Source of the DNA: Allostella vacuolata
Lineage (GTDB): Bacteria; Pseudomonadota; Alphaproteobacteria; ATCC43930; Allostellaceae
Assembly (NCBI GenBank): GCA_006739055.1
Contig: AP019702.1
Coordinates: 2,939,388 to 3,003,387, forward strand
DNA: 64,000 nucleotides
Direction of reading: 5' to 3'
Below, piece after piece: positions 1 to 64,000 of this stretch. The notes beneath the pieces are model-generated. The model ran no database searches. It was not told the origin of the DNA and worked only from the letters and a program-made list of their open reading frames with translations. Both the position numbers and the translations under genes were made by a program. Position 1 is the stretch's first letter. The number at the start of each line of letters is the position of its first letter.

Positions 1-29
1 CACGGGATGCAAACGGATCGTCGAGGATC

Positions 30-1292
30 ATGGGCAAAAGCAGCAACAATGCGAAGCCGCTCGTCGCGGCCGGTCTGGCACTGGCAGTCGGCGCCTGCTC
101 CTGGTTCGGGGGCGAGGCACCGCCGCGCCGCGCCGGGGCGGAGACGAAGGAACCCAACCTGGCCAGCGTTCCGGCCAAGCCGCAACCGGTGCTGACGGCA
201 GACCAGCGCAAGGCCCTGACGCAGGACCTGGTGCGCGACCGCGAGAACGCCCGCTACACCAGCCAGGAATTCCGCATCGGCAGCGCGCCGGAGGCCGCCC
301 CCCCGCGCCCGGCACCGCCGCGGCCCGCCGCACCCCGCCCGTCGACGGCGCCCGTCCAACCGGCTCCGGCGGCGCCCGCCCCGGCGGCGGTCGCCAACGT
401 CACCCAGACGCCGGCCGACCCCATCCCGCCCGCCGGAGAAGCCGCCACGCGCGAGGCCGAAGCCGAGGAGTCGCCCTGGTGGTGGCCGTTCGGCGGCCGC
501 TCGAGCACCCCGGCCCGTCCCCCGGCAGCGCCGCCGCCCGCCGCGAGCGCCGGCCCGACGGTCACCGCCACGCCCGAGAACATGCAGGCTGCCCCGGGCG
601 TCATGCCGGTGACCGGCAAGGCCCTTCCGCAGCCCGAGCAGGGGACGGACCTGCCGGCGCCGATCGCCATGGCGCCGGTCCCGCCGACTCCGCCGCCCGG
701 TTCCGGCGTGGCCCTGCCGCTCGGCTCCGCCGCCAGCCCGCCGCCGCCGCGCGGTGCGCTGCCGCCCGCCCTGCCGGCGCCCAGCGTCGCGGCGCCGCCG
801 ACCTCGGCACCCCTGGCGTCGACCATTCCGGTGCCGCCGCCCGTCGATGCGGGCGACCCGGCCCGCATGCAGCCCGACGCGATCGGGGCGGCACCGCCGC
901 CGCCGCCCGCCCTGGCGGCCGTGCCCTCGGCGCCGCCGCCCCGGGTCGCATCCGCGTCCGCGCCCGGCGTCAGCCGCCTGGTCGCCCAGGTGGAGTTCGC
1001 CGAGACCGGCGCCACCCTGCCGGACAGCGGCAAGGCGGCGCTGGAAGAGGTGGAGCGGCTCCATCGCGAGCGGGCCGGCCGGGTCCGCGTCGTCGCCCTG
1101 ACGCCGCGCGGCGGGGCCTCGGTCGCGGGCGATGCCATGCTCGCCGCCGCGGCGGCCGCGACCGAGCGGGGCAACGCGGTGAAGCGCGAACTCGTCCGCC
1201 TCGGCGTGCCGGAGGGCGACATCGTCGTCTCGACGGCGCCGGCCGGGACCGGGCGCGATCTGCGCCGGGTCGACACCTACCTCGACAACTGA
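30..1292 (+). CDS. Proline/alanine-rich lipoprotein with degenerate OmpA-like C-terminus
   Basis: 420 aa. The N-terminus is a lipoprotein signal: a basic start, a hydrophobic stretch and a lipobox (LAVGAC) with the cysteine at about residue 23, so it should be lipid-anchored in the envelope. Residues about 90-310 are low-complexity Pro/Ala, probably an extended periplasmic spacer. The last 100 residues (from VEFAETGATLPDSG) have the alternating strand/helix pattern and the 'increment a counter, compute an angle-like name' layout seen in OmpA/MotB peptidoglycan-binding domains, but the key Asp/Arg motif is not clear. Start chosen for the GAGGA sequence just upstream. Precise function is unknown; a cell-wall or envelope role is inference. 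Confidence 0.7.
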   Translation: MGKSSNNAKPLVAAGLALAVGACSWFGGEAPPRRAGAETKEPNLASVPAKPQPVLTADQRKALTQDLVRDRENARYTSQEFRIGSAPEAAPPRPAPPRPAAPRPSTAPVQPAPAAPAPAAVANVTQTPADPIPPAGEAATREAEAEESPWWWPFGGRSSTPARPPAAPPPAASAGPTVTATPENMQAAPGVMPVTGKALPQPEQGTDLPAPIAMAPVPPTPPPGSGVALPLGSAASPPPPRGALPPALPAPSVAAPPTSAPLASTIPVPPPVDAGDPARMQPDAIGAAPPPPPALAAVPSAPPPRVASASAPGVSRLVAQVEFAETGATLPDSGKAALEEVERLHRERAGRVRVVALTPRGGASVAGDAMLAAAAAATERGNAVKRELVRLGVPEGDIVVSTAPAGTGRDLRRVDTYLDN

Positions 1293-1486
1293 GCCGGGCC
1301 CGGTCGATGCGTGCGGGGCGCCGGTCGGGCCGCCTCGCCGGCTGCCGCGTCCATGGGGCGCGGCCGCGACGCCCCGTCCGCTCCACGGACTGACCCCTTC
1401 CACCGAGAGTCGTTCCAGGCGATGCAACGCAACCTTTCCCTCCGCCCGCCGTTGCCCGGCCGGCCAATGATCGACGGATCCCGTCC

Positions 1487-2779
1487 ATGAGCGAAACCCT
1501 GCGCGTCGGCGTGGCCGGCATCGGAACCGTCGGCGCCGGCACCCTGCGGCTGCTGGAGACCCACGCCGACCGCATCGCCGAGCGGGCCGGCCGGCGCATC
1601 GTCGTCACCGCCGTATCGGCGCGCGACCGCCGCCGCGACCGCGGCATCGACCTGACCGGGGTGCGCTGGTACCAGGACGCAGCCGCGCTGGCCGCCGACC
1701 CCGAGGTCGACGTGGTGGTGGAACTGATCGGCGGCTCCGAAGGGGTGGCCCGGGCCCTGGTCGAGGCGGCGATCGCCGCCGGCAAGCCGGTGGTCACCGC
1801 CAACAAGGCGCTGTTGGCGATCCATGGCACCCAGCTCGCGCGGGCGGCCGAGGCGGCCGGCGTGCCGATCGCCTTCGAGGCGGCGGTCGCGGGCGGCATC
1901 CCGGTCATCAAGGGCCTGCGCGAGAGCCTGGCCGGGAACGCGCTCAGCCGCGTCTACGGCATCCTCAACGGCACCTGCAACTACATCCTGACGACCATGC
2001 GCCGCGAGCAGCGCGAGTTCGGCGAGGTCCTGGCCGAGGCGCAGCGCCTGGGCTATGCGGAGGCCGACCCCAGCTTCGACGTGGACGGGATCGACACCGC
2101 CCACAAGCTGGCGGTGCTGACCGCGACCGCCTTCGGCACCGAGGTCGACTTCGCCGGCGTGCATGTGGAGGGCATCCGCCACGTCTCCGCCCTCGATATC
2201 GCCTATGCCGACGAGCTCGGCTTCCGCATCAAGCTGCTCGGCATCGCGCGCCGCACCGACCATGGCATCGAGCAGCGGGTGCATCCCTGCATGGTGCCGG
2301 TGCGGACCCCGATCGCCCATGTCGAAGGGGTGTTCAACGCGGTCGTGGCAGAGGGTGATTTCGTCGGCCGGGTGGTGATGGAAGGCCGCGGCGCCGGCGC
2401 GGGGCCGACCGCATCGGCGGTGGTCGCCGACCTGATCGACGTCGCGCGGAACCGCTCCGTGCCGACCTTCGGGCGCCCGGCCGCCCTGCTGGCGCCGGCC
2501 GAGCCGGCACCGATGGAGCGTCACCGGGGTTGCTACTATATCCGCCTGATGGTGGTCGACCGGCCGGGGGTGATCGCCGACGTGACGGCGGCGCTGCGGG
2601 ACGAGGAAGTATCGATGGAGAGCATGCTGCAGCGCGGCCGCGCGCCGGGCGAGGCGGTGGCCGTCGTGCTGACCACGCATGAGACGGAAGAGGCGCGGAT
2701 GCGCCGCGCACTGGCGCGGGTGGGCGCCCTCGGCACGGTTCTGGAGCCGCCGAGGACCATCCGCATCGAGGACCTGTGA
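1487..2779 (+). CDS. hom: Homoserine dehydrogenase
   Basis: 430 aa, the usual length for the monofunctional enzyme. It reduces aspartate semialdehyde to homoserine, the branch point to threonine and methionine. The Rossmann motif GIGTVG lies near residue 11. The substrate-site lysine is in VTANKALLA (about residue 105), the family signature is ILNGTCNYILTTM (about 162), and EADPSFDVDGIDTAHKLAVL follows. A C-terminal ACT domain from about residue 348 (YYIRLMVVDRPGVIADVTAA) indicates allosteric control, usually by threonine. It is followed 12 bases later by glpX and then recJ, a gene order common in alphaproteobacteria. Confidence 0.96.
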   Translation: MSETLRVGVAGIGTVGAGTLRLLETHADRIAERAGRRIVVTAVSARDRRRDRGIDLTGVRWYQDAAALAADPEVDVVVELIGGSEGVARALVEAAIAAGKPVVTANKALLAIHGTQLARAAEAAGVPIAFEAAVAGGIPVIKGLRESLAGNALSRVYGILNGTCNYILTTMRREQREFGEVLAEAQRLGYAEADPSFDVDGIDTAHKLAVLTATAFGTEVDFAGVHVEGIRHVSALDIAYADELGFRIKLLGIARRTDHGIEQRVHPCMVPVRTPIAHVEGVFNAVVAEGDFVGRVVMEGRGAGAGPTASAVVADLIDVARNRSVPTFGRPAALLAPAEPAPMERHRGCYYIRLMVVDRPGVIADVTAALRDEEVSMESMLQRGRAPGEAVAVVLTTHETEEARMRRALARVGALGTVLEPPRTIRIEDL

Positions 2780-2791
2780 GGGAGGACGGTA

Positions 2792-3775
2792 ATGGCGAGC
2801 GATAAGTCCGGCACCATGGCGCGCAACCTGGCGCTGGAAGTCGTCCGGGTGACGGAAGCGGCGGCCCTGTCGGCCTCGCGCCTGATGGGGCGCGGCGACG
2901 AGAAGATGGCCGACCAGGCGGCGGTGGACGCGATGCGCCGGGCGCTGAACGCGCTGGCGATCGACGGCACCGTGGTGATCGGCGAGGGCGAGCGCGACGA
3001 GGCGCCGATGCTCTACATCGGCGAGAAGGTCGGGACCGGCAAGGGACCGAAGATCGACATCGCGCTCGACCCGCTGGAGGGCACCACGATCACCGCCAAG
3101 GGCGGGCCGAACGCGCTGGCCGTGATCGCCATGGCGGAGGCGGGCGGGTTCCTCAACGCCCCCGACGTCTACATGGACAAGATCGCCGTCGGCGGCGGCC
3201 TGCCCGAGGGCGTGGTCGACATCGACAATTCGCCGGCCGAGAACCTGAAGGCGCTGGCCAAGGCGAAGAAGGGCGAGGTCGGCGACCTGGTGGTCTGCAT
3301 CCTCGACCGTCCCCGTCATGCCGAGCTGATCGCCCGGGTGCGCGAGGCCGGGGCCCGGATCATGCTGATCTCCGACGGCGACGTCAGCGGCGTCATCGCC
3401 ACGGCCCAGCCGGAGAGCGGGGTCGACATCTACATCGGCTCCGGCGGGGCGCCGGAAGGCGTGCTGGCCGCGGCCGCCCTGCGCAGCATCGGCGGGCAGA
3501 TGCAGGGCCGGCTGCTGTTCCGCAACGACGACGAGCGCGGCCGCGCCAAGCGCATGGGCATCACCGACTTCAGCCGCAAGTACGGGCTGCTCGACCTCGC
3601 CAGCGGCGACGTCATGTTCGCGGCCACCGGCGTCACGACGGGCGCCATGCTGCGCGGGGTCCGGCGGTTCGGCGGCGGCGCCATCACCCATTCGATGGTG
3701 ATGCGCTCGAAGACCGGCACGGTCCGCTACATCGAGGCGCACCACAATTTCGACGTGAAGCCGATGGAGTTCTGA
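2792..3775 (+). CDS. glpX: Class II fructose-1,6-bisphosphatase
   Basis: 327 aa. Hydrolyses fructose 1,6-bisphosphate to fructose 6-phosphate in gluconeogenesis or the Calvin cycle. Class II markers are IGEGERDEAPMLYIGEKVG (about residues 68-86) and the metal/phosphate motif DPLEGTT (about 97). The gene starts 12 bases after hom behind a strong GGGAGGA ribosome site and ends 7 bases before recJ, so the three are probably one transcript. Some members also act on sedoheptulose 1,7-bisphosphate; the sequence does not decide this. Confidence 0.95.
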   Translation: MASDKSGTMARNLALEVVRVTEAAALSASRLMGRGDEKMADQAAVDAMRRALNALAIDGTVVIGEGERDEAPMLYIGEKVGTGKGPKIDIALDPLEGTTITAKGGPNALAVIAMAEAGGFLNAPDVYMDKIAVGGGLPEGVVDIDNSPAENLKALAKAKKGEVGDLVVCILDRPRHAELIARVREAGARIMLISDGDVSGVIATAQPESGVDIYIGSGGAPEGVLAAAALRSIGGQMQGRLLFRNDDERGRAKRMGITDFSRKYGLLDLASGDVMFAATGVTTGAMLRGVRRFGGGAITHSMVMRSKTGTVRYIEAHHNFDVKPMEF

Positions 3776-3782
3776 GATCGCC

Positions 3783-5561
3783 ATGGATGGCGCGGCCCCG
3801 ACCCCGGCGGTGCTGGGGGTCGAGCGGTCCTTCACGGGCCGGCGATGGCGCTCGCGCCTGGCCGACGACCGCCCGGCCTATGCCCTGGCCGACCGCTTCC
3901 AGCTGCCGGAGGTGGTCGCCCGGGTGCTGGTCGCGCGCGGCATCGGCGCCGACCAGGCCCAGCGCTTCCTGGCCCCGACGCTGCGCGACCACCTGCCGGA
4001 CCCGAGCCACCTCCTGGGCATGGACGCGGCCGCCGAGCGGCTGGCCCAGGCGGTGCGCGCGGGCGAGGGCATCGCCGTATTCGGCGACTACGACGTCGAC
4101 GGGGCCACCTCGAGCGCGCTCCTGGTGCGCTTCTTCCGCGCCGCGGGCGCCGAGGTGCGGGTCTATATCCCCGACCGCATGACCGAGGGCTACGGCCCCA
4201 ACATCCCGGCGATGCTGCAGCTGCGCCGGGAGGGGGCGGGGGTGGCGATCACCGTCGACTGCGGCACCACGGCCTTCGCCCCGCTGGCGGCGGCGCGCGA
4301 GGCCGGTCTCGACGTCGTGGTCATCGACCACCATGTGGCGGAGCCGGCGCTGCCGGCGGCGGTCGCCGTGGTCAATCCCAACCGCCTCGACCAGGTGACG
4401 GAGCATCGCGCCCTGGCGGCGGTGGGCGTCGCCTTCCTGCTGGCGATCGCCATCAACCGCACGCTGCGCGCGGCCGGCTGGTGGCGGCAGCGGCCGGAGC
4501 CGGACCTGCTCGGCCTGCTCGACCTGGTGGCGCTCGGCACGGTCTGCGACGTGATGCCGCTGACCGGCCTCAACCGCGCGCTGGTCGCCCAGGGGCTGAA
4601 GGTGATGGCGCGCCGCGCCAACCTCGGCATGGCGGCGCTGGCCGACGTGGCCCGGCTCGACGAGCGGCCCCAGGCGTTCCATCTGGGCTATGTGCTGGGC
4701 CCGCGGGTCAATGCCGGCGGCCGGGTCGGGCGGGCCGACCTCGGGACCCGGCTGCTCTCGACCGAGGACCCGGCGGAGGCGGCCGCCATCGCCGCCGAGC
4801 TCGACCGCTTCAACGAGGAGCGGCGGCGCATCGAGGGCGAGGTGCTGGCGGCGGCGACGGCGCTGGTGGAGCAGGGGGCGCTCGACCCGGTGCTGGCGGT
4901 GGGCGACGTCGGCTGGCACCCCGGCGTCATCGGCATCGTCGCCAGCCGGCTCAAGGACCGCTTCGACCGCCCGGCCATGGTCTTCGCCATCGCCGACGGG
5001 GTGGCCAAGGGCTCCGGCCGCTCGATCCCGGGCTTCGACCTGGGGGCGGCGGTGATCGCCGCGCGCCAGGCGGGCATCCTGACCCTGGGCGGCGGCCATG
5101 CGATGGCGGCCGGCTTCACCCTGCCGGCCGCCGCCATCGCCGAGTTCGGGGCCTTCCTGTGCGAGCGGTTCGGCGCCTGCGGCGCCAGCGCCGGCCGGGT
5201 GGCGGAGATGGGGATCGACGGCAGCCTGGCCCTGTCGGCGCTGGATGCGGCCCTGGTGGCGCGCCTGGACGCGCTCGGGCCCTATGGCGCGGGCATGTCG
5301 GAGCCGCGCTTCGCGCTGGGCCACCTCAAGGTGGTGCGCGCCGACCTGGCCGGGCAGAACCATGTCCGCTGCATCTTCCAGGCGAACTCGGGCGAGCGCA
5401 TCAAGGGCATCGCGTTCCGGGCGATGGACGGCGAACTGGGGCCGGCGCTGATCGCCGCCCGCGGCCGCACGGTGCACGTCGCGGGCCGGATCTCCATCGA
5501 CAACTGGAACGGCGGCGAGGCGGTGCAGATCCGCATCGACGACGCCGCGCCAGCCCTCTGA
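3783..5561 (+). CDS. recJ: Single-stranded-DNA-specific exonuclease RecJ
   Basis: 592 aa. A 5'-3' exonuclease on single-stranded DNA used in recombinational and mismatch repair. The DHH-family metal motifs are visible: DYDVDGATSS (about residue 102), TVDCGTT, and VVIDHHVAEP (about 180). The DHHA1 domain carries GGGHAMAAGF (about 438), and the C-terminal 100 residues match the OB-fold (SIDNWNGGEAVQIRIDD). Start codon lies 7 bases after glpX, supporting cotranscription. Confidence 0.95.
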   Translation: MDGAAPTPAVLGVERSFTGRRWRSRLADDRPAYALADRFQLPEVVARVLVARGIGADQAQRFLAPTLRDHLPDPSHLLGMDAAAERLAQAVRAGEGIAVFGDYDVDGATSSALLVRFFRAAGAEVRVYIPDRMTEGYGPNIPAMLQLRREGAGVAITVDCGTTAFAPLAAAREAGLDVVVIDHHVAEPALPAAVAVVNPNRLDQVTEHRALAAVGVAFLLAIAINRTLRAAGWWRQRPEPDLLGLLDLVALGTVCDVMPLTGLNRALVAQGLKVMARRANLGMAALADVARLDERPQAFHLGYVLGPRVNAGGRVGRADLGTRLLSTEDPAEAAAIAAELDRFNEERRRIEGEVLAAATALVEQGALDPVLAVGDVGWHPGVIGIVASRLKDRFDRPAMVFAIADGVAKGSGRSIPGFDLGAAVIAARQAGILTLGGGHAMAAGFTLPAAAIAEFGAFLCERFGACGASAGRVAEMGIDGSLALSALDAALVARLDALGPYGAGMSEPRFALGHLKVVRADLAGQNHVRCIFQANSGERIKGIAFRAMDGELGPALIAARGRTVHVAGRISIDNWNGGEAVQIRIDDAAPAL

Positions 5562-5605
5562 CGTCTGCCGGCGGTCTCGGCGGCCGGTCGGCGTATATCC
5601 GGCGC

Positions 5606-5827
5606 TCAGCGCTGCCAGATGGGCTTGCCGGTCTCCGCGGAGGCCTGGGCCCGGGTGATGCCGATGTCGCGCAGCATGCGGTCGTCGAGGTCGGCCAGCG
5701 CGCGGCGCTCGCTCAAGCGGCCGTGCCAGGCGGCCAGCAGGCTCATCAGGGCGGCGGCGAGAACCTGGAGGGAGGCAGCCCGGCCATTGGCGCGGACCTG
5801 GTCGAGATGCATGGGAAGGGTCGTCAT
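5606..5827 (-). CDS. DUF1127 small protein
   Basis: 73 aa. The C-terminal half carries the DUF1127 (YjiS-like) signature RALADLDDRMLRDIGITR preceded by a short helical segment. In other alphaproteobacteria such small Arg-rich proteins bind RNA and affect phosphate or stress physiology; whether this copy does is unknown. The ATG at 5827 is preferred over one 12 bases upstream because GGAG sits six bases before it. Confidence 0.8.
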   Translation of the reverse strand: MTTLPMHLDQVRANGRAASLQVLAAALMSLLAAWHGRLSERRALADLDDRMLRDIGITRAQASAETGKPIWQR

Positions 5828-5940
5828 GTCCGGCTCCATCGGGACGGCGTTGCCTGATGCCGATGGGTCGCGGGCCGTCGGCCGGCGGTTCAGCCGGACG
5901 CGGTTTCAGTTGTTTCAGTCGCTTGCGCGCAGTTCAGAGC

Positions 5941-5969
5941 TTGATTTGTCGGCCCCGCCCCGGTAGGTG
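5941..5969 (+). promoter_or_regulatory. Possible sigma-70 promoter for tRNA-Glu
   Basis: TTGATT (5941-5946) and TAGGTG (5964-5969) are separated by 17 bases, with the -10 hexamer 24 bases before the tRNA. The -10 match is weak, so this is tentative. Confidence 0.3.
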
Positions 5970-5993
5970 GATGCCGTCGCGAGCGCCACCGAC

Positions 5994-6069
5994 GTCCCCA
6001 TCGTCTAGAGGCCTAGGACACCGCCCTTTCACGGCGGTAACAGGGGTTCGAATCCCCTTGGGGACGCCA
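5994..6069 (+). tRNA. tRNA-Glu (anticodon TTC)
   Basis: 76 bases including an encoded CCA. The acceptor stem pairs GTCCCCA with TGGGGAC, the anticodon stem is CCGCC/GGCGG around a CTTTCAC loop with anticodon TTC, and the T arm contains GGTTCGAATCC. Confidence 0.97.
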
Positions 6070-6350
6070 TCTCCGGTCTGGTTCGACGGAACTGGAGGCT
6101 TGGACGTTTGCGCCGGGCCAATCGGTGACAGCGGAGTGCGGCAGCTTCCGCCGCAATCCGTGACGAGATCCCGCCGGCGAGGCTGTTCCGCTTCCAGGTG
6201 GCCCCGAGCCCGTCGCGGGCCGTGGACGCGACGCCTGGCTCTCGAGGCGCGCCTTCCGCTCCCTGCGACGGCATCCTCGACCATTGTCGCCGTGCCCGGA
6301 ACAGGCTCGCCGCCCCTTCGCGCCATTCGTTGCGCGGCAGCTGTCTCACA

Positions 6351-7097
6351 TCACCGCGACATCAGGGCGAACACACCCCAGCCGAGGTATTCACGGCCGT
6401 ATCTGGCGTAGCGTTCGGGCGCCAGGGTCAGTTCGGCGCGAATGTCCTTCGCGAGTTCATCGTCCGGGTTCGTTTCGAGCCACCGGCGCATCGTGAGCCA
6501 CTTGGCTGCCTCGTACCTGTCCCAGCTGTCCTGATCTGCCAGGACCATCTCCACGACGTCGCAGCCGAGGCCGCCGAAGGACGCGAGCCGTTCCGGAAGC
6601 AAGAGAAAGTCCGAGATGAAGCGCGCGCCGCACCCCCGGGCGACCTCTTCTGTCGGGGGCGATTGCCGCCAGTACGGCTCACCGACGAGCATGATCCCTC
6701 CGGAGCGGAGACTCCGGGCCAGAAGCTCGATGGTGCCGGCTACTCCCCCGCCGATCCAGGTGGCGCCGACGCAGGCTGCCACGCCAACCTTGTCTTCGGC
6801 GACGTAGCCGGCAGCGTCTCCGTGGATGAACTCCACCCGATCGGCGACGCCCAGTTCGTCGGCGCGCAGCCTCGCCTGTTCGGTGAACAACTGGCTCAGG
6901 TCGATGCCGGTGCCGCTGATTCCGTGATCGCGCGCCCAGGTACACAGCATCTCGCCCGAGCCGCTGCCGAGGTCGAGCACCCGTGTCCCCGGCTCCAGAC
7001 GCAGCGCCGCGCCGAGAGTGGCAAGTTTTTCGGGCGTGAATGGATCGTGGATGCGATGAGCGCTTTCAGTAATGTTGAATATCCGGGGAATGTCCAT
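6351..7097 (-). CDS. SAM-dependent methyltransferase (class I)
   Basis: 248 aa. Motif I of the class I fold is VLDLGSGSGEMLC (about residue 39), followed by the acidic ribose-binding end of strand 2 (GTGIDLSQL) and GDAAGYV. The C-terminal half lacks recognisable substrate motifs, so the substrate is unknown; small-molecule methylation is likely. The start is set at MDIPRIFN because the open frame upstream of it is low-complexity and unlike protein. The gene stands alone between tRNA-Glu and the reverse-strand binding-protein cluster. Confidence 0.75.
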   Translation of the reverse strand: MDIPRIFNITESAHRIHDPFTPEKLATLGAALRLEPGTRVLDLGSGSGEMLCTWARDHGISGTGIDLSQLFTEQARLRADELGVADRVEFIHGDAAGYVAEDKVGVAACVGATWIGGGVAGTIELLARSLRSGGIMLVGEPYWRQSPPTEEVARGCGARFISDFLLLPERLASFGGLGCDVVEMVLADQDSWDRYEAAKWLTMRRWLETNPDDELAKDIRAELTLAPERYARYGREYLGWGVFALMSR

Positions 7098-7350
7098 TGG
7101 AGAAATGTCTTTCCATGCATGGGCGCGGCGCCGCGGTTCCGCGTAAAGGGCGTGCGTACTCAAGGGATATGTCCAGCGCCTGCTGGAGGAGCAGGCCACG
7201 GGGAGGAGCCGATGCTCCAAGGGAAGTGCCGAACTGGATTCCATCCGGGTGTGGGTGGCCCCAGGGGAACCGGGTGGCGGCCGGAGGGGGATGATGGGGC
7301 TCTGGCCCCCCCTTGCGTCTTCCACCGCCGGCGTCGCCCGCCCCCCGCCC

Positions 7351-8397
7351 TCAGCGCATCGGCGGCGCGTACTGCAGCCCACCCTGGTTCCACAGCAGGT
7401 TCAGGCCGCGCCGGATGCCGAGCGGGGCGATGTTGCGCTCCCAGACCTCGCGGTAGTTGCCGACCTGTGCCACCAGGCGCGCCGCCCAGTCGGCATCGAG
7501 CCCGAGCATCGCGCCGGACGACCCGACCCGGCCCAGCAGCCGCTGCACCTCCAGCCTGGTGGTCCCGAGGTCGGCCTCGCTGCGCGCGCGCAGCTCCCGC
7601 ACGGTTCCGCTGTCGACGTTCAGTTCCTCGGCGGCCAGCATCGCGAAATGGGTCCAGCGGACGATGTTGAAGAAGCGCCAGTCGCCGCGACGCACGACGA
7701 TGCTGAGCGGTTCCTTCGAGATGATCTCGCCCAGCAGCACGAACTCGTCCGCCCGGCTGCCCAGCGACCGGCGGAACCCGGCCAGTACGCTCTGGTCGCT
7801 GGTCAGGGCATCGCAGAACCCGGCGAGGAAGGCCGCCTGGGCCGTCGCCAGGTCGGGGGTCGGCACGATCGTCAGCCGCAGGCGCATGGCCCGGGCATAG
7901 TCGACCGCGTTCTGCTCGGTCGTGGTCGCGGTCTCGACGCAGACCTTGAGCCCGTCCATCTGCTGGACGCGGCGGATGCCGCGGTCGCCGCGGAGCATGA
8001 AGCTCTGCCCGTCATAGTAGATGACCGCCGCGAAGGCGACATCGTTGCCGGCCTCCCGTTCGAGGGTCCAGGTCGTGTTGCGGGGCAGCAGGTCGATCTC
8101 GCCCCGCTGCAGCGCATCCAGCCGGTGCTGGGTCGGCACGGGCACGTACCGGACCTTGTCCGGATCGCCCAGCACGACCGAGGCGACCGCCCGGCAGTAG
8201 TCCACCTCGAAACCCGTCCAGGCGCCCCGCGCGCTGCGTGTCGCAAAGCCGGGGGCGTCGGGGGTGACCCCGCAGGTCACCTCGCCCCTGGCGCGGATCG
8301 TGGCGACCGTGTCGCCGGGAGCCTGGGCTGAGGCCGGGACTGCGGCGGCGATGGCGAGAACCGCGCCGAACGCCGCGGCCAACAGAGGGATGTGCAT
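7351..8397 (-). CDS. Amino-acid ABC transporter substrate-binding protein (family 3), orphan
   Basis: 348 aa with a Sec signal peptide ending near ASAQA. The mature protein matches the AapJ/GltI type of family 3 solute-binding protein: RGEVTCGVTPDAPGFA at the first strand, then GFEVDYCRAVASVVLGD, and GEIDLLPRNTTWTLERE. It should bind a polar amino acid in the periplasm. No permease or ATPase gene lies nearby, so it either uses a distant transporter or acts as a sensor component. It is the last of four same-strand genes. Confidence 0.85.
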   Translation of the reverse strand: MHIPLLAAAFGAVLAIAAAVPASAQAPGDTVATIRARGEVTCGVTPDAPGFATRSARGAWTGFEVDYCRAVASVVLGDPDKVRYVPVPTQHRLDALQRGEIDLLPRNTTWTLEREAGNDVAFAAVIYYDGQSFMLRGDRGIRRVQQMDGLKVCVETATTTEQNAVDYARAMRLRLTIVPTPDLATAQAAFLAGFCDALTSDQSVLAGFRRSLGSRADEFVLLGEIISKEPLSIVVRRGDWRFFNIVRWTHFAMLAAEELNVDSGTVRELRARSEADLGTTRLEVQRLLGRVGSSGAMLGLDADWAARLVAQVGNYREVWERNIAPLGIRRGLNLLWNQGGLQYAPPMR

Positions 8398-8489
8398 GGG
8401 CGATATCCTTGTTCCAGGCCTGGACCTGCCGTGGCGGAAGCCGGTGACGATGCCGGACGCCGGGTGCGCCGCCGTCCGAGCCCTGCTGG

Positions 8490-9191
8490 TCAGTTCGGTG
8501 CGATGCGTGTGGGTGGCGGCTCGCTCTCGGCGCGAAGGGCGGGCATCCGCTCCAGCTTTCGGTTGAGACCGTCGATGCCGCGCATGATCCGCGCCGCGTC
8601 GAGGCTGAGCGGGGCGTCGACGGGGGCGATGACCAGCTTCACCTTCGGCAACGGTATCAGGTCGACCGCCACCTTCTCGACCGAGAAGCCCCGGATGTCG
8701 GACGCATCGAGCACCGAATGGACGATCAGGCGCTGGATCGCCGACAGCGGCCCCGGATTGCGCCGGGCATGCCGCACGAGGTGACGCTCGACGAACTCGC
8801 GGTCGGCTTCGGTGAGCTCGCGCGCCTGGGCGAAGGTCATCTGCAGGCCCGGCACGATGCCGATCTCGCTTTCGATCTCCTTGAGCTTGTAGCCCGCGAT
8901 GTCCATGAGCGTGCTGAAGTCGTCGCGCGTCCGGGCGCGGGCATGGTCCATCTCGGAGCTGCGCCTGGCATATTGCGAATGGTTCGGCCCGAGGCGGAAC
9001 AGGCTGAGGAAGTCCGACCATAGCCGTTCGGCCCGCTCGGGCAGGGAATCCGCGTCCGGCAGTTCCTGCAGCGGCACGATGACGACCCCGTTTGCGGGCC
9101 TCCCGCCCGCGGCGGGTGCCTGGGCGGCCACCGGCCCCGCCAGCAAGGCCGCGACCGGCAGGACGAACAGCATCGGCAGAAGGTGCTTCAT
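8490..9191 (-). CDS. Exported protein of unknown function
   Basis: 233 aa with a clear signal peptide (MKHLLPMLFVLPVAALL, cleavage near VAAQA). The mature part is mostly helical and charged and has no motif I recognise. It sits between two periplasmic binding proteins on the same strand, 40 bases after the upstream gene, so a periplasmic role connected to them is plausible but unproven. Confidence 0.6.
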   Translation of the reverse strand: MKHLLPMLFVLPVAALLAGPVAAQAPAAGGRPANGVVIVPLQELPDADSLPERAERLWSDFLSLFRLGPNHSQYARRSSEMDHARARTRDDFSTLMDIAGYKLKEIESEIGIVPGLQMTFAQARELTEADREFVERHLVRHARRNPGPLSAIQRLIVHSVLDASDIRGFSVEKVAVDLIPLPKVKLVIAPVDAPLSLDAARIMRGIDGLNRKLERMPALRAESEPPPTRIAPN

Positions 9192-9231
9192 GGCGCTTCT
9201 CCGCTGTGGTGCCAGGCTCGGTCCGGCGGCA

Positions 9232-10299
9232 TCAGGGCGACCGCATCAGGGTCATGCGCTCGGCGATCCGTCGCTGGGCGAGGCGATCGGCCGGCGGCAG
9301 CGGGATCAGGCCGGAATTGGAGAGGTAGCCGCCCGGCCCGACCGCGGCCTCGCGGGTCGCCTCGGTCAGCATTTCGGAGATGCCCCGCACCACCCCGACC
9401 CCGCTCTGGTTCCGCGCGTGCTGGCGCTTGGCGTAGAGATAGATGACCCGCGTCTGCTCGTACTCCTGCGAGGATACCGAGGCGGCCGTGGCGTCGATCC
9501 CGTCGAGGGAGAGCGCCACCAGATTGCCGCCGCTGCTCATGACCTCGGCCAGCGGCATCACGCCGATGGTGCCGGGGGCCGCCGCGAACACCACGGCCGG
9601 CACGTCGAGCAGCGGCACGGCGACCACGGCGCCGTCCGTGCGCATCGTCACGCACTTGCCGCGCCGGTACGCCGCCTCGAACAGGAGGCGGATCCCGGGG
9701 ATGTGCCGGCAGCCGGCCTCGAGCACCAGATCCTCGAACAGCCGTCGGGTGCCGCTGCCCTCCGCCGGGACGATGACGCGGATCGGGATGTTGGGAAGGT
9801 AGGGGGCGATCTGCGACCAGGTCGCGGCGGTGTTGGGCACGAAGGCCTCGCCCGACACCCGCTCGGCCGCCAGCGCCTCATAGACCTGGCGGGAGGTCAG
9901 GGCCGGGGCGGGGTCGCCCCGGTTTGCGGCCAGCACGATCGCGCCGAGCCCGATCTGCACCTCGACGATGTCGCGCACGCCGTTCTCGTGGCAGGCCTCC
10001 AGGAGGGTCGCCGACAGCCTGCGCGACAGGATGGCGATGTCGGGCGTCTCCGGCCCGATGCCGGCGCAGAACAGCTCGGCCGCGGCGGCGGTATCGGCGA
10101 TCCGCAGCTCCGGGCGCTGCACGCCCGCATGGCGTTCCGCGAAGGTCCCGGCGAGCTGTGCCGAGACACCCAGCGTCGTGCTCGACCCCACCAGCAGCAG
10201 GCGGTCGCGGAGCGTCAGCATGTCCTCGGCCCGGGCGTCGACGACAAGCGCCAGGGTCGCAGCCAGGGCGCCGGACAGGATGGCGGCGATCGGTCGCAT
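9232..10299 (-). CDS. PstS-like periplasmic binding protein, orphan
   Basis: 355 aa with a signal peptide (cleavage near ARAED). The mature N-terminus has the GSST turn (LLLVGSSTTLG) typical of phosphate-type binding proteins. Later features match the PBP-like family: PDIAILSRRLS, GLGAIVLAANRGDP, VPAEGSGTRRLFEDL and PGGYLSNSGLIPLPPADR near the end. The ligand may be phosphate or another oxyanion. No pstCAB genes are present. The start was placed at MRPIAAIL, giving a normal signal peptide. Confidence 0.75.
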   Translation of the reverse strand: MRPIAAILSGALAATLALVVDARAEDMLTLRDRLLLVGSSTTLGVSAQLAGTFAERHAGVQRPELRIADTAAAAELFCAGIGPETPDIAILSRRLSATLLEACHENGVRDIVEVQIGLGAIVLAANRGDPAPALTSRQVYEALAAERVSGEAFVPNTAATWSQIAPYLPNIPIRVIVPAEGSGTRRLFEDLVLEAGCRHIPGIRLLFEAAYRRGKCVTMRTDGAVVAVPLLDVPAVVFAAAPGTIGVMPLAEVMSSGGNLVALSLDGIDATAASVSSQEYEQTRVIYLYAKRQHARNQSGVGVVRGISEMLTEATREAAVGPGGYLSNSGLIPLPPADRLAQRRIAERMTLMRSP

Positions 10300-10372
10300 C
10301 ACGGCAGGTACCTCCCGGACGAATGGTCTGGACGCGGCGAAGGCGGGGGACGGGTCATGCCGGCGGCGATCT

Positions 10373-11134
10373 TCATGGCCGCCCGACCCCGGCTTCCAGG
10401 GACTGGAAGAGCAGCTCCTGGATGGCCTGCTCGACGGCGAGGCGGGCGCGGGCCTGGGCCGACCATTCGGCGATCCGCGGCTGCAGGGCGGGATCGAGGG
10501 TCGCGGCGTCGAACAGGGCGGTGGAGAGGTCTCCGCGGGCCAGGTGCTCGGCGATGCTGGCGAGCGCTGCCTCGGTCCGGCCGGGCGGCACAGGCGCGGC
10601 CAGGCCCAGCCCGGCCGCGGCCATCTGGCCGCCCTGGAGCAGCCGTCCCGCCACCCCTGCCTCGGCGGGGGCGTAGGCCAGCAGGTCCGGTCGCAGCGCC
10701 GCGAAGCGGGCGCGGAGCTGGGCGCGGGTCGGCACGCCGCGGGGCGCATGGAAAGCCAGCACCTGCGTCAGGGCCGGCGCGAGCGGGGTCGGACGGGCGA
10801 GATCGAGGACCAGCTGCAGTTCGCGCTGCCACGGCCGCGCCGATGCGGCGACGTTCTGCAGGTGCAGCAGGCCGACGAGAAAGCGCTCGGCCGGGGCCGG
10901 CCCGCCGGATCGAGCCTTCGCCTGGTCCGCCGGATGCGCGGTCGCGGTATCCTCCAGCCGGCGCAGGCGTTCCTCGACGGCATCCAGCCGGGCGCTTGCC
11001 TGGGGGTCCGCAAGGGGCGCCGTGGCGGCGCTCGGGGCAGGACCCGGCCAGCCGGAGACGAGCGCGAAGCCGCCGAGCGAGGCGGCCGCCAGCGCCGCGA
11101 AGGCCCCGATCGGCAGGGAGAGCTTCACGGCCAT
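10373..11134 (-). CDS. Membrane-anchored coiled-coil protein, mitofilin-like in layout
   Basis: 253 aa. One N-terminal membrane segment (residues about 8-27) is followed by a short coiled coil (RLDAVEERLRRLED) and a helical C-terminal domain rich in Ala/Leu. This order resembles the C-terminal part of alphaproteobacterial mitofilin/HemY-region proteins, but the match is architectural only. It is the first gene of the reverse-strand cluster with the orphan binding proteins. Confidence 0.5.
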   Translation of the reverse strand: MAVKLSLPIGAFAALAAASLGGFALVSGWPGPAPSAATAPLADPQASARLDAVEERLRRLEDTATAHPADQAKARSGGPAPAERFLVGLLHLQNVAASARPWQRELQLVLDLARPTPLAPALTQVLAFHAPRGVPTRAQLRARFAALRPDLLAYAPAEAGVAGRLLQGGQMAAAGLGLAAPVPPGRTEAALASIAEHLARGDLSTALFDAATLDPALQPRIAEWSAQARARLAVEQAIQELLFQSLEAGVGRP

Positions 11135-11490
11135 CGGCCGAGCCGGCCGTTCACCGCCGAGCGCCGCGCGCAGGCCATCCGGTTCGCGCGATCGCCCATG
11201 TGGGAATGGGGGCCGGCCGTCTGGATCACGATCACGCTCCCTTGCTCGGTTGGCAGCGATGATACTGCCCCGGAACTTACGGCCGTGCGTTGAGGTGAAT
11301 CAATTCCGTCCCCCTCCGGAGACGGCTCGTGACCGGCCGGCTGGAGGGAGAAGCCAACCGGGGGGCCATCCGCCGCACGATGTCGCACGGAACAGGGCGG
11401 TTCTCGGGCGCAAGTTGCTGTATGTTGCGGGCAAAGAGCCGGCGCCGATATCCTCATTCCGACCGCCGGCCCTTCACAGAGGAACAAGCA
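11135..11490. other. Divergent intergenic region
   Basis: Lies between the reverse-strand cluster and the forward aminotransferase and must hold both promoters. I see no confident -35/-10 pair or operator. The only clear signal is the AGAGGAACA ribosome site ending six bases before the aminotransferase start. Confidence 0.5.
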
Positions 11491-12885
11491 ATGGCCCAGC
11501 CTGGAAATTCCGCCAGCAGCCGCGACGTCGCGACGCTGCTGCATCCGCAGACGAACTTCCGCGCCCACGAGAAGCAGGGGGCGGTCGTCATCACCCGGGG
11601 CGAGGGCGTGCGCGTCTTCGACGAGGACGGCAAGGATTACATCGAGGGCATGGCCGGCCTGTGGTGCGCCTCGCTCGGCTTCAGCGAGAAGCGGCTGGCC
11701 GACGCGGCGACCAGGCAGCTGAATACGCTGCCCTACTACCACATCTACAACCACAAGTCGCACGACCCGGGGATCGACCTGGCCGAGCGCCTGCTGGCCA
11801 TGATGCCGGTGCCGATGTCGAAGGTGTTCTTCGCCAATTCCGGCTCCGAGGCCAACGACACCGTGATCCGGCTGGTGTGGTACTACAACAATGCCCTCGG
11901 CCGGCCGAAGAAGAAGAAGTTCGTGTCGCGCCAGCGCGCCTTCCACGGCTCGACCCTGATGGCGGGCAGCCTGACCGGCCTGCCGGCGCTGCATCGCGAG
12001 TTCGACCTGCCGCTGGCCGGGGTCGTCCACACCGACTGCCCGCATTTCTATCGCGGCGCGCTGCCCGGCGAGAGCGAGGAGGATTTCGCGACCCGCCTGG
12101 CCGACAACCTGGAGAAGCTGATCATCGCCGAAGGCGGGGCCGAGACCTGTGCCGCCTTCATCGCCGAGCCGGTGATGGGCGCGGGCGGGGTCGTCGTGCC
12201 GCCGAAGACCTACTTCGAGAAGATCCAGAAGGTCGTCAAGAAGTACGACATGCTGATGGTCGCCGACGAGGTGATCTGCGGCTTCGGGCGGACCGGCAAC
12301 ATGTTCGGCTCCGAGACCTTCGGCATCCGCCCGGACATCCTGGTCGTCGCCAAGGGCCTGTCCTCGGCCTACCTGCCGATCTCCGGCATCGCCATCTCCG
12401 ATCCGGTCTATCAGGCGATCGCCGACAACTCGGCCAAGGTCGGCATGTTCGGGCACGGCTTCACCTATTCGGCCCATCCGGTCGCCGCCGCCGTCGCCGT
12501 CGAGACGCTCAAGATCTATGAAGAGCGGGACATCATGACCCATGTGCGGGCGGTCGCTCCGGTCCTGCAGGCGGGCCTGCGGCGCTTCGCCGACCATCCG
12601 CTGGTGGGCGAGGTCCGCGGCGTCGGCCTGGTCGGCGCGGTCGAGGTGGTGCGCGACAAGGCGACCAAGGAGGCGTTCCGGCCCGAGGAGCGGGTCGGCC
12701 CGCAGATCGCCAAGGCCGCCGAGACGCACGGCCTCATCATCCGCGCCATGGGCGACAGCATCGGCTTCTCGCCGCCGCTCATCATCACCGCGGACGAGAT
12801 CGACCAGATGCTGGCCCGGTTCGGCAAGGCGCTGGACGATGTCTGGGCGAGCATGAGCCGCGACGCGCAGAAGAGCGCGGCGTAG
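11491..12885 (+). CDS. Class III PLP-dependent aminotransferase (omega-amine:pyruvate type)
   Basis: 464 aa. Family marks are FANSGSEANDTVIR (cofactor phosphate cup), AFHGSTLMAGSLTG, the Asp pair in MVADEVICGFGRTG, and the PLP lysine in ILVVAKGLSSAYLP. The N-terminal TLPYYHIYNHKSHDP and the general profile are closest to GABA/putrescine/beta-alanine:pyruvate aminotransferases. The amino donor cannot be decided from sequence. The start at the ATG after AGAGGAACA fits homologue length; an upstream in-frame extension is not protein-like. Confidence 0.88.
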   Translation: MAQPGNSASSRDVATLLHPQTNFRAHEKQGAVVITRGEGVRVFDEDGKDYIEGMAGLWCASLGFSEKRLADAATRQLNTLPYYHIYNHKSHDPGIDLAERLLAMMPVPMSKVFFANSGSEANDTVIRLVWYYNNALGRPKKKKFVSRQRAFHGSTLMAGSLTGLPALHREFDLPLAGVVHTDCPHFYRGALPGESEEDFATRLADNLEKLIIAEGGAETCAAFIAEPVMGAGGVVVPPKTYFEKIQKVVKKYDMLMVADEVICGFGRTGNMFGSETFGIRPDILVVAKGLSSAYLPISGIAISDPVYQAIADNSAKVGMFGHGFTYSAHPVAAAVAVETLKIYEERDIMTHVRAVAPVLQAGLRRFADHPLVGEVRGVGLVGAVEVVRDKATKEAFRPEERVGPQIAKAAETHGLIIRAMGDSIGFSPPLIITADEIDQMLARFGKALDDVWASMSRDAQKSAA

Positions 12886-12893
12886 CGAACGCA

Positions 12894-12927
12894 GGCGGCT
12901 GCCCCGGATCCGTCCGGGGCAGCCGCC
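12894..12927 (+). terminator. Terminator-like hairpin after the aminotransferase gene
   Basis: A perfect 15-bp stem with a 4-base loop starts eight bases after the stop codon. No U-tract follows, so termination may be only partial or Rho-assisted. Confidence 0.6.
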
Positions 12928-12984
12928 GCAGCTTCCGTGGCGTGCGACGGCCGTGGATGCCGGGGCCATGATGAAGACAAGGCC

Positions 12985-13341
12985 ATGCTGAGAGTCGGTT
13001 CGATCGTCTGGGGCGTCCGCAACGTGCCGCGGGCGATCCGCTTCTGGTGCGAAGCGCTGGCGTACCGGCCGTTGCGGGAACCGTCCGAGGACTGGGCGAT
13101 CCTGGTGCCGCGCGAAGGTCCCGGCGTGCAGTTCGCCATCTCGGCGGTCTCGTCCGACGCCGAGAGCCACCAGCGCCACCATCTGGATCTCTACGCCGCC
13201 GACCGCGCGGCCGAGGTCGAGCGCCTGGTCGCCCTGGGCGCGCGGCGCGTCGACTGGCGCTATCCCGACGGTGCCGACTACGTCGTCCTGGCGGACCCCG
13301 ACGGCAACCGCTTCTGCGTCATCGAGAAGCAGCCCGGCTGA
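12985..13341 (+). CDS. VOC-family (glyoxalase/bleomycin resistance) protein
   Basis: 118 aa, one VOC domain of paired beta-alpha-beta-beta-beta units. The first strand is VGSIVWGVRNVPRAIRFW, and the second half ends in the typical YVVLADPDGNRFCVIEK. Metal ligands are probably the His in HHLDLYA and the final Glu. Substrate unknown. The start codon at 12985 gives a standard domain start; longer starts add an unrelated tail. Confidence 0.8.
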   Translation: MLRVGSIVWGVRNVPRAIRFWCEALAYRPLREPSEDWAILVPREGPGVQFAISAVSSDAESHQRHHLDLYAADRAAEVERLVALGARRVDWRYPDGADYVVLADPDGNRFCVIEKQPG

Positions 13342-13453
13342 TCGGGCCTCGTCGGGCCGGCCCTATCCGGCGCATCGCCCCGGGCCTATCCTGACCGGCG
13401 TCGAAGTGGGCCGTTCTCCGCCCGAAGGCGGCGGTCCGGGCGGGAAGGAAGCG

Positions 13454-14668
13454 ATGACGAATCGGGCAGGCCGCGCCGCGGCCCTGGGTGCGTTGCTGGC
13501 CGCGCTGCCGCTCGCCGCGGCGGCGCAGACCGTGATCTCCGCCAATGACGCAACGACCACGCTGCAGGACGGTGTCGTCGGGCCGGTCGCCAAGCCCTCG
13601 CCCGGAACCATCACCGTGATGCGCTTCACGGACGGCGGGGTCGAGGCGAAGGGGCAGCTGGCGGTGCCGACCGCCCTGGCGGGCCTGGGCGGCAGCGTCG
13701 CCGTGAGCCGCAGCGAGAAGCTGGCGCTGGTCACCTCGGCCGCGAAGACCGATCCGGCCGATGCCGCCCGGCAGGTACCGGACGACCGGGTATCGGTGAT
13801 CGACCTGACCCAGAGCCCGCCGCGGCTGGTGCAGACGATCGAGGCGGGGGCAGGGGCCTCGGGGGTGTCCTTCACGCCCGATGATCGTCTCGCCCTGGTC
13901 GCCAACCATGCCGCGGGGACCGTGTCGGTCTTCCGGGTGGACGGCACGGCGCTGGCCCGCCTCGGCACGATCGCGCTCGGCGAGCCGGGGATCGGGGTGC
14001 GCCACGTCGCGGTCACCCCCGACGGGCGGCGCGCGCTGGTCACCCGCGACGGCGACAGCCGGATATCGGTGCTGCGCATCGACGGGGACCGGGTCGCGCC
14101 CGCGCAGCGCGATATCAGCGCCGGCCTGCGGCCGCAGGCCCTGGCGATCAGCCCCACGGGCGAGGTCGCGCTGGTTGCCAATGCCGGCCGCGGCGACGGC
14201 GACGCCGACACCATCAGCCTGATCGACCTGACCCAGGAACCCTACCGGGTGGTCGACACGGTCAGCGTCGGCCAGACGCCCGTCGGCGTCGCGATCGCCC
14301 CCAACGGCCGGCTGGCCGCAGCCATGGTGGTCAACGGCTCCGACAAGCCGAAAGCGTCGCCGTTCCACGCCGGGACGGGGAAGGTCGTGCTGCTCCGGGT
14401 GAAGGACAAGCGGCTGGTGGCGATCGACGAGGCACCGGTCGGCGCGTGGCCGCGCAGCGCCGCCTTCTCCGCCGACAGCCGCATGCTGCTGGTCGGCACC
14501 GTCCTGGAGCGCAGCACCCAGCTGTTCCGGGTCGAGCACCGCAAGCTGGTCGACACCAGGCAGGCGGTGACCCTGCCGGGCGGGTCCGCTGCCCTGCGCA
14601 CGGCCGACTTTCCCCCGACCGACCGTCCGGCTGTGGCGCAGCGGGCGAAGAAGAAGCACCGCATCTAG
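13454..14668 (+). CDS. Secreted beta-propeller (YVTN/lactonase-like) protein
   Basis: 404 aa with a signal peptide (cleavage near AAAAQT). The mature chain has repeated blades of the type 'RLALVANHAAGTVSVFRVD' and 'RRALVTRDGDSRISVLRID', spaced by about 45 residues, as in YVTN-type and 6-phosphogluconolactonase-like seven-bladed propellers. Periplasmic. No catalytic role can be assigned. Its stop overlaps the convergent aldo/keto reductase by four bases. Confidence 0.75.
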   Translation: MTNRAGRAAALGALLAALPLAAAAQTVISANDATTTLQDGVVGPVAKPSPGTITVMRFTDGGVEAKGQLAVPTALAGLGGSVAVSRSEKLALVTSAAKTDPADAARQVPDDRVSVIDLTQSPPRLVQTIEAGAGASGVSFTPDDRLALVANHAAGTVSVFRVDGTALARLGTIALGEPGIGVRHVAVTPDGRRALVTRDGDSRISVLRIDGDRVAPAQRDISAGLRPQALAISPTGEVALVANAGRGDGDADTISLIDLTQEPYRVVDTVSVGQTPVGVAIAPNGRLAAAMVVNGSDKPKASPFHAGTGKVVLLRVKDKRLVAIDEAPVGAWPRSAAFSADSRMLLVGTVLERSTQLFRVEHRKLVDTRQAVTLPGGSAALRTADFPPTDRPAVAQRAKKKHRI

Positions 14669-15660
14669 CCGGCGCCGAAGCCCGGCTGGAGTTCGGCCAG
14701 CCGGGCCAGCGCCGCTTCGGGCAGCGGTCCCAGGCGGGCCGCCGCCAGCGCCTGGGCGAACTGCTCGTGGCTGGCCATGCCGACCAGGATGGTGCCGACC
14801 GCGGGGTGGGAGAGCGGGAAACGGGTGGCGGCTTCGGCCAGGCTGCCGACCAGGCCCTCCTCGACCAGCGCCAGCAGGCGGCGGGCGCGGTCGAGATCGT
14901 CCTCGTAGCGCTGGCCGGAGCCGATCGGGGCAGGCGCCGGGCTGGCGATCGGATGACGCTCCGCCGTCCCCGACAGCGCGCCGCCGGCCAGGACGCGGAT
15001 ACCGACCACGCCCACGCCGGCTGCGTCCGCGTCCTCGAGCAGCCGGGCGTAGTCCTGTCCCGGCCAGCCCGCCGGCAGCCCGGTGGCGGCCGAGGGGTTC
15101 AGCAGGTTGTGGACGACCTGGGCCGCGTCGATGGCGCCCGTCGCCAGCACGGTCTTGAGGGCGGCGGTCTCGCCGACCGCGGTGATGCCGGCGAGCCGCA
15201 TCTTGCCCGCGGCCTGCAGCCGGTCGAAGGCCGGGATGACCTCGTCCAGCACCTGGGCCAGGGCGATGTCCATGCCCGCGCCGGCCGCCGTGATCGGGTT
15301 GTGCAGGTAGAGGATGTCGACCCGCTCCAGGCCGAGGCGGGAGAGGCTGCCCTCCAGGGAGGCGACGATCGCGTCGCCGATCCGCCCGAACTCGTCCGGC
15401 TGGAGCCGGACCTTGGTCCCGATCACGACCGGGCCGGGTGGACGCAGCGCGCGCAGTACCCGGCCGAGATTGCGCTCCGACTGGCCGTCGCCGTACTGGA
15501 CCGCGGTATCGAAGTAGTTGATACCGGCCGCCAGGGCATCGGCCACCGTACGCTCCTGCTCGGCGGCGCTGGCCCGCACCATCAGCCCGCCCACCGCGCC
15601 GCAGCCGAACCCCAGCGCCGACAGTTCGAGGCCGCTCCGGCCGAACTTCCGCATCTCCAT
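14665..15660 (-). CDS. Aldo/keto reductase
   Basis: 331 aa. The catalytic tetrad is visible: Asp in INYFDTA, Tyr in VQYGDGQSE, Lys in VVIGTKV and His in LYLHNP. An NADPH-dependent carbonyl reductase of unknown substrate. The start at MEMRKFG has a GGGGAGG ribosome site about eight bases upstream. The C-terminal cofactor region is present (AVGTILVGMASHEQFAQAL). Confidence 0.88.
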   Translation of the reverse strand: MEMRKFGRSGLELSALGFGCGAVGGLMVRASAAEQERTVADALAAGINYFDTAVQYGDGQSERNLGRVLRALRPPGPVVIGTKVRLQPDEFGRIGDAIVASLEGSLSRLGLERVDILYLHNPITAAGAGMDIALAQVLDEVIPAFDRLQAAGKMRLAGITAVGETAALKTVLATGAIDAAQVVHNLLNPSAATGLPAGWPGQDYARLLEDADAAGVGVVGIRVLAGGALSGTAERHPIASPAPAPIGSGQRYEDDLDRARRLLALVEEGLVGSLAEAATRFPLSHPAVGTILVGMASHEQFAQALAAARLGPLPEAALARLAELQPGFGAG

Positions 15661-15912
15661 CGCCCATCCTCCCCGCTGTGGCCCAGAGCCGTGGCCATTG
15701 GCCGCAGCATGGCAGGTTCCGGCCGGGTCGCGCAGCGCCAATCTGGTCGATGGCCGGGCGATCGCCAGCGCCGATGTGCGCGCGTCTCGCGAGCGTCCGC
15801 TGTCGACATGGCGGCATCGGTTCGTGTAGTGCCTATGGCGCAAGCGAAGCTAATTCTGGAGTCGGGTGGAGATGGGGCAGTCCAGGCGGCGGGCGCCGCG
15901 CGTGGTTGCGCC

Positions 15913-16929
15913 ATGATCCGCAACATCCAGGCGCTGCGCTTCCTGGCCGCATTCGCGGTCCTGGCCTACCATGCCGGCACCCAGTATTTCGCGATCGGCA
16001 CGGGCACCTGGCTCGGGCCGTTCCTGGCCGCGTTTACGCCCTACGGCATGGCCGGGGTGGACGTCTTCTTCGTCATCTCCGGCTACATCATCTGGCACGC
16101 AACCCGGGGCCGGCAGGGCCCCGCCGACGCTGCCGCCTTCCTGGTGACGCGCCTGGCACGGGTCTATCTCGGCTACTGGCCGTGGCTGGTGATCGCGGTG
16201 CTGCTGGCCCATCTCGTGGATGGGGCGGACTTCGCCCGGTTCAACCTGCAGGGCTCGCTGTTCCTGTTTCCCCTGGGCGGGACCCTGGTCATCATCGTCG
16301 CCTGGACGCTGACGCTGGAGGTGATGTTCTACTTGGTGTTCGCCGCCTCGATGCTGCTGCCCCGGCCGGCCATCCTGGCCGTGCTTGCCCTCTGGTCGGC
16401 GTGCGCGCTGGCGGTGATGGGCAAGGGCAGCCTGTGGCTGACCCCGTACGCCCTGGAATTCGCCGCGGGTGCGCTGCTGGCCGCTGCCGTGGCGCGGTTC
16501 GGCGCGCCCCGTCCGTCCTGGAGCCTGGCGGCGCTCGCCGCGACCCTGGTGATGGCCGTCGGCTGGCATAGCGAGACGATCCTCGAGCGGGTTCTCGTGG
16601 TGGGGCCCTTCGGCGTGGCCGCGGTGGCCCTGGCGGTCGCGCTGGAAGCGCGCGGATGGACGGCCGGGCGGGCGCTGGTCGTGCTCGGCGATGCCTCCTA
16701 TGCCCTCTATCTGTGCCACCTGCCGATCATGCTCGCAGTCATCCGGCTGCTGTCCCGGCCGGTGGCGGAGAATCCGGACCTCGCCTTCGCGGCGATGATG
16801 CTGGCGACGGTTCTGGTCAGCGTCGGCTGGTACCTGGCCGTCGAACGCCATGTGACGGCTGCGACCCGGGCCGCGGTCCGCCAGCTCCTGCCGGTGCGTC
16901 CCCGCCGCCTGGCTACCCTCGGGGCCTAG
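15913..16929 (+). CDS. Acyltransferase family 3 membrane protein
   Basis: 338 aa with about ten hydrophobic segments. The N-terminal RFLAAFAVLAYHAG holds the conserved histidine, and GVDVFFVISGYIIWHAT is the family's second signature. Such proteins O-acylate exopolysaccharide, lipid A or other envelope glycans (ExoZ/OafA type). The donor and acceptor are unknown. No polysaccharide genes are adjacent. Confidence 0.85.
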   Translation: MIRNIQALRFLAAFAVLAYHAGTQYFAIGTGTWLGPFLAAFTPYGMAGVDVFFVISGYIIWHATRGRQGPADAAAFLVTRLARVYLGYWPWLVIAVLLAHLVDGADFARFNLQGSLFLFPLGGTLVIIVAWTLTLEVMFYLVFAASMLLPRPAILAVLALWSACALAVMGKGSLWLTPYALEFAAGALLAAAVARFGAPRPSWSLAALAATLVMAVGWHSETILERVLVVGPFGVAAVALAVALEARGWTAGRALVVLGDASYALYLCHLPIMLAVIRLLSRPVAENPDLAFAAMMLATVLVSVGWYLAVERHVTAATRAAVRQLLPVRPRRLATLGA

Positions 16930-16957
16930 TGCCCCGGTATGATGCTGTCCGTCAGCC

Positions 16958-17518
16958 ATGAATCGACTTCCATCGACAGCCGGACGCGCCGGCACCAGGT
17001 CGCGGGCCCGGTCCTCCCCGGCGGCCGGCCTCATCCGTCGGGCGCTGTTCGGTCTTTGCCTGGTTCTGGCGGGCTGTGCCGAGGTCAAGGAGCCGATGAA
17101 CGACATCGGCCGGATCCGGGCCACCGTCTACCGCCACACCCTGCCGGTGAAGGACGCCAGCGTCGCCATGCCGGGCGAGCGGCTGGTTCCCGCCGGCGGG
17201 TGCAGGGCGCCCGCGGGTCGGGCGGGCGACCTGTTCGACCCGTGCCGGCCCGACCCGCAGGTGCAGAAGCTCGATTCGGCCGGCCTGCCGCCGCCGCCGC
17301 TCGGACCCTGGGCCGGGCAGGCCAGGGCCCGTCCGCCGGTCCGCGCGCGGGCGCGCGCCGCCGTGCCGGTGCCGACGCGCAAGCCGGCGGCGGTCAAGGC
17401 CGCCGCTTCGGCGAAGGCCGGGCCCGTGAAGCCCACCGCAAAGCCGGCGCCGACCCGGAAGGCGGCATCGGCCAAACCCGCCCGGCAGGCGGTCCACAAG
17501 CCCCGACAGGGCCGGTAG
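16958..17518 (+). CDS. Small lipoprotein with Lys/Ala/Pro-rich tail
   Basis: 186 aa. A long basic lead is followed by a hydrophobic stretch and lipobox LVLAGC with the cysteine near residue 40. The body holds four further cysteines (GGCRAPAGRAGDLFDPC region), possibly disulfide-bonded. The final 70 residues are a Lys/Ala/Pro repeat tail like those of DNA- or cell-wall-interacting proteins. Unknown function; the true start may be a later Met. Confidence 0.5.
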   Translation: MNRLPSTAGRAGTRSRARSSPAAGLIRRALFGLCLVLAGCAEVKEPMNDIGRIRATVYRHTLPVKDASVAMPGERLVPAGGCRAPAGRAGDLFDPCRPDPQVQKLDSAGLPPPPLGPWAGQARARPPVRARARAAVPVPTRKPAAVKAAASAKAGPVKPTAKPAPTRKAASAKPARQAVHKPRQGR

Positions 17519-17581
17519 CGGCGTCCGGAAGCCGGCTGCGGCCTTGCCGATCGATGCGTCCTGGCCGAAGCTGCACCGGCC

Positions 17582-18265
17582 ATGACCAAGCCTGTCCTGT
17601 TCGGGGCCGAATACAGCGTCTACACCCGCATCGCCCGGCTCGCGCTGATCGAGAAGAATATCTCCTATGATTTTGAGATAGTGGACATATTCGCACTCGA
17701 TCCGGTGCCGGAGGCATATCTGCGGATGCACCCGTTCGGGCGGATTCCGGCGTTCCGTCACGGTCAGCTGGCGCTGTTCGAGACGGCGGCGATCACCCGC
17801 TATGTCGACGAGGCCTTCGCGGGCCCGGCCCTCCAGCCGGTCCCGGTGGAGGTCCGTGCGCGCATGGCGCAGATCGTCGGGCTGCTCGATTCCTATGCCT
17901 ACCGGGCGCTGGTCTGGGACGTCTTCGTCGAACGGGTGCGCAAGCCGTTGCGCGGCGAGCCGGTCGACGCGGCGCGCATCGCGGCGGGCCTGCTGGTGGC
18001 GGAGCGGTGCTGCGACGCGCTGGCCGGCTTCATCGGCGACGCCGACTGGCTCGCGGGCGCGGGCGCGAGGCCGACCCTGGCGGATCTGCACGCCGCGCCG
18101 ATGTTCGCCTGCTTCCGCATGGCTCCGGAAGGGCGGGCCATGCTGGAACGCTACCCGCCGCTCGACCGCTGGTTCGCGCGCATGGCGGCCCGGCCCGCGA
18201 TGCGCGCCACGCCCTCGCCGATGGTCGAGGGCGCGCCGGATCCCGATCGACCGGGCCGGCGTTGA
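17582..18265 (+). CDS. Glutathione S-transferase family protein
   Basis: 227 aa. The N-terminal thioredoxin-like domain has EYSVYTRIARLALIEKNISY, the cis-Pro turn GRIPAF (about residue 61) and the glutathione gamma-Glu site ALFETAAITRY. A helical C-terminal domain follows. A catalytic Ser or Tyr is likely in the SVYTR segment. Substrate unknown. Confidence 0.85.
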   Translation: MTKPVLFGAEYSVYTRIARLALIEKNISYDFEIVDIFALDPVPEAYLRMHPFGRIPAFRHGQLALFETAAITRYVDEAFAGPALQPVPVEVRARMAQIVGLLDSYAYRALVWDVFVERVRKPLRGEPVDAARIAAGLLVAERCCDALAGFIGDADWLAGAGARPTLADLHAAPMFACFRMAPEGRAMLERYPPLDRWFARMAARPAMRATPSPMVEGAPDPDRPGRR

Positions 18266-18310
18266 CGCCACTGTGCCGAAGCCTGGCCCGCCTCCCGCCA
18301 ATCGCCTGAA

Positions 18311-19300
18311 GTGCCCATGCCCTCATCCCCGATCCACCCATCCCCGACGCTGCTGGCCGACATCGGCGGAACCAACGCCCGCTTCGCGATCCTGGCCGGC
18401 GGCCGGATCACGCTCCTGGCGCCGGTCGCCACCGCCGCCCATCCCACGCTGGAGGCGGCGCTGCGCACGGCGCTCGCCGGCCATGCGGGGCCGCCGCCGA
18501 CGCGGGCCCTGCTGGCCGTCGCGGGACCGGTCGACGGCGACCGGATGCAGCTCACCAACGCCGGCTGGGAGGTGGACGGCCCGCGGCTGCGGGATGCCTT
18601 CGGCTTGGGATCAGTTCGGCTCGTCAACGACTTCGCCGCGGTCGCCTGGTCCATGCCGGGCCTGGAGGGCGACGACCTGATCGAGCTGGCGGGGGCCGCC
18701 GCGGATCCCCTGGCGCCGGTGGTGACGCTCGGGCCGGGGACGGGACTGGGCGTCGCGGCCTATCTGCCGGGCCCGCCGGCGCAGGTGGTGGCGGGCGAGG
18801 GCGGACATGCCACGCTGGCGGCGGCCGACGAGGCCGAGGCGGCCGTGATCGGCTGGCTGCGCGCCCGGTTCGGCCATGTCTCGGCCGAACGCGCCCTGTC
18901 CGGTCCCGGGCTCGTCAACCTCTACCAGGCGATCGCCGAGCGCGACGGGATCGCGGTCGGGGAGAGAACCCCCGGGGCGGTGACCCGGGCGGCGCTCGAC
19001 CGCACCTGCCCGGTCGCGGAGGCGGCGCTCGCCATGTTCTGCGCCATGCTGGGCGGCTTCGCCGGCAACCTGGCCCTGACCTTCCGGTCGTCGGGCGGCG
19101 TGCGGGTCGCGGGCGGCATCGCCCCGCGCATCGCCCCTTTCCTCGCCGCCAGCGCCTTCCGCGAGCGGTTCGTCGCCAAGGGCCGCTTCCGCCCATGGCT
19201 GGAGCGGGTGCCGGTGGCGATCGTCCGCCACCCGGCAGCCGCACTGGTCGGACTGGCCGCGCTTGCGGGCGAGGACGCGGACATCGCGGGCGCGGATTGA
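18311..19300 (+). CDS. glk: Glucokinase
   Basis: 329 aa of the bacterial hexokinase-fold family. ATP phosphate loop LLADIGGTNARFAIL near residue 12, sugar-binding LTNAGWEVD and LVNDFAAVAW with the catalytic Asp, then TLGPGTGLGVA and VAGEGGHATLA, and the adenosine-site VAGGIAPRIAPFL. Phosphorylates glucose to glucose 6-phosphate. The next gene starts 16 bases downstream. Confidence 0.92.
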   Translation: MPMPSSPIHPSPTLLADIGGTNARFAILAGGRITLLAPVATAAHPTLEAALRTALAGHAGPPPTRALLAVAGPVDGDRMQLTNAGWEVDGPRLRDAFGLGSVRLVNDFAAVAWSMPGLEGDDLIELAGAAADPLAPVVTLGPGTGLGVAAYLPGPPAQVVAGEGGHATLAAADEAEAAVIGWLRARFGHVSAERALSGPGLVNLYQAIAERDGIAVGERTPGAVTRAALDRTCPVAEAALAMFCAMLGGFAGNLALTFRSSGGVRVAGGIAPRIAPFLAASAFRERFVAKGRFRPWLERVPVAIVRHPAAALVGLAALAGEDADIAGAD

Positions 19301-19316
19301 CGGAGGGAAGGACCCC

Positions 19317-20660
19317 ATGGCTGCCACCGCGATCGATTCTGCGATCCTCGGCAATCTCTTCAGCACCGAGGCGATGCGGGCCGTCTTCTCCGACGAGCGG
19401 CGCACGGCGCGATATCTGGAGGTCGAGGCGGCGCTGGCCCGCGTGCAGGGGCGCCTCGGGCTGATCCCTGAGGCCGCCGCCGACGAGATCGAACGCAACT
19501 GCCGGATCGAGCGCATCGACCTGCAGCGGCTCGCCCGCCAGACCGAGCAGGCGGGATCGCCGGTGATCGGCCTGGTGCAGCAGCTGGTCGGCCTGTGCCG
19601 CGACGGGCTCGGCCAGTACTGCCACTGGGGCGCCACCACCCAGGACGTGACCGACACCGCCACCATTCTCCAGGTCCGTGAGGGCCTGGCATTGGTCGAG
19701 GCCGACCTGACGGCCCTGTCGGCGGCGCTGGCCGATCTGGCGCGGCGCCACCGCGACACGCCGGTGGCCGGGCGCAGCAACCTGCAGCAGGCGGTGCCGG
19801 TCACCTTCGGCTACAAGATGGCCGGCATCCTGGCCGCCGTCGAGCGCCACCGCCGGCGACTGGAGGAACTGCGGCCGCGGGTCCTGGTCGGGGAGTTCGC
19901 GGGGGCGGCCGGCACGCTCGCCTCCCTGCCGCAGGGAGGCCTGGAGGCCCAGGCATTGCTGATGGCGGAGCTGGGCCTGGGCCAGCCCGATATCGCCTGG
20001 CACACCTTGCGCGACGGCATTGCCGAGACCGGCTGCTTCCTGGGCCTGGTCGGCGGCACGCTCGGCAAGCTCGCCACCGACGTCAAGCTGATGATGCAGA
20101 CCGAGGTGGCGGAGGTGTTCGAGCCGTTCGCGCCGGGCCGCGGCTCCAGCAGCACGATGCCGCAAAAGCGCAACCCCGTCTCCTGCATCTACATCCATGC
20201 CGCCGTCGCCGCCGCCCGGCCCCAGGTGGCGGCGCTGCTGGAGGCGATGGTGGCCGAGCACGAGCGCTCCGCCGGCCCCTGGCAGATCGAGTGGGTGGCC
20301 CTGCCCGTGATCTTCTGCCTGACCGCGGGCGCGCTCGCCCAGGCGCGCTTCCTGGTGTCGGGGCTGGAGGTGGATGCCGGGCGGATGCGCGCCAACCTGG
20401 CGGTCACCCATGGGCTGATCGTGTCCGAGGCGGTGATGATGGGGCTCGCCCCCCATCTCGGGCGGGAGCAGGCCCACCACCTCGTCTACGACCTGTGCCG
20501 CCGGGCGATCGCCGAGGAGCGGCCGCTGGTCGACCTGCTGGCCGAGAACGCGGAGATCGTCCGCCATGTCGACCGGCCGGGCCTGGAACGTCTGTGCGAC
20601 CCGGCCCGCTATCTGGGCCTCGCCGGCCGGATGGTCGACCGGGTGCTGGCCCGCCTCTGA
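19317..20660 (+). CDS. Fumarase/aspartase-superfamily lyase (PcaB / adenylosuccinate lyase type)
   Basis: 447 aa. The superfamily signature SSTMPQKRNP (about residue 279) contains the catalytic serine loop; HWGATTQDVTDT and GRSNLQQAVPVTFGYK are the other conserved regions. The profile is nearest to 3-carboxy-cis,cis-muconate cycloisomerase and related lyases, but no protocatechuate genes lie nearby, so the substrate is open. GGAGGGAAGG precedes the start. It ends four bases before the convergent LacI gene. Confidence 0.85.
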   Translation: MAATAIDSAILGNLFSTEAMRAVFSDERRTARYLEVEAALARVQGRLGLIPEAAADEIERNCRIERIDLQRLARQTEQAGSPVIGLVQQLVGLCRDGLGQYCHWGATTQDVTDTATILQVREGLALVEADLTALSAALADLARRHRDTPVAGRSNLQQAVPVTFGYKMAGILAAVERHRRRLEELRPRVLVGEFAGAAGTLASLPQGGLEAQALLMAELGLGQPDIAWHTLRDGIAETGCFLGLVGGTLGKLATDVKLMMQTEVAEVFEPFAPGRGSSSTMPQKRNPVSCIYIHAAVAAARPQVAALLEAMVAEHERSAGPWQIEWVALPVIFCLTAGALAQARFLVSGLEVDAGRMRANLAVTHGLIVSEAVMMGLAPHLGREQAHHLVYDLCRRAIAEERPLVDLLAENAEIVRHVDRPGLERLCDPARYLGLAGRMVDRVLARL

Positions 20661-20663
20661 GGG

Positions 20664-21686
20664 TCAGGCGCTTTCCCGCTCGACGATCTCGAAGCCGAGG
20701 TCGACGATCCGCTGGTCGACCGGTTCGCCCGCCACCCGGGCCAGCAGCAGCTCGGCCGCCCGGGCGCCGATCGCGCGGGACGGGATCCGCACGGTGGTGA
20801 GCGCCGGGGACAGCTCCTGGGCGATCTCCAGGTCGCCCAGCCCGGCCACCGCCAGCCGGTCGGGCACCGAGACGCCGAACGAGCGGCATTCCAGCAAGGC
20901 GCCCACCGCCAGCACGTCGTTGGCGCAGAAGGCGGCATCAACCTCCGGCGCCAGCTGCAGCAGGGCGCGGAGCGCGCGGCGGCCGGCGCCGTAGGAGATT
21001 TCCTGCACCCGGATCGCCGGGGCGGCCGGCTGCAGGCCGGCCTCGGCCAGCGCCTCCTCGTAGCCGTGGCGGCGGGCCGCCGCGCGGTCGTCGTCGCTGC
21101 CGATGAAGGCGATGCGCCGCCGGCCGCGGGCGACCAGGTGCCGGGTCATGGCCAGGCCGGCCGCCCGGTTGGAGAAGCCGACCACCAGATCGATCGGGTC
21201 CTGGGTCAGGTCCCAGGTCTCGGCCATGGGGATGCGCGTGCGCTGCAGGAGGGCGCGGGTTTCCGGCCGCCGGACGACGCCGATCCGGGCCAGCGCGTCC
21301 GGCTGGCGCCCGGCCAGCGCGGTCAGCAGGCGGTGCTCGGCCTCGGGGGAATAGGTGCCCTGGCCGAGCAGGATCTGCAACCCGGCCCGGCCCGCGACCT
21401 CCGAGAAGCCGTCGACGGTCTCGGCGAAGACCGAGTTGGCGATGGTCGGCACGACCAGGGCCATGATGCCGCTGCGCCGGGAGGCGAGCGCGCTCGCCGA
21501 CAGGTTCGGGATGTAGCCCAGCGTCTCCACCGCCTCCAGCACCCGGCGGCGCGTCTCCGGCGCCACCTTCTGCGGCTGGCGCAGGGTGCGGGACACGGTG
21601 ATGGCGGTGGTGCCGGCCAGCGCCGCGACATCCTCGATGCGCGGACGCCCGCCGGCGCCTCGGGATCGCGCGCGCGTGCCGCTCAT
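20664..21686 (-). CDS. LacI-family transcriptional regulator (GntR subgroup)
   Basis: 340 aa. The N-terminal helix-turn-helix and hinge read RIEDVAALAGTTAITVSRTL and LGYIPNLSASALAS, and the rest is a periplasmic-binding-protein-like sensor domain (GIMALVVPTIANSVFAETVD). It resembles the gluconate-type GntR subgroup. It is transcribed away from the PhyH gene, and a LacI-type operator lies between them, so it probably controls itself and that gene. Effector unknown. Confidence 0.9.
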   Translation of the reverse strand: MSGTRARSRGAGGRPRIEDVAALAGTTAITVSRTLRQPQKVAPETRRRVLEAVETLGYIPNLSASALASRRSGIMALVVPTIANSVFAETVDGFSEVAGRAGLQILLGQGTYSPEAEHRLLTALAGRQPDALARIGVVRRPETRALLQRTRIPMAETWDLTQDPIDLVVGFSNRAAGLAMTRHLVARGRRRIAFIGSDDDRAAARRHGYEEALAEAGLQPAAPAIRVQEISYGAGRRALRALLQLAPEVDAAFCANDVLAVGALLECRSFGVSVPDRLAVAGLGDLEIAQELSPALTTVRIPSRAIGARAAELLLARVAGEPVDQRIVDLGFEIVERESA

Positions 21687-21700
21687 TGACCGGCCGGGCG

Positions 21701-21714
21701 TGACAGCGCTAACA
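21701..21714. promoter_or_regulatory. LacI-family operator candidate
   Basis: TGACAGCGCTAACA is an imperfect palindrome with the central GCGC seen in GntR/LacI operators (ideal form TGTTAGCGCTAACA; 5 of 7 half-site positions agree). It lies 15 bases before the LacI start and 59 bases before the PhyH start. Confidence 0.6.
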
Positions 21715-21772
21715 TATCGACAAACAGCGGGACGGTCATGATTCCCGCAGCGAAGAGAGGGGAGGTTGGCGC

Positions 21773-22663
21773 ATGCTTTCCATGTCCGAGGTCGAATCCT
21801 ACCGCCAGAATGGCTACGTCGTGGCCCCCAACGTGCTCGATGGTGCGACGTTGAGCAAGATTCGCCAGATGGTGGCCGAGATCTGCGACGGCGCCCGCGG
21901 GCTGGAGACGCACAGCAAGGTCTATGACCTGGAACCTTCGCACCGGCCCGACGCGCCGCGCGTCCGCCGCATCAAGGTGCCGCACGCCAACTTTCCGTTC
22001 TTCCGCGAACTGGCCGGCTACGGGCCGATGGTCGACATCCTGCGCCAGCTTCTCGGCCCCGACGTCAGGCTGCACGGCTCGAAGATCAACATGAAGGCGC
22101 CGGGCTACGGCTCGCCGGTGGAATGGCACCAGGACTGGGCCTTCTATCCGCACACCAACGACGACGTGCTGGCGGTGGGCGTGCTGCTCGACGATGTCGA
22201 CCTGGACAACGGGGCCATGCTGGTGGTGCCGGGGTCGCACCAGGGGCCGACCTGGAACCATCACGACGACACCGGGCACTTCTGCGGCGCGATGGACCCG
22301 GCGCAGTGCCCGGGGCTCGATCTGGCGCCCGCCGTGCCGCTGCTCGGGCGGGCCGGGTCGATGAGCTTCCACCATGTCCGGGCGGTGCACGGCTCGGCCC
22401 AGAACTTCTCCAGCCGGCCGCGCACCCTGCTGCTCTACGAGTTTGCCGCGGCCGACGCCTATCCGCTGATGGGGGTGCCGGATTTCGCGGACTTCGAAGC
22501 GCGTCTGGTGGCCGGCCGCTCCGGCATCGAGCCGCGCATCGTGCCGGCCCCGGTGCGCATGCCGCTGCCGCCGCCGCGCTTCAAGGGTTCGATCTACGAG
22601 AGCCAGACGGCGATCGGCCGCCGCTATTTCGAGATGCGCCAGGAACCGGCCGTGGTGCGGTAG
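21773..22663 (+). CDS. Phytanoyl-CoA dioxygenase (PhyH) family protein
   Basis: 296 aa. An Fe(II)/2-oxoglutarate oxygenase: the metal HxD is in PVEWHQDWAF (about residue 116), the distal histidine in SFHHVRAVHGSAQN, and the 2-oxoglutarate arginine in SRPRTLLLYEF. Substrate unknown. It is divergent from the LacI gene and followed by a betaine-type binding protein, so uptake and hydroxylation of a small osmolyte-like or carboxylic substrate is a reasonable guess. A second Met lies nine bases later. Confidence 0.85.
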   Translation: MLSMSEVESYRQNGYVVAPNVLDGATLSKIRQMVAEICDGARGLETHSKVYDLEPSHRPDAPRVRRIKVPHANFPFFRELAGYGPMVDILRQLLGPDVRLHGSKINMKAPGYGSPVEWHQDWAFYPHTNDDVLAVGVLLDDVDLDNGAMLVVPGSHQGPTWNHHDDTGHFCGAMDPAQCPGLDLAPAVPLLGRAGSMSFHHVRAVHGSAQNFSSRPRTLLLYEFAAADAYPLMGVPDFADFEARLVAGRSGIEPRIVPAPVRMPLPPPRFKGSIYESQTAIGRRYFEMRQEPAVVR

Positions 22664-22665
22664 GC

Positions 22666-22702
22666 AAGCATGGGTGCTGTTCGGATCGGCCCGGACATGC
22701 TT
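22666..22702 (+). terminator. Hairpin between PhyH and binding-protein genes
   Basis: AAGCATG and CATGCTT form a perfect 7-bp outer stem, immediately after the PhyH stop. It may attenuate transcription into the next gene; the loop is long and there is no U-tract. Confidence 0.3.
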
Positions 22703-22738
22703 CGATAGAAGGAGGACAGCCGACGAAGCGGAGAGGAA

Positions 22739-23677
22739 ATGCTGAAATCCGCATTGCTGGCGATGGCGGTGACGGTTGCCGCGGCCGGAGCCGCGCCCGC
22801 GCAGGAATCGCGCGATCCGATCCGCATCGCCGTCCATGACTGGACCGGCCAGCAGCTGACGGCCCGCCTGGCGGGCGGGATCCTGGAGCGCAACGGCTAT
22901 CGCGTGCGCTATGTCGTGACCGACTATCTGGCGGGCCTCGATGCGATGGCGGCGGGCCGGGTCGACGTGGTGACCGAGCAGTGGGACACCACCGCCCAGC
23001 CGGCGATGCGGCGCGGCGAGGCGACCGGCAAGGTCGAGCGGCTGGGCGCGCTCGGGCCCCGTGCGATCGAGGACTGGTGGTACCCGCTCTACATGAAGGA
23101 GCGCTGCCCCGGCCTGCCCGACTGGCGGGCGCTGCTGAAGTGCGGGCCCGCCTTCGCGACGGCCGATACCGCGCCCAAGGGCCGCTACCTGGGCATCCCT
23201 GGGGTGTGGGGCGGCTTCGACGCCGAGCGGATCGACGCGCTGGGGCTGCCCTTCGTGGTGGTCGACGCCACCAACGAGGCGGCGATGTACGCCGACCTGC
23301 AGGATGCCTATGCCCGCAAGGCGCCCCTGATGGTCTGGGTCTACAGCCCGCACTGGATCAACGCGAAGTTCGAGGGGGAGTGGGTGAAGTTCCCCGAGTA
23401 CGAGCCCGCCTGCTACGCGGACCCGAAATGGGGCATCAACCCCGACAAGGCCTATGACTGCGGCAAGCCGTCCGGCGAGATCTGGAAGTATGCGGGCGTC
23501 GACGTGGCGCGCAAATGGCCGAAGGCGCACCGCATCCTGACCCGGCTGCGCATCGACGGGCCGGAGCTGGAGCGCATGTCGGCGGCGGTCGACGTGGAGC
23601 GGCGCCCCCTGCCGGAGGTGGCGGCCGAGTGGCTGGCCGCGCACGAATCCGAATGGCGGGCCTGGTCGGCGCCCTGA
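22739..23677 (+). CDS. Glycine betaine/choline-type ABC substrate-binding protein (ProX/OpuAC), orphan
   Basis: 312 aa with a signal peptide (cleavage near APAQE). The OpuAC domain begins RIAVHDWTGQQLTARLAG and includes DVVTEQWDTTAQPAM and the Trp-rich IEDWWYPLYM, whose aromatic residues would form the cation box for a quaternary amine. No permease or ATPase is next to it. A GGAGAGGAA ribosome site precedes the start. Confidence 0.85.
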   Translation: MLKSALLAMAVTVAAAGAAPAQESRDPIRIAVHDWTGQQLTARLAGGILERNGYRVRYVVTDYLAGLDAMAAGRVDVVTEQWDTTAQPAMRRGEATGKVERLGALGPRAIEDWWYPLYMKERCPGLPDWRALLKCGPAFATADTAPKGRYLGIPGVWGGFDAERIDALGLPFVVVDATNEAAMYADLQDAYARKAPLMVWVYSPHWINAKFEGEWVKFPEYEPACYADPKWGINPDKAYDCGKPSGEIWKYAGVDVARKWPKAHRILTRLRIDGPELERMSAAVDVERRPLPEVAAEWLAAHESEWRAWSAP

Positions 23678-23718
23678 CCCGAGAACGGCAGGTCCGCCGG
23701 GGCGGGCCTGCCATCCGG

Positions 23719-24369
23719 CTACTGCGCGGCGGACGAGGTGAGCGCGCCCGAGCGGGCGGCCGCGAAGATCGGCGCGAACACTTCCGGCTCCTGGGCGCCG
23801 GAGACGGCGTACTGGCCGTCGAAGATGAAGCATGGAACGCCGTTGATGCCGATCCGCCGGGCCGAGCGGTCCTCGCTCAGGATCTCCGCCTCGCCGCCGG
23901 GTGTCGCCAGCATGGCGCGGGCGGCCGCGGCGTCGAGGCCGGATTCGCCGGCGATGGTGGCCAGCTCGGCCGGCTCGCCGATGTCGCGTCCCTCCTGGAA
24001 GTAGGCGCGGAACAGCGCCTCCACGACCGGGTCGGCCAGGCCCTGCTCGGTCGCCCAGCGGATCAGGCGGTGAGCCGCCACCGTGCTCGGCGTGCGCGGG
24101 ATGCGGTCGAGCGCCAGCACCAGCCCTTCCTGCTCGGCCGCCTGCAGCACGTTGTCGTAGACGCGGCGCGACTGGGCGGGGCTGCCGAACTTCAGCGCCA
24201 GATAGGCCTGCCGGTCCATGCCCTCGGCCGGCATGTCGGGATTGAGCATGAAGGCGCGCCAGCGCACGGTGACGGCGATGTCGCTGTCGGCCGCCAGGGC
24301 GCGGGCCAGCCGGCGCTTGCCGATGAAGCACCAGGGGCAGATGACGTCGGAGAAGATATCGATATGCAT
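23719..24369 (-). CDS. DsbA-family oxidoreductase (FrnE-like)
   Basis: 216 aa, no signal peptide, so cytoplasmic. The active site is CPWC in FSDVICPWCFIGKRRL at the N-terminus, with the helical insertion and the cis-Pro turn GINGVPCFIFDGQYAVSGAQ near the C-terminus. FrnE-like proteins act in disulfide exchange and oxidative stress; related 2-hydroxychromene-2-carboxylate isomerases lack the CxxC. Confidence 0.88.
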   Translation of the reverse strand: MHIDIFSDVICPWCFIGKRRLARALAADSDIAVTVRWRAFMLNPDMPAEGMDRQAYLALKFGSPAQSRRVYDNVLQAAEQEGLVLALDRIPRTPSTVAAHRLIRWATEQGLADPVVEALFRAYFQEGRDIGEPAELATIAGESGLDAAAARAMLATPGGEAEILSEDRSARRIGINGVPCFIFDGQYAVSGAQEPEVFAPIFAAARSGALTSSAAQ

Positions 24370-24501
24370 GGGGCGGGGCCTCGACGTGTCCTGCAGCCAA
24401 TCTAGCACCGAACGGCGCGACCTCCAGTCGCGAAGCTTGACCGGGCCGCCCCGGGACCGGGACAAGGAAGGGAACAAGCCCTCGGGAAGGAGCCGTAGCC
24501 C

Positions 24502-25263
24502 ATGGAGATCTCGCTCGCCAACAAGGTGGCCCTGGTGACCGGCGCGTCCGGCGGCCTCGGCCGGCATTTCGCCCATGCGCTGGCCCGGTCCGGCGCCCGG
24601 GTGGCGCTGGCGGCCCGGCGCAAGGACCGGCTGCATGCGGTGGCCCGCGAGATCGGCGATGCCGGCGGCCACGCCATGTCGGTGGCGCTGGACGTGATCG
24701 ACCCGGACTCGATCGAGGCGGCGGTGGCCCGGGTGGCCGACACCATGGGGCCGATCGACATCCTGGTGAACAACTCGGGTATCGCCACCGCCAAGCCGGC
24801 CCTGGAGACAACGGCCGCCGACTGGGACGGGACCATGGACACCAACCTGCGCGGCGCCTTCCTGGTCGCCCAGGCGGTCGCCCGGCACCTGGTGGCGCGC
24901 GGCCATGGCGGCTCCATCGTCAACATCGCGTCGGTCACCGCCTTCCGCACCGCCGGGCAGCTTGCCGCCTATGCCGCGTCCAAGGCGGGGCTGGTGCACC
25001 TGACGCGGGTGCTGGCGCTCGAATGGGCCCGCCACGGCATCCGGGTCAACGCCATCGCGCCGGGCTATATCGAGACCGACATCAACCGCGCCTTCTTCGC
25101 CAGCCCGGCCGGCGAGGCGGTGATCCGCCGCATCCCGCAGCGCCGCCTCGGCCGGCCCGAGGACCTGGACGGGGCCTTGCTGCTGCTCGCATCCGACGCC
25201 GGCCGCTACATGACGGGCACCACCATCACCGTCGATGGCGGGCACGTGACCTCGCCGCTGTGA
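24502..25263 (+). CDS. Short-chain dehydrogenase/reductase
   Basis: 253 aa classical SDR. The cofactor motif is TGASGGLGRHFA, the active-site loop NNSGIA (Ser in place of the usual Ala), catalytic Ser in IASVTAFRT and YAASK for the Tyr-Lys pair. The end VDGGHVTSPL is typical. Probably NADPH-dependent since the TGASGG loop is followed by Arg-rich AARRKDR. Substrate unknown. GGGAAGGAG-like sequence precedes the start. Confidence 0.9.
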   Translation: MEISLANKVALVTGASGGLGRHFAHALARSGARVALAARRKDRLHAVAREIGDAGGHAMSVALDVIDPDSIEAAVARVADTMGPIDILVNNSGIATAKPALETTAADWDGTMDTNLRGAFLVAQAVARHLVARGHGGSIVNIASVTAFRTAGQLAAYAASKAGLVHLTRVLALEWARHGIRVNAIAPGYIETDINRAFFASPAGEAVIRRIPQRRLGRPEDLDGALLLLASDAGRYMTGTTITVDGGHVTSPL

Positions 25264-25280
25264 CGCTCGCCCTTGTGAAG

Positions 25281-26738
25281 ATGGGCCCCGTCGCGATGCC
25301 GGAAGCGCTGCTGACGGTCGCGGAGATGGGGCGGGCGGATGCCGCCGCCATCGCCGGCGGCACGCCGGGCGCCGTTCTGATGGAGGCGGCGGGCCGTGCG
25401 GTCGCGGTCGCCGTCGCCCGGCGCTGGCAGCCCTGCCCGGTGGTGGTGCTGTGCGGCCCGGGCAACAATGGCGGCGACGGCTATGTCGCGGCGCGCTGGC
25501 TGGCCCGGGCCGGCTGGCCGGTGACGGTGGCCCGTTTCGGCGATCCGGCCCGCCTGGCGGGCGACGCCGCGCACCATGCGCGGCTGTGGTCCGGCCCGGT
25601 CCGGGCGATGGCCCCGGATGTGGTCGATGGGGCCGGGCTGGTGGTCGACGCGATCTTCGGGGCCGGCCTGTCGCGCCCGGTCGACGGGGTGGCGGCGGCG
25701 ACGCTGGCCCGGGCCGCTGCGGCCGGGACGCCGGTCGTGGCGATCGACGTGCCGTCGGGTCTCGATGGCGATACCGGACGGGTGCGGGGCCATGCGGTGG
25801 CCGCGGCGCTGACCGTCACCTTCTTCCGGCGCAAGCCGGGGCACCTGCTGCAGCCGGGGCGGGGCCTGTGCGGCCCGACCTTGGTCGCCGACATCGGCAT
25901 CCCGCCCGCGGTCCTGGATACGATCGCCCCCGCCACCTTCGCCAACGCGCCTGGCTTGTGGCGCGCTGCCCGGCGGCTGCGCGGCGCCGACGACCACAAG
26001 TACCGCTTCGGCCATGCGGTGGTGGTGGGCGGCGGGCGGCTGACCGGCGCGGCGCGGCTGGCGGCACATGCCGCGGCCCGGGCCGGGGCGGGCCTCGTCA
26101 CCGTGGCGGCACCGGTCGCGGCACTGGCGGGGTATGCGGCCCAGCCGGCGGCGCTGCTGCTGGCCGCGGACGCCGAGATCCCGGCGCTGCTCGAAGACCC
26201 GCGCCGCAACGCCTGGCTGCTCGGCCCGGGCGGCGGGGCGGGGCCGGCGCTGCGCACCCTGGCCGCGACCGTGCTGGCCGCCGGGCGCGCGACGGTGCTG
26301 GACGCCGACGCGCTCACCGCCTTCGCCGACCGCCCGGCCGACCTGTTCCGCGCCGTCCGCGGCCCGACCATCCTGACGCCACACGACGGGGAGTTCGCGC
26401 GCCTGTTCGCCGTCCAGGGCGACCGGCTCGCCCGGGCGCGGGCGGCTGCGGCCGAGAGCGGGGCGGTGGTGGTGCTGAAGGGCGCCGACACGGTCATTGC
26501 CGCGCCCGACGGGCGGGCGGCGATCAACGGCAACGCCCCACCCTGGCTGGCCACCGCCGGCACCGGCGACGTCCTGGCCGGCATCTGCGTCGGGCTGCTG
26601 GCCCAGGGAATGCCGGCCTTCGAGGCCGCCGCCATGGCCGTCTGGCTGCACGGCGCGGCGGGCGGCGCCTGCGGCCCGGGCCTGATCGCCGACGACCTGC
26701 CCGCCGCGATTCCGGCCGTCCTGGGCGGACTGGGCTAG
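25281..26738 (+). CDS. nnrDE: Bifunctional NAD(P)HX epimerase / ADP-dependent dehydratase
   Basis: 485 aa, repairing hydrated NAD(P)H. The N-terminal YjeF domain is the epimerase: GPGNNGGDGYVAARWL, DAIFGAGLSRPVDG and VAIDVPSGLDGDTG. The C-terminal ribokinase-like domain is the dehydratase: ILTPHDGEFARLF, VVLKGADTVIAAPDG and the catalytic Asp loop TAGTGDVLAGI. A start at 25296 is also possible. Its TAG stop is exactly where an IS5-family element inserted: TA is target and the G is supplied by the first base of the IS, so the protein is unchanged. Confidence 0.93.
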   Translation: MGPVAMPEALLTVAEMGRADAAAIAGGTPGAVLMEAAGRAVAVAVARRWQPCPVVVLCGPGNNGGDGYVAARWLARAGWPVTVARFGDPARLAGDAAHHARLWSGPVRAMAPDVVDGAGLVVDAIFGAGLSRPVDGVAAATLARAAAAGTPVVAIDVPSGLDGDTGRVRGHAVAAALTVTFFRRKPGHLLQPGRGLCGPTLVADIGIPPAVLDTIAPATFANAPGLWRAARRLRGADDHKYRFGHAVVVGGGRLTGAARLAAHAAARAGAGLVTVAAPVAALAGYAAQPAALLLAADAEIPALLEDPRRNAWLLGPGGGAGPALRTLAATVLAAGRATVLDADALTAFADRPADLFRAVRGPTILTPHDGEFARLFAVQGDRLARARAAAAESGAVVVLKGADTVIAAPDGRAAINGNAPPWLATAGTGDVLAGICVGLLAQGMPAFEAAAMAVWLHGAAGGACGPGLIADDLPAAIPAVLGGLG

Positions 26739-26806
26739 GTCACGCACTCATAAACGGGTAGCGGTTTGAGGGCTGTCGTGATTCCCTCTGGCGAGGGAGA
26801 GTATGG

Positions 26807-27202
26807 ATGAAGCCTCGCCGGTACGAGATCACGGACTTCGAGTGGTCGATCATTGAGCTGCTGTTGCCGAACAAGCCGCGCGGAGTGCCGCGCGTGGACG
26901 ACCGCCGGGTGCTGAACGGCATCTACTGGCGGCTGCGGACGGGTTCGCCGTGGGCGGACATCCCGGAGCGCTACGGGCCGGCGACGACCTGCTACAACCG
27001 CTTCGTCCGGTGGCGCAAGCTGGGGGTCTGGGATCGCATCTTCGCGGCGGTTTCGGCGGCCTACGACGGGGACCTCCAGATGATCGACAGCTCTTCGATC
27101 CGCGTCCACCAGCACGGTGCGAACGGTAAAAAGGGGGGCCGGAAGCCACCTGCGGGGACGTTCCTGACCCCCGATGCATGGGGCGCTCGCGAGGTGGGCT
27201 GA
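26807..27202 (+). CDS. IS5-family transposase, frame A (N-terminal part)
   Basis: 131 aa if terminated in this frame. Starts RRYEITDFEWSIIELLLP, continues PRVDDRRVLNGIYWRLRTGSPWADIPERYG, the standard N-terminal DUF4096 region of this group, and holds the first catalytic Asp in MIDSSSIRVHQHG. After the slippery run near codon 109 the frame-A tail (GRKPPAGTFLTPDAWG) is unlike a transposase, so this part is normally read through a -1 shift into frame B. Confidence 0.9.
   Translation: MKPRRYEITDFEWSIIELLLPNKPRGVPRVDDRRVLNGIYWRLRTGSPWADIPERYGPATTCYNRFVRWRKLGVWDRIFAAVSAAYDGDLQMIDSSSIRVHQHGANGKKGGRKPPAGTFLTPDAWGAREVG
27133..27139 (+). promoter_or_regulatory. Programmed -1 frameshift site
   Basis: G GGG GGC in frame A is a canonical X XXY YYZ slippery heptamer. 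A -1 slip there leads directly into the open frame that contains MGRSRGGLTTKIHALVD, fusing the two transposase halves. Confidence 0.7.
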
Positions 27203-27606
27203 CGACGAAGATCCATGCCTTGGTCGATGCCGAGGGGCGGCCCGTCGCCGTGAAGCTGACGCCGGGGCAGGCGCATGACGGCCGCAGTGCGGCCGACATG
27301 CTGGACGGAATGAAAGAGGGGCAGATCCTGCTGGCCGACCGCGCCTACGATTCCAATGCCCTGCGCCAGGCGCTGGCCGATCGAGGCGCCTGGGCCTGCG
27401 TCAAGCCCAAGCGCAACCGCAAGGCCACTGTCGCCTTCAGTCCCTTCCTCTACCGCTACCGCAACCTCGTCGAGCGCTTCTTCAGCAAGCTCAAGCACTT
27501 CCGCGCCGTAGCCACCCGCTTCGAGAAGCACCCCGAAAACTACCTCGCCCTCGTCAAGCTCGCAGCCACCAGAATTTGGCTACGTCATTATGAGTCGGTG
27601 ACCTAG
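27178..27606 (+). CDS. IS5-family transposase, frame B (C-terminal part)
   Basis: 142 aa from its first ATG, though it is probably made as the fusion. Contains GGLTTKIHALVDAEGRPV, the second Asp in ILLADRAYDSN and the Glu in the YRYRNLVERFFSKLKHFR block, completing the DDE triad. The open frame runs off the IS end: its stop TAG is made from the duplicated TA and the next chromosomal G. Confidence 0.9.
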   Translation: MGRSRGGLTTKIHALVDAEGRPVAVKLTPGQAHDGRSAADMLDGMKEGQILLADRAYDSNALRQALADRGAWACVKPKRNRKATVAFSPFLYRYRNLVERFFSKLKHFRAVATRFEKHPENYLALVKLAATRIWLRHYESVT

Positions 27607-27690
27607 CCGCCACCGGCCGGGCGCAAGGAGGAACCGGCTCAGCTCCGCACCGTTGGCTCGACAGGCGAGACGAAGACGGAGCCGCGGTCG

Positions 27691-28854
27691 ATGGAGCAGG
27701 CAGTTCGAATCGATGGCCTGGGTTGGATCCCGGGATGGGTGATCGGGTCGGTGATGCTGGTCGTGGCGGCGGGCATCGCGGCATCCATCCACGGGCTGGT
27801 GCTGCGGCTGGTCCGCCGGCTGGTCGGCGGCGAGCGGATCTTCCTCAACCTCCTCATCACCCGCACGACCGGGCCGACCCGGCTGGCCATCATCATCTTC
27901 GCGGTCGGCCTGGTCCTGCCGGCGGCACCCTTCGAGCCGGAGGCGACGGCGGCCATCGCGAAAATCCTGACGATCGCCTTCATCCTGCTGCTCGGATGGA
28001 TCGCGGTGACCGCGCTCGATCTGGCCGCGACCCTCTACCTGCGCCGGTTCCATCTCGACGTCGACGACAACCTGCTGGCCCGCCGGCAGGTCACCCAGAC
28101 CCGCATCCTCAGCCGCACGGCGACGGTGCTGGTCATGCTGTTCACCATCGCCGCCGCCCTGATGACGATCGAGCCCGTGCGCCAGTACGGCGTCAGCCTG
28201 CTGGCCGCCGGCGGTGCCGCCGGCCTGATCGTCGGCCTGGCGGCCCAGCCGTTGCTGTCCAACCTCATCGCCGGCCTGCAGCTCGCGGTGACCCAGCCGA
28301 TCCGCATCGACGATGCCCTGATCGTCGAGGGGGAGTGGGGCACCGTCGAGGAGATCACGGCGACCTATGTCGTCATCAAGATCTGGGACTGGCGGCGGCT
28401 GGTGGTGCCGCTCAAGTATTTCATCGAGAAGCCGTTCCAGAACTGGACCCGCGAGACCGCCTCGCTGATCGGGGCCGTCACGCTGCATGTCGACTACAAG
28501 GCATCGGTGCCGCGCATCCGCGAGCGGCTCGCCCGGATCGCGGCGGCCTCGCCCCTGTGGGATCGCCAGGTGGTGGCGCTGCAGGTGGTGGAGGCCTTCG
28601 CCGAGACCATCCAGCTGCGCGCCCTGGTCAGCGCGCGCAACGCGCCCACCACCTGGGACCTGCGCTGCGAGGTGCGCGAGAAGCTGATCGACTTCCTGCA
28701 GTCGGAGCATCCCGAGGCGCTGCCGCGCCGCCGCGGCGAGCTGACGGCGGTCGACGTCGACGGTCCGATCCGGCGCTGGCACGACGGCGAGGGCCGGTCG
28801 GATCCGGCGCTGCCGGCCGGGGTGCAGGGCAAGGGGGAGAGCGGCGGCGGCTAG
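27691..28854 (+). CDS. Small-conductance mechanosensitive channel (MscS family)
   Basis: 387 aa with three to four membrane segments in the first 180 residues. The pore helix GAAGLIVGLAAQPLLSNLIAGLQL and the beta domain IDDALIVEGEWGTVEEITATYVV with VPLKYFIEKPFQNWTR are diagnostic. It releases solutes on osmotic downshock. The GGxGGA pattern lines the pore as in MscS. Confidence 0.92.
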   Translation: MEQAVRIDGLGWIPGWVIGSVMLVVAAGIAASIHGLVLRLVRRLVGGERIFLNLLITRTTGPTRLAIIIFAVGLVLPAAPFEPEATAAIAKILTIAFILLLGWIAVTALDLAATLYLRRFHLDVDDNLLARRQVTQTRILSRTATVLVMLFTIAAALMTIEPVRQYGVSLLAAGGAAGLIVGLAAQPLLSNLIAGLQLAVTQPIRIDDALIVEGEWGTVEEITATYVVIKIWDWRRLVVPLKYFIEKPFQNWTRETASLIGAVTLHVDYKASVPRIRERLARIAAASPLWDRQVVALQVVEAFAETIQLRALVSARNAPTTWDLRCEVREKLIDFLQSEHPEALPRRRGELTAVDVDGPIRRWHDGEGRSDPALPAGVQGKGESGGG

Positions 28855-28893
28855 CGCCGGGGAAGGGCTTGCACGGCAGGAACGGCAGAAGTA

Positions 28894-28915
28894 AATAACC
28901 GGCCGGTCAGTTATT
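28894..28915. promoter_or_regulatory. TetR-type operator candidate
   Basis: AATAAC and GTTATT form a perfect inverted repeat around CGGCCGGTCA, 14 bases before the TetR start. Position and symmetry suggest autorepression of the TetR-export operon. Confidence 0.6.
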
Positions 28916-28929
28916 AGATCGGTGCCTCC

Positions 28930-29562
28930 ATGACTACCGCCCCGCGCTGGCGCCGCCGCAAGGACGCCCGCCCGAGCGAGATCGTCGACGCGGCCCTGGC
29001 GGCCTTTGCCGAGCGCGGCTATGCCGCGACCCGGCTGGACGATGTGGCGGAGCGCGCCGGCATCGGCAAGGGCACGCTCTACCTCTACTTCCCCAGTAAG
29101 GAGGAGCTGTTCAAGGCGGTAGTGCGTCAGCACCTGCTGCCGAACCTGGCTGCCGCCGAGCGCCGGCTCGAGGCCGCCGACGGCCCGACCGCGCCCTTGC
29201 TGGCGGAGATCGTCGCAGGCCTGGTCGCGGCGGCGGCGGGACCGATGGGGGCGATCCCGAAGCTGATCATCGGCGAGGCCGCCAACTTCCCCGACCTGGC
29301 CCGCTTCTATGCCGACGAGGTGGTGGCGCGCGGCTTCGGGGTGTTCCAGCGCCTGATCGCCCGGGGCGTGGCGAGCGGCGAGTTCCGCCCGGTCGACCCG
29401 GCGACGGCAGCGCCCCTGCTGGCGGCGCCAATCCTGCTGACGGCCCTGTGGAAGAACGCGCTGGAGCCCCACGCCGCCGCCCGGATGGACGAGGCGGCCC
29501 TGGCCCAGGGTGCCGTCGACCTGCTGCTGCACGGGCTTCGCCGTACGGAGGACGCGCCATGA
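28930..29562 (+). CDS. TetR/AcrR-family regulator of the export operon
   Basis: 210 aa. The N-terminal helix-turn-helix is ALAAFAERGYAATRLDDVAE / RAGIGKGTLYLYFPSKEEL. The C-terminal domain matches the CecR/AefR-type TetR_C. It overlaps the HlyD gene by four bases (ATGA), so it is the first gene of the four-gene operon. The order TetR-HlyD-ABC-ABC2 resembles cecR-ybhGFSR of enterobacteria, but with only one permease gene here. Confidence 0.9.
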   Translation: MTTAPRWRRRKDARPSEIVDAALAAFAERGYAATRLDDVAERAGIGKGTLYLYFPSKEELFKAVVRQHLLPNLAAAERRLEAADGPTAPLLAEIVAGLVAAAAGPMGAIPKLIIGEAANFPDLARFYADEVVARGFGVFQRLIARGVASGEFRPVDPATAAPLLAAPILLTALWKNALEPHAAARMDEAALAQGAVDLLLHGLRRTEDAP

Positions 29563-30518
29563 GCGGCATTCTCGACTGGCTGCAGGGCGCGATCGCCGTT
29601 GTTCTCGGGCTGTTCGCGACGACACCGGAACAGCCGATCCGCTTCTACGGCTATGCCGAGGGCGAGTATGTGCGGATGGCACCCCAGGAAGGCGGCACCC
29701 TCCGGGAACTGCGCGTCCGGCGGGGCGACCGGGTCGCGGCCGGCCAGGTGCTGGCCCTGCTCGAGGACGGCAGCGAGCGGGCCGGGCGGGCGGAGGCCGC
29801 GGCCCGCCTGGCGCAGGCGGAGGCGCAGCTCGCCAACCTGCGCACCGGCCGCCGCACGCCGGAGATCGACGCCCTGGAGGCGCAGCGGCGCCAGGCCGAG
29901 GCGGCGCTGCGGCTGAGCGAGGTGCAGTACCAGCGCCAGAGCCGGCTGCCGGCCGGGCAGGTGGTTTCGGTCGACCGGGTGGACCAGGCGCGCGCCGCGT
30001 TCGAGCGCGACCGCGCCCGGGTGGCGGAGCTGGCCGCCGACATCGCGGTCGCCCGGATGGCCGCCCGCGACGACGAGATCGAGGCGGGCGAGGCGGCGGT
30101 CGCGGTCGCCCGGGCGGGCCTGGCCCAGGCCGAATGGCGGCTGTCCCGGCGGACCTTGGCCGCTCCGGCCGCCGCGCTGGCCGCCGACACTTTGTTCGAG
30201 CCGGGCGAGTTCGTGCCCGCCGGCGCGCCGATCGTCTCCCTGCTGCCGCCGGGCGGCGTCAAGCTGCGCTTCTTCGTGCCGCAGGCGGCCTTGTCCGGGA
30301 TCGCCGTGGGCCAGGAACTGGCCGTCGGCTGCGACGGCTGCCGGGCGGGCTTGCGGGCGCGCATCAGCTACGTGTCGCCCCAGGCGGAGTTCACGCCGCC
30401 GGTCATCTACAGCCGCGAGAGTCGGGCCAAGCTGGTCTATCTGGTGGAGGCGCGGCCCGGGGCAGGGGTGGCATTCAATCCCGGGCAGCCGGTCGAGCTG
30501 TCGCGGCCCGCGCCATGA
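29559..30518 (+). CDS. HlyD/YbhG-type periplasmic adaptor
   Basis: 319 aa with one N-terminal membrane anchor (ILDWLQGAIAVVLGLFA). A split lipoyl domain (RMAPQEGGTLRELRVRRGDRVAAGQVLALLEDG and TLAAPAAALA...) flanks a long coiled-coil hairpin (about residues 80-190), with a C-terminal beta barrel. Links the inner-membrane ABC exporter to the outside. Starts within the TetR stop (ATGA). Confidence 0.88.
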   Translation: MSGILDWLQGAIAVVLGLFATTPEQPIRFYGYAEGEYVRMAPQEGGTLRELRVRRGDRVAAGQVLALLEDGSERAGRAEAAARLAQAEAQLANLRTGRRTPEIDALEAQRRQAEAALRLSEVQYQRQSRLPAGQVVSVDRVDQARAAFERDRARVAELAADIAVARMAARDDEIEAGEAAVAVARAGLAQAEWRLSRRTLAAPAAALAADTLFEPGEFVPAGAPIVSLLPPGGVKLRFFVPQAALSGIAVGQELAVGCDGCRAGLRARISYVSPQAEFTPPVIYSRESRAKLVYLVEARPGAGVAFNPGQPVELSRPAP

Positions 30519-31438
30519 CGGACCATGCGATCGACGTCCGCGGGCTGAACAAGAGCTTCGGCGGCCGCCCGGTCGTGCGCGACGTCTCCATCCGGGTGGC
30601 CAAGGGGCGGATCTGCGGCTTCCTCGGCCCCAACGGCAGCGGCAAGACGACCACCATCCGGCTGCTCTGCGGCCTGCTGACGCCCGATTCCGGCAGCGGC
30701 ACCTGTCTCGGCCTCGACATCGTCCGCGACGCGCCCGCGATCAAGCGGCAGGTCGGCTACATGACCCAGAAGTTCAGTCTCTACGAGGATCTCAGCATCC
30801 GCGAGAACCTCGACTTCGTGGCCCGCATGTACGGCATGGCGAACCGCCGGGCGGTGGTGGAGGAGGCGCTGGAGCGGCTCGGGCTCGCAACGAGGCAGCG
30901 GCAACTGGCGGGTGCGCTGTCGGGCGGCTGGAAGCAGCGCCTGGCGCTGGCCGCCTGCATCCTGCACCGGCCGCGGCTGCTGCTGCTGGACGAGCCGACC
31001 GCCGGCGTCGATCCCAAGGCGCGCCGGGAGTTCTGGGAGGAGATCCATCGCCTGGCCGCCGACGGCCTGACCGTGCTCGTCAGCACCCACTACATGGACG
31101 AGGCGGAGCGCTGCCACGCCATCGCCTACATCGCCTATGGCCGACTGCTGGCCGAGGGCACCGTGGAATCCGTGATCGGCACGTCCGGCCTCGTCACCCG
31201 CCGCGCGGCGACCGCCGAGCCGGACGCGCTGGCCGCCCGGCTGGAGGGGCTGCCCGGGCTGGAGATGGTGGTGCGCTTCGGCGGCGCGCTGCATGTCAGC
31301 GGCCATGACGCAGCGGCGATGGATGCCTCCCTGGCGCCGTTCCGCGGCGACCCGGCGATCCGCTGGAGCGAGGTGGAGCCGGGGCTGGAGGATGTCTTCA
31401 TCGCCCTGATGGCGCAGGCGCAGGACCCGCTGCAATGA
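30515..31438 (+). CDS. ABC exporter ATP-binding protein
   Basis: 307 aa. Walker A GPNGSGKTTT, Q-loop MTQKFSLYEDL, signature LSGGWKQRL, Walker B LLLLDEPTAGVDP and the switch His in STHYMDEAE. One ATPase domain, YbhF/DrrA type (half length of YbhF, which is a fusion). Overlaps its neighbours by ATGA at both ends. Confidence 0.93.
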   Translation: MTDHAIDVRGLNKSFGGRPVVRDVSIRVAKGRICGFLGPNGSGKTTTIRLLCGLLTPDSGSGTCLGLDIVRDAPAIKRQVGYMTQKFSLYEDLSIRENLDFVARMYGMANRRAVVEEALERLGLATRQRQLAGALSGGWKQRLALAACILHRPRLLLLDEPTAGVDPKARREFWEEIHRLAADGLTVLVSTHYMDEAERCHAIAYIAYGRLLAEGTVESVIGTSGLVTRRAATAEPDALAARLEGLPGLEMVVRFGGALHVSGHDAAAMDASLAPFRGDPAIRWSEVEPGLEDVFIALMAQAQDPLQ

Positions 31439-32571
31439 GGGCCGTCCTCTCGGTCCGGCGCTTCTGGGCGATCCTGGTCAAGGAGTTCGTGCAGATGCGC
31501 CGCGACCGCCTGACCTTCGCCATGATGGTGGGCGTGCCGGTGCTGCAGCTGCTTCTCTTCGGCTATGCGATCAACGCCGACCCGAAGTCCCTGCCGACGG
31601 CGCTGGTGATGGGCGAGGCGAGCCCCTTCGCGCGCGCCTTCCTGGCCGGGATCGGCAATTCCGGCTACTTCCGCCTGGTGGGCGGCCCGGTCGACGAGGC
31701 GCTGGCCGACGCCATGCTGGTGCGGGGCGAGGTCCAGTTCGTGGTGACGGTCCCGTCCGACTTCTCGCGCCGCATCGCCCGCGGCGAGCATCCGGCCCTG
31801 CTGGTCGAGGCCGATGCGACCGATCCCGCGGCGACGAGCAACGCCCTGGCGGCCCTGTCCCGGATCGCCGAGACCGCGGCCGTGCGCGACCTGGGCGGGG
31901 TGCTGGCGGGCCAGGCCGCCCGGCCGCCGCCCTTCGAGGTGCGCATCCACCGCCGCTACAACCCGGAGGGGGTCACCGCCTACAACGTCGTGCCCGGCCT
32001 GATGGGCACGATCCTGACCATGACCATGGTGATCATGACCTCCCTCGGCATGACCCGCGAGCGGGAGCGGGGGACGATGGAGAACCTGCTCGCCATGCCG
32101 GTCCGTCCGGCCGAGGTGATGCTGGGCAAGATCGTCCCCTACATCCTGGTCGGCTACATCCAGGTGGCCGTCATCCTGCTGGCGGCGCGCTTCCTGTTCG
32201 GGGTGCCGATGCTGGGCAGCCTGTGGCTCCTGTCGCTGGTGCTGGTCGCCTTCATCGCCGCCAACCTGTCGATCGGCTTCACCTTCTCGACCGTGGCCGC
32301 CAATCAGCTGCAGGCCATGCAGATGGCCTTCTTCTTCTTCCTGCCGTCGATCCTGCTGTCGGGTTTCATGTTCCCGTACAGGGGGATGCCAGACTGGGCT
32401 CAGGTACTGGGCGAGATCCTGCCCTTGACCCACTTCCTGCGGATCGTGCGCGGCATCCTGCTCAAGGGCAGCGGCTGGGCCGAGATCGCGCCGGAACTGT
32501 GGCCGCTGCTGGCGTTCCTGGCCGTCGCGATGGCGGTAGCGCTGCTGCGCTACCGCCGCACGCTCGACTAG
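31435..32571 (+). CDS. ABC-2 type exporter permease
   Basis: 378 aa. One N-terminal membrane helix (residues about 25-45), a large periplasmic domain, then five helices from about residue 180 with the ABC-2 signature TRERERGTMENLLAMPVRP. Forms a homodimer with the preceding ATPase. Substrate unknown; drug or lipid-like compounds are typical for YbhS/YhhJ relatives. Confidence 0.92.
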   Translation: MRAVLSVRRFWAILVKEFVQMRRDRLTFAMMVGVPVLQLLLFGYAINADPKSLPTALVMGEASPFARAFLAGIGNSGYFRLVGGPVDEALADAMLVRGEVQFVVTVPSDFSRRIARGEHPALLVEADATDPAATSNALAALSRIAETAAVRDLGGVLAGQAARPPPFEVRIHRRYNPEGVTAYNVVPGLMGTILTMTMVIMTSLGMTRERERGTMENLLAMPVRPAEVMLGKIVPYILVGYIQVAVILLAARFLFGVPMLGSLWLLSLVLVAFIAANLSIGFTFSTVAANQLQAMQMAFFFFLPSILLSGFMFPYRGMPDWAQVLGEILPLTHFLRIVRGILLKGSGWAEIAPELWPLLAFLAVAMAVALLRYRRTLD

Positions 32572-32575
32572 GCGG

Positions 32576-34279
32576 CTAGGACAGGACGTCCAGGTCGGCC
32601 GGGGCCGACAGGCCCTCCGCCGCCGAGATCTGGATGTTGGCGGCGGTGAGGTCGGCCCGCGCCACGCCCGTCAGGACGATGCCGTTGTCCCCGCCGAAGC
32701 CGATCACCAGCCCGCGGCCGGCAATGAAGAAGGCCGAGGCCAGGACGGCCTCCGCCGTCGTGAGGTTGCTGCCGTTGAGCCCCGAGGCGATGACCAGCTT
32801 GTCCGTCGCGACGTCGAAGCCGCTCACGGTGTCGAGGCCGCTGCCGGAACCGAACACGAACATGTCGGCGCCGCTGCCGGAATGCAGGAAGTCGTTGCCC
32901 GCGCCGCCTTCCAGCGTGTCCGACCCTGCCCCGCCAAAGAGGCTGTCGTGTCCGGCGTCGCCCGCGACCGAATCGTCCCCTTCGTCGCCATAGAGCAGGT
33001 CGTTGCCATTGCCGCCATGCAGCGTGTCGTTCCCGCCCATGGAGAAGAAGAAGAAGTTTGACGAAAGCTCCTCGTACTCTTCGCCCAGGAACAGCCGGTC
33101 CCCCGAGATCAGGTCGTCGCCGTTGCCGCCGAACAGGCCGTCGCCGCCGAGGTTGCCAAACAGCGTGTCGTTGCCGTCCCCGCCCGTCAGCGTGTCGACG
33201 CCGTTCAATCCGTAGCTCGCGGACGTCTCATAGTACTGGTAGAGCTCGTCCTCGGTCGGGTTCGACCCGAACAGGAAGGTGAACATGTCGCCGACCAGAA
33301 TGTCGCCCTCCGAGCCGCCGTCGATCGAGTCGTCGCCGCCCACCCCCAGAACAAGGTCGGCGCCTGCCCCGCCCAGGATGGTGTCGTTGCCGCTGTCCCC
33401 GGCGACGGTGTCGGCGCCCTCGCCGGCCTGGATGAAATTGTCCCCGTCCGGCATCGCGCCTTCGCTCAGAAAGCCGAAGGTGCCGCCGATGATGAAGTCG
33501 TCCCCCGTGCCGCCGTCGACCGTGTCGGAGCCGAGGCCAGCCTGGATCAGGTCCTGGCCTGCCTCGCCGAGGATGCTGTCGTTGCCCCCCTCGCCGGTCA
33601 GCATGTCGCTGCCGTTGCCCCCCAGGATCACGTCGTCGCCATCGCCGCCCGACCCGCTGTCGTCGCCCTCGCCGCCCAGGAGCGTGTCGTCGCCGAGGTC
33701 GCCGCTCATCGTGTCGTTGCCGGCCTCGCCCAGCACCCGGTCTTCGCCCTGGCCGCCGAAGACGGAATCGCCGCCCTCGCCGCCATAGACCAGGTCGTTG
33801 CCGATATTGCCGTTGACGTGCCAGTCGCTGCCGCTGCCGCCGAACACCGTGTCGTTGTCCTGGCCGCCGCGCACGAAGTCGATGCCGGGCCCGCCATAGA
33901 CGATGTCGATGCCGGTATTGCCGTTGATCGAATCGTTCCCGTCCTCGCCGTAGAGCGTGTCCGCTCCGTCGCCGCCCAGCATCAGGTCGTCGCCGGTGCC
34001 GCCGAAGATCAGGTCGTTGCCGCTATTCTCGTTGTCGAGGTTGGTGCCGCCGAACAGGAAGTCCGAGCCGCTGCCGCCGATGATCGTGTCGTTGCCGCCG
34101 ACGCCGATGATCAGGTCGGCGCCGCTGCCCCCGTCGGCGCTGTCGGCGCCGGGGCCGAGGTCGATGAAGTCGTCGCCGGCCAGGCCGACGGCGGTGTCGT
34201 TGCCGGCCAGCCCGATCAGGGTGTCCGCACCGTCGGTGCCCGTCAGCATGTCCGGGCCGTCGCTTCCGATCGTCGCCAT
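32576..34279 (-). CDS. RTX (hemolysin-type calcium-binding) protein
   Basis: 567 aa. Nearly the whole chain is tandem nonapeptides GGxGxDxUx (for example GGSGADLIIG, GGAGNDFLH), more than 30 copies, which fold into a calcium-bound beta roll after secretion. The final 100 residues form the usual C-terminal type I secretion region ending in hydrophobic Leu-Asp-Val-Leu-Ser. No signal peptide and no catalytic domain, so it is probably a structural or adhesive secreted protein. No HlyB/D/TolC genes are adjacent; the neighbouring HlyD-ABC2 operon is a different exporter type. Confidence 0.88.
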   Translation of the reverse strand: MATIGSDGPDMLTGTDGADTLIGLAGNDTAVGLAGDDFIDLGPGADSADGGSGADLIIGVGGNDTIIGGSGSDFLFGGTNLDNENSGNDLIFGGTGDDLMLGGDGADTLYGEDGNDSINGNTGIDIVYGGPGIDFVRGGQDNDTVFGGSGSDWHVNGNIGNDLVYGGEGGDSVFGGQGEDRVLGEAGNDTMSGDLGDDTLLGGEGDDSGSGGDGDDVILGGNGSDMLTGEGGNDSILGEAGQDLIQAGLGSDTVDGGTGDDFIIGGTFGFLSEGAMPDGDNFIQAGEGADTVAGDSGNDTILGGAGADLVLGVGGDDSIDGGSEGDILVGDMFTFLFGSNPTEDELYQYYETSASYGLNGVDTLTGGDGNDTLFGNLGGDGLFGGNGDDLISGDRLFLGEEYEELSSNFFFFSMGGNDTLHGGNGNDLLYGDEGDDSVAGDAGHDSLFGGAGSDTLEGGAGNDFLHSGSGADMFVFGSGSGLDTVSGFDVATDKLVIASGLNGSNLTTAEAVLASAFFIAGRGLVIGFGGDNGIVLTGVARADLTAANIQISAAEGLSAPADLDVLS

Positions 34280-34649
34280 GAACGCCGCTCCCTAGATCCA
34301 GATGCCGCCGTCATCGGCGGACCGTCAGCGCGGAACGGTGACCGCCAAACCCGCCGCGCACAAGGCGCGATTTCCCCAGAATCGGCGGATTCTTTGCGCT
34401 TTCGCCGTTTTGGCGATCGCCGGGAAACGCCTCCGCAACCCCCGGTAACGGATTGATTTGAAATGCTTCTCCCCGGGGTCCGTGGCGGACCGCCGACTTT
34501 CGGGGGAGGTGGTCGTGGGCTTCCGGCGCCGATGCCGGCCGGCGCTGCCTGCCGACGGTGGGCGGCCCGCGCCGATCCGGGGCGAATGAACCGCCTTACG
34601 GGGTCGCTGCTCCTTGCCCCGAGGGCCGCTCGTGCGCTATCGAAATGGC
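34280..34649. other. Divergent intergenic region
   Basis: Separates the RTX gene and malonyl-CoA decarboxylase. It is somewhat AT-richer in the middle (about 34380-34460) and probably holds both promoters, but I see no convincing promoter pair, operator or small gene. Confidence 0.4.
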
Positions 34650-36077
34650 ATGACCGAACGCACCGCCAGTGGCTTCCTCGACGTCGTTCTCGACCGCACG
34701 CTCGGCAACCTGCGGGCCGCCTGGCGGGATATCTCGGCCTCGGCGCGGGGGGCGGTGGGTGCCGCGCCGCGGCCCGACCTGCCGAGCGAGGATGCGCTTC
34801 GCCTCCACGCCCAGATGCGCGACTGCCTGGACGGCAAGGGGGGCGAGGTCTCGGCCCGGCAGCGCGCGGCCGAACTGGGCCGGACCTATCTGGAACTGAG
34901 CCCGGTCGGGCGCGAGCGCTTCCTGCAGATGCTGGCCCAGGATTTCGGCCGCGACCATGCCGCGGTGCGCGAGGCGGCCGCGGCCCTGGTCGCCGCCGAG
35001 CCGCAGAACGTCGCCAAGGCGGAGCGCGATCTGGCCCGCGCGCTGGAGGCGCCGCGGGTCAAGCTTCTGCGGCAGTTCAATGGGTTGCCGGAGGGTGTTA
35101 AGTTTCTGGTGGACCTGCGCGCGGCCCTGTTGCCGCTGGCGCGCGGCAATCCGGAGATGGCGGCCTTCGACTCCGACCTGCACAGCCTGCTCGCCTCCTG
35201 GTTCGACGTCGGCTTCCTGGAGCTGCGGCGCATCACCTGGGACGCCCCGGCCTCGCTGCTGGAGAAGCTGATCGCCTACGAGGCGGTGCATGCGATCCGC
35301 GACTGGCGCGACCTCAAGAACCGGCTGGAGGCGGACCGGCGCTGCTTCGCCTTCTTCCACCCGCGCATGCCCGACGAGCCGTTGATCTTCGTCGAGGTGG
35401 CCCTGGTCAACGGCATCTCCAGCCATATCGAGCCGCTGCTCGACGAGAGCGCGCCGGTCGCCGACCCCAGGTCGGCCGACACCGCGATCTTCTACTCGAT
35501 CTCCAACTGCCAGCGCGGCCTGGACGGGATCAGCTTCGGCAACTTCCTCATCAAGCGTGTCGTCGACCTGTTGTCGGCGGAACTGCGCAACCTGAAGACC
35601 TTCGCCACCCTGTCGCCGATCCCGGCATTCCGGACGTGGCTCGACGCGCGGATCGGCGATGTCGGCTTCGACCAGCTCCTGCGCCCGGCCGAGCGCGAGG
35701 CGGTCGAGGCCGCCGCGCACGGCATCGAAGGCGGGGCGGCCGCGGCCCTGGCGGACGGCACCTGGATCGCGCGGCCGGCCCTGGCCGATGCCCTGCGCCC
35801 GCCGCTGGAACGGCTCGGCGCCACCTACCTGATGTCGCTGCGCCCCCAGGGGCGCCGGGCGATCGACCCGGTCGCCCACTTCCACCTGACCAACGGCGCG
35901 CGGGTCGAGCGGCTGGACTGGCTGGCGGACCTGTCCGAGAAGGGCATGCGCCAGTCGTTCGGGATGATGGTCAACTACCTCTATCGCGCCGACAGCATCG
36001 ATGCGAACCATGAGTCCTATCGCGGCGAGGGCAAGATCTCGGCTTCCTCGCCGATCCGGGCGCTCGCCAAGGGGTGA
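34650..36077 (+). CDS. Malonyl-CoA decarboxylase
   Basis: 475 aa, the length of the bacterial enzyme. Converts malonyl-CoA to acetyl-CoA and CO2. The helical N-terminal domain is followed by the catalytic domain: FFHPRMPDEPLIFVEVALVNG, then FYSISNCQRGLDGISFGNFLIKR and the histidine-containing VAHFHLTNGARVERLDWLAD. The C-terminal motif MVNYLYRADSIDANHESY is characteristic. Start at MTERTASGF preferred; the open frame upstream is not protein-like. Confidence 0.92.
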   Translation: MTERTASGFLDVVLDRTLGNLRAAWRDISASARGAVGAAPRPDLPSEDALRLHAQMRDCLDGKGGEVSARQRAAELGRTYLELSPVGRERFLQMLAQDFGRDHAAVREAAAALVAAEPQNVAKAERDLARALEAPRVKLLRQFNGLPEGVKFLVDLRAALLPLARGNPEMAAFDSDLHSLLASWFDVGFLELRRITWDAPASLLEKLIAYEAVHAIRDWRDLKNRLEADRRCFAFFHPRMPDEPLIFVEVALVNGISSHIEPLLDESAPVADPRSADTAIFYSISNCQRGLDGISFGNFLIKRVVDLLSAELRNLKTFATLSPIPAFRTWLDARIGDVGFDQLLRPAEREAVEAAAHGIEGGAAAALADGTWIARPALADALRPPLERLGATYLMSLRPQGRRAIDPVAHFHLTNGARVERLDWLADLSEKGMRQSFGMMVNYLYRADSIDANHESYRGEGKISASSPIRALAKG

Positions 36078-36132
36078 CCCCGAAGCCCTGCCGCCCAACC
36101 TGCCGTCCAACCTGCCGCCCTGAGGAACACCG

Positions 36133-38481
36133 ATGAGCGCGCTCCCGATCGAGGTCTATCCCGAGCCGGCGTCCGGCGACCGCATCGCCATCCTGCGCGA
36201 GTTGGAACGCAAGGTCCTCTGGCTGTCGAGCTGGATGATCCACCAGGCCAATCACGAGCGGCCGAGCCGCGACGGACTGAAGGTGGGCGGCCACCAGGCG
36301 TCCAGCGCCTCCTGCGCGACCCTGCTGACCGCGCTCTACTTCTCGGTCCTGCGGCCGCAGGACCGTATCGCGGTGAAGCCCCATGCCAGCCCGATCTACC
36401 ACGCGATCCAGTACCTGCTGGGCCGGCAGGAGCGGGACAAGCTGATCAATTTCCGCGCCCTGGGCGGCGCCCAGTCCTACCCGTCGCGCACCAAGGACAG
36501 CGACGACGTCGACTTCTCGACCGGCTCGGTCGGCCTCGGCGTGGCGATGACGACCTTCGCCTCGATCGCCCAGGACTATCTGCGCCTCAAGGAGATGGTG
36601 CCGACCCACGCGCCGGCGGGGCGCATGGTGGCGATCGTGGGCGACGCCGAACTCGACGAGGGCAACGTCTTCGAGGCCATGCTGGAAGGCTGGAAGCACG
36701 ACGTCCGCAACACCTGGTGGGTGATCGACTACAACCGCCAGAGCCTGGACAGCGTCGTCTCCGACCGGCTCTTCATGCGCATCGACGGCATCTTCCAGAG
36801 CATGGGCTGGCGGGTCGTCACCCTGAAGTACGGCAAGAAGCTGGAGGCGGCGTTCCGGCGCCCGGACGGGGCGGCGCTGCGCGACTGGATCGACGCCTGC
36901 CCGAACTCGCTCTATTCGGCGCTGGTCTTCAAGGGGGGCGAGGCGTGGCGGCCCAGGCTGGAGCGCGACCTCGGCCACCTGCCGGGCATGCGGGCCCTGC
37001 TCGCCGAGCTCGACGACGCCGCGCTCGGCGAGCTGATGACCAACCTTGCCGGGCACGACATGGAAACCGTTCTGGAAGCCTTCGAGGGGGTGACCGACGA
37101 CCTGCCGACCTGCTTCATCGCCTACACGGTGAAGGGCTTCGGCCTGCCGTTCGCCGGCCACAAGGACAACCATGCCGGCCTGATGAACCGCGAGCAGATG
37201 GCGGGCTTCAAGAAGGCCAACCGCATCGCCGACGGCCAGGAGTGGGAACCCTTCGCCGGCCTCGACCTGCCGGCGGCGGTGCTGCAGGCGTTCCTGGCGC
37301 GGGTGCCGTTCGCCCGCGAGGGCTTCCGCCGCCACGAGGACCAGGCGGTGCCGGTGCCGGACGCGCTGCCCGTGCCGGCCCTGCCGCGGATGTCGACCCA
37401 GGAGGGGTTCGGGCGCATCCTGTCCGAACTGGCGGCCGGCGACAGCCAGCTGGCCGAGCGGATCGTCACCACTTCGCCCGACGTCACCGTCTCGACCAAC
37501 CTCGGCGGCTGGGTCAACCGGCGCGGCATCTTCGACCGGCGCGCGCGCGACGACACCTTCCGCGACGAGAAGGTGGTCTCGGCGCAGCGCTGGCTGATGT
37601 CGCCCGAGGGCCAGCATGTCGAGCTCGGCATTGCCGAGCACAACTTGTTCCTGACGCTCGCCGCCTTCGGCCTGACCCACAGCCTCTACGGCCGCCGCCT
37701 GCTGCCGATCGGCACCCTCTACGACCCCTTCATCATGCGCGGCCTCGATGCCCTCAACTATGCCTGCTACCAGGACGCCCGCTTCATGCTGGTGGCGACG
37801 CCGTCCGGCCTGACCCTGGCACCGGAAGGCGGCGCCCACCAGTCGGTCATCACGCCGCTGATCGGGCTCGGCCAGGACGGCATCACCGCCTTCGAGCCGG
37901 CCTATGTCGACGAGCTCGCCATCATCATGGCCTGGGGCTTCCGGCACATGCAGGCCGAGGACGGGGGCTCGGTCTACCTGCGGCTCTCGACCCGCACGCT
38001 GGAGCAGCCGCCGGCGGCGGGCGACCATGACCGGCGGCGCGCGGCGGTGCTGTCCGGGGGCTACTGGGCCGCGGCACCGGACGCGGGCGCGCCCGTCGCC
38101 ATCGTCTATGTGGGGGCGGTGGCGCCGGAAGCAGGGCAGGCGCACGCCGCCATCCTGGAGGATGTCCCGGGCGCCGGCCTGCTGGCGGTGACGTCGGTCG
38201 ACCTGCTCCATGCCGGATGGCGGCAGGCCGCCACCGCCGGCGGGACGTCGCGGATCGCCGAGCTGCTGGCGCCGCTCGCCGCCGACGCGGTGATCGTCAC
38301 CGTGGTCGACGGGCATCCGGCGACGCTGGGCTGGCTCGGCAGCGTCGCCGGCCACCGCGTCATCCCGCTCGGCGTCGATCATTTCGGCCAGTCGGGCGAC
38401 ATCCAGGACCTCTACCGGCTACACGGGATCGATGCGGACGCGATCGTCGACGCGGTCGCGCGCGGCCTGCTCGACGCCTGA
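36133..38481 (+). CDS. Thiamine-diphosphate enzyme, AceE/transketolase-like
   Basis: 782 aa. The diphosphate/Mg motif is IVGDAELDEGNVFEAML (about residue 170) ending NTWWVIDYNRQSLD, matching homodimeric pyruvate dehydrogenase E1 (AceE) and its shorter relatives. The pyrimidine domain includes VELGIAEHNLFLTLAAFG with the catalytic Glu. At 782 residues it lacks about 100 residues of AceE and no E2/E3 genes follow, so it may not be part of a pyruvate dehydrogenase complex; a transketolase-like or 2-oxoacid decarboxylating role is possible. It follows malonyl-CoA decarboxylase by 55 bases. Confidence 0.75.
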   Translation: MSALPIEVYPEPASGDRIAILRELERKVLWLSSWMIHQANHERPSRDGLKVGGHQASSASCATLLTALYFSVLRPQDRIAVKPHASPIYHAIQYLLGRQERDKLINFRALGGAQSYPSRTKDSDDVDFSTGSVGLGVAMTTFASIAQDYLRLKEMVPTHAPAGRMVAIVGDAELDEGNVFEAMLEGWKHDVRNTWWVIDYNRQSLDSVVSDRLFMRIDGIFQSMGWRVVTLKYGKKLEAAFRRPDGAALRDWIDACPNSLYSALVFKGGEAWRPRLERDLGHLPGMRALLAELDDAALGELMTNLAGHDMETVLEAFEGVTDDLPTCFIAYTVKGFGLPFAGHKDNHAGLMNREQMAGFKKANRIADGQEWEPFAGLDLPAAVLQAFLARVPFAREGFRRHEDQAVPVPDALPVPALPRMSTQEGFGRILSELAAGDSQLAERIVTTSPDVTVSTNLGGWVNRRGIFDRRARDDTFRDEKVVSAQRWLMSPEGQHVELGIAEHNLFLTLAAFGLTHSLYGRRLLPIGTLYDPFIMRGLDALNYACYQDARFMLVATPSGLTLAPEGGAHQSVITPLIGLGQDGITAFEPAYVDELAIIMAWGFRHMQAEDGGSVYLRLSTRTLEQPPAAGDHDRRRAAVLSGGYWAAAPDAGAPVAIVYVGAVAPEAGQAHAAILEDVPGAGLLAVTSVDLLHAGWRQAATAGGTSRIAELLAPLAADAVIVTVVDGHPATLGWLGSVAGHRVIPLGVDHFGQSGDIQDLYRLHGIDADAIVDAVARGLLDA

Positions 38482-38505
38482 GGGCGGGGAGGCAATGTAA
38501 CGAAG

Positions 38506-38535
38506 TTGTCGAAACGGCGGGACCTGCGGTAGAAC
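38506..38535 (+). promoter_or_regulatory. Probable sigma-70 promoter for tRNA-Leu
   Basis: TTGTCG (38506-38511) and TAGAAC (38530-38535) with an 18-base spacer, 44 bases upstream of the tRNA. Confidence 0.45.
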
Positions 38536-38579
38536 CCGCCGTCATCTGCGACGACCGGGGGCGCCGGCCGTCGTTGCGG

Positions 38580-38664
38580 GCGGGCGTGGCGGAACTGGTA
38601 GACGCGCCGGATTTAGGTTCCGGTGACGCAAGTCGTGGGGGTTCGAGTCCCTTCGCCCGCACCA
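38580..38664 (+). tRNA. tRNA-Leu (anticodon TAG)
   Basis: 85 bases with encoded CCA. Acceptor GCGGGCG pairs with CGCCCGC; the anticodon stem CCGGA/TCCGG encloses TTTAGGT (anticodon TAG); a variable arm of class II size and the T loop GGTTCGAGTCC are present. Just upstream of tig, as in many alphaproteobacteria. Confidence 0.97.
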
Positions 38665-38741
38665 ATGCTGTCCCGGTTTCCCGGGGAAACAGGCTTCTCG
38701 GGTCGGCGCGGCCGGCCAACAGAATTAGGAACCAACCTTCG

Positions 38742-40169
38742 ATGAACGTTGTCGAGACCGCCAGCCAGGGCCTGAAGCGCGAATTCAAAGTGACCGTCCC
38801 CGCGGCGGAACTGAGCGGCAAGGTCGAGGATCGCCTTTCCGAAATCGCCAAGACGGCCAACATGCCGGGCTTCCGCCCGGGCAAGGTGCCGCTGCCGGTT
38901 CTGCGCCGGCGCTACGGCCAGGCGCTGCTCGGCGAAGTGCTCCAGGAGACGCTGGAGTCCGGCGCCCAGCAGGCGATGGAGGAGCGCGGCCTGCGCCCCG
39001 CCCTGCAGCCCAAGGTCGAGATCCAGACCTTCAACGAGGGCGGCGACCTGGAATACACGATGGCGGTCGAGGTGCTGCCGCAGATCGCGCCCGGCGACTT
39101 CGCCAGCATCGAGCTGGAGCGCCTGAGGGCCGAGGTCGACGAGGCCGAGGTGGACAAGGCGCTGCAGCGCGTGGCCGAGCAGTACAAGCGCTCGGTCCCG
39201 GTCGCCGAGGCCCGGCCCGTGCAGTCGGGCGACGTCGCCGTGATCGACTTCGAGGGCTTCGTCGACGAGCAGGCGTTCGCGGGCGGCAAGGCCGAGGACT
39301 TCCACCTGGAAGTCGGCAGCGGCATGTTCATCCCGGGCTTCGAGGACCAGATCGTCGGCCGCCCGGTCGGCGAGCCGTTCGACGTCAACGTCACCTTCCC
39401 GGCCGAGTACGGCAACAAGCAGCTGGCGGGCAAGCCGGCGCGCTTCGCCGTCACCGTCAAGGAGCTGAAGACGCCGGCCGTGGCCGAGGTCGACGACGAG
39501 CTGGCCAAGCAGATCGGCTTCCCGTCGCTGGTGGAGCTGCGCGACGCCGCCCGCCAGGAGATGGAGAAGGACTTCTCGGCCGTCACCCGCGCCCGCATGA
39601 AGCGCGAGCTGCTCGACAAGCTGTCGGCGGCCCATGATTTCGAGGTGCCCGAGGGCATGGTCGAGCTGGAGTTCCAGGGAATCTGGACCCGGGTCGAGGA
39701 GCAGCGCAAGGCCGCCGCGGCGCCGGCCGCCGGTGCAGAGGGCGAGGGCGAAGGGGCAGAGGGCGCGGCCGCCGAGCCGGCGGCGCCGGCCGAGGCCGAT
39801 CCCGATGCCGGCAAGGACGACGAGACCCTGAAGGCGGAGTACCGGGCGATCGCCGAACGGCGGGTGCGCCTAGGCCTGCTCCTTGCGGAAGTGGGCCGGC
39901 TGAACAACATCAACGTGCCCCAGGAGGAGATCAACCGGGCGATCTCCGAAGAGGCGCGGCGCTATCCCGGCCAGGAGCGGCGGGTCATCGAGTTCTACGA
40001 GAAGAACCCCCAGGCGGTCGCATCGCTCCGTGCGCCGCTGTTCGAGGACAAGGTCGTCGATCTCATCGTCGAGCAGGCGAAGGTGAGCGAGCGGACCGTC
40101 CCGGTGGAGGAACTGCTCCGCGATCCGGACGACCAGGCCGACGCCGGCGCCGCCGCCCCGGCGGGGTGA
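38742..40169 (+). CDS. tig: Trigger factor
   Basis: 475 aa ribosome-associated chaperone. The N-terminal ribosome-binding loop is GFRPGKVP (about residue 45). The FKBP-type domain starts RPVQSGDVAVIDFEGFVDE (about 163). The C-terminal arms follow. An Ala/Glu/Gly-rich insertion (about residues 325-365: AAPAAGAEGEGEGAEGAAAE) sits in the C-terminal domain and makes the protein longer than most. First gene of the tig-clpP-clpX-lon-hup block. Confidence 0.96.
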   Translation: MNVVETASQGLKREFKVTVPAAELSGKVEDRLSEIAKTANMPGFRPGKVPLPVLRRRYGQALLGEVLQETLESGAQQAMEERGLRPALQPKVEIQTFNEGGDLEYTMAVEVLPQIAPGDFASIELERLRAEVDEAEVDKALQRVAEQYKRSVPVAEARPVQSGDVAVIDFEGFVDEQAFAGGKAEDFHLEVGSGMFIPGFEDQIVGRPVGEPFDVNVTFPAEYGNKQLAGKPARFAVTVKELKTPAVAEVDDELAKQIGFPSLVELRDAARQEMEKDFSAVTRARMKRELLDKLSAAHDFEVPEGMVELEFQGIWTRVEEQRKAAAAPAAGAEGEGEGAEGAAAEPAAPAEADPDAGKDDETLKAEYRAIAERRVRLGLLLAEVGRLNNINVPQEEINRAISEEARRYPGQERRVIEFYEKNPQAVASLRAPLFEDKVVDLIVEQAKVSERTVPVEELLRDPDDQADAGAAAPAG

Positions 40170-40213
40170 ACGGCAACCAGTTGCGGCAGCGGGCGTGACC
40201 GCCAGCGGAGTTA

Positions 40214-40858
40214 ATGACGATGCGCGATCCCTATGAATTCACCATGAACACCCTGGTCCCCATGGTCGTCGAGCAGACGAACCGTGGGGAGCGGGCCTAC
40301 GACATCTATTCCCGGCTGCTCAAGGAGCGGATCATCTTCCTGGTCGGGCCGGTCAACGACGCGGTGTCGAGCCTCGTCTGCGCCCAGCTGCTGTTCCTCG
40401 AGTCCGAGAACCCGAACAAGGACATCTCGCTCTACATCAACTCGCCGGGCGGCGTCGTGACCTCGGGTCTGGCGATGTACGACACCATGCAGTACATCCG
40501 CCCGCAGGTCGCCACGCTGTGCATCGGCCAGGCGGCGTCGATGGGCTCGCTGCTGATGACCGCCGGCGCCAAGGGCAAGCGCTACGCCCTGCCGAACGCG
40601 CGAATCATGATCCACCAGCCGTCCGGCGGGGCGCAGGGCCAGGCGACCGACATCGAGATCCATGCCCGCGAGATCCTGGCGATCCGTGCCCGGCTGAACG
40701 GCATCTACGCCCATCACACCGGCCAGCCGCTGGACGTGATCGAGCGGGCGATGGAGCGCGACAAGTTCATGACCCCCGACGAAGCCAAGGATTTCGGGCT
40801 GATCGACGAGGTCATCGCCAGCCGTCCGGCGCGCGAGGAAGACGGTCGCCCGGTCTGA
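40214..40858 (+). CDS. clpP: ATP-dependent Clp protease proteolytic subunit
   Basis: 214 aa. Catalytic serine in [11 protein letters not shown] (about residue 107), histidine in MIHQPSGG (about 132), and aspartate about 50 residues later in the [14 protein letters not shown] region. Tetradecameric serine peptidase paired with ClpX encoded 259 bases downstream. Confidence 0.97.
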
Positions 40859-41117
40859 TCGGGGCGGCGGGAAGGCGGGGGACGGCGCCCGGCCGCGGCG
40901 TTCCCCGATGCTGTGGAGGTTGGGGGTCTTGACGGCCCCCCCATATTACTGATGGGTTTCGAGTTGCGCATCGGCTCCAATGGTGGCGGCCGATGGGCAA
41001 CTCGGGTTGCGGCGCGGGTCTTGCACGTCCAGGCCGGTGCCCAGATTCAGGGCATTGTCCCTTGGCCGAGCCAGGGTCTACCATTCCCCGCGGCCCCCGA
41101 TCTCGTTTGGAGCGGCT

Positions 41118-42395
41118 ATGAACAAGTCCAGCGGCGGCGATTCGAAGAACACCCTCTACTGCTCCTTCTGCGGAAAGAGCCAGCATGAGGTGCGCAAGCT
41201 GATCGCCGGCCCCACTGTTTTCATCTGCGACGAATGCGTCGAGCTCTGCATGGACATCATCCGTGAGGAGCACAAGACGACGCTGGTGAAGTCGCGCGAC
41301 GGCGTTCCCACGCCCCAGGACATCTCGAAGGTCCTGGACGACTATGTCATCGGACAGTTCCACGCCAAGCGCGTCCTGTCGGTGGCGGTCCACAACCACT
41401 ACAAGCGGCTGGCGCACGGCGCCAAGAACAACGACGTCGAGCTGGCGAAGTCGAACATCCTGCTGATCGGCCCGACCGGCTGCGGCAAGACGCTGCTGGC
41501 GCAGACGCTGGCGCGGATCATCGACGTGCCCTTCACCATGGCCGACGCCACGACCCTGACCGAGGCCGGCTATGTCGGCGAGGATGTGGAGAACATCATC
41601 CTCAAGCTGCTGCAGGCGGCCGACTACAACGTCGAGCGGGCGCAGCGCGGCATCGTCTACATCGACGAGGTCGACAAGATCAGCCGCAAGTCCGACAACC
41701 CGTCGATCACCCGCGACGTGTCGGGCGAGGGCGTGCAGCAGGCCCTGCTCAAGATCATGGAGGGCACCATCGCCTCGGTGCCCCCGCAGGGCGGCCGCAA
41801 GCATCCCCAGCAGGAGTTCCTGCAGGTCGACACGACCAACATCCTGTTCATCTGCGGCGGCGCCTTCTCGGGCCTGGAGAAGCTGATCGCCCAGCGCCGC
41901 CAGGGCACCTCGATCGGCTTCGGCGCCGAGGTGCGCGGCCCGGACGAGCGCCAGACCGGCGAGATCCTGCGCGACGTCGAGCCGGAGGACCTGCTGAAGT
42001 TCGGCCTCATCCCCGAGTTCGTCGGGCGCCTGCCGGTGGTGGCGACGTTGAGTGACCTCGACGAGGCCGCGCTGATCGACATCCTGAGCAAGCCCAAGAA
42101 CGCGCTGGTGAAGCAGTACCAGCGCCTGTTCGAGATGGAGGACGTGCGCCTCACCCTGGCCGAGGACGCGTTGCGGGCGGTCGCCCTCAAGGCGATCCAG
42201 CGCAAGACCGGCGCGCGCGGCCTGCGCTCGATCATGGAAGGCGTGCTGCTCGACACCATGTACGATCTGCCGACCCTCGACGGAGTCGAGGAGGTGGTGA
42301 TCACGCGAGAAGTGATCGAAGGCCGGGCACGCCCGCTCTACACGTACGGGGAACGCCGGGCCGAGGCGGGGAGGGCGACCGACCGCTCCTCTTGA
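41118..42395 (+). CDS. clpX: ATP-dependent Clp protease ATP-binding subunit ClpX
   Basis: 425 aa. Zinc-binding domain [11 protein letters not shown]...CDECVELC at residues about 15-45, Walker [16 protein letters not shown], Walker [11 protein letters not shown], sensor 2 region [12 protein letters not shown]. Unfolds substrates for ClpP. The 259-base gap after clpP holds no gene. Confidence 0.97.
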
Positions 42396-42475
42396 ACGAG
42401 GTGCGCGGGGCGCCATTTCTCCGGATACCAGTCTAGCGGGCCGGTCCGCCGGCCCGCGCCGCCATCCGAGGCATA

Positions 42476-44884
42476 ATGCAAGACGTTTCCGGTCAACAGC
42501 TCTATCCCGTCCTGCCGCTGCGCGACATCGTCGTGTTTCCGCACATGGTCGTCCCGCTCTTCGTCGGCCGCGAAAAGTCCGTTCGCGCCCTCGAGGATGT
42601 GATGAAGGACGACAAGCAGATCCTGCTCGTCACCCAGAAGAGCGCCAGTCTCGACGATCCCAACCCGGCCGACATCTACACCGTCGGCACGGTCGGCACC
42701 GTCCTCCAGCTGCTCAAGCTCCCCGACGGCACCGTCAAGGTGCTGGTCGAGGGCGGCCAGCGGGTCAAGGCGGTGCGCTATGTCGACAACCCGAACTTCT
42801 TCCAGGCCTACGCGGAGCCCTATGGCGACGAGGACGGCGACCCCCGCGAGCTGGAGGCCCTGAGCCGCACCGCGGTGTCGCAGTTCGAGGAGTACATCAA
42901 GCTCAACAAGAAGATCCCGCCCGAGGTCCTGGTCTCGGTCAGCCAGATCGACGACGTCGCCAAGCTGGCCGACAGCATCGCCGCCCACCTGGCGCTGAAG
43001 ATCTCCGACAAGCAGGACCTGCTGGAGATCCGCTCGGTCGGCGGCCGGCTGGAGAAGATCTGCGGCTTCATGGAAGGCGAGATCGGCGTCCTGCAGGTCG
43101 AGCGCCGGATCCGCAACCGCGTCAAGCGGCAGATGGAGAAGACGCAGCGCGAGTACTATCTCAACGAGCAGATGAAGGCGATCCAGAAGGAGCTCGGGGA
43201 GAACGAGGAGGGTCGCGACGAGGCATCCGAGCTCGAAGAGCGCATCAAGAAGACCAAATTCAGCAAGGAAGCCCGCGAGAAGGCCCTGCAGGAGGTCAAG
43301 AAGCTCCGCAGCATGAGCCCGATGTCGGCCGAGGCGACCGTGGTGCGGAACTATCTCGACTGGATGCTGAGCATTCCGTGGAAGAAGCCGAGCAAGATCA
43401 AGAAGGACATCAAGCTCGCCGAGGCGATCCTCAACGAGGACCATTACGGCCTCGACAAGGTCAAGGAGCGGATCCTGGAGCATCTCGCCGTCCAGCAGCG
43501 GATGCGCAAGATGAAGGGCCCGATCCTGTGCCTGGTCGGCCCGCCCGGCGTCGGCAAGACCTCGCTCGGCAAGTCGATCGCCAAGGCGACGGGGCGCAGC
43601 TTCGTGCGCATGTCGCTGGGCGGCGTCCGCGACGAGGCGGAGGTGCGCGGCCATCGCCGGACCTACATCGGCTCGATGCCCGGCAAGGTCATCCAGGGGA
43701 TGAAGAAGGCCAAGAGCTCCAACCCGCTGTTCCTCCTCGACGAGGTGGACAAGCTCGGGGCCGATTGGCGCGGCGACCCGTCGGCCGCCCTGCTCGAGGT
43801 CCTCGACCCGGAGCAGAACGGCACCTTCAACGACCATTACCTGGAGGTCGACTACGACCTGTCCGACGTGATGTTCGTGACGACGGCCAACACGCTCCGC
43901 ATGCCCCAGCCGCTGCTCGACCGGATGGAGATCATCCGCCTGGCCGGCTACACCGAGGACGAGAAGGTGGAGATCGGCAAGCGCCACCTGATCCCCAAGC
44001 AGGTGGAGGCGCACGGGCTGGCCAAGAAGGAATGGTCGATCACCGACGAGGCGCTGCGTGACCTGATCCGCTACTACACGCGGGAAGCGGGCGTGCGCAG
44101 CCTGGAGCGGGAGCTGGCCAACCTCACCCGCAAGGCGACCAAGGAGATCGTCTCCGGCGAATCGCAGCGCGTGGCGGTGACCCGCAAGAACCTCGACAAG
44201 TATGCCGGGGTCCGGCGGTTCCGCGACAACGAGCTGGAGAACGAGGATCTGGTCGGCACCACGACCGGCCTCGCCTGGACCGAGGTCGGCGGCGAGCTGC
44301 TCTACATCGAGTCGGTGACGGTGCCCGGCAAGGGTCGCATCACCAGCACCGGCAAGCTGGGCGACGTCATGAAGGAGTCGGTGCAGGCGGCCGAGAGCTA
44401 CGTGAAGTCGCGGGCGGCAGCCTTCGGCATCCGGCCGACGCTCTTCGAGCGCAAGGACATCCACGTCCATGTGCCCGAGGGTGCGACCCCGAAGGACGGG
44501 CCGTCGGCGGGCGTGGCGATGGTCACCTCGATCGTCTCGGTGCTGACCGGCATTCCCGTCCGCCGCGACCTCGCCATGACCGGCGAGATCTCGCTGCGCG
44601 GCCGGGTGCTGCCGATCGGCGGTCTCAAGGAGAAGCTGCTGGCCGCGCTGCGCAGCGGCATCAAGACGGTGCTGATCCCGAAGGACAACGAGAAGGACCT
44701 GGCGGACATCCCGGACAACGTGAAGAAGGGGCTGAAGATCATCCCCGTCGGCACGGCGGACGAGGTCCTGGCCCACGCGCTCGTGACCCCGCCCATCCCG
44801 ATCGAATGGCGGGATGCGGATATCGAGAAGCCGGCCGCGGCCGAGGGCTCCGGCGACAGCCGCCCCAGCGTCGTTACCCACTGA
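42476..44884 (+). CDS. lon: ATP-dependent Lon protease
   Basis: 802 aa LonA type: N-terminal substrate domain ([20 protein letters not shown]), AAA+ with Walker [16 protein letters not shown] and Walker [12 protein letters not shown], and the peptidase domain with catalytic serine in [11 protein letters not shown] and lysine in [16 protein letters not shown]. Degrades misfolded and regulatory proteins. Confidence 0.98.
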
Positions 44885-44888
44885 GGAC

Positions 44889-44917
44889 GCGGGCAGGTGG
44901 CTGTGCCACCCGCCCGC
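44889..44917 (+). terminator. Terminator-like hairpin after lon
   Basis: GCGGGCAGGTGGC and GCCACCCGCCCGC pair with one mismatch around TGT, starting four bases after the lon stop. No U-tract. Confidence 0.5.
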
Positions 44918-45186
44918 CGGCCAGCCTGCGCCCCGTTCTCCTCCCGCTGCTGCGGGCTGGAGGGCGGGGCGCAGACGTATTGGAGGCCGGTCCGGACGTC
45001 GGGCCGGTTCCGGCATAGTGTAGCTGCGCTGGCCGAGGTCCACGGCCATCCCGGGGGAAGAGGTGTGGTCGCCGGAGATTTCGCATCCGCCAGGCGAGCC
45101 ATAAGTATTGATAATGATGGTGCCGATCTGCCGGCGGAAAGTTGCTCCCTCGGAAGGTTCTGGGAACGCTTGGGGCTTCTGGCGGG

Positions 45187-45202
45187 TTGGCAGAATTCTT
45201 GC
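45187..45202 (+). promoter_or_regulatory. Sigma-54-like -24/-12 element
   Basis: TTGGCAGAATTCTTGC has GG and GC at the 10-base separation required for sigma-54 promoters. It points towards hup, 258 bases upstream of its start. No enhancer-binding protein site can be identified, so this is tentative. Confidence 0.35.
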
Positions 45203-45360
45203 GTAAGCTTCGGGCCGCACGATCCGGAAGGAATTGAGGCGCAGCGCGACCCGGCCGCCTCGGTGGCCGTTGGCCGCTCAACCGATAAGCGGTTGATCAG
45301 TTCGCCGGAATCACGGTGCACGCGAAGATTTGGATTGGCGCCTGGGCACGCTCGCTCCGA

Positions 45361-45389
45361 TTGCCCTTTCGGAAGGGGCGATCTAGACT
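45361..45389 (+). promoter_or_regulatory. Probable sigma-70 promoter for hup
   Basis: TTGCCC (45361-45366), 17 bases, TAGACT (45384-45389), 70 bases upstream of the hup start codon. The whole 44918-45459 stretch has no gene; a locally AT-rich patch lies at 45098-45120. Confidence 0.45.
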
Positions 45390-45459
45390 TTTAAGGTTCG
45401 CATCGGTCAGGTTCACGGTCACAATCGCCGGCGAATTTGGTCAGTAGGGAGGCCGAACG

Positions 45460-45732
45460 GTGAATAAGAACGATCTCGTCGCTGCAGTGGCTGCGGATAC
45501 CGACCTGTCGAAAGCCGATGCCGCAAAGGCGGTCGACAGCGTGGTTCTGATGATCACGAAGGCTCTGAAGAAGGGAGATGAGGTGCGGCTGGTGGGTTTC
45601 GGCACATTCTTCGCCACCAGGCGCGAGGCGTCCGAGGGGCGCAACCCGAGGACGGGGGAGAAGATCAAGATCGCGGCCGCCAAGCAGCCCAAGTTCCGCG
45701 CGGGCAAGGGCTTGAAGGACGCGATCAACTGA
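45460..45732 (+). CDS. hup: DNA-binding protein HU
   Basis: 90 aa DNABII family: N-terminal helices NKNDLVAAVAADTDLSKADA and the arm motif VGFGTFFATRREASEGRNPRTGEKIKIAA ending KFRAGKGLKDAIN. Starts with GTG at 45460, fixed by AGGGAGG eight bases before and by the normal HU N-terminus. Abundant nucleoid protein. Confidence 0.95.
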   Translation: MNKNDLVAAVAADTDLSKADAAKAVDSVVLMITKALKKGDEVRLVGFGTFFATRREASEGRNPRTGEKIKIAAAKQPKFRAGKGLKDAIN

Positions 45733-45763
45733 GGTAGGCGAGGGGTCCTCGCTGGTGCCGCGA

Positions 45764-45787
45764 CGGCCGGACGGAATGGTCCGGCCG
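45764..45787 (+). terminator. Terminator-like hairpin after hup
   Basis: CGGCCGGAC and GTCCGGCCG form a perfect 9-bp stem with a GGAATG loop, followed by ATTTCGTG. Confidence 0.55.
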
Positions 45788-45822
45788 ATTTCGTGTCGGG
45801 TCGCCGCCGGGTGCGGCGGGAT

Positions 45823-45897
45823 GGGCGATTAGCTCAGCGGTAGAGCGTCTCGTTTACACCGAGAGGGTCGGCGGTTCGAACCCGTCATCGCCCACCA
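45823..45897 (+). tRNA. tRNA-Val (anticodon TAC)
   Basis: 75 bases with encoded CCA. Acceptor GGGCGAT/ATCGCCC, anticodon stem TCTCG/CGAGA around TTTACAC, T arm GGTTCGAACCC. The 3' end borders the disturbed region, so it could have been an old integration site. Confidence 0.97.
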
Positions 45898-46052
45898 CCC
45901 GCCCTCTGCCGGCCGCCCATCTGCCGGGTCGACCAGGAGCGTGCCCGGCGAACGATTCCGCTGCCCGCCGCCATTCGGCATGTCCGCTCCCGGAACCCAT
46001 CTCTCGCCGCGTCGTTGGCCCCTGCAAGACACGGCAGCCCGCGGGAGGCAGA

Positions 46053-46259
46053 ATTGCCGCGACCACCGACAACGTGATCCGGGCGATCGATATCGAGACT
46101 GGCGACACGCTGTGGCAGGATGTCCTGCCGGCGGGCGGCCAGGCGACGCCGATGACCTATGAGGCGGGCGGGCGGCAGTATCTCGTCACCATGGCGGGCG
46201 GCCATCACTTCATGGAAACGCCGATCGGGGACGAGCTCGTCGCGTACGCGTTGGCCTGA
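46053..46259 (+). pseudogene. C-terminal fragment of a PQQ-dependent dehydrogenase
   Basis: About 68 codons. From IAATTDNVIRAIDIETGDTL through LPAGGQATPMTY to a final GDELVAYALA it matches the last propeller blade of membrane-bound PQQ glucose/quinate dehydrogenases. Nothing upstream belongs to such an enzyme, so the 700-residue front is missing. A relic of a deletion or of an earlier island near tRNA-Val. Confidence 0.75.
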
Positions 46260-46322
46260 CGTAGGCCCTGCCGTGACGACAGGCGCGGGCAGGCGCCGGA
46301 CGAGGAGGGCAGGCGTGGACGA

Positions 46323-46955
46323 ATGTTGAGCCTGTTCGAGCTCCTGGCGGCGCTGCTCACGCTGACCGCCCTCTTCGGGTGGATCAACCACCGCTTCCTG
46401 CGCCTGCCCGCCAACATCGGCATGCTGGTGATGGCCCTGGCCGCCTCGCTGATGCTGATCGCCACCGAGTTCGCGTTCCCGCGCACGCCGCTGTACGGCC
46501 TGCTGGCCGGGGCGGTGGGCCAGATCGATTTCTACGAGGCGGTGATGCACGGCATGCTGGGTTTCCTGCTGTTCGCGGGCGCCCTGCATGTCGATCTCGA
46601 GGACCTGCGGAACCGCGCGGTGACCATCGCGATCCTCGCCTCCCTCGGGGTCGTGATCTCGATGGCGGTCGTCGCGGTCGGCCTGTGGGTGATCGCCGGC
46701 TGGCTTGGCATGCCGCTGCCCTTCGCCTGGTGCCTCGTCTTCGGCGCGCTGATCGCGCCCACCGACCCGGTCGCGGTGCTGAGCACGCTGCGCCAGGTCC
46801 GGGTGCCGCCGGCCCTGCGGACCGACATGACCGGCGAGTCGCTCTTCAACGACGGGGTCGGGGTCGTTCTCTTCACCCTGGCGGTGTCCGCGGCGGTCCA
46901 GGGCCCCGGCGAAGTCGGCGTGCCGGGCATGGTGCGCCTGCTGCTGTCCCAGCCG
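46323..46955 (+). pseudogene. Na+/H+ antiporter (NhaP/CPA1 type), truncated by the integrated element
   Basis: About 211 codons of the front half. Starts LSLFELLAALLTLTALFGWI; the transport core LLFAGALHVDLEDLRNRAV and the TDPVAVL motif (GALIAPTDPVAVLSTLRQV), then GESLFNDGVGVVLFTLAVS, are intact. Homology stops after VRLLLSQ, near 46950, where reverse-strand recombinase sequence begins. The remaining half, with four to six membrane helices, is absent from the window. The frame stays open to 47423 by chance, reading antisense recombinase. Confidence 0.85.
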
Positions 46956-46975
46956 CCGCTCGATGCCGAAGCTGG
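46941..46975. other. Left attachment-site junction of the integrated element
   Basis: Antiporter homology ends and recombinase homology (reverse strand) begins within this interval; the exact crossover cannot be fixed without the other end. The recombinase gene loses its 3' part at the same point. Confidence 0.6.
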
Positions 46976-47708
46976 GCGCCTCGACATACCCCGCATAGAC
47001 ACACTGCCGGAGCAGCACCGTGACCCGCTCGTTGCAGACGCGCCCGCTGGTCTCCGGCTTCGGGAACAGGGGATGGTCCTGGAGGAAGCGCATCACGTCG
47101 GCCTGGGACTCGAAGTGGCCCGCGGCATAGCCTTCGAGGGCTTCCTGGACGACCGAGGCGGCCGGCTCGTCGCGCTTCAGCATCTTCCCGCGGCCGGGCA
47201 CGGTCACGTACTTGTAGCCGACCGGCGCCTGGAACACCCAGTAGCCGTTCATGACCCGGGCGCTCATGCGGTTCTTCACCTGCTCGCCGTTCTTCTGGCG
47301 CTGGTGCTGCGAGACGCTGGCGAGCAGGTTCTCGACCAGGATCGAGTCCGAGTCCTCGCCGAACTCGATGGAGGGGGATTCCAGGTTGCCGCCGGCCTTG
47401 GCGATGGCGCCGCGCAGTTCTAGGTGGGCCTGGAGGCCGCGGGCCAGGCGCGAGACATCGTCGATGATGACGACGGTGCCCTTGGCGCGGCGGCCGCGCA
47501 GGAAGGCCAGCATGGACTTCATGCCGGGCCGGTCGATGAGGCTGCCGGAGACGTCGTCGCGGAACACCTCGACGACGGCATAGCCCTTCATGCGGGCGAA
47601 CTCGCGGCAGCGGGTCTCCTGCGAGTTCAGGCCGTCGCCGACCTTGGTCTGCTTGATGCTCGATACGCGGCAGTAGATGACCGCCTGCTTCTGCTCCCTG
47701 TCCGTCAT
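46953..47708 (-). CDS. Large serine recombinase, 3'-truncated at the junction
   Basis: About 250 residues remain. The resolvase domain has the catalytic serine in VIYCRVSSIKQ, the EFARMKG helix, and VIIDDVSRLARGL; the recombinase domain follows to CVYAGYVEAPSFGI. The zinc-ribbon and coiled-coil parts expected afterwards are missing: past that point the open frame reads the antisense strand of the antiporter and is not protein-like. Starts inside the stop of the small upstream gene (ATGA), so translation is coupled. In the excised circle the gene would probably be whole. Confidence 0.85.
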
Positions 47709-48016
47709 GGCGAATCCCGATCCTCCCCGTCCGCTGGCGTCTCCGATGTGGTGATGGCGGATTCTACCGCATCACCACCGCCGCCGGCTTCGTCGCCGAA
47801 CACTTGTCCACAGACATCGACGGTGAAGCCGAGCTCGACGAAGCTGCGCATGATCGACCAGAGGGTCTCCAGCAGCTCGCGCTGCTGATCCTCATTCAGA
47901 TCGAAGCCGGCAAGGTCGCCGCGGTAGCGCTCGACGTCCAGTTCGAGTGCAGGGGGCACCGCCGCGCCGGCCTCGGAGAACTCCCGGTCGAGACCGGTCA
48001 GAGTATCGTTGTTCAT
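47705..48016 (-). CDS. Small acidic protein coupled to the recombinase
   Basis: 103 aa, strongly acidic, with a helical core FDLNEDQQRELLETLWSIMR SFVELGF. No known domain. The gene has a full GAAAGGAGG ribosome site and overlaps the recombinase start by four bases, so the two are made together; it may be a recombination directionality factor or regulator, which is inference from position. Confidence 0.65.
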   Translation of the reverse strand: MNNDTLTGLDREFSEAGAAVPPALELDVERYRGDLAGFDLNEDQQRELLETLWSIMRSFVELGFTVDVCGQVFGDEAGGGGDAVESAITTSETPADGEDRDSP

Positions 48017-48085
48017 GACCGGCCTCCTTTCTTGCTCGCCGTCACGGAAAGCGAGTCATCATGCAGAACAAACACAGAACACGAA

Positions 48086-48112
48086 AGGAAAATTTTCCTA
48101 TTATCGATAATA
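48086..48112 (-). promoter_or_regulatory. Paired AT-rich palindromes upstream of the recombinase operon
   Basis: AGGAAAATTTTCCT (48086-48099) and TATTATCGATAATA (48099-48112) are both perfect 14-base palindromes, sharing one base, in otherwise GC-rich DNA. They lie 70-96 bases before the small-protein start and look like operator/promoter sequence for the recombinase pair. Confidence 0.6.
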
Positions 48113-48118
48113 TTGCTC

Positions 48119-48553
48119 CTATTCATTGTGTTCTCCTTCCATCGCACGAACGAGTTCTTGAGCATGGCGTCCTGACTCCATCCGCGCCTGGCGCAGGGCG
48201 CGGTAGATGGCCCGGACCTTCCAGCTGGACGCGACGATGAGCGCGCCGCGGTGGCCGACGGCGTCGACGTGGAGGATCGCCGTGCCGAGGCCGATGAGGA
48301 GGCCGGCACCGGCGATGCCCCACAGGACCAGCAGCTCGGCCGGGAACAGCAGGTCGCCGTAGACGAGCGTCGTCAGCGTGGCGAAGACCGTCATGCCGAG
48401 GGCGAGCCACAACGGATCGCGGCGGATGCGGGCGGTGACGTTGGCGATCGGGTAGAAGCGCCGCGGGGTCGAGAGGAGGTTGGCACTGACCAGGTAGGTG
48501 CCGTCGTCGAGATAGATGCGGGCGCGGGCGTTGCCATGCGATGTCGTCTTCAT
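48119..48553 (-). CDS. Small membrane protein (resembles DUF6232)
   Basis: 144 aa. Soluble N-terminal strand-rich part (ARIYLDDGTYLVSANLLSTPRRFYPIANV), then two membrane helices (about residues 50-95), then a basic helical tail. The layout resembles DUF6232-type proteins. Last gene of the coupling-protein operon, four bases after the previous one. Unknown function. Confidence 0.55.
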   Translation of the reverse strand: MKTTSHGNARARIYLDDGTYLVSANLLSTPRRFYPIANVTARIRRDPLWLALGMTVFATLTTLVYGDLLFPAELLVLWGIAGAGLLIGLGTAILHVDAVGHRGALIVASSWKVRAIYRALRQARMESGRHAQELVRAMEGEHNE

Positions 48554-48557
48554 GGCC

Positions 48558-49010
48558 TCACCCCTTGATCCAGGGCAGGGCGCCACAGACTTGCGAGCGC
48601 AGCACCGCGATGGTGCCGCCGCGCAGGTCGGCGACCGAGGCCGGCTCGATCAGCCGCAGCGAGGCAGTGTGGATGGCGTAGTCGAAGCGCACCGCCTGCC
48701 GGCTGCGACGGGCGCTGCATTCGCAGATCGCCCGCCGCTCGATCCCGGAGAGGCGGAACTGCTGCTGGACCATGGCCAGGGTCTGGCCCCCGAAGGGCAG
48801 CTGGCGCAGGCCCTCCAGCGGCGCCAGGACCGCGTCGGAGCGGTTCTGCATGCGGGCGACGTCCGCCTCGCAGGCCGGCACCAGCTCGGCCGCGGCCTGG
48901 CGCTCCATCGCCCGGTCGGCCAGGACCAGGTAGTGGAAGCCGAACCAAAGGCCGGCGGCGAGCGTCGCGCCGATCAGCTGGTCCGGCAGCTTGCCGAGAA
49001 GCTCGATCAT
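48558..49010 (-). CDS. Unknown protein of the conjugative operon
   Basis: 150 aa with an N-terminal membrane anchor (residues about 9-28: DQLIGATLAAGLWFGFHYLV) and a periplasmic domain with three or four cysteines (CEADVARM, RAICECSARR, SQVCGAL), which could pair. Overlaps its upstream neighbour by ATGA. Confidence 0.55.
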   Translation of the reverse strand: MIELLGKLPDQLIGATLAAGLWFGFHYLVLADRAMERQAAAELVPACEADVARMQNRSDAVLAPLEGLRQLPFGGQTLAMVQQQFRLSGIERRAICECSARRSRQAVRFDYAIHTASLRLIEPASVADLRGGTIAVLRSQVCGALPWIKG

Positions 49011-49501
49011 TCCATCCTCCGTCTGCGATCACGGGCCTTGGCGAAGCTGCGCTGGACGTCGGGCGCCCGGACCGGCGAGGCCGGCTTCAGGGTGCGGGTG
49101 ACGGTGTTGCGCATGCGCTCGCCGATGCGGTTGATGGTGGAGAGGCGCTGGCCGATGCGGGCGCGCACGTTGCGCCGGGCCAGCGCCAGCAGGTCGTCGG
49201 GCGAGAGGATCCGCACCGCCGCTTGGGCCGGTGCCTTGTGCTTGAGCGCCAGCTCGGCGCGCTCCTTCCACAGGCGGACGGCCTCCCGGGCGACCCAAGT
49301 CTCCTGGAAGTGCTCGCAGTGCTGCCGCATGCGGCCCTTCACCGATGCGACGCGCTGGTCGACGGCTTCGAGCTGGCGGACCATGTGCGGGCGGCCCTGC
49401 GCCCGGGCCATGGCCGGCGGGTTGGCCTGGCCGAAGCTCGCCGTGGGGGCAGGCGCCACCGTCGGCTTGCCGTCCTTGCCCTCCTTGCTGCCCCGGCTCA
49501 T
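49007..49501 (-). CDS. Basic helical protein of the conjugative operon
   Basis: 164 aa, strongly basic and mostly helical, with Arg-rich ends (RRRRME). No membrane segment and no motif I recognise. Could bind nucleic acid or the coupling protein. Start at MSRGSKEGKDG, overlapping the preceding gene by ATGA. Confidence 0.5.
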   Translation of the reverse strand: MSRGSKEGKDGKPTVAPAPTASFGQANPPAMARAQGRPHMVRQLEAVDQRVASVKGRMRQHCEHFQETWVAREAVRLWKERAELALKHKAPAQAAVRILSPDDLLALARRNVRARIGQRLSTINRIGERMRNTVTRTLKPASPVRAPDVQRSFAKARDRRRRME

Positions 49502-49797
49502 CGCACGCCCCCGTGGAAGAGACGGAACGGCGGGCAGTGGCCGTCGGTGACGACACGGAACCCGTCGAAGCCGAGATAGACGCAGCGGTGATAGACCGGC
49601 CGCTCGCGCGAGCCGGTGAAGCTGTACTCGAAGCGCAGGTAGGGCGTGCCGAACGCATGGTTGGCAACCACCACACTTCCGATCACGACGAGCCACACAA
49701 GGCTACGCAGCCGCACCGGCGGCACGCGACGCGGGCGGGGCGGCTTGGCCGGCGGCGGAGCCGCCGGCACGCCTTCGAGGCGCATCTCGTCCGTCAT
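49498..49797 (-). CDS. Small membrane protein of the conjugative operon
   Basis: 99 aa. Proline-rich cytoplasmic lead, one membrane helix (LRSLVWLVVIGSVVVANHAF) and a short external domain with two cysteines. Sits between the coupling protein and the basic protein, with ATGA overlaps on both sides. Function unknown. Confidence 0.55.
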   Translation of the reverse strand: MTDEMRLEGVPAAPPPAKPPRPRRVPPVRLRSLVWLVVIGSVVVANHAFGTPYLRFEYSFTGSRERPVYHRCVYLGFDGFRVVTDGHCPPFRLFHGGVR

Positions 49798-51518
49798 GGC
49801 GTCCTCGTCGGATAATGGATGCGGAAGAGGGGATCGCCGCGCAGGCGCTTGCCCTCGATCGGGTTGTCCAGCACCCAGTCCCGCCAGGGCTCGACCTGGC
49901 CGTAGTGAACCAGGGTCAGGCGCATCGGCCGCAGCCCCTGCACGAACACCCACGCCTCGCCGCGCGGCATGGCGAGCACCTCGTCCGGCGTCATCAGCCG
50001 GCGCCCCAGCTCGCGGCTGGAGACGCCGAGGTCGGTCACCACCGAGCGGAAGGAATAGTCCTGCTTGCGGATGGTCGCCTCGGACAGCATGTCCGAGACG
50101 TGCTTGGCGCGGGCATAGCTGTTGAGGCTGCCGTAGACCTTGACCCCAGCGTAGGAGTCGATCGCTTCGGCCGCCTCGCGGCCCTCCTTGCGCACCAGCC
50201 CGGCATAGCTTTGGACGTAGAAGTCGGCGGTGATGCCGAGGCCGCGCATGGTCTCCAGGTCGGAGACGAGGTCGGCGAAGCGATAGTTCAGCGCCTCCTC
50301 GCCGACGATATGGATCGGCAGGCCGTCTGGCCGATCCTTGCAGGCGGCCACGAGGTTGTAGGCCTGCAGTGAGGTCAGCATTGCGAAGTCGCGGCTGTGG
50401 CTGAGCGGTGTCTGCAGGAAGGCGACGATCGGCCGCTCGCGCAGCTCGGCGATGCCCTGGTCGGCCGTCCGGCCATAGCCGGCGAGCCGGCCGCCCTGGT
50501 TGAAGGGCAGCAGCGCCTGCGTCGCCATCTCCAGGAAGGCGCCGAAGTTCTCCGGGTTGTGCTTCGCGCGATGCAGGAGGTTGGCCGCCTCGGTCTTGAG
50601 GAAGGCGACGATCGGATCGTTCGGGACCGCGGTCTCCAGGTTCCGGGCGACCCAGGACAGCATCTTCATGAGCCGCGGCGGATCGTTCAGGATCGCGAAC
50701 ACGTCGGCGGGCGTGCAGCGGGCGGGCTCGGTCAGCGCGCGCGTCAGCGTGACGAAGCCGATGCAGCGACGGGAGCCGCCGTTGAAGAAGACATCCTTGC
50801 TGTCGCTGCGCTTGTCGGGGATGAGAAGGGCGGCTACATCGGCCGTGCGCTTGATCGCGTCCATGCGGGTTTCGTCCTCGGCATAGACGGCGTCGAGAAC
50901 GGACTGGAGCGGGTTGAGCTCTACGTTGCCGCAGCGATCGAGATGGCGGCCCGTCGGGTTGACGCACCAGACCTCGAAGCCCTGCTGGCGCAGGCCAGGC
51001 GCCAGCATCGGCCCCAGCTCCAGCTTGGGGTCGGCGATGACAACGGACTTCGGACGCCCGCCGCGGGTGAGGTAGACTTGGTGGAGGATCGAGGCGACCA
51101 CCAGCCGGCTGGTCTTGCCGCCGCCGGGCGGCATCTCGACCAGGCTGAACGGGGCATCGGCGGGTGCGAACACCGGCCGCTGCCCCTGATACAGGCCGAG
51201 GAAGTTGCCGCTGGCCGGCATGTCCATGCCGCGGGCGCGGATATCATCCCAGGTCGCTTCCCGCGCCGTGCCGTGGTCGCTGGTGACGGCTTCCGCGCGG
51301 GCGAGGTCGCGGCGGAGGCGATAGTCGCGGACGAGGAGGATGAGGCCCTTGGCGAGGCAGGCGGCAGCGCACAGCGCCGCCGCCCCCGCCATCGCCGCCT
51401 GCTGCCAGGGCGCGTCCGGGGCCGGCCACAGCCACCAGGTGATGGCTGCGGCCGTCACCGCGACGGCGAGGTTGCCGTTGATCGGCCCCGTCGCCGTGCG
51501 GACCGGCACCGTGGTCAT
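49794..51518 (-). CDS. Type IV coupling protein (VirD4/TraG family)
   Basis: 574 aa. Two N-terminal membrane segments (about residues 17-62) then the hexameric ATPase domain: Walker A MPPGGGKTS (about residue 130), VIADPKLEL, and the region corresponding to Walker B, IHIVGEEALNYR, in which the usual aspartate before Glu is replaced by Gly-Glu; FYVQSYAGL follows as in VirD4. It would deliver the DNA-relaxase complex to the conjugation channel. Shorter at the C-terminus than VirD4, and no relaxase gene is in view. Confidence 0.85.
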   Translation of the reverse strand: MTTVPVRTATGPINGNLAVAVTAAAITWWLWPAPDAPWQQAAMAGAAALCAAACLAKGLILLVRDYRLRRDLARAEAVTSDHGTAREATWDDIRARGMDMPASGNFLGLYQGQRPVFAPADAPFSLVEMPPGGGKTSRLVVASILHQVYLTRGGRPKSVVIADPKLELGPMLAPGLRQQGFEVWCVNPTGRHLDRCGNVELNPLQSVLDAVYAEDETRMDAIKRTADVAALLIPDKRSDSKDVFFNGGSRRCIGFVTLTRALTEPARCTPADVFAILNDPPRLMKMLSWVARNLETAVPNDPIVAFLKTEAANLLHRAKHNPENFGAFLEMATQALLPFNQGGRLAGYGRTADQGIAELRERPIVAFLQTPLSHSRDFAMLTSLQAYNLVAACKDRPDGLPIHIVGEEALNYRFADLVSDLETMRGLGITADFYVQSYAGLVRKEGREAAEAIDSYAGVKVYGSLNSYARAKHVSDMLSEATIRKQDYSFRSVVTDLGVSSRELGRRLMTPDEVLAMPRGEAWVFVQGLRPMRLTLVHYGQVEPWRDWVLDNPIEGKRLRGDPLFRIHYPTRTP

Positions 51519-52705
51519 TGCACGGCCCGCAGGCGGACGGGCACGCGCGGCGCGGGCAGGTAGGAGCCCGAGCCGCCACCACCACCGCTGCCGCCATCGC
51601 CGGGCGTGCCGCCGCGGCCCTGGGCATGCGCCAGCAGGATCAGGCCGACCGCGAGGTAGGGCAGCAGGTCGAGCGCGTAGCCGAGCGCGATGATCCAGGC
51701 CAGTTCGCCGGCATGGCGGAACACGACGGCGGTCGGCGACAGGTGGCGGTAGGTCGGCACCGCCCTCGGCTGGCGATCCTCCAGGTCGGTTACCGCCTGG
51801 CGGAGCGCAATGCCGATCGGCTCGAACTCGCGATGCAGGCGGCGCATCGTCTCGTCCTGCACCCGGCGCGTCTCCGGCACCGTCGAGTAGCCGGCCGCCA
51901 CCACGGGAGCCGCCAGCATGTTGGCCGTCGCCTTCAGGGACGCGATCGGCAGCTGCTGGCGCAGCTCGATCACGACGCTGGCCAGGCGGGTCAGCGCGTT
52001 CTCGACCGCGCGTACCCGGTCGCGCTCGCCCATCTCCGGGTCGGAGAGGGCGGCGCGCAGGCTCTCCAGCGTCTGCTGGCCGGCGCGGACCTTGCCGTCG
52101 GCCGCCTTCACCACCTCGCGCACGCCGTCCTCGGCGCCGGCGAGGCGGCTCTCCTGGACCAGCATCTCGCGGTAGACCGGGCCGCGGCCGGCGCCGGTCT
52201 GGCCGCGGCGCTCCTCATGGTCCTTGAGGCGCGCCGCCGTCTCCTTGCCCGTCGCCAGGATCGGCAGCACCTGCTCCAGCTGGCGCAGCGCGGTCTGGAC
52301 GGACGCGAAGGCGGCTTCGGCCGCCGTCAGCACCGACTGCCGTTCCAGCGCGCGGGCTTCGGCATGGGCGAGGAAGGTGGCGTTGGAGGTGCCGGAGACC
52401 GCCAGGATGGCGACCAGGCCGCCGCCGGCGATGGCGCCGGCCAGCGCCGCGTTCTCCTGGCCGAGGCGCGGCAGGATGCGCACGGCCGCCGCCGAGAAGC
52501 TCGCCAGCGCGGCGTAGGTCATGACGCCGATCAGCAGCGCGACCACGAAGGCGACGGCGCCGCCCGTCTCCTGGTGGTCGAAGAAGAGCCAGGCGCTGGC
52601 CCCGCTCAGGATGGCCGAGCCCAGATGGGCCAGCAGGATACAGAAGCGGACGAACCTCGTCACCGACGAGGTCTCGTCCTTGAGATCGTTGCGATGGTCC
52701 GACAT
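51515..52705 (-). CDS. Integral membrane protein with long coiled coil
   Basis: 396 aa. Three membrane helices in the first 120 residues, a long charged coiled-coil region (about 125-330), and one further helix (ELAWIIALGYALDLLPYLAVG) before a Gly/Ser-rich tail. First gene of the six-gene operon that ends at 48119. It may be a scaffold for the coupling protein; no family recognised. Confidence 0.55.
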   Translation of the reverse strand: MSDHRNDLKDETSSVTRFVRFCILLAHLGSAILSGASAWLFFDHQETGGAVAFVVALLIGVMTYAALASFSAAAVRILPRLGQENAALAGAIAGGGLVAILAVSGTSNATFLAHAEARALERQSVLTAAEAAFASVQTALRQLEQVLPILATGKETAARLKDHEERRGQTGAGRGPVYREMLVQESRLAGAEDGVREVVKAADGKVRAGQQTLESLRAALSDPEMGERDRVRAVENALTRLASVVIELRQQLPIASLKATANMLAAPVVAAGYSTVPETRRVQDETMRRLHREFEPIGIALRQAVTDLEDRQPRAVPTYRHLSPTAVVFRHAGELAWIIALGYALDLLPYLAVGLILLAHAQGRGGTPGDGGSGGGGGSGSYLPAPRVPVRLRAVQ

Positions 52706-52941
52706 CGTGGTTCCCCTTCCGATCCCATCGCGGGCGGATTCCCGCCGATGGATCGGATCGCCTCGAAGGGGCGAAGGGGATTGGGAAGTCGGTCGATTTA
52801 GGATGTAGCCGGGCGGTCAACCCCTGCCAAGGAGCGGGCCGGGCCGGTCTAATCAGTTGTGGAAGCAGAATTCGGCGGGCGCCCGGACAAGGTATTGAGC
52901 TGCAAGAGATTCCAGCGCAGGGGCATTTTAGGGGGGAGGGG

Positions 52942-53595
52942 ATGGCCAAGCGCACCGCCGCCGCCGGGCGCGCCAACCAGTTCCGGACCGGGGCGAAGTT
53001 CGACGAGGTCGCCTTGATGCGGCTCGTCTACTGCTTCTGCCAGGGGCTCGGCGTCCGGCTCGCCGCCCGCTCGACCGGCCTGACGCCCAAGACCGTGCGC
53101 GGGGTCTACATCGCCTTGCGCAAGCGCCTGCTCAAGCCCGCCTTCAACCGCTGGCACGGCACCAACCGCGCGGTGATCCGCACGCCCATGCCGGAGTTCG
53201 AGCCGCTGCTCCGAGCGGTCTACTTCGACCGGCTCGGGCGCTGCGCCGGGAACGAGACCTGCGCGCGCAACTACCGGCTCGGCAACCGCAAGCGCCGGGA
53301 ATGCCGCAGCTGCCCGCTGGTCGACGCCCTGCCGCCCGAGGGCCGCGCCGAAGCCTACGTGGTGATCGACGCCGTCCATGCCTTCTACGAGGCCATCGGC
53401 ATCCGCGGCGAGAAGGACATCGGGCCGATCCTGCTGTTCCGGGAGCGGCTCATCCATCGCACCGTGGTCGGGACCGTGCAGAACCACAGCCGCAAGCGCG
53501 AGAACGGCCTGTTCGATCCGAACGAGCGCGAGTTCCTGTCCGGCGGCACCTTGCTCGACCTGTTGCTGCGCGACCTGGCCGAAGACCCGCTGTAG
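52942..53595 (+). CDS. Unknown protein with HTH and Cys-rich motif (IS1595-like front)
   Basis: 217 aa. Residues about 20-60 look like a helix-turn-helix (LMRLVYCFCQGLGVRLAARS, TGLTPKTVRGVYIALRKRL) as in the N-terminus of IS1595-type transposases, followed by a cysteine cluster (RCAGNETCARNY and RECRSCPL) that could bind zinc. No DDE catalytic residues. Probably a DNA-binding protein of the element. The gene faces away from the membrane-protein operon across a 236-base gap. Confidence 0.5.
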   Translation: MAKRTAAAGRANQFRTGAKFDEVALMRLVYCFCQGLGVRLAARSTGLTPKTVRGVYIALRKRLLKPAFNRWHGTNRAVIRTPMPEFEPLLRAVYFDRLGRCAGNETCARNYRLGNRKRRECRSCPLVDALPPEGRAEAYVVIDAVHAFYEAIGIRGEKDIGPILLFRERLIHRTVVGTVQNHSRKRENGLFDPNEREFLSGGTLLDLLLRDLAEDPL

Positions 53596-53660
53596 GGACG
53601 CGGCACCGGATTGCACGTCCATTCCGGAAGCGGAGGACGGCGGCCTTGTTGGCCAATGGG

Positions 53661-53842
53661 CCTTTCGTCGATGGGCTGGACCATCCAGCCGTAATGATGC
53701 GCCAGGGTGCCGGGCCGCGCCCGGACATCAATGGCCCGCCCGCTCCATTCGCTTCGCTCCCGTGTTGGCCATGACGTCCGGGCTCAGGTCGGCCCGGCTC
53801 TTTCGGCGCATCGGCTGGATGGTCCAGCCCATCGACGAAAGG
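53661..53842. repeat. 31-bp perfect inverted repeat around the DUF3768 leader
   Basis: Bases 53661-53691 are the exact reverse complement of 53812-53842, with 120 bases between. Each arm itself holds the GGCTGGA/TCCAGCC hairpin. The right arm lies in the leader of the DUF3768 gene. Confidence 0.85.
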
Positions 53843-53853
53843 ACGACACCATG
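53728..53853 (+). promoter_or_regulatory. Repeated hairpin leader, copy A
   Basis: About 126 bases ending at the DUF3768 start codon. It shares long identical blocks with 61202-61328, including 53755-53775 (21 of 21) and 53808-53829 (22 of 22, the hairpin GGCTGGA-TGG-TCCAGCC), then CGAAAGGA. The hairpin lies just before the ribosome site, so control of translation or of early termination is likely. Confidence 0.65.
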
Positions 53854-54225
53854 ACCAACGACAACCATCCCGATCCCGTATCCGAGACGAGCGATACCGG
53901 CCACCGCCTCACCATCCCGGGGCTGAACGACCTGCTGCGAACCACCTTCATGACCGGCCGCGTCATCCTGACCGACGGCATCCGCGCACTGCCGGCCGAC
54001 ATCCAGGCCGAAGTGCTGACCAAGGTGCGGACGTTCGACGCCTTCTGCCCGAAGAACGACCCCTACGGCGAGCACGACTTCGGCAACTTCGACCAGCCGG
54101 GCGCCGGCCGCATCTTCTGGAAGATCGACTACTACAACCCGACGCTGGACGGCGGCAGCGAGGATCCGGCCGATCCCAAGCGCACCTGCCGGGTGCTGAC
54201 CATCATGCTGGCGAAGGAGTGGTGA
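53851..54225 (+). CDS. DUF3768 protein
   Basis: 124 aa. The DUF3768 signature FDAFCPKNDPYGEHDFGNF and RIFWKIDYYNPTLDGGSEDP is complete, ending VLTIMLAKEW. Common on alphaproteobacterial plasmids and integrative elements; function unknown. Its stop overlaps the next start (TGATG). Confidence 0.85.
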   Translation: MTNDNHPDPVSETSDTGHRLTIPGLNDLLRTTFMTGRVILTDGIRALPADIQAEVLTKVRTFDAFCPKNDPYGEHDFGNFDQPGAGRIFWKIDYYNPTLDGGSEDPADPKRTCRVLTIMLAKEW

Positions 54226-54623
54226 TGCGCACCTTCGATGACACGGACGGCGCCGATCTTGCCGAACGGTTCGCCGGCCAGCTGGAGACTGCGCTGATGG
54301 CGCAGGCTCTGGCCGAGACGGGAAGCCTCCCCGACGAGCGCACCAAGGCGCTCCTCGGCGACTGGATGCTCGGCACCTTCAACGCGGCTGCGTTCGCGCT
54401 CGCCTCGCCGCGCGAGGGGCGGGGTGCGCTGCTGTGGGAGCCGGACGGCGCCGGGCACCGGCTGGTCTGGTACATGCCAACCGGCATCGCCTGTCCGCTG
54501 GCGCGACTCTATCGGCAGCCGAACGGGACATGGGCCGCCATGGTCGTCGCCGGGGTGAAGGACGAGTTGATCGAGGCGATGGCCGCGGCCGAGTGGGCGG
54601 TGGCGAGGCTCACCAGCGCCTGA
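54225..54623 (+). CDS. Unknown protein following DUF3768
   Basis: 132 aa, soluble, with a mixed helical front and a strand-rich middle (LVWYMPTGIACPLARLYRQ). No family recognised. Start at 54225 overlaps the DUF3768 stop and has GAAGGAG five bases before it; an ATG/GTG slightly upstream is possible. Confidence 0.55.
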   Translation: MRTFDDTDGADLAERFAGQLETALMAQALAETGSLPDERTKALLGDWMLGTFNAAAFALASPREGRGALLWEPDGAGHRLVWYMPTGIACPLARLYRQPNGTWAAMVVAGVKDELIEAMAAAEWAVARLTSA

Positions 54624-54742
54624 TGCAGGCGAAACAGCCGTATGGAACCACAGCCATCGTCCTTCCTACAGCTTTGCGCCTCGATGTTGCCGTTCGGAGC
54701 AGGTCGGGCGATTCCCAGAACCTGTTGCCTGTCTAGATGAAC

Positions 54743-55624
54743 CTAAACAATATGGTCCACGAGGGGCCCATCCACTCGCCATCCTGGCCGGTGAAATGCG
54801 GTGAACAGCCAGTTGAGAACATGATCATCGAGCAGGCCGGAGATAAAAACGGAACGCCAGTTGTTCCTACTTCTATGGGTGACGTCCTGACGATCCAGCT
54901 CATAGGATAGGATGTCGCTAAGCTCCTGACAAGACGCCGGAGCATTTCGTAGTTCAGCGGCCGTTAGGCTCGGCCTGCGAATCAAATTCGTCCAGCTCGT
55001 CCGGATATGACGCAGGATCGAGGTGCGCTCCACGACATTCTGTATATGAAATCGGACAGCCGTAAAATTCGGGTGGTGAACGTCGAGAAGCAATCTTAGC
55101 GTAATCCGCGGGACCGGGCCGAGATCATCGAACCGAGCTACAAAGAGCCGTTCACGCAAAATGTCATCAAAATAGGGATGGAGTATGCGCTCGCCAGGAT
55201 TCGGACCAGCAAGCAGCGCGGTCCGCTTGCTATTGCACTTGCATGCCGGGACGAGATTGCGGCCGAAGATCGCAAAGACCGCATAATCGGCTTTAGGGAA
55301 AAGATGGTCGAGCGTGCCGCTATGAAATGATCCGCACATCGGGCAGCAATCTGCATCGCTCTCGTCGCGGATTTGCCCAATATAGGCGAGGCTCGCAGGC
55401 GGTGAGGCGTATAGGGCTTTGAGATGCCCCTGGATTGTCGGAGGCAGCGGGACGTTATTTACCAGTGTCGCATTGCCATTCGCCGCAACATATTGTTGGT
55501 AGCCGGCCTTGATTGCCGCGACATGCGCTTGGAGTTGCGGATAGCATTTCAGTCGGCTGTTCAGCGATAGCGTGTCGAGCGCGGCGTCGTCATCAAAGAA
55601 ATCTGGCGGATCGAGCCGGTTCAT
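54743..55624 (-). CDS. HNH endonuclease, partner of the upstream ATPase (PtuB-like)
   Basis: 293 aa. An HNH core with CPMC (residues 94-97), LDHLFPKADY (His107) and NLVPACKCNSKR (Asn123/Asn131), i.e. the zinc-supported ββα-metal nuclease found in PtuB of Septu and in retron-Septu effectors. Flanked by long helical regions. Overlaps the ATPase stop by ATGA, so the pair is made together, in the same order as ptuA-ptuB. Last gene of the defence operon. Confidence 0.75.
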   Translation of the reverse strand: MNRLDPPDFFDDDAALDTLSLNSRLKCYPQLQAHVAAIKAGYQQYVAANGNATLVNNVPLPPTIQGHLKALYASPPASLAYIGQIRDESDADCCPMCGSFHSGTLDHLFPKADYAVFAIFGRNLVPACKCNSKRTALLAGPNPGERILHPYFDDILRERLFVARFDDLGPVPRITLRLLLDVHHPNFTAVRFHIQNVVERTSILRHIRTSWTNLIRRPSLTAAELRNAPASCQELSDILSYELDRQDVTHRSRNNWRSVFISGLLDDHVLNWLFTAFHRPGWRVDGPLVDHIV

Positions 55625-57273
55625 TGCCCGCCGCCCTCTTGATCGTTGCGTTCGACCCGCGCCCGGATTTCACTAAGTAGATCCAGCGAAATCCGATCCT
55701 TATACTGTTCGAATACGGCATCCCATGACGTGATCTGCTCGATGATCTTGTCCTCGACTTTGCGAGCGAGAGGGGAGGGTTTGTCTTCGCCGAAGATGAA
55801 ATAGGAGATCGCGCCGACATCCGCACCGAACGTCTTGAGCGTGGGGGTTTCCGATGAAATCATGCGATCCGCGTCAGACCGTAACACGGTGACCTGACCT
55901 TCCATTGCCTCGCGCACGAAATAAACGGAATGGGTTGAGAGGATCGCTGCGGACCCGGTCTCCTCGAGCAATCGATCGAGCAGTGCGACGAACTGACTGA
56001 TGAAGTTCGGATGAAGGTGCGTCTCCGGTTCGTCGAACAGGAGCAGGGTCCCATTCTCGATATAGAGACCAGTGAGCGCGGCGAACCTCAGGAAGCTGAG
56101 CTCACCGCTGCTGAGTGGATAGGTTCTTCCGCCAATCATGCGGACCGGCTCGGCGCGCACGTTGATCGAGGCGTAGCGCGTTATCAGTTCCTGCTCGCTC
56201 GCTTGGGTAAGTCTGTAGACCGAGACCGGTCCGCGCTCCCCGCGATTTGCGCGCAGGACCAGCTCCTCATAGCCGTCGATCGCGGTGATCGCCTTCAGAA
56301 AGATGTCGAACCGGCTTTGCGCGCCAATCCCCTCGATGCTGCGTGCCAACTGGATGATGAGATCGCTGGTCGTCCGACGTGATCGTCCGCTCACCATCGA
56401 GAAGCGTCGATACCAGACCCGCCCGCGCTTGCGCCGGTCACTTGGGAAAACAGAGGAGAATGCAGCAGACGGGTAGAAGCCGAGGATGCGGTTGAACAGC
56501 GGGCGGTCGCCCGCGAGATCGGTCAGCTTGGCCTTTCCGAACAGTGCGGCGTCGACGATCTGCGCCAGCGTTTGGCTCTTGCCCACCCCATTCCTGCCGA
56601 TCACGATCGCAAAGCGCTGGGGGAGCACGGCGTCGCTGCGCGAAAAGCGAAACTTCAGATCATGCTCGTTGGGGCGGCCGGCGAGCTGGAAACGAATGCG
56701 GACTCCGTCGGAAATCCGGTCAAGCTTTTCATATTCGACACCTTGCAGGATCGGCGCTGCATTCTTCCAGGTGAAATAGGGCTCGCTCTGCCGCAAAAAT
56801 ACGTTGAGGAAAATCTGACTCTCTCGCGCCGCTCGCAGCCAAGGCTTACCGACGGGCCGGTCATCCGCCTCGACCATGTCGTTGATCCCGCGCAGCGCGC
56901 AGCGCGCCTCATCGGGTCCGAGATGACCCACGATCCGCCGGTAGCTCGCCATGTCGGGCAGCATGGTGAAAAAGGCCGGAACGTCAATTGCGGGCACCGG
57001 AGCGCCGCCATCCTGATCGACGATAGCGCGCAGATATCGTGTGTCGTTCCTCGCGCTCTGCGGCTCGATGAAACCGAAGAATCCAGAGAATTGCGCGCGC
57101 TCGCCTCTGAACCCCGCGCCATGCCGGGGCTGGATGACGATATCGATGAGGGCGTGTCCACCAAAGTCGTTCCAGCTATCCGAGCTAGGGGCTACGGCAA
57201 TTGTGCCGGGCTCGATGTCGTGAGAGATGGTCCGCGCGCTAACAAATAGGACGCGATAGTCCTCCGATTCCAC
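55621..57273 (-). CDS. ABC/OLD-like ATPase (Septu PtuA-like, with long N-terminal domain)
   Basis: 550 aa. Walker A GRNGVGKS at residues 226-233, signature LSSGELSF (387-394), Walker B LLLFDEPETHLHP (410-422) and switch histidine STHS (446-449): an SMC/OLD-type ATPase without a long coiled coil. About 200 residues precede Walker A, which is unusual for PtuA, where Walker A is near the N-terminus, so this may be a distinct subtype. It follows the DUF3732 gene by 45 bases. Confidence 0.75.
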   Translation of the reverse strand: MESEDYRVLFVSARTISHDIEPGTIAVAPSSDSWNDFGGHALIDIVIQPRHGAGFRGERAQFSGFFGFIEPQSARNDTRYLRAIVDQDGGAPVPAIDVPAFFTMLPDMASYRRIVGHLGPDEARCALRGINDMVEADDRPVGKPWLRAARESQIFLNVFLRQSEPYFTWKNAAPILQGVEYEKLDRISDGVRIRFQLAGRPNEHDLKFRFSRSDAVLPQRFAIVIGRNGVGKSQTLAQIVDAALFGKAKLTDLAGDRPLFNRILGFYPSAAFSSVFPSDRRKRGRVWYRRFSMVSGRSRRTTSDLIIQLARSIEGIGAQSRFDIFLKAITAIDGYEELVLRANRGERGPVSVYRLTQASEQELITRYASINVRAEPVRMIGGRTYPLSSGELSFLRFAALTGLYIENGTLLLFDEPETHLHPNFISQFVALLDRLLEETGSAAILSTHSVYFVREAMEGQVTVLRSDADRMISSETPTLKTFGADVGAISYFIFGEDKPSPLARKVEDKIIEQITSWDAVFEQYKDRISLDLLSEIRARVERNDQEGGGQ

Positions 57274-57318
57274 TACGCCCTCCCTCCCGCGCGGCGCTCC
57301 GCTCCCATACTGACCGGC

Positions 57319-59271
57319 TCACTCCGCGCGCTCCGCGACGTCCGGCCAATCTTCCGGTACCAGTGCGGGTGGCTTGGTCCAAGGTCGCTCAACCAATGCC
57401 TCCTGAAACCAGGGGTCGCGCAGATTGGCATGCTCAATGACGATGATCTGGACACCAGGGGCGTCCTCGCGCACAAATCTATTAAGCAACTCAAAGAGCC
57501 GCCGCACGGCTTCCAGATCTGCGTCTTGCTCGGTCTTTTCGATCGAGCCACCAGCAGCCTCGTAGGAAGCTTCCGACGGGAAGTAGACCTGGGTAGGCTG
57601 ATCGATTAGCAGGAAACGTGGGAGAGGCAAGTTCTGGTTCGCCGCGAAGCGATGAAGTGCCAGCAGAGCAGCAAGATGATAAGCGAGATGATTCTCGCCA
57701 CCTCCGGTTCTCTGCATGAAGATCGGACGGCCAGGCCGGTCGAGCGTGACCGTCAGATTGTGCAGGTCGAGCCGCGCGGGGTACTGGCTGAACTCGCCAC
57801 CGAGCGCCGCAATATAGTCCGACATATACATAGAAATATTGTTCATCGTCGAGGCGAGTCGGGCGCCTGAATCGTCCGCGCCGATGCGCTGTTCCAGATC
57901 GGCGACGCGAGCCTTCAAGCGGCGCTGCTCTTGTTCGAGGCGCGCAATATTGGTTTCAGGTAGTAGATCTTCGAGGAACAAGCTAATTCGGCCGACAACG
58001 CGCGAAGCAGCGTTGTTGCGATTGCCCAGCTGCGCAATCATCTCACTTGCAGCGATCGCGCTTGAAAGTTCAACTTCCCTAGCCCGGATCTGGTCGCTGA
58101 TCGCCTGAAGCTCACGACGCTGCTCATCTAAATAAGCATCGAGCTGCGGACGCTCGCCGACGACAGCGCTCATCTCACGATCGAGCGATTCTAGGTCGGC
58201 GATTAGCAACTCCGCGATTGGGCTTCCCAGGCCGAGATTTGCTTCTGCGAACGGCCATTGCCACTCGCTGGTCGTCTTGTTGATCGGCAAGGCCTTGATT
58301 GAGCTCAACCGATCATGCTGCTCAGTCGCCTCAATCTGAAAGCCATCCGCACGCTTCGCATACTGTTCTGCCGCATCGAGCCGGCGCTGGACAGCCCGGC
58401 GCCGCTCGCGCAGCGCTACCAGATCATTTTCAATCGCCGTCAGGCGTCTGCCATCGTCCTCTGGCACCGGCGTCGGCTGCCAGGTCAACCCTTCCCGCAA
58501 TTGATCGACGACGTTTGCGTCCGCCGCAGGGCTTGTCTGGAGTATACCGACCGCCCGCGCCTCGGACAGTAACCCGATTGCACGCTCTTCCGAGGTGTCA
58601 ATCGCGGCTTTTGCCGCTTCCAACAACTTAGTATTTAGGCGCAACTCACGCTGGGCAATGCGTAACCGGGAATCCAGGCTGAACCGATCTCGCGACGACA
58701 CACCCAATAAGATGGGCAAAGTATCCTTGATTGTCTGCGGTTGAAACGGCTCATTCTGCCGGTAGAAGAGCTGGTCCTTGTTGGCGACAATGGTCTGCTT
58801 CTGGAATAAATAAAAATAAGTGTGCTTGACATTAGCGTCATAGCTCTCGCGGCTATTGTCAATAGGTACGTCGGTGGTGTTCTCCGGAATGCCCAGCTGC
58901 TTGGAAAGAAAGTTCACTACGCCATCATCATCGTCATTGACCATGAGGTCGTCGAAGTCGGGAATGGCGACCTTGGCCCCGCGGCGCACCATGGCAAGGC
59001 TGCCGCTACTGCGCCCCGGCCCCGGCGCCGGCTTGGCGACCAGCACCTCCTCGCCTACGAAGGCATAGAGGACCGCGTACCAGGCGACGCGTTCCTGGAT
59101 AATGCCTTCGGGAATGTTAAAGGTCGATCGCCCCATGCAATATTCGATGATGTCAGAAAGTGCGGACTTGCCCGTTGACGAGCGACCGGTGATCACGTTG
59201 AGACCGTCATGGAAAGGCAAGTCGCGCCGGCGGCCGTCGTGGCTGTAAATATGGATTGATTGGATCTTCAC
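57319..59271 (-). CDS. DUF3732 ABC-type ATPase (ABC-three-component system)
   Basis: 650 aa. Walker A GRSSTGKSAL at residues 29-38, long coiled-coil arms (about residues 200-470), and C-terminal Walker B FLLIDQPTQVYFP, the form typical of DUF3732 proteins, then VIEHANL. SMC-like. Starts with GTG at 59271, overlapping the middle-component stop (GTGA). This ATPase is the motor/sensor of ABC-3C systems described in comparative-genomic work as conflict systems. Confidence 0.85.
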   Translation of the reverse strand: MKIQSIHIYSHDGRRRDLPFHDGLNVITGRSSTGKSALSDIIEYCMGRSTFNIPEGIIQERVAWYAVLYAFVGEEVLVAKPAPGPGRSSGSLAMVRRGAKVAIPDFDDLMVNDDDDGVVNFLSKQLGIPENTTDVPIDNSRESYDANVKHTYFYLFQKQTIVANKDQLFYRQNEPFQPQTIKDTLPILLGVSSRDRFSLDSRLRIAQRELRLNTKLLEAAKAAIDTSEERAIGLLSEARAVGILQTSPAADANVVDQLREGLTWQPTPVPEDDGRRLTAIENDLVALRERRRAVQRRLDAAEQYAKRADGFQIEATEQHDRLSSIKALPINKTTSEWQWPFAEANLGLGSPIAELLIADLESLDREMSAVVGERPQLDAYLDEQRRELQAISDQIRAREVELSSAIAASEMIAQLGNRNNAASRVVGRISLFLEDLLPETNIARLEQEQRRLKARVADLEQRIGADDSGARLASTMNNISMYMSDYIAALGGEFSQYPARLDLHNLTVTLDRPGRPIFMQRTGGGENHLAYHLAALLALHRFAANQNLPLPRFLLIDQPTQVYFPSEASYEAAGGSIEKTEQDADLEAVRRLFELLNRFVREDAPGVQIIVIEHANLRDPWFQEALVERPWTKPPALVPEDWPDVAERAE

Positions 59272-59756
59272 GGTCGAACGCCCAATGTCATGTAAAGAGT
59301 GGCCCGATCCCCGATGCGAGCGAATTGCTTGCCTAGAAAGCGGGCGACACGTTGGCAAGAGACCGTTTCGGGGGTGCCGATGACCGACTTGCGAATGCCG
59401 TCTGGCACAGCCTTCAGCCGCCCTTGCGCTTCGACCGTAAACAGACCCATCTGCATCAGGAAGCCCAAAGCCTCGAAGGCGTAGGGCAGTAGATCGGTTG
59501 TGCGCCGCGCGAAGCCAACGAGCAGCTCTGGATGGGCCGCGACAAGTTTCAGCAGATAGCTGCGATTGCCCGCATGCATAATCTCGCGCGAGTGCTTGTG
59601 GAGGCAGAGCGGCAGCACCAACAGCACAAGCGAGAAGGGCATGCCGCGCTCGTCCTCTTCCTCGAAGGCGCACAGCGCCCGCATTATGATAAGGCCGCAA
59701 AAGGCCGGGTTGAAGAGGTTGCGAATTTCAACCGGTCGCTCGTCCCACCGCTTCAT
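59268..59756 (-). CDS. ABC-three-component middle component
   Basis: 162 aa, all helical with a winged-helix-like second half. Begins KRWDERPVEIRNLFNPAFCG, matching the middle-component proteins that lie between the ATPase and the effector in ABC-3C operons. Overlaps both neighbours by four bases. Likely an adaptor between the two larger proteins. Confidence 0.75.
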   Translation of the reverse strand: MKRWDERPVEIRNLFNPAFCGLIIMRALCAFEEEDERGMPFSLVLLVLPLCLHKHSREIMHAGNRSYLLKLVAAHPELLVGFARRTTDLLPYAFEALGFLMQMGLFTVEAQGRLKAVPDGIRKSVIGTPETVSCQRVARFLGKQFARIGDRATLYMTLGVRP

Positions 59757-60949
59757 GCAGCGATCCCAAGCAATTGTTGAAGCCGCTCGAAGAAGCGAGG
59801 GTGCCAATACACCCGGGGCAGGGGGCTCGCATTGGCGAGTATGTGGAAGGCGCCGCGCACCACGTATGGCTCGGTGACCCGCTCACGGATGCGGAGCGAC
59901 ATGGTCTCCATCTCAGCCCAGCGGTAGAGTTCCTTCCCGGCTGAGAGGCATGCCTCCTCGTTACCGGTGTCGCTTAACCGCTCGAAGACGATCTCGCGAT
60001 AGCGCGTCCACTCGTCGACCAGCCGGTCCTCATATTCCTCGATCTCTCCGGAGATCAGCAGACTCTCTCTCGCCCAACTCGAGCGCTGCTCGAAAGCGCG
60101 ATAGTAGTCGATGATAGCATTGCGGATTCGGGTCGCCGATAGGTCGAGGGCGCGCAACTGCTCGACGAACAGCCTAGGATCGTTGACGACATCGATCTGA
60201 TTCTCGGGCCGGTGCCCCCGGAATGTGATCGGAAGGTTGTCGGTGCGATATTCTTCGGCGATTGCCGAAAGCTTATCCGAGACCTCATGGCCGTGGACCG
60301 GCTCTTTGCGTTCACCGGTCAGCATTTTGATCGCGAGATCCATCCACCAACCTTCGAGGCGTTCGAACACGGCGGTCCGAGCCTCTCTCCGGATTGTGCG
60401 TAAGTGTAGATTGATAAGAGTTGGCAGGTCGGTAATCCGGGGTGTCGCATCAATGATGGCGATCCGGTTATAGAAATCACGGAGCTCCGCGTCGCTCAAC
60501 TGTTCGAGATCTTTGCGTATTCGGCCGAGCAGTGCGGATGTGCTGGTGGTGAGGGCCGCCTGTGCCTGCTTGACCCGATCATCGTCGCCGCGTGCGCTTT
60601 CGGTAAACAGGATGAGGTACGTGCCTTCACTAAGTGCGGCCGTCGTGAAGAGCAGGAACTGGCCGTCTGACGCGATGCTCCCGGTCTTGCGATAATAAGA
60701 CAACCATATACGGACGGATTTCCAGAAATCGGTCGAAAGGTTGGTTAGCTTATCGCCTCCCGCCTTATGCTTGAGCGATGCGAGCGATCGGATGCCACTT
60801 GCGTTAACGAATTCGATATCGTCTTCCTTCTCAAGGAATACGGCACTGGTTTCCGGAAGCGTCAAAATCTTAAAAAGGGCGAAGCGCGGCTGGAATATAT
60901 AGTCTAAGCCTTGTTCGGCCGCAGAAAAGGGCGAATCAGATGTCGGCAT
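59753..60949 (-). CDS. ABC-three-component effector with nuclease-like N-terminus
   Basis: 398 aa. The N-terminal 110 residues resemble the Cap4/DUF4297 restriction-endonuclease fold: a D/E cluster in FLEKEDDIEF (residues 38-47) and a lysine strand LASLKHK (56-62), followed by DFWKSVRIWLSYY. The C-terminal region (from about residue 230) is the helical ABC-3C type. It is the first gene of the operon; ATG at 60949 is preferred over a TTG nine bases upstream. Nuclease activity is inference. Confidence 0.7.
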   Translation of the reverse strand: MPTSDSPFSAAEQGLDYIFQPRFALFKILTLPETSAVFLEKEDDIEFVNASGIRSLASLKHKAGGDKLTNLSTDFWKSVRIWLSYYRKTGSIASDGQFLLFTTAALSEGTYLILFTESARGDDDRVKQAQAALTTSTSALLGRIRKDLEQLSDAELRDFYNRIAIIDATPRITDLPTLINLHLRTIRREARTAVFERLEGWWMDLAIKMLTGERKEPVHGHEVSDKLSAIAEEYRTDNLPITFRGHRPENQIDVVNDPRLFVEQLRALDLSATRIRNAIIDYYRAFEQRSSWARESLLISGEIEEYEDRLVDEWTRYREIVFERLSDTGNEEACLSAGKELYRWAEMETMSLRIRERVTEPYVVRGAFHILANASPLPRVYWHPRFFERLQQLLGIAA

Positions 60950-61201
60950 TATGTTCAAGTTCCATCAAGCCCCCTATCCGCCTGTGGGGGGATGCAGAAA
61001 TACACACTGTTGTCGTCCGATGCGTGGCGACAAGCCGAGAGTCGGCTAACGATCAAGGGCGGTGAGTGTGGATGCACGATGAGAGCACTCATGCAGCCAA
61101 CTCCTGAGCCGCGGTCTCGTGTTCTTTCGTTCTTGGACCGGCAACCCTCCAGCCATCCTTCTGCACGCGATCAGCCCGCCGGGTGTGCGCCTTCGGCCGC
61201 G

Positions 61202-61328
61202 TCAATGGCCGGCCCGCTCCGTTCGCTGGCGCTCCCGTGTTGGCCATGACCCGCACCCTGCTCGGCCCGATGTCTCCCCGTGCATCGGCTGGATGGTCCA
61301 GCCGGCCTAACGAAAGGAGACTACCATG
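61202..61328 (+). promoter_or_regulatory. Repeated hairpin leader, copy B
   Basis: About 127 bases ending at the start codon of the 76-residue gene; identical to copy A in blocks 61230-61250 and 61282-61303 (hairpin) and in CGAAAGGA (61311-61318). The rest of the 60950-61325 gap holds no gene I can support. Confidence 0.65.
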
Positions 61329-61556
61329 ACGACCACCACCCACGACCGACCGCTTTTCCGCGTCAGCTGCGCCCGCATCACCGGCAAGGACGCCAAGGGC
61401 AACGACCAACTCGGGCGGCCGAAGGAGATCGGCGCCGTCTGGCCCCGCAAAGGCGACAAGAAGGGCGGCATCATCGCCCTCGACCTGATCCCGATCGAGC
61501 TGATGCAACGGGATTGCGTCCTCTTCCTCGTACCCGTCGGCGAGGACGGCCAGTAG
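61326..61556 (+). CDS. Small conserved-type protein behind leader B
   Basis: 76 aa. Strand-rich, with FRVSCARITGKDAKGNDQLG and GAVWPRKGDKKGGIIALDLI; resembles the short DUF736-like single-domain proteins of plasmids in size and style, without a clear family match. CGAAAGGAGA gives its ribosome site. Followed by a strong hairpin. Confidence 0.6.
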   Translation: MTTTTHDRPLFRVSCARITGKDAKGNDQLGRPKEIGAVWPRKGDKKGGIIALDLIPIELMQRDCVLFLVPVGEDGQ

Positions 61557-61567
61557 CCCGTCCCGCT

Positions 61568-61596
61568 GCCAGCATCCCCAGTCTGGGGATGCTGGC
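61568..61596 (+). terminator. Perfect 14-bp hairpin
   Basis: GCCAGCATCCCCAG and CTGGGGATGCTGGC pair completely around a single T (a 3-5 base loop in practice), 12 bases after the gene. No U-tract. It starts and ends CCA/TGG like the hairpins of the downstream array. Confidence 0.65.
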
Positions 61597-61658
61597 TCAT
61601 CTTCGTATCGCGCGCCGGTTGGGTAGCGCAAGCGGATAAAAGTGCGATCCCTGATAGC

Positions 61659-62292
61659 GTGGCGAATCGGGGGATCGCCGCCTCGGACCTGTCGGGGAAG
61701 CTGACCCGGAGGCCCGCCCGCCGGCACCGGAACGCCGTTGCCTTCATCACCGTCCGGTCCTGGCGCGCGGCCAGCCGTTGCAACGACCTGCGCGCCTTCA
61801 AGCAGCAGAACCGGGCGACGGTGTCGACGCTGCTGTCGGCGGCGGCCGACGACGTCGCGGTCGAGGTGGCGGCACTGCTGGCGCCTGGTCCTGGCTGGTC
61901 CGTGACCTGCATCGCCGGTGGCCATAGCCGCAGTCCTGACAGCTGGGGCAAGCGGCTGGCCCGCCTGGTCGCCGCCCGGCTGGCGCTGCCCTTCGTCCAG
62001 CGCTTCGCCGACCGGCCGGTCACCGGCAGCAGCCACCCGAAGGAGTTCCGCCGCCTGCCGCCGCTCGCCTGGCACCAGGCGCCCGACGGGCCCGTCATCG
62101 TCGGTGGATGACGTCGTCACGTCGGGCTGGCATATGGAGGAGGCGCTGGGCATGATCCGGTCGACCGGCCATATGACGGTCGGCTTCGCCTGGATCGGCG
62201 GCACGGTGAAGGGCGGCGAGGAGGCTGCCCCATCGGTCCGGGAGAGGGCGGGGACGGAGCCGCGCTCGGCAGGCGCATGGCTCGGTTCATGA
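61659..62292 (+). pseudogene. Phosphoribosyltransferase-like gene with a single-base frameshift
   Basis: The first frame (GTG at 61659) runs to 62111 and includes WSVTCIAGGHSRSPDSWGKR and the run-up GPVIV; the phosphoribosyl-pyrophosphate loop VDDVVTSGWHMEEALGMI continues in a different frame from 62104. Deleting one G near 62103 would join them into about 210 residues. Either a real frameshift mutation or a sequencing/assembly error. Role on such elements unknown. Confidence 0.7.
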
Positions 62293-62340
62293 ACGTCTGC
62301 GGTGGCCGGGTTCGTCTGGAAAGGCTCAGGCAGACGCTAC

Positions 62341-62760
62341 GCGCAAGATGTGCGCTGTAATACAGCGCATCTTGCCAAGGGAGGCCCGCTGCGCGCCTCC
62401 CGTTGGATCCCTCCCGGCCGTTGGCGCTCCGCCGGCATCGAGCCGGCTCCGCACCAATGCACCGGTCTGGTCCGCTGCACCACCAATCAGGGGCGCCTTC
62501 GTGCACCCCCGATACCCCCATGACCCAAGGAGACTTCGCTCTCCCTGGACCCATCGAGCCAAGGGGCGATCCCGCGCCCCCTGACAACCCCCGGGCCAGG
62601 CGTGCGCCGCCTGGACCTGCGCCAGGGGCTGTCGCGCCCCTGGACCACGACCGGTGTTTCGGCACCGGCTTCGACCATGGGGCAGTTCGTGCCCCTGGAC
62701 CGACGACCAGCGTCTCGCCGCTGGACCCGCGACCAAGGAGCGTCCTTGGATCCGGAGGGC
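62341..62760. repeat. Array of about ten short hairpins with common CCA...TGG architecture
   Basis: After a long imperfect stem at 62341-62375, hairpins follow at 62375-62406, 62525-62548, 62559-62583, 62596-62614, 62622-62643, 62651-62668, 62675-62698, 62707-62724 and 62733-62749, with weaker ones between. Starts are 24-37 bases apart from 62525 on. Most begin CCA and end TGG, and the linkers resemble ACCnnCGA. Stem sequences differ while pairing is kept: CCAGGCG/CGCCTGG, CCAGGGGC/GCCCCTGG, CCAGCG/CGCTGG, CCAAGGA/TCCTTGG. No plausible protein gene covers it. Confidence 0.8.
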
Positions 62761-62780
62761 GTCCGCCTTGATCGAGACGA

Positions 62781-62809
62781 TTGACGTCAGGCGTCATTAT
62801 CGCTATAGT
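62781..62809 (+). promoter_or_regulatory. Sigma-70 promoter of higBA
   Basis: TTGACG (62781-62786), 17 bases, TATAGT (62804-62809), with the toxin start nine bases after the -10. A near-consensus promoter. Confidence 0.75.
62782..62796. promoter_or_regulatory. Operator overlapping the higBA promoter
   Basis: TGACG-TCAGG-CGTCA is a perfect inverted repeat over the -35 region, as expected for autorepression by HigA. Confidence 0.55.
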
Positions 62810-62817
62810 ATAACAAG

Positions 62818-63101
62818 ATGATCCGTAGCTATCGAGACAAGCGGACGGCGCAGTTTGCGGAAGGGGCCTTCGTCAAGGCGTCCAGGGCTTCGAGGCCCAG
62901 GCGGCGCGTCGGCTGTCCGTCCTCAATGCCGCGACCTCGCTCGACACGCTGCGCGCGCTGCCGAGCAACCGGCTGGAAGCGCTGAAAGGCGATCGTGCAG
63001 GGCAGTATTCCATTCGCATCAATCAGCAATGGCGCATCTGCTTCGAATGGCCGGCCAGCGCGACAGGGCCGGAGAACGTCGAGATCGTGGACTACCACTG
63101 A
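62818..63101 (+). pseudogene. higB: HigB-type toxin, frameshifted
   Basis: Reads MIRSYRDKRTAQFAEGAFVK and then goes out of frame at about 62881. From 62883 another frame continues QGFEAQAARRLSVLNAATSL to LEALKGDRAGQYSIRINQQW and ends VEIVDYH with its stop at 63099. One missing base accounts for the break; intact it would be 94-95 residues of the RelE/HigB fold. The product is probably non-functional unless the base is a sequencing error. Confidence 0.85.
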
Positions 63102-63115
63102 GAAAGGAGAAGACC

Positions 63116-63436
63116 ATGTTTATGAGAGCCGTACATCCCGGCGAGATTCTGAAGGAGGAGTTGGAAGGGCTCGGCGTCAGCGCGGCGGAGTTCGCGCGGC
63201 AGATCGACGTGCCGCCCAACCGCATCAGCCAGATCATCGCCGGCAAGCGCGCCGTGACGGGCGATACGGCCCTGCGGTTCGGGCACTGGTTCGCCACCGA
63301 TCCGCAGTTCTGGCTCAACCTGCAAAGCGCCTACGACATCCGCATCGCGGAGGAAAAGGCCGGCGGTGAAATCGCACGCTTACCGGTTCGCGCAGGCGCG
63401 CCGATGGCAGATGCGCCCGGCCATCAGCCGGGATAG
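63116..63436 (+). CDS. higA: HigA-family antitoxin
   Basis: 106 aa. Starts MFMRAVHPGEILKEELEGLG, with the XRE-type helix-turn-helix VSAAEFARQIDVPPNRISQIIAGKR and the family's ALRFGHWFATDPQFWLNLQSAYDI. Intact, 14 bases after the toxin stop, with AGAAAGGAGA as ribosome site. Represses its own promoter in known systems. With a broken toxin it may persist as a regulator of the downstream SIR2 gene, 6 bases further. Confidence 0.92.
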   Translation: MFMRAVHPGEILKEELEGLGVSAAEFARQIDVPPNRISQIIAGKRAVTGDTALRFGHWFATDPQFWLNLQSAYDIRIAEEKAGGEIARLPVRAGAPMADAPGHQPG

Positions 63437-63442
63437 TCGCGA

Positions 63443-64000
63443 ATGAAGCCGCCCGCAGACAGGACCAGAACACGCCAGCGCGAGCGAGAGGCACGGCTTG
63501 ATTCCAATGCGGCGGCCGGAGGCCTCGCCGCAAGCACGGAAGACCCCATGCCCGAACAGACGCCGCAATCACCGTCGCAACGCGCTCGCGGCGCGGCCCC
63601 CGATACAGAAGGCCCGGGATTGATCGAGCCGTGCCGATACAAGCTCCTTTCGCCGATATCCGCTGGTGAGGGCGAGGATCTTCTGGCTGGCAAGTCGCGA
63701 GCGGACGGCCTGCGCCGAATGCAAGCGTTGCTTGCGGACTGGCTCCGCATGGAGAACGTGGTCGTGCTGACCGCGGCCGGCACGTCGGTCAGTGCCGGAG
63801 GCCGCCTGATGGCGGGCCGGCGGACAAACAACCTTGAGTGCCTCGTCCTCGATGCCGTTCAGCGATGCGCGCTGGATCAGCAGACGGCGGCGATCATCCG
63901 TCACCGTATGTCGCGCTGGCCGGTAGAGCCGGACCGGGGGCCGACGGACTTCGAAGCGTGGCTGAGCTACCTGTTCAATGCATCAGAGCTGCCGAAGCCG
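63443..64000 (+). CDS. SIR2-domain protein, partial (runs off the window)
   Basis: 186 codons seen, no stop. After a charged lead of about 75 residues the chain reads LLADWLRMENVVVLTAAGTS followed by VSAGGRLMAG: the nucleotide loop of SIR2-like domains (usual form GAGxS; here AAGTS), then TNNLECLVLDAVQRC. SIR2 effectors in anti-phage systems deplete NAD+. The real start may be an internal Met such as 63548. Six bases after higA, so probably cotranscribed. Confidence 0.65.
   Translation, partial: MKPPADRTRTRQREREARLDSNAAAGGLAASTEDPMPEQTPQSPSQRARGAAPDTEGPGLIEPCRYKLLSPISAGEGEDLLAGKSRADGLRRMQALLADWLRMENVVVLTAAGTSVSAGGRLMAGRRTNNLECLVLDAVQRCALDQQTAAIIRHRMSRWPVEPDRGPTDFEAWLSYLFNASELPKP

Follow-up and report, generated by a model that had tools for sequence, protein, structure and literature searches.

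The window, a stretch of 64,000 nucleotides of Allostella vacuolata (G000:C1:2939388-3003387 of a complete 5.83-Mb genome), contains a point at which the first half of an Na+/H+ antiporter gene on the plus strand meets a fragment of a large serine recombinase gene on the minus strand. This raises the question of whether a mobile element was inserted here by a crossover inside its own recombinase gene. The earlier note proposed that integration cuts the gene at this place, removing the zinc-ribbon and coiled-coil end, and that excision restores it.

The starting observation, that both homologies are lost within the same 35 bases, was confirmed and could be narrowed to the 14 bp from 46942 to 46955. 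Identity of the antiporter to a copy 37 kb away stops at 46955, and identity of the recombinase to a sister element of 37 kb in a congener (G002) starts at 2986329, that is window 46942, as does identity to a paralog at 5.18 Mb. The microhomology at the junction was read from a three-way alignment of the window, the G002 recombinase and the native antiporter. An ORF of 607 aa (45885-47708) is the run-on of the recombinase, antisense to the antiporter. The remnant matches PF00239 only, with no match to PF07508 or to the Zn ribbon PF13408, and is 81% identical to residues 3-255 of the paralog protein P0001, in which all three domains are present. The end of the recombinase domain, the Zn ribbon, the coiled coil and the 3' att region are missing from the window copy. 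The features are listed in Table 1. The small gene directly upstream of the recombinase was also found by tblastn in about 20 of 27 relatives, in G002 and in the paralog, and may encode a directionality factor or regulator.

Table 1. Features around the antiporter/recombinase junction (window positions unless stated otherwise).
Feature	Position	Strand	Basis or remark
tRNA-Val(tac), intact	45823..45897	+	ARAGORN
Attachment core, tRNA-Val 3' end, GCCCACCA (complement TGGTGGGC)	45890..45897		repeated at element right end, genome 3022513
Left copy of 1066-bp duplicated block	45890..46955		tRNA-Val 3' end, PQQ-dehydrogenase remnant, antiporter first half
Na+/H+ exchanger gene, 5' part, cut at junction	46323..46947	+	PF00999; full-length gene right of element, L002 1935-3184
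Antiporter/recombinase junction	46942..46955		2-6 bp microhomology
Large serine recombinase fragment, codons 1-255	46944..47708	-	PF00239
Conserved gene of ~100 aa, overlapping recombinase start codon	47705..48016	-	tblastn; no Pfam match
VirD4/TraG-type coupling protein of element	49794..51518	-	PF02534, PF12696

If the crossover had taken place at the junction, the right end of the element should carry the 3' part of the recombinase joined to the rest of the antiporter. This end lies 37 kb from the junction, beyond the window, and abuts a tRNA-Val 3' end. The second copy of the duplicated block (99%, genome 3022513-3023578) opens precisely with the final bases of tRNA-Val, GCCCACCACC, and continues into a complete antiporter. 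Immediately to its left, on the minus strand, a mobC-like gene and a relaxase ORF (relaxase homologue, 3020688-3021980) were found, and the right end of the element holds no Zn-ribbon or coiled-coil sequence. An attachment site in the middle of the gene therefore fails for the window junction.

In congeners tRNA-Val and tRNA-Asp are separated by about 140 bp without any insert, as against 44 kb in this genome. The interval here also holds a cluster resembling pqq biosynthesis genes (L010 193-4716) together with the antiporter, and in three congeners the whole interval is absent from this place. The left side of the element resembles an unoccupied site, with tRNA-Val, flank and the 5' half of the antiporter, followed by codon 255 of the recombinase. 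The two copies of the block differ at 11 positions, counted over the shared part before the last few junction bases; all lie at or after 46517, in the last 40%, and the first 627 bp are identical. Since the mismatches are clustered in this way and the majority are synonymous, they point to a second natural allele rather than to decay.

On these grounds the recombinase in the window appears to have been broken, and probably killed, by a rearrangement outside the att site, which left the 1,066-bp duplication. A mobilizable element would first have integrated at the 3' end of tRNA-Val by means of its large serine recombinase. Then, in an exchange with a chromosome carrying an empty copy of the region, either unequal or illegitimate with help from homology, the antiporter would have been joined to recombinase codon 255, the 3' part of the recombinase removed together with the left end of the element, and the duplication left behind. 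This exchange would account for the junction in one step. What counts against it is a motif in the native antiporter close to the junction, an att-core-like TGGTGCGC with TTCGA behind it, spaced as in the tRNA attB sites (L002 2541-2562; window 46930-46937). Only 17 sites of this type occur in the 5.83-Mb genome, four of them at tRNA attachment sites. The orientation of the antiporter motif and the bases kept beyond its core are, however, inconsistent with a crossover. Taken as one joint statement, we consider it quite likely that the junction arose by exchange with an empty site and that the family carries attP inside the recombinase gene.

The same motif allows for the possibility that the recombinase acted off-target on the antiporter, by a break or an aberrant exchange, and that the ends were trimmed afterwards. 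For a motif of this kind to occur by chance no more than about 20 bp from the junction, the probability is close to 1e-4, a value judged post hoc, but the motif has the wrong orientation for joining the antiporter 5' part to the recombinase end, 4-6 bp past the core are retained, and a further deletion of about 750 bp would have to be assumed, so that we regard this course of events as rather unlikely. A regular site-specific crossover at the junction, with attP in the middle of the recombinase gene and attB in the antiporter, has the 14-bp meeting of the homologies and the rare motif in its favor but is hardly credible, as it is contradicted by the element right end with its complete antiporter and no recombinase 3' part, by relatives in which the crossover takes place at the 3' end of a tRNA gene, about 250 codons beyond this point, and by the motif orientation and retained bases, which conflict with a conservative crossover.

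Among the intact members of the family, the G002 sister element is inserted in tRNA-Met, and tRNA-Arg holds the paralog element of about 11.7 kb at 5.18 Mb. Both have complete recombinases, and no stop interrupts their frames before these enter the antisense strand of the tRNA 3' end. A third family copy in the genome (447.3-466.7 kb; L082, L081) occupies the tRNA-Met locus that is occupied in G002; its recombinase is deleted and its right-end tail is intact. A scan of genome contigs yielded 27 alphaproteobacterial relatives with 52-71% identity. In most of them ARAGORN detected a complete tRNA gene at the end with the recombinase, and only the tRNA 3' half in a few. Six relatives with both ends on one contig define elements of 5-25 kb. 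An intact element is also present in Jiella pelagia HL-NP1, at 3,871,521-3,887,254. Among 385 genomes of the class the exact-core pattern gave one decayed site.

The core is TGGYGCRC, with TGGTGGGC in the Val and Met copies. The recombinase ORF is open across it in a single phase in 23 relatives (all with a readable attL, leaving aside the joined copy described below), in G002 and in the paralog. In attL, A stands to the left of the core in nearly all cases, its counterpart in attR follows the flank, and several elements have a different R of the core in attL than in attR; these differences place the crossover within TGGYGC. Counted from the start of the core, the motif TTCGAAC lies at +18 in the tRNA arm of attL (19/19) and at +23 in the tail arm of attR (23/23). 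In large serine integrases the zinc-ribbon motif lies 5 bp further from the crossover in attP than in attB (PMC3783163), and this outward shift of TTCGAAC is seen here, in one arm only. Close to the core, a TTC and a TTA codon of the recombinase do not vary (26/26), so that a DNA-level constraint also acts there; the conserved phase may partly reflect it and alone does not prove a fused protein. A second TTCGAAC at -65 and an invariant TTCAAG..TTAGG at -39 to -26 from the core lie inside the recombinase coding sequence in all relatives, and are possibly additional binding sites of the recombinase or of an accessory protein. Recombinases about 50% identical were also found on three IMG/VR contigs (L148, L150, L152), in frame into tRNA-like antisense sequence, which in L150 and L152 is tRNA-Ala; the arrangement may thus be older and more widespread.

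The other end of the elements supplies the sequence that would follow the core in the circular form. At the right end of the window element the minus strand codes for (G)LDNDTSNQLFDVLGDWNTYLERRKSSDFLVPPCP, overlapping the start of mobC, and close variants of LDNDTSNQLFDVLGDWNTYLERRKSSDFLVPPCP are encoded by the paralog and the third copy. With a profile made from three tails, a tail adjoining mobC was detected in the genomes of 24 of the 27 relatives. It comprises 33-39 codons after the core and overlaps the mobC start by 10-38 nt (23/23), and in every case examined the recombinase and tail frames are continuous when joined at the core. Counted with the core, the run-on at the tRNA side is between 12 and 469 residues long. 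The predicted tail frame is free of stops in all 26 tails, whereas the other two frames contain stops in 22 and 25 of them, and over the 15 codons beyond the attP arm pN/pS is 0.34 in the predicted frame compared to 1.22 and 1.69 in the others. By these measures the tail is under purifying selection. As any host sequence may precede the core in attR, this selection most plausibly acts while the tail is attached to the recombinase in the circular form.

One natural joined copy was found, in a tandem array of Acuticoccus kalidii (L057). Here the recombinase, core and tail form an uninterrupted reading frame, followed by an overlapping mobC-like gene, the relaxase and a second recombinase that ends in tRNA-Arg. 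The 5' end of the first recombinase is interrupted by an IS, and the junction is exactly as predicted for the circle. No further joined (circular) form was present among the plasmids, phages and viral contigs searched: L145, the sole viral contig matching the pattern, proved to be another attR, and L153 resembles a joined form but has an unrelated tail. AlphaFold modelled the joined protein from L057 with a mean pLDDT of 66 and values below 50 in the tail, and the model is uninformative on the role of the tail.

The tail might instead be a small separate gene, a leader of mobC starting from an NTG in the att core, the shared frame being due to chance or a by-product of the att spacing. Of 26 attR cores, 16 indeed provide ATG and the others GTG, TTG or CTG, and the overlap with mobC is what a leader peptide would show. 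Nevertheless, after integration the upstream DNA is arbitrary host sequence without a conserved ribosome-binding site, none of the recombinases has a stop before the core, and the joined ORF exists in L057; a separate gene is thus an unlikely explanation. The continuous frame and conservation of the tail, the joined copy and the 5-bp spacing together argue that in the intact elements attP lies inside the serine recombinase gene.

What can be read from the sequences is the anatomy, the frame, the conservation, the spacing and the one natural joined copy. On this basis the gene order in the circle would be recombinase, core, tail, overlapping mobC and then relaxase. A crossover in the core would join the recombinase body to the tRNA antisense strand (attL) and, in attR, leave tail, mobC and relaxase next to the opposite flank. 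At the level of sequence, integration accordingly swaps the selected tail for tRNA-antisense sequence and parts the recombinase from mobC and the relaxase, and excision would restore both, so that the integration state sets the C-terminus of the enzyme and its contiguity with the transfer genes. The idea that integration changes the form of the recombinase thus fails at the window junction and holds for the intact relatives, where the core is inside the gene, ~35-40 codons from its end in the circular form. It is a short C-terminal tail that would be exchanged; the Zn ribbon and coiled coil stay in place, every known recombinase domain being intact in the relatives in the attL state.

A fused recombinase-tail protein would presumably be made in the circle, the exchange of the C-terminus may alter the direction of recombination or the stability of the enzyme, and the overlap with mobC may couple the transfer genes to excision. 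A more specific proposal, which we put forward only tentatively and hold to be doubtful, is that the C-terminus senses the state. The native tail would favor integration (attP x attB), and the antisense-tailed form would be shifted to excision or inactive without a classical directionality factor; excision would fuse recombinase, mobC and relaxase into an operon, turning on the transfer genes only in the circle. An attP inside the recombinase gene would in itself offer a simple and testable route by which integration state could be written into both the enzyme C-terminus and operon structure. Serine integrases are in wide use as genome tools, and tail variants from nature, with a possible effect on directionality, would be of value.

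In alphaproteobacteria, anti-phage genes are part of the cargo of the family. In the window element a gene for a SIR2-like protein is followed by herA (PADLOC HerA, 1039 bits) at genome 3003007-3006515, from near window 63620 (L009 428-2512), probably an anti-phage pair, and a second gene of SIR2/PDC-S65 type lies at 3018745-3020550. The 5.18-Mb paralog element contains a CBASS-like pair of a 2TM effector (PADLOC) and a nucleotidyltransferase-like gene (L011 15251-17019).

Like the serine-recombinase integrative and mobilizable elements (PMC5704250), the family combines a recombinase at one end with MobC and relaxase, a coupling protein and accessory cargo. The relaxase in L057 matches PF03432, and NikA/MobC-like genes are present both there and at the right end of the element in the window. 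In difference to other such elements, recombinase, tail and mobC would form one overlapping array in the circle only. The architecture of Resolvase, Recombinase, Zn-ribbon and coiled-coil parts is that of the large serine integrases (LI/A118, phiC31, Bxb1; PMC3783163); P0001 has these domains and long helices in its model, and the window copy keeps PF00239 only. The family differs from these integrases by an attP that apparently lies within the coding sequence and by tRNA 3' ends (Val, Met, Arg) as attB. A search of open-licence full texts gave no example of a serine integrase gene that contains its own attP, and the nearest case was a Paracoccus phage with a serine recombinase assigned to a tRNA-Met site (PMC6536676).

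According to a review of 2021, recombinases that disrupt their own gene occur in archaea only (PMC8371274), a statement that a bacterial serine recombinase with attP in its own gene would contradict. In the 'suicidal' archaeal tyrosine integrases of the SSV1 type the att site also lies in the integrase gene, which is split by integration into a tRNA gene and restored by excision (PMC8371274), and the intact relatives likewise have the core inside the coding sequence. Their enzyme, however, is a bacterial large serine recombinase with a PF00239 resolvase domain instead of the tyrosine fold, and only a short C-terminal tail would be exchanged, whereas the catalytic, DNA-binding and coiled-coil parts stay together, so that integration need not be suicidal. 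In the integration-dependent immunity of mycobacteriophage BPs, attP lies in a regulatory gene and the C-terminus of the product is 33 residues shorter in the prophage (PMC4557955); there the gene encodes the repressor and the tail is an ssrA-like degradation tag, whereas here the gene is that of the recombinase itself. The family would thus work like the SSV1 integrases and the BPs switch, and as its enzyme is a bacterial serine recombinase it is a member of neither class.

Follow-up and report, generated by a model that had tools for sequence, protein, structure and literature searches.

The window, a stretch of 64,000 nucleotides of the Allostella vacuolata genome, contains the left part of an island of about 36 kb that lies between 1066-bp direct repeats with 98.6% identity (Table 1). 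Within the repeat lies the 5' portion of a gene for a Na+/H+ exchanger, which is present in full after the right copy, and the left copy cuts off a large serine recombinase whose nearest NCBIfam model is CcrB. The two repeats may have arisen from integration by homologous recombination or from capture of host DNA. In addition to the genes in Table 1, the island carries ArdC, a relaxase and further candidate defence genes. For the SIR2-HerA pair, PADLOC yielded E-values of 1.5e-222 (SIR2) and 0 (HerA) on locus L010.

Table 1 Features of the island and of the hairpin module (window positions unless marked as genome positions)
Feature	Position	Strand	Basis or remark
Left copy of the 1066-bp direct repeat	45890–46955	.	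Right copy at genome 3022513–3023578, beyond the window
Large serine recombinase, N-terminal part, cut at the left island edge	46950–47708	-	PF00239, E 6.5e-25
VirD4/TraG-type coupling protein	49794–51518	-	PF02534, PF12696
Lamassu-type LmuB, LmuA (ABC-3C)	57319–60958	-	PADLOC E 2e-127, 1.5e-61; PF20283, PF12532
Head part 1 (IR1), imperfect inverted repeat GCAAGATG-TGCGCTG TAAT CAGCGCATCTTGC	62343–62375	+	Conserved in relatives
Head part 2, core hairpin CCAAGGGAGGC...GCCTCCC(G)TTGG with conserved bulged G	62375–62406	+	Covariance model R1, pair counts
Candidate nic region TTGGATCCCTC, consensus GTTGCATCCC	62403–62413	+	Invariant ATCC
Variable hairpin array, about ten stems	62413–62752	+	Stem count compared to shuffles; related arrays 3' of head
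First array hairpin, two-part stem TTGG..GCCGGC-ATCGA-GCCGGC..CCAA	62421–62457	+	Alignment of 23 loci
Perfect stems of the array	62431–62447, 62529–62544, 62563–62580, 62596–62614, 62622–62643, 62651–62668, 62679–62695, 62707–62724, 62733–62749		
Sigma-70-like promoter beyond the array, probably of the HigBA unit and not part of the array	62781–62809	+	
HigA-like antitoxin region	62855–63436	+	TIGR02607, E 1.6e-26
SIR2 gene start, SIR2-HerA defence pair running beyond the window	63443–64000	+	PADLOC

A sequence-only reading of this DNA had reported about ten hairpins at 62341–62760, directly before a toxin-antitoxin/SIR2 unit. Both observations were confirmed. A HigBA-like unit follows the array, with the SIR2 gene downstream. 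Counting perfect stems with 6 bp or more in 62340–62772 gave 10, whereas 500 shuffles that preserved dinucleotides averaged 1.16 and never exceeded 5. If stems of 5 bp are included, the number is 11 (62351–62749), 10 of them with at least 6 bp. Relative to shuffled sequence, the whole region folds unusually well, with z-scores of -5.07 for the + strand and -6.61 for the - strand. The HigB-like toxin frame before HigA (62815–63100) looks broken. Just upstream of the hairpins, a phosphoribosyltransferase-like gene is split over two frames (61659–62292); an intact relative of it adjoins a tyrosine recombinase on a plasmid of Azospirillum thermophilum. Positions 61568–61596, previously regarded as a relative of the array, turned out to be a separate 13-bp palindrome outside the module, behind a 76-aa ORF (61326–61556) for which viral contigs contained no relatives.

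The hairpins had been described as one array, which applies to the variable part from about 62413 to 62752, whereas the first two hairpins (62343–62411), judged from their conservation, are a head distinct from it. The region 62343–62752 is a conserved module of head and array, with the array as its 3' part. The first array hairpin has the family consensus TGGCGC..GGCATYGAGCC..GCGCCA, and its inner stem shows compensatory changes among the 23 aligned loci. The CCA...TGG ends noted earlier are frequent in the window copy, but are not a feature of the family: a CCA start was seen in only 24 of the 114 perfect stems collected from 30 related loci. Loops of 6 nt occur in 56 of these stems, and 80 distinct 5' arms were counted among them. 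The likeness of the linkers does extend to related loci, where an ACC-type linker recurrently follows the stem.

The exclusion of terminator, REP/BIME and CRISPR forms in the sequence-only reading stood. Intrinsic terminators (a G + C-rich stem followed by a T run) were absent from 61500–62900. A single 15-nt family with 3 copies at spacings of 55 and 26 does not have the form of a CRISPR, nor do 3 copies in the host genome and 1–3 in others have that of REP/BIME or RIME elements. A linear consensus scan detected no -35/-10-like promoter site inside 62343–62752. At the gathering score, Rfam returned only tRNAs in the window (best array score 19.6 bits, cut-off 50), and a relaxed E-value added nothing relevant to the array. 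Phage records contained no match to the array.

Related copies were found by BLAST three times in the host genome, once in a sister genome (98% identity) and, unannotated and intergenic, on plasmids of Rhizobium, Tritonibacter, Devosia and Bradyrhizobium. All copies except that of Bradyrhizobium start with a common head, and the variable array comes only after it; the Bradyrhizobium plasmid (L020) has a hairpin array without a recognisable head. The copy on Sinorhizobium pSymB shares part of its array with the window, and its head was identified by eye as the most divergent one. In relatives, the head consists of the inverted repeat GCAAGATG...CATCTTGC, the hairpin GCAAGGGAG..CTCCC(G)TTGC and ATCCC. 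Arm length and inserts of IR1 vary, while CTTG in its 3' arm is nearly invariant; IR1 is probably a recognition repeat for an accessory protein or the relaxase. The ATCC directly 3' of the core hairpin is invariant in the seed alignments.

A search with a covariance model of the head matched 22 of 387 genomes sampled from the host's class and 20 of 397 from the phylum; for alphaproteobacterial genomes the share is about 5%. Two matches, L111 and L064, have neither IR1 nor an array, look false and were excluded from most counts. Searching with an exact DNA pattern for the core of the head produced an independent set of loci, at least 119 stretches in species-level genomes and 7 in viral contigs. 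The former are mostly from Alphaproteobacteria, with others from Nitrosomonas, Nitrospirales, Planctomycetota and further taxa. Among the matches listed, 59 of 121 had at least three perfect hairpins within 300 nt on the 3' side, as opposed to 6 of 115 on the 5' side. In the first locus set, 144 hairpins were counted 3' of the head compared to 36 expected, and 48 compared to 34 on the 5' side. Hairpin enrichment is limited to the 3' side of the head.

Some contigs carry two heads. In L083 (7905–7954 and 15389–15437) they are 7.4 kb apart in direct orientation, and in L078 (8046–8098 and 9609–9660) 1.5 kb apart in divergent orientation. The segment between direct heads could be transferred. In island-type loci, no second head copy was found behind mobC.

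The head lies directly upstream of a relaxase gene in 10 loci, and in nearly all of these mobC comes first. The loci belong to Sinorhizobium, Frigidibacter, Methylomagnum, Desulfosarcina, Nitrosospira and five further genomes, covering Alpha-, Beta- and Gammaproteobacteria as well as Desulfosarcina. In Frigidibacter (Alphaproteobacteria), Methylomagnum (Gammaproteobacteria), Nitrosospira (Betaproteobacteria) and Desulfosarcina, the carriers are small plasmids on which the head is followed by a MobC-like gene and the relaxase; in S. meliloti this arrangement is found on pSymB. The five loci from the other genomes were obtained with tblastn. Among the matches listed, a relaxase gene is adjacent on the 3' side and on the same strand as the head in 24 of 126 independent loci. 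A relaxase profile (A4) was built from ten members; the family is PF03432 in Pfam. It was detected in 31 of 36 head-positive genomes, leaving five without it, compared to 1 of 36 head-negative genomes (Fisher p ~1e-13).

Where the relaxase is on the same contig but not adjacent, 24 of 27 pairs have it on the opposite strand, at a distance of 4.4–24.3 kb on the 3' side of the array; as some pairs are related or share one relaxase, a binomial p (on 23/26) overstates their independence. The relaxase is 5' of the array in three loci. The copy in the window has its relaxase 19.4 kb downstream (genome 3021222–3021980, beyond the window), with a MobC-like gene behind it. An orphan oriT lacking a relaxase was considered for this copy and was rejected on finding this gene. 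The island, which combines the relaxase at this distance with a truncated recombinase and the 1066-bp flanking repeats, may be an integrative and mobilisable element (IME). In two genomes (G410, head 4692998, relaxase 7678; G359, head 5449231, relaxase 7181), the island spans the start of an apparently circular main contig; perhaps the insertion site is near the replication origin.

Since the head stands directly upstream of the relaxase gene, mostly with mobC in between, in these 10 loci, it looks like an oriT of the MOBP type. Its surroundings and layout agree with this assignment: mobC/relaxase genes adjoin it in mobile elements, and a hairpin is followed by a conserved nic-like sequence. 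Several head carriers were typed as MOBP by MOB-suite. The ATCC may resemble the nick region of RP4/R64, and we infer both position and strand of the nick within the candidate nic region. Of the options left by the sequence-only reading, the origin or transfer site is thus favoured by the linkage of the head to mobC/relaxase and its co-occurrence with one relaxase family. The relaxase-adjacent heads of Methylomagnum, Desulfosarcina, Nitrosospira, L107, L130 and L161 have little or no array, indicating that the oriT can do without the array. Comparison by eye with the Paracoccus oriT sequences in PMC3832669 showed no likeness to the head. A search of literature text for the core sequence GTTGCATCC matched no oriT work among the titles, and a limited search of open-licence papers found no account of an oriT of the head type, nor of any oriT with hairpins arrayed next to it. 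OriT, MobC, MOBP relaxase and IME are parts of known kinds. OriT sites of this type lacked annotation in every record examined.

The earlier suggestion that pairing is kept while sequence drifts was supported. In an alignment fitted to the covariance model, and in agreement with a 9-sequence seed alignment, 97.3% of the head helix cells are paired, and 63 cells are changed on both sides compared to 14.9 in shuffles, none of 500 of which reached this value. In the third conserved hairpin (array hairpin 3), two pairs show 10 and 11 double changes and zero one-sided ones. These compensatory changes across unrelated genomes point to selection acting on base pairing. G-T pairs are scarce, with 2 in 539 head cells and 0 in 178 cells of array stems. 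RNA helices normally evolve through G-U. The scarcity of such intermediates therefore argues for DNA hairpins rather than RNA, and a DNA-level structure is favoured for the covarying stems.

The scarcity of G-T pairs fits single-stranded hairpins and cruciforms alike. Read on the head strand, stems with one mismatch show A.C and G.T in a ratio of 48:16, or 15:7 after clustering. These counts lean towards folding of the strand opposite the head, more weakly so after clustering. RNA energies were rejected as an indicator of the folded strand: in 36 of 45 loci the - strand seemed much more stable, but this is an effect of composition, as the z-scores of the strands show no difference (p 0.43).

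The array might also act in double-stranded form, as a row of operators or cruciforms bound by MobC or a different DNA-binding protein. The MobC of RA3 binds an imperfect palindrome beside oriT (PMC4175270), and a cruciform, too, would need strict Watson-Crick pairing. However, RA3 has one operator and not ten, and the diversity of the 5' arms leaves no common sequence site visible. We regard this explanation as unlikely, although it keeps some weight.

A structured RNA, either a 5' leader or a small RNA, that controls mobilisation in the manner of the SGI1 sgm-sRNA would account for the strong folding z-scores of the array region. SGI1 indeed requires an sRNA encoded beside oriT (PMC9299015), and several plasmid-type loci have mobC right after the array, whose sequence could thus form part of a mobC leader. 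On the other hand, the covarying stems contain hardly any G-U pairs, Rfam gave no match at the gathering score, and the linear scan detected no promoter-like site in the array. Moreover, the gene behind the array varies in identity and strand (26 +, 17 -). The RNA option left by the sequence-only reading is therefore disfavoured and appears improbable to us.

The genes after the array vary between loci, which leaves the idea that the array belongs to the toxin-antitoxin/SIR2 unit unsupported. These genes are rich in defence functions. In a scan without a control set, Gabija-like GajA was found in 5 and HerA in 3 of 61 proteins; SIR2, N6 methylases, BrxL, HamA and subtilase/AAA proteins (IetAS-like) are further cargo. 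L009 and L010 are 90% identical through the array, then carry different cargo and are alike again at ArdC, and the L007 copy diverges in the middle of the array. Both cases would suit a platform for recombination at which cargo is swapped. Yet the array is also kept in plasmids with mobC directly after it, and no recombinase is consistently linked, which leaves this explanation a slim chance. That the array is palindromic debris on a decaying island is highly improbable: two frames near the array (toxin and phosphoribosyltransferase) and the recombinase at the left edge do look broken, but compensatory change across distant genomes and the fixed position beside oriT speak against a non-functional remnant.

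Taken together, we consider it likely that 62343–62752 is the oriT region of a mobilisable island, in which the head serves a MOBP relaxase and MobC, and the array is a DNA-level part of that region. Direct support comes from the linkage of head and relaxase and their joint presence in genomes, from the constant place of the array on the 3' side and from the selection on pairing. The retention of the module next to differing cargo genes also speaks for this view. Going by position and architecture, MobC and the relaxase would bind and nick the head. One strand would then be unwound and exported via the type IV secretion system of a helper, presumably assisted by the island's own VirD4-type coupling protein. 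The array beside nic would become single-stranded and fold into short hairpins, kept apart by G-poor linkers. Such hairpins may be docking sites for the start of the complementary strand, or may keep the end of the transferred strand protected and unentangled. Folding of the array in the transferred single strand is the reading we prefer for this step, albeit tentatively. Relaxases nick 3' of the recognition hairpin on the transferred strand. If the GTTGCATCCC strand is transferred, the recipient would receive the array before any other DNA; with the other strand the array would arrive last.

The islands possibly represent a widespread class of defence islands with two-part mobilisation, combining an oriT, a built-in single-strand hairpin array and a distant relaxase facing the oriT, although we would not yet rely on this generalisation. 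If true, the array would act during entry, as a single-strand origin or a protective end of a new type. The head model provides a sequence handle for oriT sites of alphaproteobacterial and other islands, and linking one class of defence islands with a particular relaxase would make the spread of that class traceable. It also raises the question why an oriT keeps ten fast-drifting, strictly Watson-Crick-paired hairpins alongside.

Compared to known systems, the module can be set beside the oriT-mobC-nic region of RA3 (PMC4175270), where oriT likewise directly precedes the genes for the small RHH protein MobC and a MobP-group relaxase, and several inverted repeats occur in a highly structured intergenic region. 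The module described here differs in its core, another hairpin with GTTGCATCCC, and in having about ten inverted repeats arranged as an array; in the islands, moreover, the relaxase is kilobases away on the opposite strand. Like IMEs (PMC5704250), the island combines a recombinase, here truncated, a probable oriT and a relaxase, and some IMEs also have their own VirD4; unlike in these, the oriT is set apart from the relaxase, and defence cargo lies in between. According to that 2017 review, no canonical relaxase-encoding IME then described came from Proteobacteria (PMC5704250). With the Frpo/ssi single-strand promoters in the leading regions of plasmids (PMC11541004), which are active in single-stranded form, the array shares a DNA secondary structure near oriT, but it lacks -35/-10-like sequence in the linear scan and consists of numerous short hairpins where those promoters have a single long imperfect duplex. 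In the island SGI1 (PMC9299015), too, oriT is accompanied by an additional structured element, but this is an RNA (the sgm-sRNA), and SGI1 uses the tyrosine-recombinase-like MpsA in place of a relaxase.
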